A stretch of DNA of 64,000 nucleotides from Candidatus Endomicrobiellum guadaloupense (lineage in GTDB: Bacteria > Elusimicrobiota > Endomicrobiia > Endomicrobiales > Endomicrobiaceae). This document shows, piece after piece, positions 1 through 64,000 of this stretch (position 1 is the stretch's first letter; every line of letters starts with the position of its first letter). The notes under the pieces are model-generated. The model saw only the letters and a program-made list of their open reading frames with translations, made no database searches and was not told the DNA's origin. The position numbers and the translations under genes are program-made. The stretch covers positions 35,724-99,723 of the forward strand of contig JAITJN010000037.1 of NCBI GenBank assembly GCA_031278895.1, in the 5' to 3' direction.

Positions 1-3000
1 TTTATTATATACAATACAAAGTTCATAATCTTCATAATAAGATCTAATACTTTTTTTACGCCATTATACTTTGTTTCTATAGCAGTTAATATTTCTATAA
101 TATCCATAGCCTCAGTTATTTTAGGTTTGAACCCAATAATAAGATTTTCCTTAGCAAGTGTTCTAAACAGTATTTCTAGTGCTAAGTTAATACCAGGGAA
201 TATTTTTTCAGCCCAGTAAATAATATCTTTAAGACTTGATACAAATATTCTTGACCCATCGCTTTTTATTTTTTCATCATTAGAAGTGTTCGATTTCTGA
301 GAGTATTTAGGTAGTGATTTCAATAAATCAGGAATGGATAATAGTAAAATAACAATAAATTTTATTGATGTTATAAGGTTTAACTTCTTGTTGATTTCAT
401 TTTTTGTATTTTCAACTTTCGTTTGTGCTTCTTCATTCTTTCTATAAGTTGATAAGAACATTGCTATAGCGCCTGAACTGCTTATAAGAGAAACAAAATC
501 ATGTAATGTAGCAAGTATTAACTTCCCTCCATATCCTATTAATCCTGCAAGACCCATTACTACAATAAATTCTATAACATCTGAAAATGTGAGATTTGTT
601 ATTCCAGTTTTAAATATTCTGTATATTATAAATACTAGCGCAACTATAAAAGGAGAAATAATTATACTATATGCTGGGATTGTACTAAATAAACAAGATG
701 TTACTACAAGACTAATGGTAATACCTAACATAAACTTGACAACGTTATCTACTCTCTTAATTCTATCTATACTATTTGTAACAATTGATTTCGATTTGTT
801 TTGTAATGCTCTTTGAATTTCTTCAATTGAGATCGAAGTGACGTGTTTTTGAGGATACATTGTTTTTTTAAAAGTTATTGCTCTAAACAGATCAGCAAAA
901 GAAACAAGAAGTTCTTCTAACCATTTAAAGTTATTGTGTATAAAAAAACGGATTTTATTTTCAGGATTTGCAAATTGTCTATGAGCTAATTCATGTTGAA
1001 TAAAATTTATAAACAGTTTTTGATTAATAGTATTGTTTGCCAAAGGATCAAAAAATAATTGTCTAGCAAGGGTAAGATTTATATTAATTTTATCATTGAA
1101 GATGTCATATTCCATAACAATACCAGAACCAATGTTGTCTTTTAGTTCAATGATATCTTTTACCTGATCATATAAATCTTCATGAAGAGCTAATAATAAT
1201 TTGCTTTTAATATATGTATTTACAGAAGTAGCAGGAATTTGTAAAGGAACCAGCTCACTTTCAGTTAATTTTGCATTTAAAATAGTATTTCTTTGCCAAA
1301 GCGCATAAGAAGCAACAATAGAAGAAGGAATAAAGATAAGTAAGGGAATAATCATAAAAGGTAAAGCCCACGACATCATGGGAATTAAGATTAAAAAAGG
1401 GATAGAGACAGTAGCAGAAATAAAATTGATCATAGCAGTCAATCCAGCAGTTTTAGAAGATTTAGCAAGAGGTTGTTGAGATGAAGTAGAAGGAAGAAGT
1501 GGTTGTTGAGTAAAAATGCCATCAGAATGATTGTAGATGTAAGTTTTATCGTTAATTTTGAGAGTTAAAGGTTCAGATTTAGAAGAACCGCCAGAAAGAG
1601 AGATAGAAATGTCAGAGTCTAAAGAAGAAGCAATTTCTTGTAAGAAGTCGCTCAAAGCTTGAGTAGAGTATCCTCTTTGAACAAGAACATCAGAAAGACC
1701 GATAAGGCGCTGATTTATATCATTTTGAGACATATTAAGAGCAGCTAAGGTAGTAGATAAAATTTTACTTTGTTCTTTAGCTAAAGAGTGATAAGCTTGT
1801 TTAGCCAGTTCAACGCCATCATCAACAGTAGGAGTAATAACGATAAAAGAGATGCCTTGTTTTGCAAGCATGTCATTTAAGTATTGAGTATGAAAGCCGC
1901 CAGTGACAACAACAGAGATATTCTTAGAGTTATCTAAAGATTTGATAACTTTTTCAGTATCAGATAATGAAGAATCAAAGTGAATATTAAGTTTGTGAGA
2001 GTCGTGTAGGAATGAAAGGTTGTCAAAGAAGTATTGATTTCTATCGATATTAACGTTATAGAAAGAGTCAACAAGAGTTTCATAAGGAGCAAGCAGAGAA
2101 AGTTTTTTGTTATCAAGATACTTTATATATAATCGTTTCCATTCTTTAATATGTTGTTTATACCAATCATAGTTGTCAGAAGTAATACTAGTAGAGAAAT
2201 AATTATAAAATTCATCAGCAAACCATGATAGAAAAGCGACTTCTTTAGAGCCTTGGTCAGTTGCTAAAGCAATACTTAGTTGATCTTCAAGGCGTTCTTC
2301 TTCATCAAGCATAGAAATAGGGTTAATATTTTTATTAAGTTCAACTTGATTAAAGAGTTTGTTGAGTTCAGGGAAGTTGATAGAAAGGTCAATGTTGAGT
2401 TGTTTAGAGAAATTAATAATGAAAGCATAGAGTTTATCAATGTCCTTGAAGTTAGAAGATTGGTCAGTAATCATTTTGAAAGCTTGGTATGGGAGAGTTT
2501 GTTTAAGGTGTAAGATAAGAGATTTGAGTTGTGTAGAGGCTTGAGAATAATTGATTTTATCGCTTTGTTGAAGAAGAGCAATAAAAGTGGTGATATTTTT
2601 ATAAGAACTATTATCAATTTCAATAGAGCCAGACTGTTTATTAAAGATAGGTTGAATATCAATGCCAAACCTTTGAGCATAATTTGAGATAAGAGCGTAG
2701 AATTTCTTAGGAGAAATCTTACCAGAGTGATAATCTTTAAAGAGGGATTCGATTTTAAGTTGTCGTTTATTGGAATAAATAGATCTAAGGTAAAGGATAT
2801 CTTTATCAATACTAGAGAGGATAGAAGATATTTCGTTTTGAGAGTAAAGGATGTCACCGAACCGTTGAAGATTTTGTAGATAAGGGGATTTGTTTTCAAG
2901 GCCTTTGATAAGATGAGGGCGATTTGAGATAATGGAATAGTATTCAGGGCCAGTAAGCATACCAGTGTTAAGGATATTATTGACGATCTTTTGTTTAGTT

Positions 3001-3461
3001 TTTTTGTCTTTGATGTTAGAGAGCCAAGAAGTATCAACATCGCCAAAAGCCCCTTCCATATAGACATTTTTGACGCCATACTTTTTATCAAACAGTTCAA
3101 TGATGTAAGCGATGTTCTTTTGTACGTTAGGGTGAAGGTGTAGGTCTTGGATATTGATGATGATGGTATCGCTGGCAGAGAAGTTGGAGTTAGTAATTTT
3201 GCCTAAAGAGTTTGGAATAAAGAATTCGGACAAGATGTGTTTGAATTGTTGGGTAGAGATGATATTGTGTAGAACTTGAGCAATACTTTGTCCGTACACG
3301 TATGATAGTAGAAAACAATTGACTATTATTAATGCTACTACTTTTGTTTTGGTTAAGGGTTGAAGAGTATTTTTGAGCTGATAAAATCTGTACAAAATTC
3401 TTTTAAGCTTTTCACTAAAAGAAAATAGGAATAACAAGTGGTTTTTCAAGAAATTCTTCAT
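1..3461 (-). CDS. Giant membrane-associated protein of unknown function (C-terminus beyond window edge)
   Basis: Read codon by codon on the minus strand: open from ATG at 3461 (RBS-like gaggggg just upstream) to position 1 with no stop, >=1153 codons. Hydrophobic N-terminal segment (KVVALIIVNCFLLSYVYG), motif TIIINIQDLHLHPNVQKNIAYIIELF..VKNVYMEGAFGDVDTSW, motif VVVTGGFHTQYL, several hydrophobic helices, HExxH (IQHELAHRQFANP). Absent from the ORF track, which lists only short spurious ORFs here. Confidence 0.85.
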   Translation of the reverse strand, partial: MKNFLKNHLLFLFSFSEKLKRILYRFYQLKNTLQPLTKTKVVALIIVNCFLLSYVYGQSIAQVLHNIISTQQFKHILSEFFIPNSLGKITNSNFSASDTIIINIQDLHLHPNVQKNIAYIIELFDKKYGVKNVYMEGAFGDVDTSWLSNIKDKKTKQKIVNNILNTGMLTGPEYYSIISNRPHLIKGLENKSPYLQNLQRFGDILYSQNEISSILSSIDKDILYLRSIYSNKRQLKIESLFKDYHSGKISPKKFYALISNYAQRFGIDIQPIFNKQSGSIEIDNSSYKNITTFIALLQQSDKINYSQASTQLKSLILHLKQTLPYQAFKMITDQSSNFKDIDKLYAFIINFSKQLNIDLSINFPELNKLFNQVELNKNINPISMLDEEERLEDQLSIALATDQGSKEVAFLSWFADEFYNYFSTSITSDNYDWYKQHIKEWKRLYIKYLDNKKLSLLAPYETLVDSFYNVNIDRNQYFFDNLSFLHDSHKLNIHFDSSLSDTEKVIKSLDNSKNISVVVTGGFHTQYLNDMLAKQGISFIVITPTVDDGVELAKQAYHSLAKEQSKILSTTLAALNMSQNDINQRLIGLSDVLVQRGYSTQALSDFLQEIASSLDSDISISLSGGSSKSEPLTLKINDKTYIYNHSDGIFTQQPLLPSTSSQQPLAKSSKTAGLTAMINFISATVSIPFLILIPMMSWALPFMIIPLLIFIPSSIVASYALWQRNTILNAKLTESELVPLQIPATSVNTYIKSKLLLALHEDLYDQVKDIIELKDNIGSGIVMEYDIFNDKININLTLARQLFFDPLANNTINQKLFINFIQHELAHRQFANPENKIRFFIHNNFKWLEELLVSFADLFRAITFKKTMYPQKHVTSISIEEIQRALQNKSKSIVTNSIDRIKRVDNVVKFMLGITISLVVTSCLFSTIPAYSIIISPFIVALVFIIYRIFKTGITNLTFSDVIEFIVVMGLAGLIGYGGKLILATLHDFVSLISSSGAIAMFLSTYRKNEEAQTKVENTKNEINKKLNLITSIKFIVILLLSIPDLLKSLPKYSQKSNTSNDEKIKSDGSRIFVSSLKDIIYWAEKIFPGINLALEILFRTLAKENLIIGFKPKITEAMDIIEILTAIETKYNGVKKVLDLIMKIMNFVLYII

Positions 3462-3549
3462 GAATCCCCCTCTTGACAACATTTTTAAGTTACTTTTTTA
3501 TATTTCGCAATATTTTTTGTCTTTTAAAGATCTGACATTTAGAATTTTA

Positions 3550-5673
3550 TTATATTTTTGAATATTTTTTAAATAGAAAAACAATCATATAAGCAGAAAA
3601 AGTTCCTATCAATGCTCCTACAAGAACATCTGAAGGAAAATGGCTTCCTGTGTAGATTCTATAAAATCCTGAGTAAAAAGCAAGTATTATGTATAAATAC
3701 CAATACTTTTTAACTATTATAAACATAAAAGTACACAAAGAAAATGCTAATTCTGTATGTCCTGATGGAAAAGAGTCTGCATATAATTTTTCATATATAG
3801 TATTAATGTTTCCATCAAATACTTTTAATGGACGAGATCTTTCAAAATAATGTTTTAGAAAATGAACTATTACAGCGCCTACTATCATTACGCTTACCAT
3901 AAGAGCAAGATTTGTCCAGAAGTGATCTTTTTTATTTTTCCAGAGAATAAATATACATATTGTAAGTATTATAATAAAACTTAGATTGAAATTTTTGTCG
4001 TCAAAATAAGAAATAGGAGCAGCAAGAAAGTCTAAATACTTAGACTTTAACCCTGAATTTATAAATTTAAAAATAAAGTGATCAAAATTTAGAAGTTCTT
4101 GTTTGATATCTTTTTTTTGTTTTATAGCTATGGTTGTATAAGAGTCTGGAAGTTTAGATGGATTAAAAGATTTACAATATGTAAAAAAGAAGTTTTTGAT
4201 TTTTTTACCGTTTCTATATACTGGAAATGTTTCAACGTCTGCATATGATGAAAATACATCTCTATATCTAATTTTAGGATCTGAAAAAAAGTAGTCATTG
4301 CAGATATATAGAGCATTTTTATTTTTTAACTTCTCTAAGTCTCTTTGCCAAAAATCATAAGCATCTATTTTGTCACTTATACAAAATACCCTAAGCTCAG
4401 GGATACAAGCTGCAAGTTCACTAGCCAAATAACTCTTATATGTGAATATAAAAGGTCTTTCTTCTTTTGAGTAGGAGTTTACTATTTTTCTTATTTCGTT
4501 TCCTACTTCTTTCCAACCATAAACTTCATTTGTCACGTCAATTCTTTCTGATTCTGGAATGCCGTGTTCTATTTGTTCAATCTTGTCTTTTGGTATAAAC
4601 TTTTCAACAGGGACAACTCCATACAAAACATGTAAAGGAACTATAATAATCATAAATAATGCCAACGCCCAAGCTGTATAAGAATAAAGTTTAAACCATT
4701 TTATATCCCAAAACTTTAAGGTTAGATGCGTAACATATATAGACAACCCCAAATAACCCATTGCAGGCCAATGAGGAAGTATTTCATTAAATGTTGCTAT
4801 TGCATTAAAAAAAACTAAAACAGGTAAAGAGAAGCAAGAAATAACAAGAGCCGTTCTATCATTTTTCTTGTAAGCTTCCTTAATACATAAAAATGCAGCT
4901 ACTATAAATATTAGAAATAATAATGGGGAAATATATCCGGCTTGTGCCCCAATAGACCTGCCAAAAAATATTAAAGAGAATTTAGGTAGAGAACTGCCAA
5001 ATCCATGATTTAACTGAAATCCAAAAGAAGCCCAACTATTTTCTATATTCCACATTATAACTGGCAAAAACATTATGGCAGATAAAATAATTCCAAAGTA
5101 AGGCTCTTTTTTCTTAAACCAGAATCTATGTTTTGGAGAAAAAATAAGAAATAGAGATATTGAGAAAGGTATCAACACTCCATTATATTTAGAAAGCATT
5201 GCCAATCCTGTTGTAATGCCAAGCAAATACCAATAATTTTTATTATTAGTTTCAATTAGAGTGATAAAAATAAGGAGCGATAAAAGCCAGAAGAGTGCAA
5301 GTGGGGAATCTGGAACAGCTATTACAGAACCTAAGAATGAAAATACAGGGAGAACATTTAATAGTAGAACTCCAAAAAATGCTGTTCTTTCATTATAAAG
5401 TTTTTTAGCGCATGTAAAAAATATCCATATTGCAAAGAAGAATATTAATACAGTAGGAAACCTTACAGCAAATTCATTATTTCCAAAAATCAATGTTGAA
5501 GCTTTGATTATATATCCTATTAGAGGTGGATGATCAAAATATGAGAGATCCAAAAATTTGGAATATACCCAATAATGAGCTTCGTCTATTGTTAAGCCAA
5601 TTTTACCTATTATTAAAAGTCTAAGTAGTGTTGAAACTATATTCACAATCCAAAACCATAATTTATAATTCAT
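3550..5673 (-). CDS. Glycosyltransferase family 39 (ArnT/PMT-like) with C-terminal PAP2 phosphatase domain
   Basis: N-term DEAHYWVYSKFLDLSYFDHPPLIGYIIK typical of GT39; C-term KHYFERSRP ... PSGH ... YRIYTGSHFPSD is the PAP2 signature. Confidence 0.88.
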   Translation of the reverse strand: MNYKLWFWIVNIVSTLLRLLIIGKIGLTIDEAHYWVYSKFLDLSYFDHPPLIGYIIKASTLIFGNNEFAVRFPTVLIFFFAIWIFFTCAKKLYNERTAFFGVLLLNVLPVFSFLGSVIAVPDSPLALFWLLSLLIFITLIETNNKNYWYLLGITTGLAMLSKYNGVLIPFSISLFLIFSPKHRFWFKKKEPYFGIILSAIMFLPVIMWNIENSWASFGFQLNHGFGSSLPKFSLIFFGRSIGAQAGYISPLLFLIFIVAAFLCIKEAYKKNDRTALVISCFSLPVLVFFNAIATFNEILPHWPAMGYLGLSIYVTHLTLKFWDIKWFKLYSYTAWALALFMIIIVPLHVLYGVVPVEKFIPKDKIEQIEHGIPESERIDVTNEVYGWKEVGNEIRKIVNSYSKEERPFIFTYKSYLASELAACIPELRVFCISDKIDAYDFWQRDLEKLKNKNALYICNDYFFSDPKIRYRDVFSSYADVETFPVYRNGKKIKNFFFTYCKSFNPSKLPDSYTTIAIKQKKDIKQELLNFDHFIFKFINSGLKSKYLDFLAAPISYFDDKNFNLSFIIILTICIFILWKNKKDHFWTNLALMVSVMIVGAVIVHFLKHYFERSRPLKVFDGNINTIYEKLYADSFPSGHTELAFSLCTFMFIIVKKYWYLYIILAFYSGFYRIYTGSHFPSDVLVGALIGTFSAYMIVFLFKKYSKI

Positions 5674-6375
5674 TTATTTCCCTGCTGTTAGTTTAAGTTT
5701 TAAAACTTTAAATAGATAAGTTATTAAAGTTCCGGGACGAAGTTTTGATTTCCCTGAAAATCTTGTAAGAAAAACTATAGGGTATTCTATAACTTTCAAG
5801 TTATTTTTTTTGATTTTATATAGAACTTCAGTAACTATAAAAGGATCGCTTGCAGTTAGTTTAGAAGCAAATTTAACAAGAGCTGCTCTTTTAAACATTC
5901 TATATCCGGAAGTAGTGTCTTCTATTTTGATGCCTAATACAAAGGACAAATAACGTCTTGAAAAACTGCTCACTAATTGTCTAATTAATGATCTTTCTTC
6001 ATCTTTTCCGCCATTAACATAACGAGATCCTATAACAACATCGCAATCTTGTATTGTTTTTAAAAATCCTGGAATATATTTAGGGGAGTGAGAACCGTCG
6101 CCGTCCATTTCAACTATATAATCAGCGCCCATATCAAGAGCTTTTAGAAATCCGTCTTTGCCTGCATAACCTCTTCCTTTTTTTTCTTTTCTTAAAAGAA
6201 GATGAACTTTGTTGTTTATGTTTGACAGTTCTTCAACTATTTTATAAGTTTCGTCAGGAGACATATCATCAACAACTAAAACATCTACATCAGCTCCACA
6301 ATTTAAAACATCTTCAACCATAAGTTTTATATTGGGAGCTTCATTATATGTAGGAATCATTACTACAGTTTTCAT
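5674..6375 (-). CDS. Polyprenol-monophosphomannose synthase-like glycosyltransferase family 2
   Basis: MKTVVMIPTYNEAPNIKLMVEDVL...VDDMSPDETY...EMDGDGSHSPKYIP; the longer ORF start at 6462 overlaps the upstream gene, so the start is set at 6375. Confidence 0.9.
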   Translation of the reverse strand: MKTVVMIPTYNEAPNIKLMVEDVLNCGADVDVLVVDDMSPDETYKIVEELSNINNKVHLLLRKEKKGRGYAGKDGFLKALDMGADYIVEMDGDGSHSPKYIPGFLKTIQDCDVVIGSRYVNGGKDEERSLIRQLVSSFSRRYLSFVLGIKIEDTTSGYRMFKRAALVKFASKLTASDPFIVTEVLYKIKKNNLKVIEYPIVFLTRFSGKSKLRPGTLITYLFKVLKLKLTAGK

Positions 6376-6404
6376 AAAACCTCTATTTCGGATTTCAAAG
6401 AATA

Positions 6405-7547
6405 TTATACATATTCTTCTATTGCATATATAACATCTTTTGGCGGAATTGATTCCATGCAATTGTCAACTAAATCACACTCTTGCTTATAGCAAACGAC
6501 GCATGTTTTATTGGACTGTATTTTTGTACCTTTTGAATATATTTCTATTTCGTTTACTGAAGTTGGACCAAAAAGAGATACTACATTTTTTTTAAGTCCA
6601 GCAGCAGCATGCAAGGCCATTGTATCACCGCATAAGACTATATCACAAAGATTTATTTTTGCAAAGAAATCAGGGATAGTATTGTTAATTCCTGTTGATA
6701 TAACATTTGGCATGCTTTCTTTTAAAATTAAGTCAATTTCGTTTTTATCATCAGAACTACCAAAAAGCAAAACAAAATGTCCTTTTTGCGAGAATGATTT
6801 TGCTGTTTCAATAAACCCCTTTGATGTCCATTTTTTTAATTTCCATCTTTTTCCTGCCCCTGGATGGATACCTATAATTTTCTTATCATGAGATATATTA
6901 TTATCTTCTAAAAATTGTTTAGCTTTTTCTACTGAATTTTTTTGCAAAGGAACAATTATTTCATAATTATCTTTTGGAAGTTCTGCTATTTTAGACATCC
7001 AATGTTGATATGTAAAAATATTAGCTCTTTTAAGTTCATCATAGGCGCTTGTTTTAAGCCATTCTTTAGCATAATTATTTGAGTATATAATATTTCTATT
7101 GTCATCTAAAGAAAAACCCTTTATTTCTGTTTTGTTTGATAGTTTTGTAATAGATAAACTCTCAAAGGCCAAATCTAAATTAATAACTATGTCAAAAAAG
7201 TTATTTACAAGATATTTTATAGCGTTTTCATCATTATGTACTATTTTATCTATAAGATTATTTCCTTCAAGGACTGCAGCGTTTTTTGTGTCAACAATCC
7301 AAGTAATTTCGCTTTTCGGATAAAGTTCTTTTAATCCGTTTAACAGAAATGTGGTTCTTAAAACATCTCCCATTGCACCAAGTTTGACAACTAGAATGCG
7401 TTTGTTATCTTTTTTCCCTGAAATTTTTAAGTAGTTTCTACATTCTTTACAATGGGCATTATTATTTTTTTGATAAACACAAGGTCTATCTAACTGGAAA
7501 TTTGAACAATCGGTGAAAACTTCGAAAGTATTATTAATTTCTATCAT
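6405..7547 (-). CDS. Glycosyltransferase family 9 (heptosyltransferase-like)
   Basis: RILVVKLGAMGDVLRTTFLLNGLKELYP ... IGIHPGAGKRWKLKKW ... CGDTMALHAAAGLKKNVVSLFGPTSVNE. Confidence 0.9.
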   Translation of the reverse strand: MIEINNTFEVFTDCSNFQLDRPCVYQKNNNAHCKECRNYLKISGKKDNKRILVVKLGAMGDVLRTTFLLNGLKELYPKSEITWIVDTKNAAVLEGNNLIDKIVHNDENAIKYLVNNFFDIVINLDLAFESLSITKLSNKTEIKGFSLDDNRNIIYSNNYAKEWLKTSAYDELKRANIFTYQHWMSKIAELPKDNYEIIVPLQKNSVEKAKQFLEDNNISHDKKIIGIHPGAGKRWKLKKWTSKGFIETAKSFSQKGHFVLLFGSSDDKNEIDLILKESMPNVISTGINNTIPDFFAKINLCDIVLCGDTMALHAAAGLKKNVVSLFGPTSVNEIEIYSKGTKIQSNKTCVVCYKQECDLVDNCMESIPPKDVIYAIEEYV

Positions 7548-7640
7548 AATTATGAAATTAGCAAATCTTGTTCTTCATTGCAATATCGTATACAAAGTAG
7601 TAGAATCTCTGCTCTGTAAAATTGTCTATATGGAGATCTT

Positions 7641-9059
7641 ATGGATAGGTTATTTTGTAAGAAAAATGCATTTTTTATTGTTGGCTTTGTTATATTATTT
7701 AAAATGTTTTTGTCTGCTTGTGTGGAATTACATCCAGATGAGGCATATTATTGGCTTTGGTCACAACACTTGGCATTAGGCTACTTTGATCATTCTCCAA
7801 TGGTAGCGTGGTTTATAAAAATAACTACACTATTTTCCAATTCTGAACTTGCTGTAAGGTTTTCTTCTATGATACTAACCATAATAGTTAGTCTTGTAAT
7901 ATGGAAACTAGCAAAAAAACTTTTTAATGAAACTATAGCATCTGCATCTGTTATAGTATTAAATACTCTGCCTGAAATGATGGTAGCTTCAATAGTAATT
8001 ACTCCAGATACACCGGTGTTTTTATTTTTTTCGTTGACTTTATATTATATGTGGCGTTTGTTTGAAACTAATAAAACAAAATTTTGGTATATAACAGGCC
8101 TGTTCTTTGGGTTAGCTTTATTATCAAAATATACAGCTATATTGTTTGGGTTAAGCCTTTTTATATATATGATTGCAGACAAAAAATGGACTTGGTTCGA
8201 AAATAAGCATTTTTATCTAATGTTTGTTGTGTCTTTTATTGTATTTTTGCCTGTCATTATATGGAACTATCGTCATGATTGGGTATCTTTTACATTTCAA
8301 CTCCATCATGGACTAACGAGCGATGGAATTCATTGGAACTATGTGTTTGATTATTTGTGCTCTCAATGTCTTGTAGCCGGACCAATCATTTTTATTTCAG
8401 GAATTATTGCTGGTTTAGGTTATTTTTGTTCAAAAAATTCAAAGAGAATTTTTATTGCATCTTTTTCTATACCAATAATAGTATTTTTTATGTTTACTGC
8501 TTTAAAGAGAAACCCAGGTGCAAATTGGCCTGCTTTTGCATATTTTGCTTTCAGCATTATGGTTTGCGCCTATTTGCTTGAAAATAATTCAGATATAAAA
8601 AGGAAAGTTTTAATATATGGGACAACATTTAATTTTATTATCTCTTTCCTTTTAGGACTGCACGTTAAATATGCGATTATTCCTTTGGGTATTTTCTCAT
8701 GCCATGCTGCTGTTGCTGATGCAACTAATTGGTTTCACGGGTGGAAGGATTTAGGAGACTATCTTATAAAAAAAGATATTAAATATGTTGTAACAGACAA
8801 TCAACAGTGGGGTGGAATTGTGGCTTATTATACAGAGAATAAATTTGGAGTATTAACGGGGCATGTTCCTGTAAATCAGTTTAAGTATTGGGAAATTCCA
8901 AAAGACTTAGCTTATTCCAAAACTGCGATTGTAAAAATAGATAAAGATATGGGAGATAATTTTAGTAAAATTGAAAATGCTGATATTTTAACAGTTTCAA
9001 GAAAGAGTATTCCTATTCGCCAATATGCAATTGTTGAAACCAATGGTTATGTGAGATGA
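7641..9059 (+). CDS. Glycosyltransferase family 39 protein
   Basis: DEAYYWLWSQHLALGYFDHSPMVAWFIK motif and multiple TM segments; RBS ggagatctt before ATG. Confidence 0.85.
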   Translation: MDRLFCKKNAFFIVGFVILFKMFLSACVELHPDEAYYWLWSQHLALGYFDHSPMVAWFIKITTLFSNSELAVRFSSMILTIIVSLVIWKLAKKLFNETIASASVIVLNTLPEMMVASIVITPDTPVFLFFSLTLYYMWRLFETNKTKFWYITGLFFGLALLSKYTAILFGLSLFIYMIADKKWTWFENKHFYLMFVVSFIVFLPVIIWNYRHDWVSFTFQLHHGLTSDGIHWNYVFDYLCSQCLVAGPIIFISGIIAGLGYFCSKNSKRIFIASFSIPIIVFFMFTALKRNPGANWPAFAYFAFSIMVCAYLLENNSDIKRKVLIYGTTFNFIISFLLGLHVKYAIIPLGIFSCHAAVADATNWFHGWKDLGDYLIKKDIKYVVTDNQQWGGIVAYYTENKFGVLTGHVPVNQFKYWEIPKDLAYSKTAIVKIDKDMGDNFSKIENADILTVSRKSIPIRQYAIVETNGYVR

Positions 9060-9158
9060 AAAGTTAATTTTCAAGCCTGAATTTATCGGTTTATAGTGCG
9101 ACTGTGTTTATCATGATAAAATTGAATTGTAAAAGACAAAATAGTACAATCCATATTT

Positions 9159-10484
9159 ATGAGGTACGCATTTGCGATTTTAATGGTTTTCTTTGCGGCA
9201 TCTTCTATCCTTGCAGATCAAACTGATCTGATAAATGTTTCAGTTATGTCAAAAATTTCTCTTGCCTTAGATTACGACTTACAATTTAGAGCAGTATCTT
9301 ATTCAAACATAGATTATACGTCGGCAAAGACCAAATCTGCAGATGTTTTTTCTCAATATTTAAATTTAAATGTAATAGGGAAATTTGACGATAGAATTGA
9401 AATGTCTGCAAAGCTTGGTTCATATGGCTTTTCAGGAAAGTATTATAGTGCTTTTGAAATGCCTTACGAAGGTAGGGATTTTGAAATTTTTTTAGAGACA
9501 GCTTTTCTTACATTCAAGAATGAGAAAGGTTTTTCTCTTCCCTACAAGATATATATTGGAAAACAAGAGTTTCATTATGGCAATGGCTTTATAGTAGATG
9601 GTGATAATACTGGTATGCTTGGTGCTGAAGTAAATATTGAATTGTCCAGATTTTTGACTTTAGATATGTTTGCTTCAAAAGTTTCTGATGAGAATTTTAA
9701 TTTTTATGGAATCAATTTTAATTTTTTTTCTTTTATAGAGCTTACACTATGCCAAGAACGTAATGACTCTGGGTATATATATATAAAAGGTTTGTCTACT
9801 AAAAATTCTGGTGATGATTCAAACAAGATTGAATATGATAATAAAACTTTTTATGATATTCGCATGGCAAATAATGGTAAGAAGTATGAATACGCTATTG
9901 AAGCTGCTCAGCAAAAAGGTGGTTTATTAAAAGACAATAGGCAAAAAGTTGACTATGATGCGTATATGTTTAGTTTAAACGGTGTATGGCATGTAGATAT
10001 GTTTAGAAGAGATGCTAATGCATGTATTTTATTTACATATTCTGGGGCAAAGGGAGAAAATTGTTTTAATCCTACATTTGCAAAAAGATATAATGGTTTG
10101 CAAAGAATAGGGTATGGAACACTATTTGCCGCAAATACTACTGACTCTTTTATTGTTCTGCCAAAAGGGTATTATGGAATAAACACATTAGGAGGTTGTT
10201 TTGATATTTCACCATTTAACGCATTTACTTCAGGCGTTTCATATTTCTTCTTTTCAGCTTCAAATGCACCGACTGATGCAGGTGATGCAGGATTTTCTAA
10301 AATTTATGGCGCAAAAGCTGATTTAGGAAAAGAATTAGATTTTTTTGTTAAATATAAATATAAAAATTATTTTGATATAGTTTTTGATTTCGCGTGGTAT
10401 ACGCCCCCTTCAAAAGCTGATAAGGTTTTTGCCAATATAAATTCTTCATATTTATTCCAAATAGGAATAGTCGCGAGGTTCTAA
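9159..10484 (+). CDS. Putative outer-membrane beta-barrel (porin-like) protein
   Basis: Signal peptide MRYAFAILMVFFAASSILA, alternating amphipathic strands, terminal ...IGIVARF. Confidence 0.6.
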   Translation: MRYAFAILMVFFAASSILADQTDLINVSVMSKISLALDYDLQFRAVSYSNIDYTSAKTKSADVFSQYLNLNVIGKFDDRIEMSAKLGSYGFSGKYYSAFEMPYEGRDFEIFLETAFLTFKNEKGFSLPYKIYIGKQEFHYGNGFIVDGDNTGMLGAEVNIELSRFLTLDMFASKVSDENFNFYGINFNFFSFIELTLCQERNDSGYIYIKGLSTKNSGDDSNKIEYDNKTFYDIRMANNGKKYEYAIEAAQQKGGLLKDNRQKVDYDAYMFSLNGVWHVDMFRRDANACILFTYSGAKGENCFNPTFAKRYNGLQRIGYGTLFAANTTDSFIVLPKGYYGINTLGGCFDISPFNAFTSGVSYFFFSASNAPTDAGDAGFSKIYGAKADLGKELDFFVKYKYKNYFDIVFDFAWYTPPSKADKVFANINSSYLFQIGIVARF

Positions 10485-10486
10485 AT

Positions 10487-12586
10487 ATGAAAAAAGTTTA
10501 TTTAGCTTTTTTGTGGCATCAACATCAGCCCATGTATAAAAATCCTATTACAGGGATTTATGAGCTTCCATGGGTAAGACTTCACGCTACTAAAGATTAT
10601 TATGACATGGTTGCAATCCTTGACGGTTTTCCTAAAATAAAGTCCAACATAAACTTAGTTCCATCTTTGTTAATGCAGCTTGAGGAATATGCTTCAGGCA
10701 AAGCTAAAGACAAATTTATGGACTTAACTTTAAAAGATGCTAAACTTTTGACAGATGATGAAAAGATGTTTATCTTGCCAAATTTCTTTTTATCCAATTT
10801 GGAAAATATGATTTTGCCGTTTTCTCGTTATTGTGAACTTTATAATAAAAAGAATCAAGCGCCGAATGGAAGTCTGTTTGAGGAGCAAGACTTTAGAGAT
10901 CTGCAAGTTTGGTTTAATTTGTCATGGTTTGACCCATATTGGCGCAAGACAGACGAGTTTATAAAGTATTTATATGATAAAGGAAAAGATTTTAGTGAGG
11001 ATGAAAAAAGAAAACTTATTGATAAACAGATTGAAATATGTGGGGAAGTAGTTTCTAAGCATAAAGAAGTTCAAGACAGAGGGCAAATTGAAGTTACCGT
11101 AACACCTTTTTATCACCCTATCCTTCCTCTACTTTGCGATACAGATGCTGCAAAGGAAGCAACACCTGAAATAATACTTCCGCGAAAAAGATTTATTCAT
11201 CCCGAAGACGCTTTATGGCATATTGAAAATGCTGTTTCTTATTATGAAAACCGCTTTGGTGTTAAACCATCGGGCATGTGGCCTTCAGAAGGTTCGCTGT
11301 CAAATGCTACCGTTGAACTTATTTCAGGAGCAGGCATAAAGTGGACAGCAACAGATGAGGCAGTTTTATTTAACAGCATGAAAGATATGTCAAACGATAG
11401 GAGACATTTATTTAAACCGTTCCAATTAAATATAAACGGTAAAAATTTAAACATAATTTTCAGAGATCATGGTCTTTCTGATTCAATAGGTTTTGTGTAT
11501 TCCAAATGGAATCCTCAGGATGCGGCAAATGATTTGATAGCTAAAATTAAAAATATTGGCAAATATGCTTCTTCTCTTTGTGACGCGCCACTTGTGTCTG
11601 TTATTTTAGATGGAGACAATTGTTGGGAATACTATAAGAATGATGGCTGGGATTTTTTGACAGCTCTTTACGAAAAACTGAGTGTTGATGAAGATATAGA
11701 AACAGTAAGAGTAAGTGAGTATCTTACAAAATTTCCTCCAAGAGATGTAATAACAAATTTAACGGCAGGATCTTGGATTAATGGGAATTTTGGTGTTTGG
11801 ATAGGAAGTAGTGAGGATAATAAATCTTGGGATTACTTATCCACTACACGAGATGTTTTATCAGAAAGATTAAAATCTGGAGGAGCATCTGATGTAAATG
11901 CAGCTTGGAATGCTTTGCATGCAGCAGAAGGCTCTGATTGGAACTGGTGGTATGGTGGTGAGCATTCTTCATTAAATAACACCGACTTTGATTTTTTATA
12001 CAGGCAACAATTGATAAAAGCGTATGAGTCTTTAGGTATAGTCGCTCCTGAGACATTATTTGAAACAATTGGAATCAACTCTAGTCAAAAATATGCGCTA
12101 ACCACTCCTGTTGTTATTTCACCAAAGATTGATGGGAAAGTTTCTGATTATGAGCAGTGGAGCAAATCAAGTTTTTATAAGACAGGCACAAGCGGCGCTA
12201 CAATGCATCAAGTCTCTACGATATTAAAATCTTTCAATTATGGCTTTGATACTAATAATTTGTATTTAAAAATTGATTTTAATGAAGAGTCGTTAACAAA
12301 TATTTCTTTAAAAATAATATTTTTAAAGCCCATAGAGATGTTTATAACTTTAAGTTTTAATTTAGGAAATGAAATTGTGGTTTTAGATGGGCAAGGAAAA
12401 ATCCTAAATATTGCAAAAGGCATGTTTAGCAAAAGCGTAGAACTAGCTTTGCCGCTTTCGTACTTAAATTTACCAGAGAAACATGATAATATAAAATTTA
12501 TGATAGCTGTAAATAAAAATAATTCTGAATTTGAAAGATGGCCTTATCAGTCTACTATAGAAATACCAAAACCAGCTGATGTTTAA
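10487..12586 (+). CDS. Glycoside hydrolase family 57 (alpha-amylase / glucanotransferase-like)
   Basis: MKKVYLAFLWHQHQPMYKNPITGIYELPWVRLHATKDYYDM; GH57 N-terminal signature and MWPSEGSLS motif. Confidence 0.9.
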   Translation: MKKVYLAFLWHQHQPMYKNPITGIYELPWVRLHATKDYYDMVAILDGFPKIKSNINLVPSLLMQLEEYASGKAKDKFMDLTLKDAKLLTDDEKMFILPNFFLSNLENMILPFSRYCELYNKKNQAPNGSLFEEQDFRDLQVWFNLSWFDPYWRKTDEFIKYLYDKGKDFSEDEKRKLIDKQIEICGEVVSKHKEVQDRGQIEVTVTPFYHPILPLLCDTDAAKEATPEIILPRKRFIHPEDALWHIENAVSYYENRFGVKPSGMWPSEGSLSNATVELISGAGIKWTATDEAVLFNSMKDMSNDRRHLFKPFQLNINGKNLNIIFRDHGLSDSIGFVYSKWNPQDAANDLIAKIKNIGKYASSLCDAPLVSVILDGDNCWEYYKNDGWDFLTALYEKLSVDEDIETVRVSEYLTKFPPRDVITNLTAGSWINGNFGVWIGSSEDNKSWDYLSTTRDVLSERLKSGGASDVNAAWNALHAAEGSDWNWWYGGEHSSLNNTDFDFLYRQQLIKAYESLGIVAPETLFETIGINSSQKYALTTPVVISPKIDGKVSDYEQWSKSSFYKTGTSGATMHQVSTILKSFNYGFDTNNLYLKIDFNEESLTNISLKIIFLKPIEMFITLSFNLGNEIVVLDGQGKILNIAKGMFSKSVELALPLSYLNLPEKHDNIKFMIAVNKNNSEFERWPYQSTIEIPKPADV

Positions 12587-12613
12587 GTATTATAAAATAT
12601 TTTGGAGAAATAA

Positions 12614-12904
12614 ATGAAAGTAAGAGAATTTGAGTTAAAGGGCAGAAAGTACTTGGGGTGTGAGGGGGAAATATCTTCTGGTAGTAACCTGGTTTTTATA
12701 AAAGGAAGTAATGGTTTTATAATGTGCAGTTATTTAAATCTTGAAACTGCTGAAAAAATGAATAATATTGCAGCTATTGTTACAGGTGTTAAAACTATTG
12801 ATGATATGTTAAAGAAAGATATATCAAACGCTACAACAAATGCTAAACAAATTGGAATTGTACCAGGGATTTCCGTGTTAGAAGCGCTTGATAAACTTAG
12901 TTAG
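12614..12904 (+). CDS. DUF1805 domain protein
   Basis: GSNLVFIKGSNGFIMCSYLNLETAEKMNNIAAIVTGVKTIDDML. Confidence 0.75.
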   Translation: MKVREFELKGRKYLGCEGEISSGSNLVFIKGSNGFIMCSYLNLETAEKMNNIAAIVTGVKTIDDMLKKDISNATTNAKQIGIVPGISVLEALDKLS

Positions 12905-12959
12905 TAATTATCTAAAATTGGACTTTAAGTACAAAAGAGGATAGAAGGAGCAAAAGTAA

Positions 12960-13000
12960 AATGAATCCGATGTAGTCAAAAGATCTATATCGGATTCATT
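12960..13000. other. Strong intergenic inverted repeat
   Basis: AATGAATCCGATgTA-(gtcaaaagatc)-TAtATCGGATTCATT, about 15 bp stem including one G.U, no U-tract. Confidence 0.75.
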
Positions 13001-13042
13001 GATCTGCAATAAGTAATTGCTTAAAAAAGTTAAAGAATTAAT

Positions 13043-13523
13043 TTATAAAACAAGTTCATAGATTGCTTTACTATTACTAGAGTGAACAAAACGGTTAGGG
13101 TGGCGCCAATAATTCTCATCTCCAGATTTAATAAATCCTTTAGTAGTAATATCGTTATAATCGTCAATAAAGATGGCAATGCAATCAATATCATCTAAAT
13201 AAACGTAAAGATTATGACCTTCTCTATACTACCTAAGAGTTTTCTGCCAGATTTTTCAAATATGTCACCACTTGAGGACCGTACCATATCTATACTAAAT
13301 GTTATTATTTTTGATGTAGTTAAATTTTTGAAAGTAAGCTCTCTAATATATTGGATGATATAATCTTTTTTGATACCAGTATTAGATTGTCTCCAATTTT
13401 AAAATCAAGATAACTACTACTAATAGCATAAGGTGAAGAAGTCCTTCCTGCCTTTTTCTCACAAGAACAAAACAAACATGCAACAAACAACATACAAAAA
13501 ATAAATGTAAAACCTTTTTTCAT
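13043..13523 (-). pseudogene. Frameshifted lipoprotein gene
   Basis: Intact lipobox start MKKGFTFIFCMLFVACLFCSC; after a frame change the strand continues as GHNLYVYLDDIDCIAIFIDDYNDITTKGFIKSGDENYWRHPNRFVHSSNSKAIYELVL*. Confidence 0.7.
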
Positions 13524-13733
13524 TTTATTTCTCCATAAATTTTAGAATCATCAATATAAGCTTATTTGATGTTTATATGTTTATAAGTATAGACATTTTA
13601 AAAAAAAGTTATTTTTTTTGAGAAATTTTTGAAAAAATTGATGTAATCACTAAGTTTATCGGCTAGTTCCCCCAAAAAAGAGGTTGTCCTATTTTAACTT
13701 TGAAATGACATCAACCCTACAAAAAATTGACAT

Positions 13734-13762
13734 TTGACATTAAGAAATAAAATATATACAAT
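13734..13762 (+). promoter_or_regulatory. Sigma70-type promoter of tRNA-fMet
   Basis: TTGACA (13734-13739), 17 bp spacer, TACAAT (13757-13762), tRNA starts 12 nt later. Confidence 0.75.
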
Positions 13763-13773
13763 AGTTTCACAGT

Positions 13774-13847
<74 letters not shown>

Positions 13848-13863
13848 TTTATAGAATTTTAAA

Positions 13864-13892
13864 ACGACCTCTTTGTAGGTTGTATTTTTTTT
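13864..13892 (+). terminator. Intrinsic terminator after tRNA-fMet
   Basis: ACGACCT-ctttgt-AGGTTGT followed by attttttttg. Confidence 0.75.
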
Positions 13893-14059
13893 GTAAAAGA
13901 GTTATCTTATTTTGTGTTCTAAATAAAGGAAGTTTTGTAGTGTTTTTTAATGATGCTTGTTCTACTCTATGTTGGGAAAAACCTGTAAAGAAGTGTGGAG
14001 TGTATAGTAAAAATTAATGTCGATACATTTTCTTAAATATAAATATATTGAGGTATAAA

Positions 14060-14623
14060 ATGATTATAGGCTTGACAGGTTCTTATTGTTCTGGGAAAGA
14101 TACAGTCGCCGATTATATATCAAAAAAACGTGGGTATAAGCATTTTTCTCTGTCTGATGTTATAAGAGACATAATGAAAAAAGCAGGAATTGATCCTATA
14201 AGAGAAAATCTAATTGTCTTTGGGACAAAACTTCGTGAGGAAAATGGTAATGGGATTTTGGCTAAAAAAGTCTTGGAAAAAGCTAAAGATGATGGTAAGT
14301 ATTGCATAACTTCAATAAGGCATTCAGAGGAGGTTAATGAGTTTAGGAAAAGAAATGATTTTATATTAGTAAATGTTGACGCTCCTCAGGATGTCCGTTT
14401 TAGAAGAATGCAGAAAAGAAAAAGACCTGGTGATCCCAAGACATTAGAGAAATTTATAGAGCTTGAAAAAAAAGAATGTCAAACTTCAGGTTCAGGACAA
14501 CAACTACGCAAAACTGGCAATATGGCAGACATTACCTTTATAAATGATTCTAACGATATAACAACATTGGAAGCTACTGTTGATAAATTTTTGGAAGATT
14601 TAGAAAATGAAAGAAGTATTTGA
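14060..14623 (+). CDS. Dephospho-CoA kinase-like / AAA family nucleoside kinase
   Basis: MIIGLTGSYCSGKDTVADYISKKRGYKHFSLSDVIRDIMKK; P-loop GSYCSGKDT. The track start (14048) is a TTG overlapping the RBS. Confidence 0.75.
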   Translation: MIIGLTGSYCSGKDTVADYISKKRGYKHFSLSDVIRDIMKKAGIDPIRENLIVFGTKLREENGNGILAKKVLEKAKDDGKYCITSIRHSEEVNEFRKRNDFILVNVDAPQDVRFRRMQKRKRPGDPKTLEKFIELEKKECQTSGSGQQLRKTGNMADITFINDSNDITTLEATVDKFLEDLENERSI

Positions 14624-15839
14624 TGTTGTAGTTGTTGGTGCTGGAGTTGCCGGCATGATGGCTGCTATAAAGGCTGGCGAACGCGGATTAAAAACTATAG
14701 TTTTGGAAAAAAAATCACGACCAGGAATAAAACTTTCAATTACTGGTAAAGGAAGATGTAATTTTACCAATAGTGCTTCTGTGAAAGAATTTATAAATTT
14801 GTTTCATAATGGCAAATTTTTATATAGCAGTTTTAATGCATTTTCAAACCTTGATGCAATTTCTTTCTTTGAAAATCTAGGTGTTCCTAGCAAACTTGAA
14901 AGAGGTGGAAGATATTTCCCTGTAAGCGACAAATCTCAAGATGTAGTTGACGCTTTAGTAAAAGAAGTTAAGAAGAGTTCTAAAATACTTACTTCATTTG
15001 ATGTAAAAGATGTAAAGAGAAATGATGACTTAACCTTTACAATTTCTTCTCTTAACAATTCAATAATATCAAAAAATTTAATTCTAGCGTGTGGCGGTGC
15101 TTCGTACCCTACAACTGGCTCCGACGGTTCCGGGTATGCTCTTGCAAAGTCTTTTGGGCATACTATAAAACAAGCAATTCCTGCATTAGTACCTATAATT
15201 TTAGATAAAGAATATTTAAAAGACCTGCAAGGTTTAAAGTTAAAAAATGTTGAAACATCTGTTATTTTTGATGGAGAAAGTCTTGCCAAAGAGTTTGGCA
15301 AGATGGAGTTTACATCTTTTGGAGCAAGTGGTCCGATAATTTTAGCACTTAGTGGACTTATAGCTGAAGAAGTTTCCAGTAAAGATTTAATTTTATCCTT
15401 AAATTTAAAGCCTGCCCTTTCAAATGAACAGTTGAATCAAAGATTATTGAGAGAAATAGATAAATTTGGGCAGTATAATGTAAATATTATGCTTAAAGAA
15501 TTGCTTCCTGCACAAATAATAAGGCCATTTGTAAACTATTGCGGTATTAGTGGGACTAAAAAGTGTTCGCAGATTAGTAAACTTGAAAGAGAAAAAATAC
15601 TGAATGGATTCTTTAATTTCAGAATCAAAATATTAAAAACAAAAGATTTAAAAGAAGCTATAGTTACAAGAGGTGGTGTTGTTACAGACGAAATAAATCA
15701 AAAAACAATGGAGTCAAAATTAGTTCAGGGTCTCTATTTTTGTGGAGAAATTATAGATATTGATGCACCTACCGGCGGATTTAATTTACAGGCGGCATTT
15801 TCAACAGGTTGTTTAGTCGGGAGTTCAATAGGAAACTAA
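14607..15839 (+). CDS. NAD(P)/FAD-dependent oxidoreductase, HI0933/YhiN-like
   Basis: VVVVGAGVAGMMAAIKAGERGLKTIVLEKKSRPGIKLSITGKGRCNFTN ... GGVVTDEINQKTMESKLVQGLYFCGEIIDIDAPTGGFNLQAAFSTG. Confidence 0.9.
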   Translation: MKEVFDVVVVGAGVAGMMAAIKAGERGLKTIVLEKKSRPGIKLSITGKGRCNFTNSASVKEFINLFHNGKFLYSSFNAFSNLDAISFFENLGVPSKLERGGRYFPVSDKSQDVVDALVKEVKKSSKILTSFDVKDVKRNDDLTFTISSLNNSIISKNLILACGGASYPTTGSDGSGYALAKSFGHTIKQAIPALVPIILDKEYLKDLQGLKLKNVETSVIFDGESLAKEFGKMEFTSFGASGPIILALSGLIAEEVSSKDLILSLNLKPALSNEQLNQRLLREIDKFGQYNVNIMLKELLPAQIIRPFVNYCGISGTKKCSQISKLEREKILNGFFNFRIKILKTKDLKEAIVTRGGVVTDEINQKTMESKLVQGLYFCGEIIDIDAPTGGFNLQAAFSTGCLVGSSIGN

Positions 15840-15995
15840 ATGAGTAGAGGTATAAGAAAATGAAAGTCTAACTTAAACGCAAGCGGTGAAAGACTTAACA
15901 GAACTTGCCAGGAAATACTTTATTTCTGAAAATTTTTAAGTGGCGGAAAGGGAATTATTTGCTAGTTTGACTTTTAGATGTATTTTAAGTAGACT

Positions 15996-16069
15996 CTAAC
16001 GAAATAAAGTGAGTTAGGATGTTTTTGCGTTCCTAAAAATTCCCTCAAAGGGTGTTTTAGGGCGTTTTT
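15996..16069 (+). promoter_or_regulatory. Candidate attenuator/leader switch upstream of the split glutamate synthase operon
   Basis: Terminator hairpin CCTAAAA(16032-38)..CCCTcaaAGGG..TTTTAGG(16055-61) then gcGTTTTT; alternative pairing TTAGGA(16014-19)/TCCTAA(16031-36); upstream CTAAC(15996-16000)/GTTAG(16013-17). Confidence 0.5.
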
Positions 16070-16121
16070 ACATGTAAATACACATATGTTTAGATGTTGA
16101 TTTTTGCGTAGTGGAGGTCTA

Positions 16122-17213
16122 ATGTTAAAAGAAGGTGAATTACGTATTCCGTCAGGTTGTGCAATAAGCGGGATTATAGACAAGAAAGGTAACCGTTTTA
16201 GTGGTGGAGAAATTATTAAGTCTATTGCATTAATGCATGAAAGGTCAAACGGGTTAGGTGGCGGTTTTGCAGCTTATGGTATTTACCCTCAATATAAAGA
16301 ACTTTATGCTTTCCACATTTTTTACGATAGTCTAAGCGTTAAAACCCAAGTAGAAGACTTCCTTACAAAGCATTTTGAGATAGAAAGTGCTGGAAACATT
16401 CCTACAAAATCAGTCCCAAATATAAAAGATCAACCTTTAATATGGCGTTATTTTGTTTCTCCAAGAATTTACATGTCTAAAGAAGAAATCATAGATGAAG
16501 ATGAATTTACTTCAAGATGTGTGATCAAGATAAATAAAGAATATATTGGCGCCTATGTTTTTTCAAGTGGTAAAAATATGGGGACTTTTAAAGGTGTAGG
16601 ATACCCTGAAGATATTGGCGAATTTTTTATGTTGGATAGATATGAAGCTTATATGTGGACTGCACATGGAAGATTTCCTACAAATACTCCAGGCTGGTGG
16701 GGTGGATCTCATCCTTTTACAATGCTTAATTGGTCCGTAGTACACAATGGCGAGATATCTTCTTATGACGCCAACAGACGTTTTGTTGAAATGTTTGGTT
16801 ATAGATGTACTCTGCAGACGGACACGGAAGTAATAACGTATCTTTTTGATTTGCTTGTAAGAAAGCATAAAATGCCAATGGATAAAGCTATAAAAGTAGT
16901 AGCATCTCCTTTTTGGGACAATATAGAAAGAGAAAATAAAAAAACTCAAAATGAACTTAAGAGTATAAGAGCTGTATATGCTAACGCTCTTATAAACGGA
17001 CCTTTTTCAATAATTTTAGGTTGCCAGAAAGGTATGGTAGCGCTAAACGATAGGATAAAACTTCGTTCTATGGTTGCAGCAGAAAAAGGCGACAGAACTT
17101 ATGTTGCAAGCGAAGAGAGTGCTATAAAGATAATATGCGATAATCCAGATAGAATTTGGTCGCCAAAAGGCGGAGAAGCTATTATTGCTTTATTGGAATG
17201 TGAAAATAAATGA
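16122..17213 (+). CDS. Split glutamate synthase, class II glutamine amidotransferase domain subunit
   Basis: Starts ATG 16122 after ggaggtct; CAISGIIDKKGNRFSGGEIIKSIALMHERSNGLGGGFAAYG; WTAHGRFPTNTPGWWGGSHPF...HNGEISSY. Confidence 0.88.
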   Translation: MLKEGELRIPSGCAISGIIDKKGNRFSGGEIIKSIALMHERSNGLGGGFAAYGIYPQYKELYAFHIFYDSLSVKTQVEDFLTKHFEIESAGNIPTKSVPNIKDQPLIWRYFVSPRIYMSKEEIIDEDEFTSRCVIKINKEYIGAYVFSSGKNMGTFKGVGYPEDIGEFFMLDRYEAYMWTAHGRFPTNTPGWWGGSHPFTMLNWSVVHNGEISSYDANRRFVEMFGYRCTLQTDTEVITYLFDLLVRKHKMPMDKAIKVVASPFWDNIERENKKTQNELKSIRAVYANALINGPFSIILGCQKGMVALNDRIKLRSMVAAEKGDRTYVASEESAIKIICDNPDRIWSPKGGEAIIALLECENK

Positions 17214-18715
17214 ACTTAAAATTTGATAGCCCATTATTTGAAGTAATAAGAGATGAGAAGAAGTGCATAAAATGCAAAACCTGTGTTTTAGAGTGCTCAA
17301 ATAAAGTTCATTCATATGATGAGAAGAAAGATATTTTTAAAGCTGATGATATGAAATGTGTCAACTGCCATAGATGTGTGGCTTTATGTCCGACAAAAGC
17401 ATTGATTATAAAAAAATATCCTCTTGAATTTAGAGAGAATGCTGTTTGGACAGAGTCTGCTATAAAAGAAATTTTTAAACAGTCTCAAAGTGGTGGAGTA
17501 TTGCTTTCAAGTATGGGAAATCCAAATCCTTCCCCAATTTATTGGGATAAAATGCTTTTAAATGCCAGTCAAGTTACAAACCCTTCAATAGACCCATTAA
17601 GAGAGCCGATAGAAACAAAAGTTATGATAGGCAGAAAGCCTGAAAAACTTGAGTTTGCCTCTAATGGGAAACTCATAACAAAAATGCCTCCTCAGGTTAC
17701 TTTAAATGTTCCAGTTATGTTTGCAGCTATGAGCTATGGGGCAATCTCACCGAATGCTCATGAAGCGCTTGCAAGAGCTGCAGAGGAACTAGGAATTTGT
17801 TATAACACTGGCGAAGGCGGATTAAATAAAGATTTTTATAAATATAGAAAAAATACCGTTGTTCAAGTGGCGTCTGGAAGATTTGGCGTGCATAAAGAAT
17901 ATTTAAATGCAGGCGTTGCAATAGAAATTAAGATAGGACAGGGAGCAAAACCTGGAATTGGTGGGCATTTACCTGGACGAAAAGTTTGTGAAGATGTTTC
18001 TACTACCAGAATGATACCAGTAGGTTCCGACGCTATATCTCCAGCTCTTCACCATGATATTTATTCAATTGAAGATTTAAGACAACTTATATATTCTTTA
18101 AAAGAAGTTACACATTATGAAAAACCCGTGTTTGTAAAAATTGCAGCTGTTCATAATGCTGCCGCTATATCTTCTGGTGCGCTAAGAGCAGGAGCTGATG
18201 CTATTGTGGTAGATGGATTTCGCGGAGGAACTGGAGCTGCTCCTACAAGAGTTAGAGATAATGTAGGGATTCCAATAGAGTTAGCGCTTGCTTCAATTGA
18301 TCAAAGATTAAGGGAAGAAGGAATAAGAAATCAAGGTTCTCTGTTAATTTCTGGCAGTATTAGGAACAGCGCTGATATAGTTAAAGCTATTGCACTTGGA
18401 GCTGATGCTGTTTGTATAGGTACAGCTGCGCTTATAGCGCTTGGTTGCCATATGTGTCGTACTTGTGTTACAGGCAAATGTAACTGGGGGATAGCGACAC
18501 AAGACCTAGAACTCGTAAAGAGATTAGAGCCTGATGTTATGTATAAGAGACTTGTAAATTTAGTTTCTGCATGGAATCATGAAATTCAAGAAATGCTTGG
18601 TGGAATGGGTATGAATGCTGTTGATAGTTTACGCGGGAATAGACTTATGCTTAGAGGTATAGATTTAAACCAAAAAGAATTGGAAATACTTGGAATAAAG
18701 TATGCTGGAGAGTAA
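17210..18715 (+). CDS. Split glutamate synthase, FMN-binding/ferredoxin subunit
   Basis: Two 4Fe-4S CxxCxxC motifs at N-term; GEGGLNKDFYKY, GQGAKPGIGGHLPG, GADAIVVDGFRGGTGAAP, GCHMCRTCVTGKC. Confidence 0.93.
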   Translation: MNLKFDSPLFEVIRDEKKCIKCKTCVLECSNKVHSYDEKKDIFKADDMKCVNCHRCVALCPTKALIIKKYPLEFRENAVWTESAIKEIFKQSQSGGVLLSSMGNPNPSPIYWDKMLLNASQVTNPSIDPLREPIETKVMIGRKPEKLEFASNGKLITKMPPQVTLNVPVMFAAMSYGAISPNAHEALARAAEELGICYNTGEGGLNKDFYKYRKNTVVQVASGRFGVHKEYLNAGVAIEIKIGQGAKPGIGGHLPGRKVCEDVSTTRMIPVGSDAISPALHHDIYSIEDLRQLIYSLKEVTHYEKPVFVKIAAVHNAAAISSGALRAGADAIVVDGFRGGTGAAPTRVRDNVGIPIELALASIDQRLREEGIRNQGSLLISGSIRNSADIVKAIALGADAVCIGTAALIALGCHMCRTCVTGKCNWGIATQDLELVKRLEPDVMYKRLVNLVSAWNHEIQEMLGGMGMNAVDSLRGNRLMLRGIDLNQKELEILGIKYAGE

Positions 18716-19457
18716 AAATATGAAAACGATAAATGCTTTAGATGTTCATTATCGTAAACTCAACGATTCTATAGATAGCGCAATTAAAGTTGATAAAAGT
18801 ATAACTTTAAATAATGTTTTTGGTCAGAGATATATAGGGAGAGGTTTACCAAAAGGCGTTAAAATTAAAATACATGGAATTCCCGGTAATGACATGTCTG
18901 CGTATATGGGCGGAGCCAAAATAGAAGTTTTGGGAAATGCACAAGATGCAATTGGAAATACCATGAATTCAGGCAGAATAATTATACATGGCAGATGTGG
19001 AGATACGTTGGGATATGCCATGAGAGGCGGAGAAATTTACGTTGAAGGAAATGTTGGATATAGAGTCGGCATTCATATGAAAGAATATAAAGATATGAAG
19101 CCTTTGATTGTTATCGGAGGAAAAGCTGGAGATTTTTTAGGTGAGTATATGGCAGGCGGATCTATTATTCTCTTAGGTCTTAATCTTGCAGAAGGAGAAG
19201 AAATAGTAGGAAGATTTTGTGCAACAGGAATACATGGTGGAAAAATATATATAAATGGCAATCCTGATAAATATAAATTTGGCAAAGAAGTTGAAAAAGT
19301 TTCTCTTACAGATGAAGATACTGCTTTTCTAAAAAAGCATATTGCCCTATATGCGAAATTTTTTAAAAAAGATTTATCCCATTTAAAGCTTGAATATTTC
19401 TCAAAATATATGACAGTTAACAAGAATCCGTATTCTAATATGTATTGCTCTAATTAA
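18702..19457 (+). CDS. Split glutamate synthase, GXGXG-domain subunit
   Basis: Repeated GxxxG motifs (GNAQDAIGNTMNSGRIIIHGRCGDTLGYAMRGGEIYVEGNVGYRVGIHMKEY). Immediately follows the FMN subunit. Confidence 0.9.
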   Translation: MLESKNMKTINALDVHYRKLNDSIDSAIKVDKSITLNNVFGQRYIGRGLPKGVKIKIHGIPGNDMSAYMGGAKIEVLGNAQDAIGNTMNSGRIIIHGRCGDTLGYAMRGGEIYVEGNVGYRVGIHMKEYKDMKPLIVIGGKAGDFLGEYMAGGSIILLGLNLAEGEEIVGRFCATGIHGGKIYINGNPDKYKFGKEVEKVSLTDEDTAFLKKHIALYAKFFKKDLSHLKLEYFSKYMTVNKNPYSNMYCSN

Positions 19458-19483
19458 TTTAAATATATGCAGAGGTTTAAGAG

Positions 19484-20623
19484 ATGAAAAATGATAGCTT
19501 TTTTTGCAAACAATACAAAAAGGCTTATTTAGAGCTTTCAAATGGCATTATTCTTGAAGGCAGAGCTATTGGGGCAGACGTTACTGTAAGCGGTGAAATG
19601 GTATTTAATACCGGCATGTTAGGTTATAGTGAGGCTATGACTGACCCTTCATATTTGGGCCAGATTTTAGTATTTAGTTTTTGTTTAATAGGGAATTACG
19701 GAATACCTTTCCCCGAAAACAGGGATTTTTTTTCGTCGCAAGGACATGAAAGCTCTTCAATAAAAACGCAAGGTATAATAGTTTCAGATATTTATGATTG
19801 GTGTCACCATCATGATGGTGGTATATCTCTTGACGATTGGATGAAAATGCAAGGCGTGCCTGGTATTGCTGGAATAGACACAAGATATTTAGTACAGATA
19901 ATAAGGAAAAGCGGAAATCTTTGGGGAAGAATTGTTTCTGAAGGAGCAAAACCACAAGATAAGAGTAAATTTGATTTCTTAAAAAATTTTAAAGATGGTG
20001 AGTATGTTGAGCCGTCGAAATATAATTTAATGTCGTCTGTATCAACTAAAGAAAGACAAATAATGGGTAAGGGATATAAAAGAGTTGCAGTTGTTGATTG
20101 TGGTGCAAAGTGGAATATTATGAGAATGATTATAGGAAGAGGCTGTGAAGTGGAAGTGTTGCCTTGGGATATGGATTTTTCAACAGTAAAATGTGACGGC
20201 TGGGTTATAAGCAATGGGCCTGGAGATCCTAAGAATACCGGGGATTTAGTTGAGAGAGTGAAAAAAGACATCTTAAATTCAAATAAACCTATTTTAGGAA
20301 TATGTCTCGGCCATCAAATTTTAGCGTTAGCTTCCGGAGCTAAAACTAAAAGATTAAGCCACGGGCACAGAAGCCACAATCAACCTGTTTTTTCTTTACC
20401 TAATAAAAAGGCTTATATGTCTAGCCAAAACCACAGATATGCTGTAGAGAAAAGTTCAATACAACCAGGTTGGAAACTTTGGTTTGAAAATGCCAATGAT
20501 GATTCTGTTGAAGGTTTAAAGCATAAAACAAAACCATTTATGTCAGTACAATTTCACCCTGAAGCTTCTAGCGGTCCAAACGATACATCTTGGATTATGG
20601 ATAAACTTGTAGAGTTGTTATAG
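19484..20623 (+). CDS. carA: Carbamoyl-phosphate synthase small subunit
   Basis: LSNGIILEGRAIGADVTVSGEMVFNTGMLGYSEAMTDPSYLGQI; GICLGHQILALASGA; class I GATase. Confidence 0.97.
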   Translation: MKNDSFFCKQYKKAYLELSNGIILEGRAIGADVTVSGEMVFNTGMLGYSEAMTDPSYLGQILVFSFCLIGNYGIPFPENRDFFSSQGHESSSIKTQGIIVSDIYDWCHHHDGGISLDDWMKMQGVPGIAGIDTRYLVQIIRKSGNLWGRIVSEGAKPQDKSKFDFLKNFKDGEYVEPSKYNLMSSVSTKERQIMGKGYKRVAVVDCGAKWNIMRMIIGRGCEVEVLPWDMDFSTVKCDGWVISNGPGDPKNTGDLVERVKKDILNSNKPILGICLGHQILALASGAKTKRLSHGHRSHNQPVFSLPNKKAYMSSQNHRYAVEKSSIQPGWKLWFENANDDSVEGLKHKTKPFMSVQFHPEASSGPNDTSWIMDKLVELL

Positions 20624-20646
20624 TTAAATGAAATGGAAATATATAA

Positions 20647-21053
20647 ATGGGTGATACGAAAGAAGAACACTTACGAAAGGTCTTAGAGAAAAACTTGTAA
20701 ATCTTATTGCAATTGGTGGTTTGTAGGTATTGGTCTCTTTTTAGCTTCGGTAAATGCCATAGCTAAGCCTGATCCGTGTTTGTTGTTGTCTTATATAATA
20801 GGAACGTTTTTTATGTATCTAATTATATTAAAGACGTTCAATGTCTCAGGGAAATATTACAAAATTAAGGTATTCTATTCCTTTTTATCCGTACTCAAAC
20901 TATTTGGTCTTTGCAGCTGTGTTGCTTATATTTGTAACGCTTGCATTTGATAAAAGGACAAAAACTTTGGCATTGGGATATCCAATTTGATTGTTTTTGT
21001 TGTATGCAATTTATAGATTGTTTGTTAAAGAAAATAATATGAAAGCGATATAA
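20647..21053 (+). pseudogene. Amino acid permease (APC family) remnant with internal deletion
   Basis: Across frames: MGDTKEEHLRK / GLREKLVNLIAIGGL* / VGIGLFLASVNAIAKPDPCLLLSYIIG ... then RYSIPFYPYSNYLVFAAVLLIFVTLAFDKRTKTLALGYPI*LFLLYAIYRLFVKENNMKAI*; resembles the N- and C-terminal ends of APC permeases with the middle missing. Confidence 0.65.
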
Positions 21054-21063
21054 GAGGTAAAAT

Positions 21064-24000
21064 ATGCCGATTTTAGATTTTTTGTTGCCAAAAAATGGGG
21101 AAAAACAAAAAGTTATTCTTCTTGGTTCTGGCGCGTTGTCTATAGGACAAGCAGGGGAATTTGATTATTCCGGCTCTCAAGCTGTAAAGGCTTTAGAAGA
21201 AGAAGGATTGGAAGTAATAATTATAAATCCGAACATTGCTTCTGTTCAAACCGATAGAGGGGCAAATAAAAAAGTTTATTTGTATCCTATTACTCCTTTT
21301 TGGGTTGAGAAAATTATTAAAATCGAAAAACCTGTTGCTATTATTTCAAGCTTTGGCGGTCAGACATCTTTGAACTGTGTAATAGAGCTTGAAAAAAGCG
21401 GGGTATTAAAAAAATACAATGTAAAAGTTTTAGGAACACAGGTTAATGCTCTTGAATTATCTGAAGATAGAGAGCTTTTTGCCCAGAAAATGAAGTCTAT
21501 AAATGTACCTATAGCTAAAAGTCATGCAGTTTCTACAGCAGAGGAGGCATTAGAGACTGCGCAGCAGATAGGCTATCCTGTTATTACTCGTTCGGCTTTT
21601 GCTCTCGGTGGGCTAGGCAGCGGATTTGCAAAAATTCCTGCAGATTTAAAAAAGCTTACGCAAGCAGCATTAATGACTTCTCCTCAAGTTTTAATTGAAA
21701 AATCTCTTCATGGTTGGAAAGAAATAGAATATGAAGTAATGAGAGATAAAACTGGAAATACAATAACCATATGCAACATGGAAAATTTTGATCCTATGGG
21801 AATACATACTGGCGATTCTATAGTAGTAGCTCCTTGTCAGACGATAAACAATACTGAAAACAATATGCTTAGAGACACTGCAATTAAAATTGCACAAAAC
21901 GTAGGAATTGTTGGTGAGTGTAATGTTCAGTATGCTCTAAATCCACATGACTATGGTTTTTACGTTATAGAGATTAACGCAAGACTTTCGCGTTCCAGCG
22001 CTTTAGCAAGCAAAGCGACGGGCTATCCTATAGCTTATATAGCTGCAAAAATAGTTATAGGGTTTGATTTGTTGGAATTAAAAAACCCTGTTACTGGAAC
22101 AACCTCAGCATTTTACGAGCCATCACTTGATTATGTCACTTTAAAAGTTCCTCGTTGGGACTTAAGTAAATTTACAGGAGTATCAAAAAATTTAGGCACT
22201 CAAATGAAATCTGTTGGTGAAGTTATGGCAATTGGCAGAAACTTCTGTGAGGTTATACAAAAAGCTTTAAGAATGGTTAATGAAAATGAAAATGGCATTA
22301 CAGTGAACATTTTTAAAGACGCTTCTGATGAAGAGCTTGATAAAGAACTTTTGTCGCCAACAAATCTAAGAGTTTTTGCAATTTATGAGACATTTAAGAG
22401 AGGAAAATCCATACAATATGTTTATGAAAAAACTAAAATAGATTATTGGTTTTTGTCTCATGTCCAATATTTAGCAAATGTCGAATCTGAATTGTATAAG
22501 TTTTTTGTAGAGCATGGTCTAAAAAAATATTTGTTTACTGCTCAAGACATATACAATGCATATAAACAGATTTCTAAAGATCAACTGCATCGTTTAAAAT
22601 CAAAAGGGTTTTCAGATTTCCAACTTACAAAAGTTTATCTTTCAGCATGCTTAAATGCTCAAATAAAACTAAGTATAAAACAGGTACGAACTTTATCTTT
22701 TGGACTAAGAAAGTTAAGAAAAAAACTTGGCATTCTTCCTGTTGTAAAACAGATAGACACAACTTCTTCAGAATATCCAACAAAATCCAACTATTTATAT
22801 CTTACATATGACGGTATTCATAGCGATGTTTCTCCGAAGAAAAATGTAAAGAGCATAATTACTTTAGGAAGCGGAAGCTATCGTATAGGAAGCAGCTTAG
22901 AGTTTGACTGGTGTTCTGTTATGACAAGCAGTTATTTCAAAAATAAAAGGAATGAGAGCGTTATTATAAACTGTAATCCGGAAACAGTTTCTACAGACTA
23001 CAGCGCTTCAGATAGACTTTATTTTGAAGAATTATCTTCAGAGAGAGTTTTAGATATTATAGATATTGAAGAACCAAAAGGTGTTGTTGCATGTATGGGC
23101 GGACAAAATCCTAATAATCTAATTCAACCGTTAAGCGAAGCTAAGGTAAATATTTTAGGACATAGTCAAAAGAGTGTTGACGGAGCTGAGGACAGAGAAA
23201 AATTTTCTGCTATGCTTGATAAATTAGGCATAGATCAGCCTGAGTGGATTTCTGCTGTTTCTAGAGACGAAATAGAAAAGTTTATAGAAAAAGTAGGATT
23301 TCCTGTACTTATACGTCCAAGTTTTGTATTGTCTGGAACACTTATGAATGTTGCAAATGATAAGGATAGTATGGATCATTATTTGTCTTTAACAAAAGAT
23401 ATATCTTCAGATTTCCCTGTGGTTATTTCAAAATTTATTCTTGACGCAAAGGAAATAGAGTGCGATGGAGTAGCAAAAGGCGGAGAAGTTATATTATCGC
23501 TTGTTACGGAACATATAGAAAATGCAGGTGTTCATAGCGGCGATGCTACTATGGTTTTTCCTTCACAGAAAATATACACTCGTACAGTAAATGTTATTAA
23601 AGATATAGTTAGAAAAATAGTTAAATGTTTAAATTTAAATGGTCCTTTCAATATACAGTTTATAGCTAAAGAAAATGATGTTAAAGTTATTGAGTGCAAT
23701 GCAAGAGCTTCAAGATCTTTCCCTTTTATTTCAAAAGTCTCTGGCGTAAATTTGGCAGAACTTTCATGTAAAGTTATGAACAATGAAAAAGTAAAAAAAA
23801 TTTTAATTGATGAAAGCGAGATACATTATGTTGGTGTTAAAGCTTCAATGTTTAGTTTTCAGAGACTTGACGGCGCAGATCCTGTAATAGGTGTTGAAAT
23901 GGCATCAACTGGCGAAGTTGGTTGTTTAGGAGATAAATTTGACCATGCAATGCTTTTGTCAATGGAATCTACTCAAATAAGGAAGCCCAAAAAAGGTGTC

Positions 24001-24378
24001 TTGATAAGTGCGGGAAGGGAAAAAGATAAAATTAAATTTATGGAAGTTATAGATAATCTCTATAAGCTTGGCGTTCTTGTTTATGCAACAAGAGGAACTG
24101 CAAAATTCCTTGAAGACAGAGGATATGAGGTAGAAACTGTCCACTGGAACCGCAACCCTAGGGCTGTAGATATAATAATAGAAGGAAAAGTTGATTTTGT
24201 AATCAACATAAACAAAAATTTAAGTATTGACGAACTGCACAATAATTCTGAAATAAGAAAAACAGCTGTTAAATGTGGGTGTTCCCTGCTTACAAACCTT
24301 GAGAAAACAATAGCTTATTTGAGAGCTTATGATTCTTATGAAGAGTTGCAAAATATTGAACGCTGCATAAGTTTATAG
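21064..24378 (+). CDS. carB: Carbamoyl-phosphate synthase large subunit
   Basis: [28 protein letters not shown]-like start, duplicated ATP-grasp domains, C-terminal MGS-like domain; 1104 aa. Confidence 0.97.
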   Translation: [1104 protein letters not shown]

Positions 24379-24632
24379 TTTTGGATATTGCAAGTTTAAG
24401 TTGCTAATGCAACAGGTTCTGTTGTTTGAGAAAGTAATCCTAAAAAGAAATAATATCTTGCACTTAACTCTTTTAAAAAAGATGGAAAGAAGTTGCAGCA
24501 GGCAGCATTACCCAACTTGAATTTGCCATTTCAAAATACTGATTACGTTTAGATAAATATGATGTCATAATGTCAAGGACAATGTATGTTTGTCATTCTC
24601 TATTAAAAAATTAGTTAATTATTGGAAAGAAA

Positions 24633-25814
24633 ATGATAACAAAAGATTTAATTTTGAGAATTTTTTCTGCAGCAAATATTTTAAGATGGAATGATCATAT
24701 TCGCCCATCAGATTTTTCTGAGCTTGATAAGCAGTCGCATAAGATGATAATCGCATATATTATTGCCAAGTTCGAAGAGGAAAATGGAGAGTCTGTTGAT
24801 TGGATAAAACTTATAGAAGGTGGTATTTTTGAATTTTTTCAGAGAATAATGCTTACAGATTTAAAGCCAGAAGTTTTTCGTGAGATAATGTCGAAAAAAG
24901 AAAAAGAATTAAATAAATGGGTTCTTGAAAATTTAAAAGAAGATTTAAATGCTATCGGTAAAGACTTTGCAAAAAGATGTGAAAAATATTTCTCAGATGT
25001 TAATTATGCAAATTATGAGAAAAAAATATTGAGTGCAGCTCATTGTTTGTCTACTAAATGGGAATTTGTAATAGTATATCAATGGAACTCCATGCTTTAT
25101 GGAATAGAGAAAACAAAAAACGAAATAGATGAAAGTCTTTCTTCTTGTGACGATTTGTTTGGAGTGACTCAATTGATGTTTAATAAAAAATATTATGGTT
25201 TTTTAGACTTGTGCGGTCAGCTTAGGTTTCAACAAAGATGGGCTCAAGCATTTAGAGTGCAGAAGACTACGGTTTTAGGGCATATGTTAATGGTTGCGAT
25301 ATTTGCATATTTATTATCTCTTGAAATGGATGCTTCTGAAAAAAGAAGGTATAATAATTTCTATTCATCATTATTTCACGATTTACCAGAGATCTTGACC
25401 AAAGATATAATTAAACCGGTTAAAACTTCTATACATGGACTAGAAGGTATAATAAAACAGTATGAAAAAAAACAAGTTGATGAACGAATACTTCCCTTAA
25501 TTCCCCAAAGTTGGCATAGCGAGATGCAGTATTTTATAGAAGATGAATTTTCGGATAAATTTATTGAGAATGGTAAAGTTAGACGTGTTGACAACGCGGC
25601 TGACTTTGATAATGATAAATATAATGCTGTTGATGGAACTCTTGTAGAAATATGTGATAAACTTTGTGCTTATATAGAGGCATCTATGACTCTAGAATAT
25701 GGTATAAATTCGTCCACACTGATAAAATCAAAAGAAATGCTTTACAAGAAATATTCAAGCATTAAAAAGAATAATTTAGACCTTAAACAATTGTACGACT
25801 ATTTTGTTAATTAA
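24633..25814 (+). CDS. HD-domain hydrolase (YfbR-like nucleotidase family)
   Basis: TTVLGHMLMVAIFAYLLSLEM...YSSLFHDLPEILTKDIIKPVK. Confidence 0.75.
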   Translation: MITKDLILRIFSAANILRWNDHIRPSDFSELDKQSHKMIIAYIIAKFEEENGESVDWIKLIEGGIFEFFQRIMLTDLKPEVFREIMSKKEKELNKWVLENLKEDLNAIGKDFAKRCEKYFSDVNYANYEKKILSAAHCLSTKWEFVIVYQWNSMLYGIEKTKNEIDESLSSCDDLFGVTQLMFNKKYYGFLDLCGQLRFQQRWAQAFRVQKTTVLGHMLMVAIFAYLLSLEMDASEKRRYNNFYSSLFHDLPEILTKDIIKPVKTSIHGLEGIIKQYEKKQVDERILPLIPQSWHSEMQYFIEDEFSDKFIENGKVRRVDNAADFDNDKYNAVDGTLVEICDKLCAYIEASMTLEYGINSSTLIKSKEMLYKKYSSIKKNNLDLKQLYDYFVN

Positions 25815-25819
25815 ATATA

Positions 25820-25903
25820 TGCTGAGGATGGGATTTGAACCCATACCGCCCTTTCGGGGACAGGCTTCTGAGACCTGCGTGTCTGCCATTCCACCACCTC
25901 AGC
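25820..25903 (-). tRNA. tRNA-Leu (CAG)
   Basis: Minus strand gctgaggtggtggaatggcagacacgcaggtctcagaagcctgtccccgaaagggcggtatgggttcaaatcccatcctcagca: class II tRNA with long variable arm, loop ctCAGaa. Confidence 0.92.
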
Positions 25904-26079
25904 TCTGAATATACTTAACTGCTAGTAATTTTCATTTCAATAACATGATAATCTTCCACTTACCAGATTTGTATCTTAGGGAGCATGAAATGTTCAGTAT
26001 AATACCACAAATAACTAAAATACTCCAGCATCTGTACAAGTCTAAATGTTTTGTTGATAAAGACTATCTCTTTCTTTCA

Positions 26080-26360
26080 TGCGTTTGTCGTAGAGAAAGT
26101 TTTTTTTAGACTTAAAGCAACACAAACAGCGCACATAATAGGACTAAAGTGCAATACAATAAACTTGTGGGCGCAACAAGAAGTTTAGAGAAGGGATGTA
26201 TAAGCAAGAGGTAGAGGAATCTAAAGAGAAGCTAAGAGGAGAAGTAGAGCTAGATGAGAGTTATTTTTGTAGAAGTATGATAAGAGGGTGATAGTTTAAT
26301 TGAGTGAAGAAAGTTTTGGGTTGCATTTGAAAGAATGTGAAAGGAGATATAGAAGAGCAT
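26080..26360 (+). pseudogene. IS1595-like transposase remnant
   Basis: Frame-broken pieces FRLKATQTAHIIGLKCNTINLW and GMYKQEVEESKEKLRGEVELDESYFCRSMIRG; GEVELDESYF is the hallmark of the IS1595/ISXO2 transposase core. Confidence 0.7.
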
Positions 26361-26729
26361 AGAGCAGATGAGGCAAGAATTAGGTATAATCTAATAAGGG
26401 GTTAGCTCTTTGCTACCTTTCTAGTTTAGAGTCGTCATATTATACCTTATAAATTATAATAGAAAGGTTATGTCATGAGAGTTAATCAAAAAATAATGAA
26501 CCGTTCTTTAGATAAGAAAATAAATGTTCTTAAAGATATAGTCACGAAACAAGCTCAGATAAAAGCTTCAAAGATATTGGAAGGTGAATAAAGATATAGC
26601 TTTAGAAAACCAACTATGAGACACTAAAGAAATATTTGAAGACTTATTCATCCATATTTCATTTTCTTTGTCACATTGGTTCTATTTTAGTCGCTTTATA
26701 TCAATTAGCAATATTTAGAGGAGTTACTT

Positions 26730-29700
26730 ATGCCAAGCAATGAATTAGTCTACTCTTTTGATTTGGGTTCCGGAAGTATTGGTGTTTGCGTTAGGAGTGG
26801 CAAAAACATTTTACATTTAGAATCCCTATTAATTGATCCAGATTTTGCTTCAGTAAAAGAAGCATCTATGCGTAGAAGACAAATCCGTACACGCATAGCG
26901 CATAAAGAGAGAGAAGTGGTGGGACAAACAAGCAAAATTAGCAGGTATTGAAGTATTATCAACTGCCCAACCTTCAAAAGAAAATCCAAATCTTAAACCT
27001 GACAAAAGAATGTTAATAGAATTTCTACCACAAGCTTCTAAAGACAAAACAATATACTCTTCTCATTTATTAAGAATAGCTCTTTTGCAAGGCGTAAAAT
27101 TAGAAGGCTGGCAGATCTATAAAGCTATAAGATCTGCAATGCAAAGGAGAGGCTATGATGCACATCTGCCTTGGGCGCAAAGCTTAGACGAGCGAGAGAA
27201 TGTAGATGCTTCAAACAGATATGGTGAAAAACTAAAAGAATTTTTCGCAAACAATCAGAAATATTATTATCCATGCTATTACGAAGCTTTTACACAAGGT
27301 ATTTGGGATCCAGAAAATCCCAAAATACTGACAACTAGGCTCGGAAAAAATCCAAATCCTGCAAGAAACAGAGGCAACAAACCACCTGAAGACAAATGTT
27401 TCCCATCAAGACAGCATGTTGAAGAGGAATTAAGAGTTCTGCTTACAAAAGCAGCAGAATTATTTCCAAAACTTAAAGGTAAAGAAGACTTTGTTATTTA
27501 TGGACCAGCAAAAGAAGCTTATGCTTCATATAATAACAAAAAATATGCTAAATACAGAGGGACTAATTGGGATTTGCAAGGATTATTAGGTCAGAAAGTA
27601 CCAAGATTTGATAATAGAATTATTGCAAAGTGTTGTTTAATAGCACGTTATAATGTTTGTAAAGCAGACAAACAGGTAAATAAAGAAGTTTCTTTCTTGC
27701 TTGCTTTAAAAAATATGAGATATTCTAAAAATCATATAACAAGCATGCAGTTAAATCCACAACAAGTAAATGATATTTTTAAAAGATACACAGAATATCT
27801 TGAGATAGAGAAAAGTAAAGATGGGAATAGTGAGCAAAAAGATAAGACACTTAAAAAAAGAAAAGGCAAAGATAACCCTTTAACAAGAACTTTCTGGAAA
27901 AATTACGTAAATGACTTAGGTGGACAGGTAAACCCTGGCCAACAAGAGATATCAAAACCAAAAGATACCGGCAGAAGCAGGTTTTGTAAACCAGCATTGA
28001 ATATATTGCATAGTTTAATTTTGTTTGGCAAAAATCCACATGATTATTATAAAGAACTTACTGAACAAAATAAAAATATTAACCCTAACAAGGGGCTAGT
28101 GAAAGAGGATTATAAATTTTTACTTAACATGCCAAATGATTGGTATTCCATAAGTATTCAAGATACAAGAGAAGATGATAAAAAATTGTCCCGTCATGAA
28201 GCGGAAAGTAAAATAGTCGAGTATATATCAAAGATAAGCAATAGGGTAGTTCGTCATAGATTATTGATGTTGTTTAAAATATTGAAAGAATTAGACAAAA
28301 AATTTAAAAAAGAATATGGAACACCAGACAAAGTAATTTTTGAAATAGCAAGAGAAGATTTTGTTTGTGAAAATAATAAAAAAGAACGTGCCGACACGGT
28401 AGCAGAATTAAAGGCTTTAGGATTAAGTATAAACGATAAAAATATACTAAAAATGCGGTTAGGTAACCAACAGAAATGGAAAGATATATACGATACATCA
28501 AGTAATAGAGGATTAACAAAAGATATAGAGCAATATGAAATTGATCATATAGTTCCACAGTCTAAAGGTGGCTCTGACTCTTTTTCAAATTTTGTTTTAA
28601 CAAGAAATAGATTCAATCAAGCTAAAGGTGATTTAGCACCTTATGAATGGTTTCAAAAATTAAGAAAAGATGAATGGCAGACTTATGTAAAAAATGTAGC
28701 TGGAATGTTTAAAGGTAAGAAAGACAAGAAAAAAGTAGAATTGTTAATTTCCGATAAAGCAAGCGAATCCGAGAAAAGAAAAACAGATTTGAATGCAACA
28801 TCATATATAGAAAAATCAGCTCAAAAAATAGCAGGTTTGTATTTTGGTTTTGGAATAAACACATTAGGAGACAGAAAGAAAATTTTCTTTTACACAGGTG
28901 GAGAGACTGCCAATGTAAGAAAAAAATTGAACTTAGATAAACTTTTATATTCAAACGAAGAGAAGTTTATAAAAGCAAAATTATCAGGATTAAAAGATAA
29001 AAATAGAGAAAATAAAAAACATCACGCGTTAGACGCGCTTGTTTTAAGTGTTCTTCCTGAAATAAAGACAAAAGTAAAATCCATAGAACAAAAACCAGAT
29101 TATTTCTATGAAGGATTTTGTAAAAAACATTTAAATAATGTTATTTCTAAAACAATAAAACAAAAAACGCCTCAACTTAGAGAGACTATTTATGCTTTAA
29201 GGTATCGTATAGAAGATGGGAAAAAGCACTATTATTTTATATCTCACTTTAACTCTTCAATAGATACTTTTAAATCTATTGAAAGTGCAAGGGGAGCTAC
29301 AGATAAAGATAAAATATTTGATTTAAAAATACAAAATGATTTTAAGAAAAAATTAGAAGAAAAGGGATTGTCTCAAGAATCTTGGGAAAAATGGTTAGAT
29401 AAATACACAGATAATGGTAAAAGAATTAAGAAAATTGCAATTATCGACTCTAAATGTTTTGATGAAAAAGAAGTCTTTAACTCTGATGGAACATTGAGAG
29501 AAGTTATAGGAAAATATGGTAGCAATGGTGTGTCAGGGCAATGGATTAGAGCAGAAAATTTCTATCAAGGACAAATTGTTTATAAAGAAAAAGACAAATG
29601 GAAAGTAGAACCTATTTATGTTTTTGAATCAATGTATAATAAACGTAAACTTTATGAAAACAAATATGATAATGTAAAATTCTTTAAATCACGCCAACTT

Positions 29701-29871
29701 GTTAAATTAGAAAGGTCATATGAAGATATTCCTGATGGTATTTATGAGCTGAAAACATTACGTAGCAACGATTCACACTGTAAGCTTGAAAATATTGATA
29801 ATCAAAAAGAAATAATTAAAAATATTAATTACTTAATAGAAAATTGCGGGATGAGAACTTATGAAAAATAA
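26730..29871 (+). CDS. cas9: Cas9 (type II-C-like, about 1046 aa after repair), single frameshift in the bridge-helix region
   Basis: ORF1 VYSFDLGSGSIGV (RuvC-I) ... MRRRQIRTRIAHKERE; frame then moves +1 at about 26916 to WWDKQAKLAGIEVLSTAQPSKENPNLKPDKRM; KVIFEIARED (RuvC-II); YEIDHIVPQSKGGSDSFSNFVLTRNRFNQAKGD (HNH); KKHHALDALVLSVL (RuvC-III). Followed directly by cas1, cas2. Confidence 0.93.
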
Positions 29872-30791
29872 TGAGTTATCATATAATACACATATTAAAC
29901 CATGCAAGCAGGGTATCTGTTGATAGAGGCTGCCTTGTATGTCATATCCCCGAGAAGTCTCCAAGAAGAGTACCTCTTGAAGATATTCTTGCGGTTATAG
30001 TAGCATCAAAAGGTGTAAGTTTTTCTGGAGATTGTTTATCTGCGTTATTAATCCATAATAGTATTGTTCTGCATTGCGATCACAATTATAAACCAATAGG
30101 CAAAACCGTAGGGTTACACAGAGTAGTGCATAACGAGATTTTAGACCAACAAATTTTTCAAGACATTCCTTTTATGAAAAAAGTCTGGGATAAAATTTTG
30201 CTTGCCAAAATTTCTAATCAAGCATATCTATTAAATTATATAGGTGCTAAGCACAAGCTTTGGGAGTACATAAGATCAGGCAACTTAGATGAAGGCAATG
30301 CTGCAAGACATTATTGGAAGATCTATTTTAAAAATTTTGGTCGTTCTTGTCCATGTTCAAGAACTACAAGAGGCGCACAGGACCCTGTAAATGGTATGTT
30401 AAATTATGGGTATGCAGTTATTTCTTCATTATGTCACCGTTTGTTGTTAGCACATGGTTTTAATACATCAGTAGGTATTTATCATAAATACAGATTTCGT
30501 TCAGATCCGCTCGTTTATGATATTATGGAGCCGCTAAGAACTTTTTGCGATTTTATGTTGTTAAGATTTAGGCAAACAAATTTAAGAAAAAAGATTGATG
30601 AGTGGGTAAAATTTGCAGCAAAAGATATAGTTTTTTCAAAGATAAATATAGATGAAGCAAAAAGTTTGAGTTTCAACCTTGCCATAGACAAATACATAAC
30701 TTCCTTTTCCAATTGCTTTAGAACTAAAACTTTAGATAATCTATACATTCCATCACTTAAAGAAATAACATTTGATTATGAGAAAGAGTAA
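29871..30791 (+). CDS. cas1: CRISPR-associated endonuclease Cas1 (type II)
   Basis: MSYHIIHILNHASRVSVDRGCLVCHIPEKSPRRVPLEDILAVIVASKGVSFSGDCLSALLIHNSIVLHCDHNYKPIG; directly abuts cas9. Confidence 0.95.
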   Translation: MSYHIIHILNHASRVSVDRGCLVCHIPEKSPRRVPLEDILAVIVASKGVSFSGDCLSALLIHNSIVLHCDHNYKPIGKTVGLHRVVHNEILDQQIFQDIPFMKKVWDKILLAKISNQAYLLNYIGAKHKLWEYIRSGNLDEGNAARHYWKIYFKNFGRSCPCSRTTRGAQDPVNGMLNYGYAVISSLCHRLLLAHGFNTSVGIYHKYRFRSDPLVYDIMEPLRTFCDFMLLRFRQTNLRKKIDEWVKFAAKDIVFSKINIDEAKSLSFNLAIDKYITSFSNCFRTKTLDNLYIPSLKEITFDYEKE

Positions 30792-30807
30792 TATATGCAG
30801 GTACACA

Positions 30808-31134
30808 ATGGGCTGGCTGCTTATTTTATTTTACTTACCTACAGATACTAAAGAAGAAAGACATCAAGCAACTAAGTTTAGAAACAAACTTCTAGATTTA
30901 GGTTATTTAATGCTTCAGTATTCAGTTTATGCAAGGTGTGCTGTTTCTTTAGATAGAAAGAAAGGATTAATAAATGACATTAAAAAAATAGCACCAACTA
31001 CAGGTAACGTTCAATGCTATTTTATAACAGACAGACAATGGGAAGAATGTATTACAATAACAAAAAATAAAGAAAAAAGTGTACGACAAATTGATTCTGA
31101 AGACAAAATAAACGAGCAACTCCAATTCTGGTAA
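30808..31134 (+). CDS. cas2: CRISPR-associated endoribonuclease Cas2
   Basis: MGWLLILFYLPTDTKEERHQATKFRNKLLDLGYLMLQYSVYARCAVS...GNVQCYFITDRQWEE; true start probably ATG 30808 rather than 30772. Confidence 0.93.
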   Translation: MGWLLILFYLPTDTKEERHQATKFRNKLLDLGYLMLQYSVYARCAVSLDRKKGLINDIKKIAPTTGNVQCYFITDRQWEECITITKNKEKSVRQIDSEDKINEQLQFW

Positions 31135-31154
31135 AAATTGTTAGAGGTCTAACA

Positions 31155-31192
31155 GTTTCAACTTTAGTTAAGGCATGACTAAAAAACTAAAC
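31155..31192 (+). repeat. Solitary CRISPR repeat-like sequence
   Basis: GTTTCAACTTTAGTTAAGGCATGACTAAAAAACTAAAC, 20 nt after cas2 stop; complementary to 31230-31260. Only one copy seen in the window. Confidence 0.5.
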
Positions 31193-31202
31193 TTTTTACG
31201 GA

Positions 31203-31320
31203 GCTAAGAGTGAATCCTATTATAACAAATTTAGTTTTTTAGTCACGTCAAAGTTAGAATCTCAATACGTCACCACACTTAGAAGAGAGAAAGAAATTGG
31301 TAATGGCTTACTTTCAATTG
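31203..31320 (+). ncRNA. Candidate tracrRNA (anti-repeat 31230-31260 plus 3' tail)
   Basis: TTTAGTTTTTTAGTCA (31230-31245) is perfectly complementary to 31176-31191; AAAGTTAGAAT (31250-31260) pairs with GTTTCAACTTT (31155-31165) allowing wobbles. Possible promoter TTTACG-17-TATTAT just upstream; tail contains hairpin AATTG-GTAA-tggc-TTAC-ttt-CAATT. Ends are approximate. Confidence 0.5.
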
Positions 31321-31434
31321 TTAGCATACGTCAAATATATATAATAGCATTTTTCATATGAATTTTAAATAAAGAAAGCATCTTTTATTTTTGCGTGATT
31401 TATTATAAAATCTCTGTGCGAAATAGAGGTTTTT

Positions 31435-32217
31435 ATGAAAAACTTTATAGAATTAAGAAATATTTCTGTTCTAAGGGATGACCTAAGAATTTTAGATGAT
31501 GTAACACTTAATATAAAAATAGGTGAGAATGTGGCAATAATAGGTCCAAATGGATCTGGCAAGTCTACATTCATAAAATTAATTATGCGCTCAATTTATC
31601 CATCATATACTGGATATGGAGTTTGCAAGTTGTTTGGGCGTGATGTATGGAATGTGTCTGAACTTCGTAGCATGCTTGGTATTGTTACAGATGATCTCCA
31701 ATATAATTTCCATAACGAGATAACTGGGATTGAGTGTGTATTATCAGGCTTTTTTTCAAGTGTTGGAATAGGCAAAAATCATAATGTTACAAAAGCAATG
31801 ATAGGAAAAGCTGAAGAGACAATAGATTTAATGGGAGTATCATTTTTAAAAGACAAAAAGCTTGTAACTATGTCATCAGGAGAAGCAAGAAGGTTTTTGA
31901 TAGCGAGAGCTCTTGTAAATAATCCGAAAGTTTTAATTTTAGATGAACCTTCAAATAGTTTGGATATATATTCATCTTTAAGCCTTCATAAAACTATAAG
32001 AAAGATTGTTGCTACAGGAGCTAATATAATACTTGTAACGCATTTAGTATCTGATATAATTCCTGAGATCGACAGATTTGTACTATTTAAAAACGGCAAA
32101 ATTTTTGCAGATGGAAAAAGAGAGAGCATTTTTAGTGGCAGCAAACTTTCTTCTCTTTTTGGAATTAATGTAGAAATTAGCGAAAATAAAGGATTCTGCA
32201 GTATTACGACGATATAG
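31435..32217 (+). CDS. ABC transporter ATP-binding protein
   Basis: Walker A GPNGSGKST, signature MSSGEARRFLIARALVNNPKVLILDEP. Confidence 0.93.
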   Translation: MKNFIELRNISVLRDDLRILDDVTLNIKIGENVAIIGPNGSGKSTFIKLIMRSIYPSYTGYGVCKLFGRDVWNVSELRSMLGIVTDDLQYNFHNEITGIECVLSGFFSSVGIGKNHNVTKAMIGKAEETIDLMGVSFLKDKKLVTMSSGEARRFLIARALVNNPKVLILDEPSNSLDIYSSLSLHKTIRKIVATGANIILVTHLVSDIIPEIDRFVLFKNGKIFADGKRESIFSGSKLSSLFGINVEISENKGFCSITTI

Positions 32218-32225
32218 GATAAATA

Positions 32226-34796
32226 ATGAAAAAGTGGATAAAGATTGTTTTAATACCTTTAGGTTTTTTGATATTTGTTGGTACGCTTATTCTTTTACAT
32301 AATCAACTAAAAAATCTTAGCTACAGTGACGTTATTGATGCGTTAAAAGCGATCCCTGCAGTTAGAATTGCAATAGCTTTATGCATGGCGATGTTGTACT
32401 ATCTAGTTTTAGGTGGATATGATATTGTAGCTTTTAAATTTATGGATGTTAAAAATCCAATAAAGCCAAAAGATATTTTATTTACGTGTTTTATAAGCAA
32501 TGTTTTAGCGAATAACACAGGTTATTCTATGCTTTTTGGTGGATCTATAAGGTATAGATTGTATTCTCTTTATAACGTTTCAATGATTGATGTTACAAAA
32601 GTACTTTTATTTTCATCAGCTACAATTTGGCTTGGACTGTTATCTGTAGGTGGGTTCATTTTTACTTTAGCTCCAGTTTCTTTAGAAGGAATATTTAATT
32701 TAAATTTTTCAACACGAATAATTGGGATCATTTCTTTGTCTATCCTTATTTTGTATGTTTTGTTTAGTACTCTTAACTCAAAACCAAGAAAAATATTTAA
32801 ATGGACAGTATCTTTTCCAAATATAAAGATTGTTATAGCTCAAACTTTACTTGCCACAAGCGACTGGATTATAGCCTCTTTAACGCTTTTTGTTCTTATG
32901 CCAGAAGGGTATATATCTTATTTTGTATTACTTAAAGTATTTCTTGTATCGCAATTTTTAGTTATTATAAGCCAAGTACCAGGTGGTATGGGTGTCCTTG
33001 AAACTTCTATTACTATTTTAATGCCAAATTCTGCAAATAATCCCGGAATAATAAGCGCACTTCTTGCTTATAGAGCAATATTTTATTTTTTCCCACTTTT
33101 AATAGCTTTAACTATGTTGGGTGCTTTTGAAATTATGGTGTTTACTAAGAAATTTAATAAAACTGCAAAAATTTTTGGAAATACAGTATCGTCGCTCGTG
33201 GTTCAGGTTATAGCCTTATGTTCTTTTTTTGCAGGTATGATCGCTATGTTTTCTGCATCAACGCCGTTTAATGTTGCCAAATTGAAATATATTATAAGTA
33301 TGCTTCCTCCTTGGTTTGCTGATTTATCTCATTTTTTGTTGACTATAGTCTCTTTAGGCATTTTATTTATATCTCGAGCTTTACAACTTAGAGTAAAAAG
33401 AGCTTGGACTATTGCATGCTATTTGATAGCTTTTGCAATAACGTTAATATTTATTGTTGGAGAACCTATTTTAGTTCTTGTTTGTTTTATAGCTTTGTTT
33501 GTAGTTTTATTATTCTCAAAAAAATATTTCTATAGAGATATTTCTGTACTAAAGACAAATTTAAGTTCATGGTGGCTTTGTGCTATTGGGGGTGTATTTT
33601 CTTTATCAGTGTGGATAGGATTTTTTGTAAACAGACAAGATATTCTTTCTTGGATACATTTAGATATCTTTTTCAGTAATTTTTTAAATACAAGCGATGC
33701 AGCAAGATTTTTGAGAGCTAGTTTTGGTGTTGGTGCTATAATATTTATTGTAATTGTTGAGCAAATATTAAAAAACTTTTTCAGCAAATCTGTTTCTTTT
33801 ACAAAAGAAGATATAGCACAAATAGCTTACTCTTCTAATTATTCTTATGCTTTTTATTCTTTAGCTCCTGATAAAGAATTTATAATAAATGATGAAAAAG
33901 ATGCATTTATTATGTATGCAAAATCAAAAGATAGTTGGATTGTTCTTGAAGATCCAGTAGGTAAAAGTTTCCATAAAAACGAGCTTTTGTGGAAATTTAA
34001 AGAATTGGCTGACGATATGTCTGCTAAACCTGCATTTCTTGGTATTGACGGAAAGTATGCTCAAATTTATGATGATGTAGGACTTGATATTTTTGATATA
34101 GGACAAGAAGCTAAAATAGAGTTGAATAATTTTGATAAATCCAATGAAAAGTTTAAAAGTTTTTACGATTTAGAAAATAAATTAGAGACAGAAGGTTTTA
34201 TTTATAAATCTCTAAAATCAGATATGTTTAGTAAATATAAGGCAGAATTCTCAGAGATAAACAAACAGTGGATGCAAAATACTGATTATTTTGAAATGAA
34301 CTTTATTCCAGGCAAATACGATGAGAGTTATATGCAAAATATGGATTTTAGTATTGTAGAAAAAAACAGTAAAATTTATGCTTTTTCAATTTTTTTTAAA
34401 ACTGGCAATAAACACGAAATTTCTTCTGAAATAATAAGATACTTAAAAAGCGAATACGATTTATTCTCTTATATTATTTTTAAAAATATTATTTATGCAA
34501 AAGATGATGGATATAGATTGTTTGATTTAGGCTTTGCATATTTTAATCAATCTGAAAATAGTGGGGAATTAGCAAAATATTTTGCAAAAATGTTTATGTT
34601 TGCCGAGCATTTCAAATATAATATTGCACTTTTAAGAGATTTTAAAGAAAGATTCTATCCTGTTTGGAGAAATAAATATATAGCAATACATCCTGATAAA
34701 TATATTATTTCTTTTATTAAAAATTTTGCTAATCTTGTATCTCCTAAAAAGACTATAAGTAGAAAGAATTATATTAAGGTTTTTTTAAAAAGATGA
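32226..34796 (+). CDS. mprF: MprF-like bifunctional phosphatidylglycerol lysyltransferase/flippase
   Basis: Multi-TM N-terminal half, C-terminal DUF2156-type domain (SYAFYSLAPDKEFIINDEKDAFIMYAKSKDSWIVLEDPVG); 856 aa. Confidence 0.85.
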   Translation: MKKWIKIVLIPLGFLIFVGTLILLHNQLKNLSYSDVIDALKAIPAVRIAIALCMAMLYYLVLGGYDIVAFKFMDVKNPIKPKDILFTCFISNVLANNTGYSMLFGGSIRYRLYSLYNVSMIDVTKVLLFSSATIWLGLLSVGGFIFTLAPVSLEGIFNLNFSTRIIGIISLSILILYVLFSTLNSKPRKIFKWTVSFPNIKIVIAQTLLATSDWIIASLTLFVLMPEGYISYFVLLKVFLVSQFLVIISQVPGGMGVLETSITILMPNSANNPGIISALLAYRAIFYFFPLLIALTMLGAFEIMVFTKKFNKTAKIFGNTVSSLVVQVIALCSFFAGMIAMFSASTPFNVAKLKYIISMLPPWFADLSHFLLTIVSLGILFISRALQLRVKRAWTIACYLIAFAITLIFIVGEPILVLVCFIALFVVLLFSKKYFYRDISVLKTNLSSWWLCAIGGVFSLSVWIGFFVNRQDILSWIHLDIFFSNFLNTSDAARFLRASFGVGAIIFIVIVEQILKNFFSKSVSFTKEDIAQIAYSSNYSYAFYSLAPDKEFIINDEKDAFIMYAKSKDSWIVLEDPVGKSFHKNELLWKFKELADDMSAKPAFLGIDGKYAQIYDDVGLDIFDIGQEAKIELNNFDKSNEKFKSFYDLENKLETEGFIYKSLKSDMFSKYKAEFSEINKQWMQNTDYFEMNFIPGKYDESYMQNMDFSIVEKNSKIYAFSIFFKTGNKHEISSEIIRYLKSEYDLFSYIIFKNIIYAKDDGYRLFDLGFAYFNQSENSGELAKYFAKMFMFAEHFKYNIALLRDFKERFYPVWRNKYIAIHPDKYIISFIKNFANLVSPKKTISRKNYIKVFLKR

Positions 34797-35767
34797 AAGC
34801 GTGGGATAATTTTTATCAAAATGTTATTCAAACTGACTTGATAAAACGTGAAGATAAAATTGTTCTTGCAGTTTCCGGAGGACAAGACTCAATGTGCATG
34901 CTTCATTTGTTTTGGCGTTTAGCTAAAAAAATCCGACTTGAGCTATTAGTTGTAAACTTCAACCATAAACTAAGGAAAGACTCTCTCGAAGAAGCTAATA
35001 TCGTGAAGTTTTTATCAGATAAATTAGGTATTGAATGTATCTTAGAAGATATTAATGTTAAGGGATATGCTAAAAAAGAGTCGGTATCTATTGAAACAGC
35101 TGGACGTAATTTAAGATATTATACGCTTGAGAACATAGCAAAAAGACACAAATATAATAAAATTGCTACTGCACATAACTCTAATGATAATGCAGAAACT
35201 GTTCTAATGTGGCTTCTAAGAGGTAGTGGTAATTTTGCAGGTATACCTCAAGAAAGGACAGTAAGCAGAAAACTAAGTATTGTAAGACCTTTGCTTCCAA
35301 TTAAACGTAAGCTCATTGAAGATTATGTAAAGATTCACAAATTACCGTTTTGTACCGACAAATCAAATTTTTCCGACATTTATACCAGAAATAAAATAAG
35401 GCATTCTTTGATTCCTGCCTGTGAAAAGATAAACCCGATGGTTGTTGAGCATATATTTAATTTAAGCCGTATACAAACTATGGAAAACTCTTATTTAGAA
35501 CAGATAACCCTTAAATGTTTGAGAAAGTGTGTTAAATTTAACAAAACCAAAATTTTTCTTGATTTAACAATGTTTTTGCAGTATAATAAAGCGGTTAAAT
35601 ACAGGATTTTAAAGAATATTTTGCCACAAAAAAAATACAATTCTCATATCAATTTAATAATGTTTAAAATTCTATCGTCAGATTTATCTGTTTATAAGAT
35701 ATCAGATGAGTGGAGTTTTTGTATTAAACAAAATAATAAAGCATATTTTATAAAGGATAAAAGATGA
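34793..35767 (+). CDS. tilS: tRNA(Ile)-lysidine synthase
   Basis: VLAVSGGQDSMCMLHLF...NFNHKLRKDS...ATAHNSNDNAETVLMWLLRGSG. Confidence 0.96.
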   Translation: MKAWDNFYQNVIQTDLIKREDKIVLAVSGGQDSMCMLHLFWRLAKKIRLELLVVNFNHKLRKDSLEEANIVKFLSDKLGIECILEDINVKGYAKKESVSIETAGRNLRYYTLENIAKRHKYNKIATAHNSNDNAETVLMWLLRGSGNFAGIPQERTVSRKLSIVRPLLPIKRKLIEDYVKIHKLPFCTDKSNFSDIYTRNKIRHSLIPACEKINPMVVEHIFNLSRIQTMENSYLEQITLKCLRKCVKFNKTKIFLDLTMFLQYNKAVKYRILKNILPQKKYNSHINLIMFKILSSDLSVYKISDEWSFCIKQNNKAYFIKDKR

Positions 35768-36303
35768 CCAACAAATACTGCAGAGGTGATATTGATATTT
35801 TGCTTTCCGCTGAAGATATTCATAAAAGAGTTGCAGAAATAGGTTCTCAGATCTCTAAAGATTATCAAGGTAGAGATGTTTTATTAGTTACTGTTTTAAA
35901 TGGAAGTTTTATTTTTTGTGCAGACTTAGTTCGTAATATTGATTTAGACTGCAAAGTTGACTTTATGTCTGTTAGCTCTTATCTTGGAACGCAAACACAG
36001 GGAAAAGTAAAAGTTGTTTCTGGTATAAAAGAAGATATTATAGGCAAAGATGTTATAATCATTGAAGATATAGTAGACAAAGGATTTACATTGGATTTCT
36101 TGATAAGAGAGATATCTTTAAAAAAGCCTAAAAGCATAAAGACTTGCGTATTCTTAGACAAAAAATGCGCTAGAGAAAAAGAAGTCATAGTTAACTACAG
36201 CTGTTTTGAAATCGGCAATGATTTTGTTGTTGGTTATGGGTTGGATTGCGATGGTTTTTTTAGAACCTTGCCTTACGTCGGAAAAATAAAGGAGTCTGTT
36301 TAA
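35764..36303 (+). CDS. hpt: Hypoxanthine phosphoribosyltransferase
   Basis: VLLVTVLNGSFIFCADLVRNI...DVIIIEDIVDKGFTL. Confidence 0.93.
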   Translation: MTNKYCRGDIDILLSAEDIHKRVAEIGSQISKDYQGRDVLLVTVLNGSFIFCADLVRNIDLDCKVDFMSVSSYLGTQTQGKVKVVSGIKEDIIGKDVIIIEDIVDKGFTLDFLIREISLKKPKSIKTCVFLDKKCAREKEVIVNYSCFEIGNDFVVGYGLDCDGFFRTLPYVGKIKESV

Positions 36304-38189
36304 TGAAGAAAAAAGGGCCATGGCATATACTTTTTTGGATAACGCTTTTTATAATTATATTTATGCTTATGAATGCCGCAGGCAAGAAAAGTTCTGAAGC
36401 TGAATTGGAATACTCGCAATTTAAGCGATATATAAGATCTGGCAGCGTGTCTAAAATTGTTGTTGGACAGGATTTTATAAAAGGACAGTTTAGAGATTCT
36501 GACGGAGTTTTAAAGAAATTTAAAACTATCCCAATGAATGATCCTAATCTTATAAAAGATATGGAAGAAAATAAAGTTCTTGAATTTTCGTCAGTTGAAA
36601 AAGGTGGTTTGCTTAGTTCTATATTGATAGGCTGCTTGCCGATGATTCTTTTCCTTTTTGTGTGGTTTTTCCTTATGCGAGGAATGATGGCAGGCGGAGG
36701 TAAGCAGGCGATGTCTTTTGGCAAAACAAAAGCAAAACTTGCAGGAAACAATACTGCTAAAAAAGTTACATTTAAGGATGTTGCTGGTTGTAATGAAGCT
36801 AAAGAAGAATTACAAGAAATTATAGGGTTTTTGAAAGAGCCAACCAAATTTCAAAAATTAGGAGGAAAGATTCCTAAAGGAGTTCTCCTTTTTGGATCTC
36901 CAGGAACAGGAAAAACCTTACTTGCCAAAGCTGTTGCTGGTGAGGCAGGAGTTCCTTTCTTTTCTTCAAGCGGTTCAGAATTTGTTGAAATGTTTGTTGG
37001 AGTAGGTGCTTCAAGAGTAAGAGATTTATTTGATCAAGGTAGGAAGTCTGCTCCTTGTTTGCTATTTATAGATGAAATAGATGCGGTTGGAAGGCATAGA
37101 TTTGCAGGTATTGGTGGTGGACACGATGAGAGAGAACAAACTCTAAACCAGCTGCTTGTTGAAATGGATGGTTTTGATACTAAAGAAGGTGTTATTCTAA
37201 TTGCTGCTACAAATAGACCTGATGTGTTAGATCCTGCTCTTTTAAGACCAGGAAGATTTGACAGACAAGTTGTAGTACCAAGTCCGGACCTGAAAGATAG
37301 AGAAGAGATTCTTTCTGTACATGCACAAAAAATTAAATTAGATACAGATGTTAATTTAAATGTTATAGCAAGAAGGACTCCTGGTTTTGTTGGAGCAGAT
37401 TTGGCAAATCTTATAAACGAAGCAGCTTTACTAGCAGCAAGAAACGGACAAAAAGCTGTGAATATGAAGAATATGGAAGAAGCTATAGATAGAATTCTTG
37501 CAGGACCACAGAGGAAGTCTCGTATGATGTCCGACAAAGAAAAGAAAGTTATAGCTTATCATGAGGCAGGGCATACTATAGTTGCCAAGCTTCTTCCTAC
37601 AGCAGATCCTGTTCATAAAGTTTCTATAGTTCCAAGAGGCCCAGCACTTGGCTATACTCTTCAGGTTCCAGAAGAAGATAAGTATTTAACTTCAAGGACT
37701 GAACTTTTAGATAGACTTGCGATATTATTTGGTGGACGTGTTGCTGAAGAACTTGTATTTTCAGAGATTACTACAGGTGCTCAAAATGATATATCAAAAG
37801 CTACTGAAATTGCTACAAGAATGGTCATGGAATTTGGTATGAGTGAAAAAGTAGGTCCGATGGCTTTACAAAGACCTAATGAAGAAATTTTTCTTGGGAG
37901 AGATATTTCAAGAGAAGTAAGGCATTCAGGAAAAACGTCTGAACTTATAGATGAAGAAATTAAGAAACTTATTGATGAAGCAAAAAATGAAGCAACAAGA
38001 CTTATTAAAGATAATTCAACAAAGCTTGATAAGCTTGTAAATTATCTTTTAGATAGAGAGACTTTAAGTGGTGAGGAAGTCAATAAAATAATGAAGGGTG
38101 AAGACTTGCCATACATCTCACAAAAAGCTCCGGTAACAAAAGAAGATAAAAAAGAAGCCGCAGTTGGAAAAGAGATAATAAGAAAATAA
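36303..38189 (+). CDS. ftsH: ATP-dependent zinc metalloprotease FtsH
   Basis: [54 protein letters not shown] zinc motif. Confidence 0.98.
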
Positions 38190-38195
38190 TTAACG

Positions 38196-38786
38196 ATGGA
38201 AAATATGAAAGTGAAAAAATTTAATTTTGATGAAAAAAAAGCTCAAGAAGCTATAAGACTTTTGCTTGAATCTATTGGAGAGGATTTAAACAGAGAGGGC
38301 CTTAGGCGTACTCCTGAAAGAGTAGCTGAATTTTATAAAGAAGCTCTGTCAGGTAATGCAATTGATCCAGCTAAGCTTGTACCTGTTCATTACGCAAGTG
38401 AAGAACATGAAGAAATAGTTCTTGTAAAGGATATTTCGTTTTATTCTATATGCGAACATCATTTGTTGCCTTTTTTGGGTAAAGCTTGTGTAGCATATAT
38501 TCCTAGAAAAGATAAAATAGTTGGAGTATCAAAACTTATAAGGCTTGTAGAGGTTTTTGCTAATAGACTTCAACTCCAAGAACGGCTTACGAAACAAATT
38601 GCTGATACTGTAATGAAGTCAATAGATCCTCATGGAGTTATGGTTGTTATTGAAGCTGAACATTTATGTATGACAATGCGAGGTGTTAAAAAGCCTGGCG
38701 CAAAGATGATTACTTCGGCCATGAGGGGAATATTTTTAAAAGATGTAAGGACTAGATCTGAAGCTATGTCTCTTTTAGGGGAATAA
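38196..38786 (+). CDS. folE: GTP cyclohydrolase I
   Basis: EGLRRTPERVAEFYKEAL...FYSICEHHLLPFLGKACVAYIP. Confidence 0.97.
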   Translation: MENMKVKKFNFDEKKAQEAIRLLLESIGEDLNREGLRRTPERVAEFYKEALSGNAIDPAKLVPVHYASEEHEEIVLVKDISFYSICEHHLLPFLGKACVAYIPRKDKIVGVSKLIRLVEVFANRLQLQERLTKQIADTVMKSIDPHGVMVVIEAEHLCMTMRGVKKPGAKMITSAMRGIFLKDVRTRSEAMSLLGE

Positions 38787-38787
38787 A

Positions 38788-39954
38788 TTGATAGTAAGAA
38801 AATCTGTAGTAAACAATTTTAGTGATGTTTTGAAACTTGTCAAAAATACAGGTTGTAGTTGTATGGTTTATGAATCTTTGGCAAACAAAGGTATTCTTGA
38901 GGTTATAGTTATAGAAAAAATAGACAATAGAGCAGCAAATATATTAAAACAAGAAGCTATTTCAGTTGGCGCAGATGCAGCTTTAAATGAGAATATAAGT
39001 AGATTTAAACTTGGATTCTCAAATATAGTTTTGTTTGTGACGGCATTTCAAGCTCATAAACTTATAAACAAACTCAGCTTTCAGCCTTTTGGTTTAAAAC
39101 AAGTTGCCAGCTCCTTGAAAACAATAATAGTTGATAAAAAAGTTTTTAGATATAAAAATAAATATTTAGATTTATCAAACCCTATTGTAATGGGTATAGT
39201 TAATATGGACCCTAACTCTTTTTCAGGAGACGGTCTTACAGATCCTGAAAAAGCTTTGGCCAAAGTAGTAGAATTTGAGAAATTTGGAGCAGGAATTATA
39301 GATATAGGTGCAGAATCTTCAAGGCCTGGCGTTAAACTTGTTGATGCAAAAACAGAAATTAGAAGATTGATTGTGGCTCTAAGAAAGATAAGAAAACATG
39401 TTAAAATTCCTATTTCTATAGATACTTATAAGCATGAAACTGCAAGAGCTGCATTATCAGAAGGTGCAGATATAATAAACGATATTTTTGCTTTAAGAAA
39501 AGGAAAAGAAAAATTAGCTAGATTAGTTGCTGACTATAAAGCAGGGATTATACTTATGCATATGAAAGGGATTCCTCAAAATATGCAAGTAGCTCCGCAG
39601 TATAAGAATTGTACTTCTGAAGTATATGAGTTTCTTTCTGAAAGAAAGTCGTATGCAATGAATTTTGGAATAAAAGAGGAGTATATTGCTGTAGATCCAG
39701 GACATGGATTTGGTAAAACAGTTAAGCATAATATTGAACTTATAAAAAACATGAGCGTTTTCTCATCTCTTGGACCGGTAGTTGGAGCAGTATCGCGGAA
39801 AAGATTTGTAAAAACTTTATCTGGTGAAGACAAATCTTCATTTATAGTAGCTAATTTCCTTGCAGCATTTTGTGGAGCTAATATTATAAGAGTACATGAT
39901 GTAAAAGAAACTGTCAATGTTTTTAAAATAATAGAAGCTTTTAGAGGAATATAA
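38788..39954 (+). CDS. folP: Dihydropteroate synthase
   Basis: IVMGIVNMDPNSFSGDG...GAGIIDIGAESSRPG...ISIDTYK; with an extra N-terminal domain of about 130 aa. Confidence 0.92.
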   Translation: MIVRKSVVNNFSDVLKLVKNTGCSCMVYESLANKGILEVIVIEKIDNRAANILKQEAISVGADAALNENISRFKLGFSNIVLFVTAFQAHKLINKLSFQPFGLKQVASSLKTIIVDKKVFRYKNKYLDLSNPIVMGIVNMDPNSFSGDGLTDPEKALAKVVEFEKFGAGIIDIGAESSRPGVKLVDAKTEIRRLIVALRKIRKHVKIPISIDTYKHETARAALSEGADIINDIFALRKGKEKLARLVADYKAGIILMHMKGIPQNMQVAPQYKNCTSEVYEFLSERKSYAMNFGIKEEYIAVDPGHGFGKTVKHNIELIKNMSVFSSLGPVVGAVSRKRFVKTLSGEDKSSFIVANFLAAFCGANIIRVHDVKETVNVFKIIEAFRGI

Positions 39955-40721
39955 TGGAAACATTTGTTACTATTTATAATCTGTATATTTCAAATATTTT
40001 AGATATATTAATTCTTACGTTAATATTCTATAGAATAATTCTTATAATACAAGGCACAAGAACAATACAGATATTTATAGGTATATTATTTATCTTAGGT
40101 CTTACGGTTATATCAAGAGATATTTTGCATTTAAAAGCTTTGTCATGGCTTTTAGATAACTTTTGGCTTGCAGCAGTTATAATATTTGCTGTTATATTTC
40201 AAATGGAAATACGTAATCTTTTGGCTCAAATCGGAGGTCATTTGTGGGGGACAAAAACAAAAATCAAAGATCCTTATATAATTGAAATTATTGCTGCTGT
40301 TGAGGATTTAAGCTCGTCAATGACCGGCTGTCTTATAGCTATAGAAAATGAAATTGGTTTAAAAAGTTTTACAGAAACGGGTGTCTCACTCAATGCTGAT
40401 ATTTCAAAAGAGCTTTTGCTTTCAATATTTAAAAATAAATCTGCTCCTTTACATGATGGAGCAATTATAGTTTCAAACGGAAGGATAGTAGCTGCTGGCT
40501 GCGTTCTTCCTTTGAGCCATGATACAAATGTAAAGTTGTTTGGAACAAGACATAGAGCTGCCCTTGGGTTAAGTGAAGTTACAGATACCGTTGTTGTAGT
40601 AGTTTCGGAAGAAACTGGACAAATTTCTATTGCACATGATAGCAAATTACATGGAAATATCTCTCTTGCAAAATTAAGAGAGATATTCAATACAAATGGT
40701 GAGGTCTTAAAAACAAAATGA
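39954..40721 (+). CDS. cdaA: Diadenylate cyclase (CdaA)
   Basis: TM N-term then KNKSAPLHDGAIIVSNGRIVAAGCVLPLS...LGTRHRAALGLSEVTD: DisA_N DGA and RHR motifs. Confidence 0.96.
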   Translation: METFVTIYNLYISNILDILILTLIFYRIILIIQGTRTIQIFIGILFILGLTVISRDILHLKALSWLLDNFWLAAVIIFAVIFQMEIRNLLAQIGGHLWGTKTKIKDPYIIEIIAAVEDLSSSMTGCLIAIENEIGLKSFTETGVSLNADISKELLLSIFKNKSAPLHDGAIIVSNGRIVAAGCVLPLSHDTNVKLFGTRHRAALGLSEVTDTVVVVVSEETGQISIAHDSKLHGNISLAKLREIFNTNGEVLKTK

Positions 40722-40816
40722 CACGAGTACTTGTTAAAATTAAAAAGAACTGGCAGTTGAAAGCTCTTGCATTTGTTTTGGCGCTTTTTGTATGGCTATA
40801 TGCGAGATATATGTAA
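40718..40816 (+). CDS. 32-codon micro-ORF resembling only the N-terminal membrane anchor of CdaR/YbbR
   Basis: ATGA overlap with cdaA stop; MTRVLVKIKKNWQLKALAFVLALFVWLYARYM*; followed 1 nt later by the glmM ATG. Position cdaA-x-glmM is the conserved cdaR slot. Too short for the ORF track. Confidence 0.7.
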   Translation: MTRVLVKIKKNWQLKALAFVLALFVWLYARYM

Positions 40817-40817
40817 A

Positions 40818-42152
40818 ATGAAATTATTTGGAACTGACGGTATTAGGAGTAATTCTTCTAAATTTCCATTTGATAATGCTACCCTTAATATTATAGGTTG
40901 TTCTATTGCCGAAGTTTTAGGTGCAAATAAATATATTCTTATTATCCGTGATACTAGAGAGTCTGGGAAAAGAATACAATCGCGGCTTGCTGAAGGCATG
41001 CGTGCTGCAGGAGCAAAAGTAGTTTTTGGTGGTATTATGCCGACGCCTGCAGCTTCTTTTCTTGTAAAAAAGAGAAACTATTGTGCGGCGGTTGTTATAT
41101 CAGCCAGTCATAATCCTTACATAGATAATGGAATTAAAATTTTTAATTCCAACGGATACAAACTTTCAAATTCGATAGAAGAAAAAATAGAAGCAAAGAT
41201 AAATAAACACATTAATTCAAAAGATTTTTTCCTTTCAAAAAAATTATCATTAAAAGAGAATTCAAAACTTATAAAGTTTTATGAAAAATTTATTATAAAA
41301 AATTTTTCAGGCAAAAAGCTTAAAGGTAAGACTATAATTTTAGATTGTGCTAACGGTGCATCTTACAAGTCTGCTCCTAATATTTTTAAAAAAGTGGGCG
41401 CAAAAGTTATAGCATTAAATGTTAATCCAGATGGGAGAAATATAAATTTAAATTGCGGGGCACTGCATCCTCAATCTTTATGTAAAGCGGTTAAAGAATA
41501 TAATGCTTTTTGTGGATTTGCTTTTGATGGAGATGCTGATAGATTGATATGCGTTGATGAAAATGGAGAAATAAGAGACGGAGATTATTTTTTAGCTTCA
41601 ATGGCTATATGGCTAAAAAGTAAAAAGAAACTTAAAAATAATACTTTAGTTTCGACTGTTATGGCCAATATGGGACTATTGCGTGCAATGGCTAAAGAGG
41701 AAATAAAAGTTGTGTCTTCCAAAGTAGGCGATCGGTATGTTATGGAAGATATAAAAAAATACAAATCTTCTCTTGGCGGAGAACAGTCAGGACATTTTAT
41801 ATTTAAAGACATTTTAGCTACAGGCGATGGAATTCTGAGTGCCATGATGATTCTTTCTGCTTTAAATGAAGTTGGTAAAACAATGTCGGAATTTATGAAT
41901 GTTATCGATAAATTCCCTCAAGTCTTAGTAAATAGAAAGTTAGCAAAAAAGATTCCTTTTGAGAACCTTCCAAAATCTTGTAAGTTGATAAAAGCTTGTG
42001 AAAAGTCACTAGGTTCTGATGGACATGTACTTGTAAGATATTCAGGTACTGAAAATCTTACAAGAGTTATGGTTGAAGGTAAAGATGTTGATGAGATTAG
42101 AGCAATCGCTGAAAGCGTAGCTGATACTATTGAAAAAGAAACATCTCTCTAA
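40818..42152 (+). CDS. glmM: Phosphoglucosamine mutase
   Basis: MKLFGTDGIRSNSSKFPF...VVISASHNPYIDNGIKIF...GFAFDGDADRL; start corrected from 40767. Confidence 0.96.
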   Translation: MKLFGTDGIRSNSSKFPFDNATLNIIGCSIAEVLGANKYILIIRDTRESGKRIQSRLAEGMRAAGAKVVFGGIMPTPAASFLVKKRNYCAAVVISASHNPYIDNGIKIFNSNGYKLSNSIEEKIEAKINKHINSKDFFLSKKLSLKENSKLIKFYEKFIIKNFSGKKLKGKTIILDCANGASYKSAPNIFKKVGAKVIALNVNPDGRNINLNCGALHPQSLCKAVKEYNAFCGFAFDGDADRLICVDENGEIRDGDYFLASMAIWLKSKKKLKNNTLVSTVMANMGLLRAMAKEEIKVVSSKVGDRYVMEDIKKYKSSLGGEQSGHFIFKDILATGDGILSAMMILSALNEVGKTMSEFMNVIDKFPQVLVNRKLAKKIPFENLPKSCKLIKACEKSLGSDGHVLVRYSGTENLTRVMVEGKDVDEIRAIAESVADTIEKETSL

Positions 42153-42176
42153 ATATAAAAGTTAAGAGGTGGAAAG

Positions 42177-42914
42177 ATGATAAAATTAGGCGTAAATATT
42201 GACCATATAGCTACATTAAGACAGGCTCGCAAAGAAGGCGTTCCGTCGGTTGTTGAAGCTGCTCTCGCTTGCGAAAAAGCCGGCGCTGATGGGATTACCG
42301 TTCATTTAAGAGAAGATAGAAGGCATATCCAAGACTACGATGTCTACAGCTTGCGTGAAATTTTAAATAGCAAGTTAAATTTAGAAATGGCTGCAACAGA
42401 CGAAATGCTAAGCATTGCTTTAGATGTAAAACCTAATTCTGTTTGTTTAGTTCCAGAAAAAAGAGAAGAGCTAACCACAGAAGGTGGACTTGACGTTAAA
42501 AATAATAAGGAAAATCTTGCTTCTATTGTGTCTAGGCTTAAAAAAGCTGGAATTCTTGTAAGTATATTCATTGATCCAGACTTAGATCAGGTTGCTTCTT
42601 CGTCTGAAATAGGTACAGATTGTGTTGAGCTTCATACAGGGAAATATTCTTTGTTATTTAAAGAAAGCGGACTAGACTCTCTTGATTGTAAAAATGAGAT
42701 TAAAAGAATTACTAAAGCTTCAAAAGAAGCTAGGAGAGAGAAGCTTATATTAAATGCTGGACATGGGCTTGATTATGAAAATATAGACCAAATTTGTAAA
42801 ATTCATGGAATGAATGAATTTAATATAGGATTTTCAATAATATCTAAAGCAATATTTACTGGTATTGAAAAAGCTATTTTTAATATGAAAAGTTTGATAG
42901 AAAGAAACTCGTAA
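42177..42914 (+). CDS. pdxJ: Pyridoxine 5'-phosphate synthase
   Basis: IKLGVNIDHIATLRQARKEGVPSVVEAALACEKAGADGITVHLREDRRHIQD. Confidence 0.98.
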   Translation: MIKLGVNIDHIATLRQARKEGVPSVVEAALACEKAGADGITVHLREDRRHIQDYDVYSLREILNSKLNLEMAATDEMLSIALDVKPNSVCLVPEKREELTTEGGLDVKNNKENLASIVSRLKKAGILVSIFIDPDLDQVASSSEIGTDCVELHTGKYSLLFKESGLDSLDCKNEIKRITKASKEARREKLILNAGHGLDYENIDQICKIHGMNEFNIGFSIISKAIFTGIEKAIFNMKSLIERNS

Positions 42915-42940
42915 GCTATGGAATTCAAAAAGGACTTTAT

Positions 42941-44770
42941 ATGTGTGGAATAGTGGGTTATATAGGGGGGAAAAATGCTGTTGATATAGTTCTCAATGGA
43001 TTAAAAAAACTTGAATATAGAGGGTATGATTCCTCGGGTATTGCTGTTGTTAAAGACGAACAACTACAGATTAGACGGAGTATAGGAAAGTTAAAAAATC
43101 TTAAAGAAAATATAGAAAAAAATCCATTAGAATCAAATATATCTATAGGGCATACTCGTTGGGCTACACATGGAAAACCATCAGAAGAGAATGCTCATCC
43201 CCATACTGACCCAACAAAAAGTATAGTAATAGTTCATAATGGAATAATAGAAAACTATGCCGAATTAAAATTACGTCTTGAAAAAGAAGGGAAGGAATTC
43301 AAGTCTGAAACAGATACAGAAGTAATAGCACATCTTATAAAAAAGCATTATAAAGACAACTTACTTAATGCAGTTCAGGAAACTCTTAAAGAAATAAAGG
43401 GATCATATGCACTTGGTATAATATGTAAAGACGAGCCAAATAAAATAGTATGTGCAAGGCAAAATGCGTCGCTTATAGTTGGCGCTGGTAAAGGCGAAAA
43501 TTTTTTGGCTTCAGATATTCCTGCATTACTTTCTTATACTCGTAATATGATTTTCCTTGAAAATGGCGATATTGCGGAATTAACTGCTAACGAAATAACC
43601 ATAACCGATATTGAAAATAATGTAAAGAAGAGAGAAATAAAAAATATAAAATGGGATTGTGTTCAAGCTGAAAAAGAAGGCTATAAGCATTTTATGCTTA
43701 AGGAAATATATGAACAGCCAAGAACTATAGAAGACACTTTTAGAGGAAGAATTTATCCTGACGAAGGGCGTGTTTATATTGAAGAAATCAAACTATCAAA
43801 AGAAGATATTAAAAGTATATCAAACATTTATGTTGTTGCTTGTGGAACAGCCTATTATTCGGGACTTGTTGCAAAATTTTTATTTGAAAATTTTGCCAAG
43901 ATTCCTACGGAAGTAGATATAGCTTCTGAGTTTAGGTATAGAGAGCCTATTTTAAATGATAAGGTACTTATAGTAATTGTTTCTCAATCTGGAGAAACAG
44001 CAGATACTTTAGCAGCTTTAAGACTTGCTAAAAGTAAAGACTGCACAATTCTAGCAGTTTGCAATGTTGTTGGATCTAGCATAAGTCGTGAGGCTGACCA
44101 TGTTGTATACACTCACTGTGGGCCAGAAATTGGCGTTGCCTCTACAAAAGCTTTTACTGGGCAGCTTACAGCTCTATATATGGTTTCATTAGATTTAGCA
44201 TGCAAAAAAGAATCTCTTTCAAAAGAAGAGATTAAGAAGTATTTAAAAGAATTATGGGAAATTCCTGTAAAAATAGGAGATTTTTTTAAGCAATCTGAAA
44301 CTGTTTATGAAGTCGCCAAAAGATTTGCAAATAAGAGGGATTTCTTATATTTAGGAAGGCACGTCAATTATCCTATCGCGCTTGAAGGTGCATTAAAACT
44401 GAAAGAAATTTCTTATATACATGCTGAAGGTTATGCTGCTGGTGAGATGAAGCATGGTCCAATAGCTTTAATTGATGATGATATGCCTATAATTGCGATA
44501 GCTGTTAAAAGTAAAGTTTATGAAAAAGTTATTTCAAATATTGGAGAGGCAAAGGCTAGAGGTGCTACTGTTATAATAATAGCAAGTGAGTCTGACAAGA
44601 CTGCTTCAAACAACGGAGATAATGTAATATACGTTCCAGATTGCGATGAGTTTGTTTCACCCATTTTGTCTGTAATTCCTCTTCAATTGTTGGCTTACTA
44701 TGTGGCTGTGGTGCTTGGGTGTGATGTTGATCAACCGCGTAATCTCGCCAAATCCGTTACCGTTGAATAA
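42941..44770 (+). CDS. glmS: Glutamine-fructose-6-phosphate aminotransferase
   Basis: MCGIVGYIGGKNAVDIVLNGLKKLEYRGYDSSGIAV; C-terminal ...QPRNLAKSVTVE. Confidence 0.98.
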   Translation: MCGIVGYIGGKNAVDIVLNGLKKLEYRGYDSSGIAVVKDEQLQIRRSIGKLKNLKENIEKNPLESNISIGHTRWATHGKPSEENAHPHTDPTKSIVIVHNGIIENYAELKLRLEKEGKEFKSETDTEVIAHLIKKHYKDNLLNAVQETLKEIKGSYALGIICKDEPNKIVCARQNASLIVGAGKGENFLASDIPALLSYTRNMIFLENGDIAELTANEITITDIENNVKKREIKNIKWDCVQAEKEGYKHFMLKEIYEQPRTIEDTFRGRIYPDEGRVYIEEIKLSKEDIKSISNIYVVACGTAYYSGLVAKFLFENFAKIPTEVDIASEFRYREPILNDKVLIVIVSQSGETADTLAALRLAKSKDCTILAVCNVVGSSISREADHVVYTHCGPEIGVASTKAFTGQLTALYMVSLDLACKKESLSKEEIKKYLKELWEIPVKIGDFFKQSETVYEVAKRFANKRDFLYLGRHVNYPIALEGALKLKEISYIHAEGYAAGEMKHGPIALIDDDMPIIAIAVKSKVYEKVISNIGEAKARGATVIIIASESDKTASNNGDNVIYVPDCDEFVSPILSVIPLQLLAYYVAVVLGCDVDQPRNLAKSVTVE

Positions 44771-44876
44771 ATGATTTGACTTTTGATGGTACACTTCATT
44801 ATACACGCGTTGACTTAAATGATTAATGATATATATATTTTTCCGCACAATTGCCAACGCTGTTAAAGAGGCTAAG

Positions 44877-45212
44877 ATGAACGTAGGTATAGATATAGAA
44901 GAAGTAGAAAGATTTGTTAAATACGCTAAAGATAAATCATATCTTGAACGTATATTTTCAAAAGAAGAAATAGCATATTCTATACCTAAAAAAAATGTAT
45001 CTCAACATTTAGCTGTCCGTTTTGCAGCTAAAGAAGCTGTTTGGAAAGCATTAAGCGCAAAAAATAAAAAGCTTTTCATAACAGATATATCTATTAAAAA
45101 TGATAAAAATGGCAGACCGCAAGTTTATATAAAAAATATAAAATATAAGAAAATAGACATATCATTATCACATACAAGAAAATATGCTGCAGCAGTAGCG
45201 ATTGCTTTTTAA
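44877..45212 (+). CDS. acpS: Holo-[acyl-carrier-protein] synthase
   Basis: MNVGIDIEEVERFVKYAK...AVRFAAKEAVWKAL...ISLSHTRKYAAAVAIA. Confidence 0.93.
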   Translation: MNVGIDIEEVERFVKYAKDKSYLERIFSKEEIAYSIPKKNVSQHLAVRFAAKEAVWKALSAKNKKLFITDISIKNDKNGRPQVYIKNIKYKKIDISLSHTRKYAAAVAIAF

Positions 45213-45216
45213 TATT

Positions 45217-46068
45217 ATGAATAAACAAGAAATTAAAAATTTTACTTCTAAATTGAAAAGAAAACCTGACAGTCACAAATATGACTTCGGACATGTTTTA
45301 GTTATTGCAGGTTCTATTTCTATGCCTGGCGCAGGAGCTTTATGCTGCGCAGGGGCCTTATATTGCGGAGTTGGTCTTGTAACATATGCAGTTAAAGATG
45401 TTTTTTTAATTCAAGCTTGTTCGCTATCTAGACCTGAGATAATATTCTGCATATATAAGACGGCGATAGATATTCTTAAATATATAAAGTCAAGAAAAGT
45501 TACATCTATAGTTATAGGGCCTGGTCTTAGAACTGACTATAAATTTATTCATAAGATTATTTCTTCAGTTGATATTCCGGTAGTTTTAGATGCATCGGGA
45601 CTAGCAGTGTTTAATGGTATTTCAGACAAACTTAAATATGCAAAAGCTAAACTTATAATAACGCCACACTTAGGAGAATTTGCCAAACTTTTAGATACCA
45701 AAATAGCTGTTATAAAAAATAATAGAAAAGAAATAGTTAAAGATTTTGTAAGCAAAAATTCTCTTATTTGTGTTCTTAAAGGTAAAGATACAATTGTTGT
45801 TTCTGATGGAAAAGTTTATATAAACAATACTGGAACACCAGCAATGGCTACGGCTGGAAGTGGTGATGTTTTAAGCGGTATGATAGCCGCATTTATAAAT
45901 ATTGGCGATGATATTTACGAAGCTACAAAATTTGCAGTATTCATTCATGGCTTATCTGGAGAATTAGCAGAGAAAGAAAAATGTCAGATAAGCGTTGTTG
46001 CAAGTGATATAGCTAAAAATATTTATAGAGCAGTAAAACAGATTTCTTGTTATCATATTATTAATTAA
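45217..46068 (+). CDS. nnrD: ADP-dependent NAD(P)H-hydrate dehydratase
   Basis: GHVLVIAGSISMPGAGALCCAGALYCGVGLVT...TPHLGEFAKLL...NNTGTPAMATAGSGDVLSGMIAA. Confidence 0.92.
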   Translation: MNKQEIKNFTSKLKRKPDSHKYDFGHVLVIAGSISMPGAGALCCAGALYCGVGLVTYAVKDVFLIQACSLSRPEIIFCIYKTAIDILKYIKSRKVTSIVIGPGLRTDYKFIHKIISSVDIPVVLDASGLAVFNGISDKLKYAKAKLIITPHLGEFAKLLDTKIAVIKNNRKEIVKDFVSKNSLICVLKGKDTIVVSDGKVYINNTGTPAMATAGSGDVLSGMIAAFINIGDDIYEATKFAVFIHGLSGELAEKEKCQISVVASDIAKNIYRAVKQISCYHIIN

Positions 46069-46146
46069 CCAATAATCTCCACGCTTCTCCATGTGCACTT
46101 TCATATGTAGTTTTTGCTCTTAAATATTTGAGCATTAATAAGGTAG

Positions 46147-46180
46147 GTAAGTAATTAAGTATATAAGCATTAATACTTAC
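46147..46180. promoter_or_regulatory. Palindrome immediately upstream of a promoter
   Basis: GTAAGTAATTAA-loop-TTAATACTTAC (one bulge), ending 1-2 nt before TTGACA. Confidence 0.5.
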
Positions 46181-46181
46181 A

Positions 46182-46210
46182 TTGACATGAAAATAATAAA
46201 TTTGTAAAAT
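46182..46210 (+). promoter_or_regulatory. Sigma70-type promoter for DUF4912/GH57 genes
   Basis: TTGACA (46182-46187), 17 bp, TAAAAT (46205-46210). Confidence 0.6.
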
Positions 46211-46243
46211 CCAAAAATCGTATTATTTCAAGGGAATTTAACT

Positions 46244-46747
46244 ATGACGAAATCTCGCGATACGTCCAATGAGTTTGAATTACCCAAGACCTATGGCGAT
46301 ACTAAAGTATTTATTCTTCCAAAAGATCCAATTTGGATTTTTGCTTATTGGGAAATTTCTCCTATTAAATTTGAAGAGTTTTCAAAACAATATAAAAACG
46401 ATTTTGATTCATCTGCTTTTGTAATCAGAGTTTATGATGTTACAGATATAGATTTTAATGGGTGTAACGCTAATAAATTTTTTGATATATATATAAGCTA
46501 TGATTCTTTAAGTTGGTATATAAATGTTGGAGAATATAATCGTTCATTTGTTGTTGAAATAGGATTTATGCTCAAGAACGGAAAATTTATTTCTGTTGTA
46601 AGGTCTAACTTTCTTACAATGCCATCATATAGCGTTTCAGATGTTAGAGACGAATTGCGGAGAACTCTTAAATTTGATTTTGAAAAACTTCTTAAGAAAA
46701 ATAATGTGACTTCAAGTATAACAGTAAAAAATGTAAAAGAATTTTGA
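46244..46747 (+). CDS. DUF4912 domain protein
   Basis: LPKTYGDTKVFILPKDPIWIFAYWEIS...VIRVYDVTDIDFNG. Confidence 0.75.
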   Translation: MTKSRDTSNEFELPKTYGDTKVFILPKDPIWIFAYWEISPIKFEEFSKQYKNDFDSSAFVIRVYDVTDIDFNGCNANKFFDIYISYDSLSWYINVGEYNRSFVVEIGFMLKNGKFISVVRSNFLTMPSYSVSDVRDELRRTLKFDFEKLLKKNNVTSSITVKNVKEF

Positions 46748-46860
46748 GAGATTAAGAAATTGCCTCCAAGTAAAAGTTTTTCAAGTTCTAGTTTACTTTC
46801 CAAAAAATAAGTATAGTTAGTTCAGTAGTATTAATAAATCAATTTTATAAAGGTTGTTCA

Positions 46861-48444
46861 ATGGACTATAAAGGCTACTGGTGTTTACAGTTACATGCTC
46901 ATCTTCCTTATGTAAGACATCCTGAATATCCAGACTTCTTAGAAGAAGATTGGCTTTATGAAGCTATTACTGAAACATATCTTCCTCTTCTTTCAGTATT
47001 TGAGAAATTTGTTGAAGATGATATAGACTTCAGATTAACAATGACGATAACCCCATCTTTGGCTAATATGCTTTCTGACAATCTTTTACAACACCGTTAT
47101 TATGAAAGATTAAAAAAACAAATAGAACTTTCAGAAAAGGAACTTTTAAGAACAAAAGATAGCCTTGAATTTAAATCTGTTGCTCAGATGTATTACGATC
47201 GTTTTCAAAATTGCAAGCGGTTGTGGGATAAGTATAATGATAATATTCTCATAGGCTTTAGAAGACTTCAGAATTTAGGCAATATTGAAATTATTACATG
47301 TTGTGCTACGCATGGACTTCTTCCATTGATGAACAATGAAAAAGCTCAGAGAGCTCAGATAAGCGTAGCTTGTAATGACTATGAAAGACATTTTGGAGTA
47401 AGACCTAAAGGAATATGGCTTGCAGAATGTGCTTATTATCCAGGGATAGATAAAATACTGAAAGAAGAAGATTTAAAATATTTCTTTCTTGAATCTCAAG
47501 GTGTTTTATACTCTACTCCTTGTCCAAAATATGGGGTTTTTGCACCTATTTACTGTGAGAGTGGAGTTGCAGCTTTTTCAAGAGATATGGAAACTGCAAG
47601 CCAAGTTTGGAGCTCGGAAACTGGATACCCTGGAGATCCATCTTATAGAGAGTTTTATAGAGATTTAGGTTATGATTGCGATTACGAATATATAAAACCT
47701 TACTTACATTCTGACGGCATTAGACGCAATACAGGAATAAAGTATCATAAAATTACAGGAAAAGTTTCTTTAGGAGATAAACAACCTTATGTTCTACAAG
47801 AAGCAAGCGATAAAGCTGCTGAGCATGCTGGTAATTTTTTATTTAACAGAACAAAACAAGTGGAATACTTATCAGAAATTATGGACAGATCTCCGATAGT
47901 TGTTTCTATGTATGATGCAGAGCTTTTTGGTCATTGGTGGTTTGAAGGTCCTAATTTTATAAATTTTTTGTTTAGAAAAACGCAATATGATCAAAACATT
48001 ATAAAGCCTATAACTCCTTCTGAATACCTCAATAAATTTCCTGTAAATCAAATTGTTAGACCAGCAGCTTCATCATGGGGAGATAAAGGATATTACGAAG
48101 TTTGGCTTAATGGATCAAATGATTATATATACAGACACTTACATAAAGCGTCTGATAGAATGTCTGAACTAGCAAATAAATTCTCTAGAGTCAGTGGCAT
48201 TTTAAAAAGAGCATTAAATCAGTCTGCAAGAGAATTGCTTCTTGCTCAATCGTCTGATTGGGCTTTTATAATGACTAGAGGAACAATGGTTGAATATGCT
48301 AAAAAGAGAACTAAAGATCATTTGGAAAACTTTACAAAATTATACTCACAAATAGTTAATAATTCTTTAGATGAGTCTTATTTAAAAATTTTGGAGAATA
48401 AAAATAGAATATTTCCTGAAATAGATTATAGGGCATATCTTTAA
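46861..48444 (+). CDS. GH57/DUF1957 family 1,4-alpha-glucan branching enzyme-like
   Basis: GYWCLQLHAHLPYVRHPEYPDFLEEDWLYEAITETYLPLL...GIWLAECAYYPG...YDAELFGHWWFEGPNF. Confidence 0.92.
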   Translation: MDYKGYWCLQLHAHLPYVRHPEYPDFLEEDWLYEAITETYLPLLSVFEKFVEDDIDFRLTMTITPSLANMLSDNLLQHRYYERLKKQIELSEKELLRTKDSLEFKSVAQMYYDRFQNCKRLWDKYNDNILIGFRRLQNLGNIEIITCCATHGLLPLMNNEKAQRAQISVACNDYERHFGVRPKGIWLAECAYYPGIDKILKEEDLKYFFLESQGVLYSTPCPKYGVFAPIYCESGVAAFSRDMETASQVWSSETGYPGDPSYREFYRDLGYDCDYEYIKPYLHSDGIRRNTGIKYHKITGKVSLGDKQPYVLQEASDKAAEHAGNFLFNRTKQVEYLSEIMDRSPIVVSMYDAELFGHWWFEGPNFINFLFRKTQYDQNIIKPITPSEYLNKFPVNQIVRPAASSWGDKGYYEVWLNGSNDYIYRHLHKASDRMSELANKFSRVSGILKRALNQSARELLLAQSSDWAFIMTRGTMVEYAKKRTKDHLENFTKLYSQIVNNSLDESYLKILENKNRIFPEIDYRAYL

Positions 48445-48449
48445 ACTAA

Positions 48450-49694
48450 ATGGCAAATTATATGGTTTGCATTATTTTAGCAGCTTTAGCTTCAATTTCT
48501 TCAGCGATGCTTTTAATGCTACGCTATAAGATAAATAATTTGCAGAAAACTATATCTGTACTTAATAACAATATTGTAGAGAAATCTGAGGTAGATAAGC
48601 TGTTAAATATATTATTAGAACTTAATGAATTTTCTCTTAAAGAGCAAGATTCTTTTGACAGAAGTGAATTTTTAAATACAGTTGTAAATGAAGTATATAA
48701 ATTTACTGGGGTAGGCTCTGCTGCAGTTATTTTATTGGATAATGATACAAATGAAGCTTTTATTTCTTCATCAAAAGAGCATGGATCAATAGATCCTGAG
48801 TTGGAAGCTAAATTCGAGTTAAATGTTGCAGATATTGTTCTTGAGAATTGTGTCCCTATTTTGGTCAATGATAAACTTTCAGGTATCGCTACAAAATTAT
48901 TTCAAAAAGATAATAGCAACACGTATAAATCTTTTATCGCAGCTCCTATTAAAATTAACAATAAATCTATAGGTGTTTTGACTGTTGTGGCTTTACCAAA
49001 CGGCAGAATTTTTAATTCTAAGGATTTAGATCTTATAGTTATTATTGCTGACCAAACAGCTTTAATTCTTGGTAATCGTGCACTTTATCATAATCTTAAC
49101 GATTTTTATTTTGAGATTGTAAAGACACTGATAAGGACTATAGATGCTAAAGATCATAATACTTTTAATCACTCTGAAAGAACAGAACAATATGCCAAAC
49201 TTATAGCAGAAAAATTAAATTTGTCTTCAGAAATTGTAAGAAAAATAGAGTTTGCTGCTTTAGTGCATGATATAGGAAAAGTTGGGATAGCAGGACATAT
49301 TTTAAATAAAATTGAACGACTTACAGAAGATGAGAAAGAAGTATTAAAAATGCACCCTATTATTGGGTATAATATTATTGCTCCATTAACTTTTTTATCC
49401 TCAGTAGCGCCAATTGTGTTATATCATCAAGAATGGTATAATGGCAAAGGATATCCCGAAGGTTTGTCTGGCGAGGAGATTCCTTTAGGGGCAAGAATAA
49501 TATCTGTTATTGATGCTTATGATGCAATGACTTCTGATAGACCATACAGAAAAGCATTAGGAAAAGAATATGCTATTACCGAACTTGAAAAAGGAAAAGG
49601 AACTCAGTTTGACCCTGAAGTTGCCAAAACGTTTATAGATATATTAAAATCTAACTCTACAGCAAGCAAATATAGAATTAATAAAACTATATGA
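48450..49694 (+). CDS. GAF + HD-GYP domain protein (cyclic-di-GMP phosphodiesterase-like)
   Basis: HDIGKVGIAGHILNK...HPIIGYNII...HQEWYNGKGYPEGLSGEEIPLGARIISVIDAYDAMTSDRPYR. Confidence 0.9.
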   Translation: MANYMVCIILAALASISSAMLLMLRYKINNLQKTISVLNNNIVEKSEVDKLLNILLELNEFSLKEQDSFDRSEFLNTVVNEVYKFTGVGSAAVILLDNDTNEAFISSSKEHGSIDPELEAKFELNVADIVLENCVPILVNDKLSGIATKLFQKDNSNTYKSFIAAPIKINNKSIGVLTVVALPNGRIFNSKDLDLIVIIADQTALILGNRALYHNLNDFYFEIVKTLIRTIDAKDHNTFNHSERTEQYAKLIAEKLNLSSEIVRKIEFAALVHDIGKVGIAGHILNKIERLTEDEKEVLKMHPIIGYNIIAPLTFLSSVAPIVLYHQEWYNGKGYPEGLSGEEIPLGARIISVIDAYDAMTSDRPYRKALGKEYAITELEKGKGTQFDPEVAKTFIDILKSNSTASKYRINKTI

Positions 49695-50383
49695 GCGGTA
49701 TTTTATACATAGTCCCAACCCCTATAGGCAATCTTGAAGATATAACCTTAAGAGCGTTAAGAATTTTGAAAGACTGCGACCTAATAGCATGCGAGGATAC
49801 TCGTCAGAGCTTAAAACTATTATCTTATTTTGAAATTTCTAAACCGTTGATAAGTTTTTATTCTTACAATCAGCAATATAGAGTTGGCCAAATAATAGAT
49901 AAATTGTTTGATGGTAAGAATGTTGTTCTTATTTCAGATGCTGGCACTCCTGGCATTTCAGATCCAGGATATATTTTAATTAAAGAAGCTGTAGAAAAAG
50001 GTATAAAGACAGAAGTTTTACCTGGAGCCAGTGCTGTAATAACTGCTCTTGTTGGTTCAGGTCTTCCTACTGATGGTTTTGTTTTCTGTGGTTTTTTAAA
50101 AAGAAAGCCAGGTAAAATGAAAAAAGAGTTGTCAGAGCTTATAGGTTTAGGGAAAACGATAGTTTTTTACGAATCTCCTCACAGAATTCTAAAAACAGTT
50201 GAAATCTGTTCTGAAGTGTTTGGGGAAGAATCTAAAATCTGCCTTGCTAGAGAGCTAACAAAGAAATTTGAAGAATTTATAAGAGGGACAATAAAAGAAG
50301 TATTTACAGATATAAAAAATAGAAAAAATTTGTTTGGAGAATTTGTTGTTCTGATATATTCTAAAGAGGATACGGAGAAATAA
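49691..50383 (+). CDS. rsmI: 16S rRNA (cytidine1402-2'-O)-methyltransferase
   Basis: [40 protein letters not shown]...[12 protein letters not shown]. Confidence 0.97.
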
Positions 50384-50384
50384 A

Positions 50385-51407
50385 GTGATTAAAATTGGAA
50401 TTATAGGAATTACCGGCTACACCGGAGAAGAACTTCTAAAAATTCTTTCTAAACGAAGTGATGTTAAAATAGCAGGTCTCTATGGAAGAAAATCCTCGCA
50501 AGAGAGAGACTTAAAAGATATTTATCCAGGTTTTGCAAATTTAAACTTGAAAGTGAGTCCTTTGGATATTGAGCATGCTGCGTCTAATTGTGATGTAGTT
50601 TTTTTAGCTTTACCGCATGCAGTGGCTTTTGAAGTTGTTCCAGCTCTTTTAGAAGCAGGTGCAAAAGTTATAGATTTGTCTGCGGATTTTAGATTAAAAA
50701 ATCCTGAAACTTATGAAAAATGGTACAAGGTAACCCATACTGCAAAAAAATATATAAACAGAGCGGTTTATGGTCTATCTGAACTTAATGATAAAGAAAT
50801 AAAAAATGCATCATTGATAGCTAATCCAGGTTGTTATCCAACAAGTATTATTTTAGGGTGTGTTCCTGCAATTAAAAATAAATTTGTTGACTTGAAAGGA
50901 ATAGTTGTAGATTCTAAGAGTGGTATTTCTGGAGCAGGAAGAAAGGCTACGCATGAATATTTTGAAAAAGAACATCCAAATTTTAGAGCTTATAAAATTG
51001 CCGGCGGGCATAGACACATTCCCGAGATAGAGCAAGAATTTGCAAATCTTTCTGGAGAAAATACGCCCATAAGCTTTACACCTCATATAATCCCTGTTGA
51101 GAGAGGAATGCTCTCAACTATTTATATAAATCTTAAACAAGATATTAAAACGTCTGATGTAATAGAAAAGTACAAAGAATTTTATAAAGGAAGAAATTTT
51201 ATTAAAATTCTTGATGAAGATGTTATGCCGTCAATAAAAGATATCGTTAATACAAATTTTTGTGAAATAGGCATAAAGATTGACGAAAGAACAAAAAGAA
51301 TTGTAATAGTTTCAGTAATAGATAATTTAGTAAAAGGTGCTTCGGGACAGGCAGTTCAGAACATGAATCTTATGTTTCTTTTGCCAGAAACTGCAGTCTT
51401 AATATAG
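50385..51407 (+). CDS. argC: N-acetyl-gamma-glutamyl-phosphate reductase
   Basis: [17 protein letters not shown]...[13 protein letters not shown]. Confidence 0.97.
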
Positions 51408-51419
51408 GAGAATTAAAAC

Positions 51420-52622
51420 ATGCTTCCAAAAGGTTTTAAAGTTGCTGGAATAAGTTCTGGATTGTCAAACAAAGAAGGGAAGAAAGATCTTGCTATTTTT
51501 ATTTCTGATGTTGCAGCTAGCGCGGCTGGAATTTTTACACAAAGTGTTGCAAAAGCAGCACCTGTCCTTTTAGATATTGAAAGGTTAAAAAAAGGCGGTA
51601 AATTTTTTGGTGTTATAGCAAACTCAGGTTGTGCTAATACTTGTACAGGAGATAAGGGGTTAGAAGATGCACAATATGTTTGTTCTGTTGCTGAAACTGT
51701 ATTTGGACTAAAGTCTGGTTCAATACTATGTGCATCTACTGGTGTTATAGGACAATATCTAAATATCTCCAAAAATAATTTTACTGAAAAAATTGAATTA
51801 TTAAAAACCAATTCAGGAACGTCATCATCAAATGAGGAAAACGCTGTTTCTGCCATAATGACTACTGACACTTTTATAAAAAAGTCTGAAAAAGAGATTG
51901 TTGTTAAGAATGGCAAAATTAAAATCTGGGGTTGTATAAAAGGAGCAGGAATGATACACCCAAATTTAAAAGGTCTTCATGCAACAATGCTTTCTTTTAT
52001 ATTAACAGATGCAGAGATAGAAAGTGCTGAACTTCAAAAGATTTTAGAAAAATCTGCCGATAAATCGTACAATTGCGTTTCCGTTGATGGTGATACATCT
52101 ACAAATGATACTGTAATAGTTTTATCTAATGGTCAAAGTGGGACAGGGAAATTATCACGAGATGATACAAAAGCTTTTATAAGAACTTTTGATGAGCTTA
52201 CTTTGGAACTAGCTAAATCTGTAGCAAAAGATGGTGAAGGCGCTACAAAGTTTATTGAGGTTGAAGTTAAAAATGCCAAAACCAAATCTGATGCAAAAAT
52301 TATAGCCTCTACTATTGCAACTTCTCCTCTTTTTAAAACAGCGATGTTTGGCGCTGATGCTAATTGGGGAAGAATTGTTGCTGCAGCAGGAAGAGCATGT
52401 GTATCTTTTGAGTTGAATAAAGTCAATATATATATAGCAGGTATTCACACTTTCAAAAATGGCGTTGCTTTGATGTTTTCTGAAAGAGCTGCAAAAAAAT
52501 CTCTTTCAGAAAAAGAAGTTAGAGTTATTCTAGATTTGGGTATTGGCAACGAGTCAAGCAAGTATTATACTTGTGATTTTTCTTATGATTATATACGCAT
52601 TAACGCCGACTATCGAAGCTAA
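51420..52622 (+). CDS. argJ: Bifunctional ornithine acetyltransferase / N-acetylglutamate synthase
   Basis: PKGFKVAGISSGL...KGAGMIHPNLKGLHATMLSFILTDA...SVDGDTSTNDTVIVLSNG. Confidence 0.97.
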   Translation: MLPKGFKVAGISSGLSNKEGKKDLAIFISDVAASAAGIFTQSVAKAAPVLLDIERLKKGGKFFGVIANSGCANTCTGDKGLEDAQYVCSVAETVFGLKSGSILCASTGVIGQYLNISKNNFTEKIELLKTNSGTSSSNEENAVSAIMTTDTFIKKSEKEIVVKNGKIKIWGCIKGAGMIHPNLKGLHATMLSFILTDAEIESAELQKILEKSADKSYNCVSVDGDTSTNDTVIVLSNGQSGTGKLSRDDTKAFIRTFDELTLELAKSVAKDGEGATKFIEVEVKNAKTKSDAKIIASTIATSPLFKTAMFGADANWGRIVAAAGRACVSFELNKVNIYIAGIHTFKNGVALMFSERAAKKSLSEKEVRVILDLGIGNESSKYYTCDFSYDYIRINADYRS

Positions 52623-52889
52623 CGCTCTGTTTCCTGATTTTCTATCCTCTGCGTGATGGACTGGGCCAAAGTTTGCAGTACCTAACTATTCTATTAATTA
52701 ATGTACTTTGTTGTTAGTAACCTGCATCACCTGCAAAAGTTCAAATAGATATTAGACTTTGAAAATATATAATGTTGTATCAAGGGAAGTATAAAGTGAG
52801 GAATTGAAAAGGAGAAGAACTTTTGGGGTTTAGGCAAAAGAAATATCACGATTTTGGGATAAACTGGTTAAAAAGAGCAATGGTTAAGA

Positions 52890-53063
52890 GAACAATTTTT
52901 TGACATATACCATTAGGATTTAACAGATATTGAAAATGTAAAGCAAGACGTAGAAGATTACTTATTTTGTATAATACGCAAAAAGTTCATGAGGGTTTAA
53001 ATTGGCTAACGCCTTTTGATTTTACAAGACAGTTAAATCAGTCGCTTGACATTTCAAATATTT
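52890..53063 (+). pseudogene. Integrase-core (IS481/IS3-like) transposase C-terminal remnant
   Basis: Pieces LTDIENVKQDVEDYLF / LILYNTQKVHEGLNWLTPFDFTRQLNQSLDISNI*; resembles YN..RPHeGLn..TP integrase C-terminus. Confidence 0.6.
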
Positions 53064-53246
53064 AGTTTGTCATAAACGCGTACATAGGTTTGACAAAGTC
53101 TTTGTATTTATTATAGAATTTGAATAGTTTAATATAAAAAAAGAAGCCGCCCGGGCTCACCTTAACCATGTATTTAATGTGTTTGTAGTTTAGGGAAAAG
53201 GTTAAAAAGTATTAATATATTTTGTCGCATGGCAACTGTTTACGGG

Positions 53247-53275
53247 GCGGATAATTTTATCTGCTTCGATTTTTT
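53247..53275 (+). terminator. Candidate attenuator in the infC leader
   Basis: GCGGATA-attt-TATCTGC followed by ttcgaTTTTTT, about 70 nt upstream of infC coding sequence. Confidence 0.4.
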
Positions 53276-53339
53276 ATTTGAAAATTGGAAAGGGATAGTC
53301 TCCCGATAACCAAGAGGAGGAATCGTCGAAAACAAAAGA

Positions 53340-53846
53340 TTTCGTATAAACCAATTTATCAGAGTCCCGGAAGTAAGACTTATTGATTTTGATGGAACTA
53401 TGGTGGGGATAGTAAAAACATATGAAGCTTTGGCAAATGCTCAAGCAAAAGAATTAGACTTAGTTGAAATTTCTCCTCAGGCAAATCCTCCTGTGTGCAG
53501 AATAGTCAACTTTTCTAAGTTTAAATATGAGATGGATAAGAAAGAAAAAGAAGCGAAAAAGAAACAGAAGATTTCTCAAGTAAAAGAAATAAGAATAAGA
53601 CCTCGTATAGGAGAACATGATTTAGAGGTAAAAATTAAACACGCCAGAGAATTTATAGCTGATGGCGATAAAGTTCAACTTACAGCTATGTTTTCAGGAA
53701 GAGAAATGCAGCATAAAGATTTAGGTATAAAGATTATGGATAAGATCAAAGAATCTTTATCTGATGTTGCAGACCCGGAAGGAAGAACATCTTCAATGGG
53801 CACAAGGGTATTTATGACTTTGGCTCCAAAAAAGAATGTAAAATAA
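53340..53846 (+). CDS. infC: Translation initiation factor IF-3 (start codon uncertain)
   Basis: In-frame [56 protein letters not shown]; track starts at internal ATG 53400. Non-ATG start likely; in-frame ATT at 53340; SD aggagg at 53316-53321. Confidence 0.9.
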   Translation, partial: [168 protein letters not shown]

Positions 53847-53917
53847 CATAAATATAACGTGAGTAGTTTAAATAAAACAGTTTTGTTTAAATGTCAGGTT
53901 TATAACGGGAGATAAAT

Positions 53918-54118
53918 ATGCCTAAGATGAAGACGCATAGTGGAGCAAAAAAACGTTTCAAAGTTACAGGTACAGGGAAAGTTAAATATAAAAAGCCAGG
54001 ACAAAGACATTTGATGACTGGTGATTCTGGAAATCAAAACAGAAAGTCAAGAAAACCTGTTTTAGTTACTGATTCAGATGTGAAGACTATCAAGAAGATT
54101 ATGCCATACAGCTTCTAA
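53918..54118 (+). CDS. rpmI: 50S ribosomal protein L35
   Basis: MPKMKTHSGAKKRFKVTGTGKVKYKKPGQRHL. Confidence 0.97.
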   Translation: MPKMKTHSGAKKRFKVTGTGKVKYKKPGQRHLMTGDSGNQNRKSRKPVLVTDSDVKTIKKIMPYSF

Positions 54119-54159
54119 TTTCTAATTAATATTTACTTATATAATCAAGGAGATTTGCA

Positions 54160-54510
54160 ATGCGTGCAAAAAGCGTAGTATATACAAGGCAAAAAAAGAA
54201 AAAAATATTTAGACTTGCCAAAGGTTCTTATGCAACAAAAAAGAACCGTTGGAGAATGGTCATACAACAGGTTGAGCGTTCTTTAGATTATGCTTACACT
54301 GGAAGAAAAGATAATAAAGCTAATTTTAGAACCCTTTGGATAGTTCGTCTTAATGCTGCAGTAAGGCAAGAAGGTCTTTCTTATAATAAGTTCATTTCTG
54401 GTCTTAAAAAGGTCAATGTTGCCCTAGATAGAAAAATGCTTGCTGAAATAGCAGTAAATGACAATACCACTTTCAAGCAATTAATTGAGATTGCAAAAGC
54501 TTCTTCTTAA
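54160..54510 (+). CDS. rplT: 50S ribosomal protein L20
   Basis: LAKGSYATKKNRWRMVIQQVERSLDYAYTGRKDNKANFRTLWIVRLNAAVRQEGLSYNKFISGL. Confidence 0.97.
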   Translation: MRAKSVVYTRQKKKKIFRLAKGSYATKKNRWRMVIQQVERSLDYAYTGRKDNKANFRTLWIVRLNAAVRQEGLSYNKFISGLKKVNVALDRKMLAEIAVNDNTTFKQLIEIAKASS

Positions 54511-54521
54511 AGTAAAAATAA

Positions 54522-55826
54522 ATGAAATTTTCTCCAGCAAAGACATTAATATTGTTTTTTTTTGGACTCATAGCGGCAGGTACGGCGTTTTTGTCGTTGC
54601 CTGCCGCTCATAGTTTTAGTAAATTTTCTTTTATTACAAATCTGTTTACTTCTGTTTCTGCCGTATGTGTTACTGGTCTTTCAGTTGTCAATATTGGTGA
54701 ATACTATTCTAATTTTGGGCAGATTATTATCTTAATATTGACACAGTTAGGTGGATTGGGATACATGTTTGTCTCAACTGTAATTACACTGCTTCTTGGC
54801 AAGATGGCATTAAAAGATAGACGCATAATGCAAGAACTTTTTGATGTGGCTTCATTTAAAGGATTAAAATATCTTCTTTCAAAAGCAGTTATCTTTGTTT
54901 TAGGTATAGAGTTATTTGGAGCTGTTGTTTTAACATTAATTTTTTTACAAGACTTTTCCTTTTTAAGAGCTATTTACTTAGGAATATTCCATTCAATAAC
55001 TGCATTTTGTAATGCTGGGTTTAGTATTTTTGGCGATAGCATGTCTAGGTTTGCTGCCAATCCTGCTATTATATATGCTATTGCAATTTTAGTAATATTA
55101 GGTGGGTTTGGCTTTTTTGTTATAGTTGATATTTATGATACTTATAAGCAAAGACGTAGACATTTATCTACCCATACTAAAGTTGTTCTTTCTGTGACTG
55201 CAATAATTACAGGTATAGCATTTGTACTATTTTTATTTTCAGATGCTTTAAAAGGACAAGGATTATTTTTTTTAATAAACAATTCTCTCTTTCAAGCAGT
55301 AAGCGGCAGAACAGCTGGTTTCTATACAGTATCTCCAATGCTATTTGACGATTTTACTAACAGCTTGTTTATGATTTTAATGTCTGTAGGAGCAGCTCCA
55401 GGAAGCACGACTGGTGGTATAAAGGTAACTACCATAGCTTTGGTTTTTGTATTTATAAGAAGCGTATTAAAAGGCGATGAAGATTATGTTTTATTTAAGA
55501 GAAGAATACCGATTCACCTTATAAAAAAAGCTCTAGTTATTTTTATAGTATTTTTTGTTTTAATAGCATTATTGTCGCTTATACTTATGTTGCAAGAAAA
55601 TTATTTAAGACCTATAACTGTTGTTTTTGAAGTTATCTCGGCATTTGCTACAGTTGGGCTATCGCTTGATATTACGTCTGATCTGGCTTTAGCTGGCAAA
55701 ATATATGTCATTATAGCTATGTTAACAGGACGTATTGGAATACTAACTGTGCTTATAGTAATGGTAAATCCAGTTGCAAAGAAGAAAAATATTAAATATC
55801 CTGAAGGTAGAATATTAGTCGGATAA
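54522..55826 (+). CDS. TrkH/KtrB family potassium transporter
   Basis: SVSAVCVTGLSVVNIGEYYSNFGQIIILILTQLGGLGYM...AAPGSTTGGIKVTT. Confidence 0.93.
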   Translation: MKFSPAKTLILFFFGLIAAGTAFLSLPAAHSFSKFSFITNLFTSVSAVCVTGLSVVNIGEYYSNFGQIIILILTQLGGLGYMFVSTVITLLLGKMALKDRRIMQELFDVASFKGLKYLLSKAVIFVLGIELFGAVVLTLIFLQDFSFLRAIYLGIFHSITAFCNAGFSIFGDSMSRFAANPAIIYAIAILVILGGFGFFVIVDIYDTYKQRRRHLSTHTKVVLSVTAIITGIAFVLFLFSDALKGQGLFFLINNSLFQAVSGRTAGFYTVSPMLFDDFTNSLFMILMSVGAAPGSTTGGIKVTTIALVFVFIRSVLKGDEDYVLFKRRIPIHLIKKALVIFIVFFVLIALLSLILMLQENYLRPITVVFEVISAFATVGLSLDITSDLALAGKIYVIIAMLTGRIGILTVLIVMVNPVAKKKNIKYPEGRILVG

Positions 55827-55829
55827 AGG

Positions 55830-56534
55830 ATGGATCTGATGAAAAAGAGACAGTATGCTGTTATAGGTCTTGGAACGTTTGGTTATAACGTAGCTGTACA
55901 GCTTGAAAAGAAAGGCATGCAAGTTTTAGCCATTGACAATGATCCTGAAATAGTCAACAAAATAAGCGCGTTAGTTACACAGGCGTTAATAGCTGATGCT
56001 ACTGACGAAAAAGCTATGGAAGATGCGGGTATTGCAGATTGTGATAGTGTTATAGTTTCAATAGGAGAAAGCATAGAAACAAGTATCCTCTCGACATTGA
56101 TAGTTAAAGAACTCGGTGTTAAAAATATTATTGTAAAGTCAGCAAGTTCATGGCACTCAAAAGTTGCAGCTAAGATAGGTGCAAACACAATAGTTTACCC
56201 AGAACTTGAAATGGCCAAGAAACTTGTTGATGGAATAGTATCGCCGAATATTTTGGAACAAATAGAACTTTCAACAGAATATAATTTAATTGAAATAGTT
56301 GCTCCAAAAGCAATTTGGGGTAAGACAATAAAGAGTTCTGGATTTAGAAATAATTATGGTGTAAATATAATCGCAATACGCAAGCAGATTCCGTTTATTA
56401 ATGACGATGGTCAAAGCGATATGAAAGAGCAGATAAATATGACCCCTGGCCCTGAAGATGAAATAAATCAAAATGATACTTTGGTAGTTATTGGTTCAAA
56501 GGAATCTTTGACCAAATTGAAAGAGGATAAATAA
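55830..56534 (+). CDS. TrkA/KtrA-type K+ channel regulatory subunit (RCK_N + RCK_C)
   Basis: YAVIGLGTFGYNVAVQLEKKGMQVLAIDNDPEIVNKI; C-terminal RCK_C-like half. Confidence 0.92.
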   Translation: MDLMKKRQYAVIGLGTFGYNVAVQLEKKGMQVLAIDNDPEIVNKISALVTQALIADATDEKAMEDAGIADCDSVIVSIGESIETSILSTLIVKELGVKNIIVKSASSWHSKVAAKIGANTIVYPELEMAKKLVDGIVSPNILEQIELSTEYNLIEIVAPKAIWGKTIKSSGFRNNYGVNIIAIRKQIPFINDDGQSDMKEQINMTPGPEDEINQNDTLVVIGSKESLTKLKEDK

Positions 56535-56806
56535 TGATTAAAGATGATTCTCAAGAAGCAAATCATATAGAGGTAGGAAAATTTTATTTTTTAAATAATA
56601 AGTTTGACGAAGCGATTGCAGAGTTTAAAAAGGTTCTAGAAACAAACCCATCAAACTCAGAAGCTTATTATAATATTGGGCTTATAAAGGAAGTTTCTAA
56701 TTTACCTAACGAGGCAAAAGATATGTATTCAAAAGCTTTGGCTATCAATCCGGATTATAAAATAGCTAAAGATCGCTTGAACAAACTTATTGGTGTTGAA
56801 AACTAA
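56534..56806 (+). CDS. Small TPR-repeat protein
   Basis: KFDEAIAEFKKVLETNPSNSEAYYNIGLIKEVSNLPNEAKDMYSKALAINPDYKIA. Confidence 0.85.
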   Translation: MIKDDSQEANHIEVGKFYFLNNKFDEAIAEFKKVLETNPSNSEAYYNIGLIKEVSNLPNEAKDMYSKALAINPDYKIAKDRLNKLIGVEN

Positions 56807-56838
56807 TTTACTAATTTTTATAAGTAAAGGACTTTGTA

Positions 56839-57858
56839 ATGGAATGTATACAAAAAATTATAAGTGAAGCTAGGGAGAAGATAAAAAATGCTGAGATTTC
56901 TTCTCTTGAAAATATTAAGACGGAGTATCTAGGTAAAAACGGGGTTTTAACACAAATTCTAAAGTCTTTGTCTTCATATTCAATTGAAGATAAAAAAAGA
57001 ATAGGTTCGCAGGCAAATAATGCAAAAAACATTATAGAAAGTGAGATAGAAAGCAAAAAGGAGGGTCTCAAAAAGTCTTTCCTTGATGAAAAGATGCGCG
57101 GCGAAAAACTTGATTATTCAAAAAGTTTTTATTTTCCTTTTTCAAAAGGGAGTTTTCATCCGATAATCCAAACAATACAGGACATAAGTACTGTTTTTAA
57201 ATCTCTTGGGTTTGCTGTAGCTGAAGGGTCGGAAATAGAAACCGAGAAATATAATTTTGAAGCTTTAAACATTCCAGAAAGCCATCCTGCTAGAGATACT
57301 CATGACACATTTTATCTTGAAGGACTGAAGGCATTGCTTAGGACGCATACTTCTCCAGGACAAATTCATGTTATGGAAAAAAATAAACCTCCTATAAAAG
57401 TTATTGTCCCTGGCAAAGTTTACAGGAATGAAGCTTCTGATGCTACACATTTTTCAACTTTCCATCAAGTTGAAGGTTTGGTTGTAGATGAGAATATAAC
57501 ATTTGTTGATTTGAAAACAATGTTAGCTGATTTTATACATAAAATTTTTGGTTCAGATATAGGTATACGTTTTAGACCATCGCATTTTCAATTTACAGAG
57601 CCTTCGGCAGAAGTTGATATGCAATGTATTTTTTGTAAAGGAAAAAGTTGCAGACTTTGCAAATCTTCAGGCTGGCTAGAAATTTTGGGCTGCGGTATGG
57701 TTCACCCAAATGTTTTAAAAGGTGTTAATTATGACTCTGAAAAATATACTGGTTATGCTTTTGGTTTAGGAGTTGAAAGAATAACAATGTTTAAGTATGG
57801 AATTGACGATATTCGTTTGTTCTATGAAAATGATTTGAGATTTTTAAAACAGTTTTAA
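56839..57858 (+). CDS. pheS: Phenylalanyl-tRNA synthetase alpha subunit
   Basis: HPARDTHDTFYLEGLKALLRTHTSPGQIHVME...GMVHPNVL...FGLGVERITMFKYGIDDIRLFYENDLRFL. Confidence 0.98.
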   Translation: MECIQKIISEAREKIKNAEISSLENIKTEYLGKNGVLTQILKSLSSYSIEDKKRIGSQANNAKNIIESEIESKKEGLKKSFLDEKMRGEKLDYSKSFYFPFSKGSFHPIIQTIQDISTVFKSLGFAVAEGSEIETEKYNFEALNIPESHPARDTHDTFYLEGLKALLRTHTSPGQIHVMEKNKPPIKVIVPGKVYRNEASDATHFSTFHQVEGLVVDENITFVDLKTMLADFIHKIFGSDIGIRFRPSHFQFTEPSAEVDMQCIFCKGKSCRLCKSSGWLEILGCGMVHPNVLKGVNYDSEKYTGYAFGLGVERITMFKYGIDDIRLFYENDLRFLKQF

Positions 57859-57865
57859 CCTTTGC

Positions 57866-57913
57866 GTATTGCAAGAAATTCTTTTGCATTTGCTATAGAA
57901 TGAATTGCAATAC
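57866..57913. other. Intergenic inverted repeat downstream of pheS
   Basis: GTATTGCA(agaa)ATTC ... GAATTGCAATAC. Confidence 0.6.
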
Positions 57914-57971
57914 TTAACAAATTTAGTATAATTTTTATATATAAAAGTAGATCGAGTATAGAATAGAAAGC

Positions 57972-58000
57972 CTCGCCCCTTCTTTAAGTGCGTGGGGGAG
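57972..58000 (+). other. GC-rich hairpin between pheS and pheT
   Basis: CTCgCCCC-loop-GGGGGAG followed by TTCA in an otherwise AT-rich intergenic region. Confidence 0.55.
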
Positions 58001-58014
58001 TTCATGGAATTAAC

Positions 58015-60381
58015 ATGAAAATATCATATAACTTATTAAAAGAATTCGTTGATTTTGAATTAAGTCCTAAAGATCTTGCTTCATTACTTACATCTATAGG
58101 TATAGAGGCTTCTCTAATTTCCCAAGGATGTGGTTGGACAAATGTTGTAACAGCAAAAGTTTTAGATGTTCAAAAACATCCAAGTGCTGATAGATTGTCT
58201 TTGTGTAAAGTAAGTGATGGTACTAAAGAGTATTCAATAGTATGTGGAGCAAAAAATATTGCTTCAGGCCAAATTGTTCCTCTTGCAAAAATTGGAGCAG
58301 TTCTTCCAGGAAACTTTGAAATAAAGAAGTCAAAGATAAGAGGTGTTGAATCTGAAGGGATGATTTGTTCAGAAAAAGAGCTAGGAGTAAAAGAAGAATC
58401 TCAAGGGATTTTCGTACTTGACGATAAAATAAAAATAGGATTTCCTCTTGAAGATGTTTTAGAGGCAATAGATTCTGTTTTAGAGATAGAAATAACTACT
58501 AATAGAGGAGATTGTTTAAGTCATTTAGGAATTGCCAGAGAAATTGGTGCTAAGCTTCGTAAAGTTGTTTCTATTCCGAAACTAAAAGTCCTAAAAAGAC
58601 TTCCACTATTAAACAATATTGAAATAAAATCAAATTTATGTAAACGTTATATGGGCAGCATTATTTCTGACGTTAAAGTTGGACCATCACCAAAATGGCT
58701 TACAGATATTTTGGCAAAAAGTGCAATAAGGTCTATAAATAATATTGTTGATATAACTAATTTTGTCATGATTGAACTTGGTCAACCTTTGCATGCTTTT
58801 GACCTAAATAAAATTTCTTCAAAGAATATTATTGTAAGAGAAGCTAAGGAATCTGAAAAAATAACAGCTCTTGATGCAAAAGAGTACAATCTAGAACCAG
58901 GAATGCTTGTTATATGTGATGAACAAAAACCTATCGCAATAGCTGGAGTTATGGGTGGAAAGTTTTCAGGTGTTGATGAAAAAACTGAAAAAATTTTTCT
59001 CGAAAGCGCTATATTTGACGCGACTTCAGTAAGAAAGACGTCAAAGAAATTAAATCTTTCGTCAGATTCTTCTTATAGATTTGAAAGAGGCTTAGGTTGG
59101 AATATAACTGAGCTTGCCTTGTGGAGAGCTGTAAACCTTATAACTGAAATTGCAGGCGGCAAACAGGAATCCATAGAAGATTTACATACTGTAAAGTATG
59201 AAAAACCAAAAATACCCTTAAGGATTGGAAGAGTAAGTAAAATTTTAGGATATAGTGTTGAAGAAGATGAAATAGGCGAGATCTTGAAATTTTTAGGTAT
59301 AGATTTACAACCAAAAGGCGAAGTTATTCTTTGTACAATCCCTTCTTGGCGCAATGATATAAAAATTGAAGTTGATTTAATTGAAGAGATTGCAAGAATA
59401 AAAGGGTACGATGCTATACCTACTTTAAAAACACATATAGATTATTCTTACACGCCAAATAATTCTTATCTTACGGCCATAGTTGAAGAATTTAGAACTA
59501 ATCTAAATGATCTTGGTTTTAGTGAAGCATTAAACTGTAGTTTTTTAGAAATTAACGAATTAGAAAAATTTGGATTAAAGTATTATTACAAAATAGCAAA
59601 TCCAATTTCTAAAGAGAACGAAGTTCTAAGGTCATCATTACTTCCTGGTCTATTTAAAAATTTAATGCTTAATATAAGCCAATGTGCCGAAACTGTAACG
59701 CTTTTTGAACATGGAAAAGTTTTTGGTCATACAGGGGAAAAAAAGACTTTTGCTGCTATAATGTATGGTAAAGTTTGGCATGAATGGTGGAAATGGACAC
59801 AACAAAAAGTAAATCCCAGTTTTGACTTTTATTTTGGTGGCGGAATAATAAACAATATCTTGCCTTCACAAGAGTTTATGATAGTTGAAAATTTAGACCC
59901 TTCTTCATATTTTCATATAGGAAAGACTGCATCTTTATTTTTCAGAGGTAAAGTTGTTGGACAATTTGGTATTTTAAAACCTTCTCTTACAACCGATATC
60001 AAAGATGAAGTTTTTTATTTTGAAATGGATTTAGTCCCAGTTGAGAATATATGTGTAAAAAAGAATAATTTTTACAAAGTGTATTCAAAATTTCCAGCTG
60101 TAAAAAGAGATATCTCTGTAACTGCAGACAAATTCTTGCAATTTGCAAAAATAGAAAAAGTTATAAAAAATGTCATGATGTCAGGCGGCATATTAAAAGA
60201 ATATTCCTTGTTTTCAGTTTACAATGATGAATCTAAATTAGGGGAAGGGAAAGTCAGCTACTCTTTTAGATTGTCTTATAAAAATGACGATAAAACTTTA
60301 AGTGATGAAGAAGTAAACAGCGATGTTTCAGTTCTTCTAAATAAATTGGACTTACAATTAGGCGTTAAGCTTAGACAGTAA
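58015..60381 (+). CDS. pheT: Phenylalanyl-tRNA synthetase beta subunit
   Basis: MKISYNLLKEFVDFELSPKDLASLLTSIGIEA; tRNA-binding, B3/B4 and FDX-ACB regions; start corrected from 57988. Confidence 0.97.
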   Translation: MKISYNLLKEFVDFELSPKDLASLLTSIGIEASLISQGCGWTNVVTAKVLDVQKHPSADRLSLCKVSDGTKEYSIVCGAKNIASGQIVPLAKIGAVLPGNFEIKKSKIRGVESEGMICSEKELGVKEESQGIFVLDDKIKIGFPLEDVLEAIDSVLEIEITTNRGDCLSHLGIAREIGAKLRKVVSIPKLKVLKRLPLLNNIEIKSNLCKRYMGSIISDVKVGPSPKWLTDILAKSAIRSINNIVDITNFVMIELGQPLHAFDLNKISSKNIIVREAKESEKITALDAKEYNLEPGMLVICDEQKPIAIAGVMGGKFSGVDEKTEKIFLESAIFDATSVRKTSKKLNLSSDSSYRFERGLGWNITELALWRAVNLITEIAGGKQESIEDLHTVKYEKPKIPLRIGRVSKILGYSVEEDEIGEILKFLGIDLQPKGEVILCTIPSWRNDIKIEVDLIEEIARIKGYDAIPTLKTHIDYSYTPNNSYLTAIVEEFRTNLNDLGFSEALNCSFLEINELEKFGLKYYYKIANPISKENEVLRSSLLPGLFKNLMLNISQCAETVTLFEHGKVFGHTGEKKTFAAIMYGKVWHEWWKWTQQKVNPSFDFYFGGGIINNILPSQEFMIVENLDPSSYFHIGKTASLFFRGKVVGQFGILKPSLTTDIKDEVFYFEMDLVPVENICVKKNNFYKVYSKFPAVKRDISVTADKFLQFAKIEKVIKNVMMSGGILKEYSLFSVYNDESKLGEGKVSYSFRLSYKNDDKTLSDEEVNSDVSVLLNKLDLQLGVKLRQ

Positions 60382-60385
60382 TGTT

Positions 60386-61882
60386 ATGATAATAAAAGAA
60401 GACAGAAATATAATCCAAAATTACTTTGAGGACAATTCTGGCGTTATAGGATCAAACGCTGATTTTGTCGCTATAGCAGAAAAAGAAGAAGACATACCTA
60501 TTTTCTTAAAAGAGATGTCAGATAGAAAAATCCCGGTAACCGTTGCAGGTGCATTAACTGCCAACACTGCTTCAGGTCTTTCTTTTGGCGGAGCTGTTTT
60601 GTCTTTAGAAAAATTAAATAAAATAGGTGAAATAAAAAAAGTTGATGAGAGTAATGCATTAATTACTGTTCAAGCTGGAGCAAGAGTCAGCGATATAAAA
60701 TCAAAAGTTGGTAGTGTTGGATGGTTATATCCTCCAGATCCTACAGAGGAAAATGCTTTTATTGGCGGAAATATTGCTACAAATGCTTCAGGTGGCAGAG
60801 GTTTTAAATTTGGTGTTACTAGAGACTATGTTAAATCTCTAAAAGTTGTATTCTCAGATGGGTCGGCTTCTTTTATTGAACGTGGCAAATATTTTGCTGA
60901 TAAAGATAGAAAGATAATTTTTGATACAGACAAAGGGAAAAAAGAAATAGTACTTCCAAAATATGTTCTTCCTAATATCAAAAATGCTGCAGGATATTAT
61001 AATTATAGAGGGGCAGACTTTATAGATGTCCTTATAGGTTCTGAGGGTACTCTTTGTGTTTTTGTTGAAGCAGTATTAAAACTTATACCTCATTTTAAAG
61101 AAGTTTTTGGTGGCATAATATTTTTTGACAATAAAAATAAAGCTTATGAGTTTGTCAGAAAAATAAAAGATATGTCTCAAAAAACAAAAGATGAAAAACT
61201 GCATAATTCAATCAGTGCCATGTCTTTGGAATACTTTGATAAAAACGCATTACTTTTAATAAGAGATAATTACCCAATGATACCAATAAATATTGAGGCA
61301 GGCATTATGTTTGAACAAGATGTTTACGAAGGTAATGCTGATGTTTTGATAGAAAAATGGGCTAGAGAAATTGAAATCAGCGGCATAGATATGGAAAGAG
61401 TTTGGTTTGCTTCAAATCTTTCTGAAATGGAAAAATTTAGAGCGTTTAGGCATACAATCCCTGAGAAAGTAAATGAAATTGTTAAAAAAAATAAAATTCC
61501 TAAGGTAGGTACTGACTTTGCCGTTCCAGAAGGAAAACTTTCTGAGATAGTTGATTTTTGTGATAAAGAATTTAAACATATTGGTGTTTTTAATTTAACT
61601 TTTGGTCATATTGGCGAAAACCATATTCATGCGAATATAGTTCCTGTAAATGAAACTCAATACCAAGAATGCCGAGAAATGTATGTTCGCGTTGCCAAAA
61701 AAGTTGTTGAACTTGGGGGCACAGTATCTGCAGAGCACGGTATAGGGAAGTTAAGACATGTATTTTTAGAAGAAATGATTGGCGAAGAAGGGTTTAAAGA
61801 GTTAGCAAAATTCAAAAAAAGTCTTGACGAATATAGAATTCTTGGCATTGACAACATCTTTCCAAAAAAGTATTTAATTTAG
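60386..61882 (+). CDS. FAD-binding oxidoreductase (GlcD/D-lactate dehydrogenase-like)
   Basis: VTVAGALTANTASGLSFGGAVLSLEKLNKI...PPDPTEENAFIGGNIATNASGGRGFKFGVTRDYV...GTVSAEHGIGKLR. Confidence 0.9.
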   Translation: MIIKEDRNIIQNYFEDNSGVIGSNADFVAIAEKEEDIPIFLKEMSDRKIPVTVAGALTANTASGLSFGGAVLSLEKLNKIGEIKKVDESNALITVQAGARVSDIKSKVGSVGWLYPPDPTEENAFIGGNIATNASGGRGFKFGVTRDYVKSLKVVFSDGSASFIERGKYFADKDRKIIFDTDKGKKEIVLPKYVLPNIKNAAGYYNYRGADFIDVLIGSEGTLCVFVEAVLKLIPHFKEVFGGIIFFDNKNKAYEFVRKIKDMSQKTKDEKLHNSISAMSLEYFDKNALLLIRDNYPMIPINIEAGIMFEQDVYEGNADVLIEKWAREIEISGIDMERVWFASNLSEMEKFRAFRHTIPEKVNEIVKKNKIPKVGTDFAVPEGKLSEIVDFCDKEFKHIGVFNLTFGHIGENHIHANIVPVNETQYQECREMYVRVAKKVVELGGTVSAEHGIGKLRHVFLEEMIGEEGFKELAKFKKSLDEYRILGIDNIFPKKYLI

Positions 61883-62041
61883 GAAACATTTGCCAATAAT
61901 CTAAGTTTCACCTAAAGAACCCAGAGATATTACACTTATAAACTTATATCAGTGCCTACAATAGGCTTTACATCTTTTAAAAGATCCTCTTTATCAGCAC
62001 CTAAGGCAGCTATTGCTAAAAACACATCAGTTAAGTAACGT

Positions 62042-63307
62042 TTAGGTTATTTTCTTAAAGACGTTGATAATCCTCAATATTTCCCAAACAGGAATAGAGA
62101 TGACATCACGATTTAACGCAATACGTTCAGGTTGTAGACAAATAATTGCACCTAACCCGACCTTTCTGTTTAATTTGTTTATTTGGCTAAAATATTTATG
62201 GTTAGAAGTTTGTGGATTTGCAGTTTTTTTGATTTCTATAGGATATAATGTTCCATTTTCTTCTAGTATTACATCAATCTCACTTTGATTATTATCCCTA
62301 TAAAAATACATAAGTGGTTCTTTACCATTATGAAGATAAGATTTTAAAATTCCAGCTACAACATAAGTTTCAAAAATGGCACCATCCATAGCGCCATTCA
62401 TAAGAGGCTCTGATGTGGTCCATCGCGTAAGATAAGAACACAGACCAGTATCTAAAAAATACATTTTTGGAGTTTTTATTATACGATTTGTTATATTGGT
62501 GGAGTAAGGATGCAAAAGATATACAAGTCCTGAGCGTTCCAATATTCCAATCAAAGTTTACGCAGTTTTTACATCTATTTCTACATCTCGTGCGAGCGAA
62601 GAATAATTTAACAATTTTCCTGTTTGTGCAGCGACTACTAAAACAAAATTAAAAAAGTGTATGGATTTTTCAATATTGTAGAAATCTTTAACATCTTTTT
62701 CAATATAAGACTGTATATATGAAGCATAATATTGTTCGTTGTCAATATTTTTATCAACGACCGGTTCAGGAATTGACCTTCCCAAATATGCTTATAAACT
62801 TGTTGAATTGTCAACTTTATTACACTTTTTGTCTTTTCATAAGATGGTAAGAAAGGCTTTGATGAGAAAGGCTTTTTTATTTTTTCACAGTAATATAAAC
62901 CCATAAGAGCAAGGATTACTATACGACCAGCAAGAGATTCTTTAACACCTTCCATAAGTTTATATTTCTGAGAACCTGTAAGCTAAAATGCGCCGTTCAT
63001 ATCTCTATTTTGGTCAACATATATTTTATATAAGGGAATAATCCAGGAGCATACTGTACTTCGTCAATAATTACAGGTGGAGGGTTTTGCTGTAAAAAAA
63101 AAGTTCTGGATCTATTTTTGCAAGCTGGCGAAACTTCATATTATCAAGAGAGACATAAATACGTTTACTTTTTTTTGATATATTTTTTAACGAAGTTGAT
63201 TTACCAACTTGTCTTTGTCCATTTAAAAGAATCACTCTAAATCCTTGTGAAGCTTTTTGTATAACTTTACTTATAGTTCGTTCTAAATCAGACATAGTAC
63301 CTCCCAT
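62042..63307 (-). pseudogene. AAA ATPase with DUF4143 domain, broken into several frames
   Basis: GFRVILLNGQRQVGKSTSLKNI (Walker A, 63071-63307), middle pieces in 62558-62955, then ERSGLVYLLHPYSTNITNRIIKTPKMYFLDTGLCSYLTRW...SEIDVILEENGTLYPIEIKKTANPQ (62042-62554). Confidence 0.85.
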
Positions 63308-63344
63308 TTATAAAACCTGATGTCTAGTATAATATGGAATCTGC

Positions 63345-63670
63345 TCCTATATTATAGCTTATCAGAGAATATGACGCTAATTATTTAACTTCTTCAAAAA
63401 TAATCGCAGATTATTATGAAGAGGCATTAAACATTTTGCAAGATAAAAAAGTAGCTGTAAAACCTGTAGCAAATGAAAAATCTCACATCATTTATCAACA
63501 TTTTAAATTTATTAAAGTTAAAAAAGGATTTATGTACGGAATTATTGAGAAAAAATTTGTGGCGGAGAAGTTAAAATTACGGATAAAGAGAGAGCAATGA
63601 TAGGCTTGTTGTACTGGAATGAGGCTGTTGGTGGAATAAAGTAGGCAATGAAAATAGTTGAAAAATTATA
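63345..63670 (+). pseudogene. AbiEi-like antitoxin/transcriptional regulator remnant
   Basis: [60 protein letters not shown] / frameshift / [35 protein letters not shown]. Confidence 0.45.
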
Positions 63671-64000
63671 AAAGAAAGGCAGTGCGACATACAAAAAATC
63701 ATTGATTTCTCAACCGAAAGCTTCTTAGATATTTTTAAGAAAAAGCGAATACTGACATAAAATGTTGTTAATTTAGGTCGTACAGATAAAGAGATATTCG
63801 AAATGAGAGATAGAGTGTCAGAAGAATTTTATCCAGTCTTTAACTAAAGAAGAAAAAGAAGTTTTTATATTACATGCACTAAGTACATATTAATGATGTT
63901 GTCCAGTCATTGCCAAACATACAATATCAATTATCTCTTCTATATTTTTGAACTTCTTCTAATGATATTCCTGTAATTTCTGCAATATCTTCTAAAGACA

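Follow-up and report, generated by a model that had tools for sequence, protein, structure and literature searches.

Behind the cas genes of this locus lie 300 bp that hold no gene, and within them two complementary segments that resemble a CRISPR repeat and its anti-repeat, with no array beside them. The locus raises the question of whether these segments form an unusual guide RNA, serve an array kept elsewhere, stem from a mobile element, or are what is left of an ordinary CRISPR-Cas9 system. Positions refer to the window, that is, the whole stretch of 64,000 nucleotides that was analysed; its genome (G000) is a draft of 1.30 Mb in 66 contigs, about 94% complete. With high probability, the two segments belong to a decaying type II-C-like Endomicrobia CRISPR-Cas9 locus: one is the anti-repeat of a tracrRNA read on the minus strand, the other the final repeat of the array, which lies beside the leader.

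The genes are arranged in the order cas9 (split), cas1, cas2, gene-free interval and ABC ATPase gene, with an HD-domain gene upstream; cas1 and cas2 are accompanied by neither csn2 nor cas4 in the locus. The ATPase gene has its own promoter region (31381–31413), which is conserved in two further genomes (G005 and G013). The coding features are the following:

26730–26951, plus strand: 5′ fragment of cas9 with the RuvC-I motif SFDLGSGSIG and the Arg-rich bridge helix, ending at a frameshift (about 26906–26920)
27010–29871, plus strand: remaining cas9, out of frame with the 5′ fragment; 953 aa when counted from the first ATG, with HNH and RuvC-III
29871–30791, plus strand: cas1 (306 aa), the sole Cas1 of its own genome (about 94% complete)
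30811–31134, plus strand: cas2, with Tyr at a position where 14 relatives all have Asp
31435–32217, plus strand: ABC transporter ATPase, an unrelated neighbour

The Cas1 encoded in the window is closest to those of termite-gut Endomicrobia, namely Ca. Endomicrobium embiratermitis (79%, locus L038) and Ca. Endomicrobiellum porotermitis (77%, L039), and further close relatives were found at loci L040–L044. The record of one of these (L040, JAISUA010000184.1, Cas1 75% identical) is titled Clostridioides sp., yet carries a CRISPR locus of the Endomicrobia type, which suggests misbinning or transfer.

The cas9 fragment was read by three-frame translation against the intact Cas9 proteins of L038, L039 and L042. 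The frame shifts after the residues KERE, and about 60 initial codons (RuvC-I and bridge helix) are out of frame with the remainder. The part at 27010–29871 is 59–63% identical to full-length relatives, matches HNH_4, RuvC_III and Csn1 (Pfam/NCBIfam), and has Cas9 entries, for example 9ar4 and 6jdq, as its closest solved structures by sequence. A Cas9 with HNH and RuvC, as belongs to type II-C, is accordingly present, but with RuvC-I split off by the frameshift. The NCBIfam Cas9d model scored 681.8 bits on the same part (cut-off 375). The definition of type II-D includes cas4 in the adaptation module (PMC12669027), and there is no cas4 among the neighbours; II-C-like is therefore the safer label in spite of the Cas9d assignment, and the model may extend to II-C-like Cas9s of Endomicrobia. 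The dN/dS values relative to L038 were about 0.13 for cas9, 0.07 for cas1 and 0.06 for cas2, all of them rough at dS above 1; being low, they indicate that the three genes were constrained for most of their history. Either the decay is recent, or the cas9 frameshift is an assembly error, as a lone frameshift in assembled metagenome data may be; the remaining lesions described below are independent of it.

In the gene-free interval, an earlier note, made from the letters of the sequence, had pointed to a perfect 16-bp complement between 31176–31191 and 31230–31245. This inverted repeat is indeed present and is the only perfect one of 16 bp with a loop of at most 80 nt in the 64-kb window; one such inverted repeat was obtained in 100 dinucleotide shuffles of the window. 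A second stem, proposed between 31155–31165 and 31250–31260, shows partial complementarity, but has no counterpart in the relatives, in which the base of the duplex is formed by GTT of the repeat paired with AAC of the tracrRNA; the second stem is probably fortuitous. By comparison with the relatives, the interval was divided as follows:

31134–31212, minus strand: remnant of the tracrRNA, whose length would be about 80 nt with a start at the repeat-borne promoter
31139–31154, minus strand: short hairpin TGTTAGAccTCTAACA followed by a U-run, standing in for a longer conserved hairpin (alignment and fold)
31172–31197, minus strand: tracrRNA anti-repeat, with covarying pairing to the array repeat
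31198–31205, strand not applicable: site of the missing tracrRNA promoter
31206–31218, strand not applicable: leader end AAGAGTGAATCCT, which adjoins the array in relatives
31219–31254, minus strand: single remaining CRISPR repeat, ACTTTGACGTGACTAAAAAACTAAATTTGTTATAAT in minus sense, assigned by homology to the arrays of L038–L042
31255–31284, strand not applicable: spacer-length segment of 30 nt, either the last spacer or the far flank of the array
31290–31336, minus strand: IS110-like remnant (family tentative), corresponding to the region upstream of a transposase (88–94% match)

The relatives L038–L042, all Endomicrobia from termite guts, carry cas9-cas1-cas2, a tracrRNA, a leader with the same end and an array of identical 36-nt repeats. 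Their repeat (ATTATAACAAATTCAATTTTTTAGTACCGTCAGAAC) matches 31219–31254, the leader end before it is likewise conserved, and leader and repeat together are 83–91% identical between the window and the relatives. The arrays hold 4 repeats in L038 (at a contig end), 23 each in L040 and L042, and 3 in L041; that of L039 has 44 and extends onto a second contig (L125), which adds 32 and has a spacer in common with it. Spacers are 30 nt long in 119 of 122 cases. At least two repeats with spacers, as required of an array, are thus found in the relatives and not in the window, and the window, having one repeat only, is to be regarded as a decayed member of the group and not as a working one. The segment 31270–31283 resembles part of the sequence downstream of the L041 array, but over too small a length to be informative.

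This comparison settles the roles of the two arms. The earlier note rightly recognised, downstream of cas2, the anti-repeat of a tracrRNA together with one CRISPR repeat, and rightly considered the array lost; it had interchanged the two parts, however, as the arm at 31219–31254 is the homologue of the array repeats and that at 31172–31197 the anti-repeat. Its strand has to be corrected as well. Read in minus sense, the relatives' repeat begins with GTTTTG and ends with TGTTATAAT, which is the form known from type II-C, with a promoter in each repeat; the position of TGTTATAAT and the order of the tracrRNA parts agree with promoter-bearing repeats in an array that reads toward cas2, as a matter of pattern. 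In type II-C arrays, for example of Campylobacter, the promoter is borne by the repeats, acquisition takes place at the last repeat, and the oldest repeat is often mutated within its first 15 nt (PMC12080349). Both RNAs of the window are read on the minus strand, on which the normal tracrRNA order (anti-repeat, then hairpin) results. A tracrRNA on the plus strand was considered and rejected: the conserved hairpin would then sit 5′ of the anti-repeat, contrary to the usual type II order, and a repeat read in that direction would not show the GTTTTG...TATAAT form of II-C. The promoter that had been proposed in the loop (TTTACG-17-TATTAT) does exist as a pattern on the plus strand, the strand opposite to both RNAs, but its TATTAT is what the repeat begins with when read in the reverse direction. 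The sensible candidate in that place is the minus-strand extended −10 element TGTTATAAT, which forms the 3′ end of the remaining repeat.

Covariation of the duplex was evaluated in five loci (the window, L038, L039, L040 and L042). Over 22 bp, 99.1% of the cells are paired and 7 pairs are changed on both sides; none of 500 shuffles attained these pairing, double-change or covariation values, and sliding of the duplex by one column lowered the pairing to 52–56%, a control that somewhat favours the structure because the latter was read off the same sequences. The set comprises only five sequences, and in one of these three bases at a deletion were masked. Two of the double changes are found in no locus but the window (pair 10–58, G–C to U–A; pair 23–45, G–C to A–U), so selection must have kept the duplex after the lineage of the window had split from its relatives. 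Judged from this sequence record, the duplex is a maintained RNA feature, and the anti-repeat covaries with the repeat as is characteristic of a II-C tracrRNA.

The remnant tracrRNA is homologous to those of L038–L043 and shares with them the conserved core GCCTTAACTAAA..CCTCTA. In the relatives, a long hairpin follows whose two arms change together between L038, L039, L042 and L043 (by inspection). In the window its 3′ arm is deleted in the alignment, and a short hairpin of 6 bp is folded instead. A strict terminator pattern was found neither in the window nor in the relatives; termination is no more than suggested by the hairpin and U-run. Between leader and anti-repeat, L038, L039, L040 and L042 have the promoter pattern TTGCAA-16/17-TAAAAT or TATAAT on the minus strand. 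Because TTGCAA reads the same on both strands, promoter patterns appear on the plus strand as well. The pattern is absent from the window, where the repeat contains the sole minus-strand promoter pattern immediately upstream of the tracrRNA. The repeat itself begins with AC instead of GT in the RNA sense, and the GTT:AAC base of the duplex is consequently lost.

Transcription and function, as deduced from homology, layout, covariation and lesions, would be as follows. In intact relatives, the promoter in each repeat would drive a short spacer-repeat crRNA toward cas2, and the tracrRNA would be made from its own promoter (TTGCAA-17-TAAAAT) between leader and anti-repeat; the tracrRNA would pair with the repeat, and the duplex would guide Cas9. 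In the window today, transcription of any tracrRNA would begin from the promoter of the one repeat left, with neither a crRNA array nor an intact Cas9 for the RNA to serve. The array may have been reduced to one repeat by recombination between its outermost repeats, leaving the leader, one repeat and the far flank; alternatively, a deletion associated with the neighbouring insertion element may have removed it. The change at the 5′ end of the repeat left in the window agrees with the mutation of oldest repeats in II-C arrays.

The insertion-element remnant begins about one spacer length past the repeat. The segment 31290–31336 matches G000:C11:28564–28610 and G000:C54:8044–8086 (88–94%) as well as contigs C46 and C28 of G036. 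The repeated segment lies just upstream of the start of a transposase (MPKDLYSNFIGIDVSKHKLDI) that is IS110-like by eye, the transposase copies in the same genome being broken; the IS110 assignment of the short transposase fragment was not borne out by Pfam. Further degraded transposase-like sequence, by eye an IS1595/ISXO2 remnant, was seen upstream of cas9 (26000–26450).

A second reduced locus was observed in a genome of the same genus (L122, G016:C4:8000–13854). At about 3360–3840 of it, a cas9 fragment with stops is directly joined to a leader (with TTGCAA) and a single repeat, and cas1, cas2 and the tracrRNA do not lie between the fragment and the leader. As this locus, too, consists of leader plus one repeat, collapse to one repeat has probably occurred more than once in the group.

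Other explanations were weighed against decay. The palindrome of a miniature mobile element (MITE), or a chance palindrome, unrelated to CRISPR, would be in keeping with the insertion-element remnant next to the inverted repeat. A MITE would have been indicated by copies at many non-cas loci, as the earlier note had foreseen; instead, the inverted repeat occurs just once in the genome, is homologous to the relatives' arrays and covaries, which leaves this explanation practically no probability, and it was dismissed. An array kept elsewhere and used in trans by the cas locus of the window, which the earlier note had envisaged, would be favoured by the draft state of the assembly. No second repeat is visible up to the ABC gene, as had been stated, and none was detected by DNA and pattern searches for this repeat in the rest of the available genome (about 94% complete), whereas the same kind of search yields dozens of repeats, in real arrays, in the relatives. 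The chance that an array lies far away on a contig missing from the assembly is slim.

It is also very unlikely that leader and repeat are kept as a minimal or naive array into which Cas1–Cas2 could regain spacers. The retained parts are precisely the leader and the leader-adjacent repeat, at which II-C systems acquire spacers (PMC12080349), Cas1 is open and conserved, and the decayed locus of G016 retains the same two parts; against this, Cas2 has lost its invariant Asp and the outer end of the repeat, an integration site, is altered. Acquisition of spacers in type II systems requires Cas9 and tracrRNA, and both are damaged here. A natural single guide or long-form tracrRNA, as suggested in the earlier note, would require a minus-strand transcript that enters from the right, pairs with itself and acts through Cas9 by guiding or repressing, in the manner of the long tracrRNA of Streptococcus pyogenes. 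On that strand the geometry allows it: spacer-length segment, repeat, leader, anti-repeat and hairpin follow one another in single-guide order, the cis fold is strong (z −5.5), and the loop is shorter than in the relatives because the promoter segment is gone. The cas9 of this assembly is frameshifted after RuvC-I and the bridge helix, however, the duplex base is lost and the tracrRNA hairpin truncated, the normal upstream promoter, that of the next repeat, is absent (weak pattern matches remain), and nothing else in the genome matches the 30-nt segment; such a guide is very improbable. There is equally little to be expected of the fused unit of repeat, leader and anti-repeat, its loop shortened by the deletion of the tracrRNA promoter, surviving as a single-guide-like or regulatory RNA, which would be transcribed from the internal promoter of the last repeat or from a start further to the right. 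A system active until recently would also agree with two features, the open frames of cas1 and cas2 and the perfectly paired 16-bp core of the duplex. Taken as a whole, the interpretation in the earlier note is partly supported; decay of a II-C-like locus remains the preferred reading, and the locus is probably dead.

A survey of CRISPR-Cas in Endomicrobia reported such systems in 15 genomes, 11 of them of type II-C (PMC11257099). The II-C loci L038–L042 share with the window cas9-cas1-cas2, the tracrRNA and leader directly after cas2, and the repeat of 36 nt whose 3′ end carries a promoter; the window differs by its one repeat, frameshifted cas9, truncated and promoterless tracrRNA, and the Asp-to-Tyr change in Cas2. 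Arrays of the Campylobacter type (PMC12080349) resemble it in the repeat-borne promoter, acquisition at the last repeat and 5′-end changes as in oldest repeats, whereas the window has no array left to serve. The long-form tracrRNA of S. pyogenes (tracr-L; PMC11417352) is comparable in that a repeat-like segment of the window could likewise fold in cis onto the anti-repeat; a single guide in the window would be possible in its geometry, but the cas9 there is broken in the assembly. Pseudogenised CRISPR systems have been found in the termite-gut Desulfovibrio Rs-N31 (PMC7608387).

The window shares decay of a defence locus in a reduced-genome symbiont with Rs-N31 and with Ca. Endomicrobium trichonymphae, in which decay of defence systems was reportedly described by Izawa and co-workers in 2016; it differs in belonging to another lineage and in that the decay of the RNA parts could be traced by comparison. 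The otherwise ordinary locus offers a snapshot of a CRISPR-Cas9 system dying in a symbiont, with constraint still apparent in the protein genes but the array, the promoter and hairpin of the tracrRNA, and the cas9 frame already broken. The sequence pair, together with the other damage, points to the demise of an ordinary immune system in a symbiont of termite guts and not to a novel type of guide RNA, and the locus provides a covariation-backed reading of the Endomicrobia tracrRNA, leader and repeat. The locus would escape CRISPR finders that require several repeats.

Repeats of this family were also seen in G005, a genome in which no Cas9 was found. A solo Endomicrobia repeat without an array around it lies at about 1998–2033 of L124 (G005:C28), one base different from the copy at positions 1–37 of L123 (G005:C35). 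The latter contig starts with the repeat, fused to the 3′ end of proS; this junction is probably the edge of an unassembled array.
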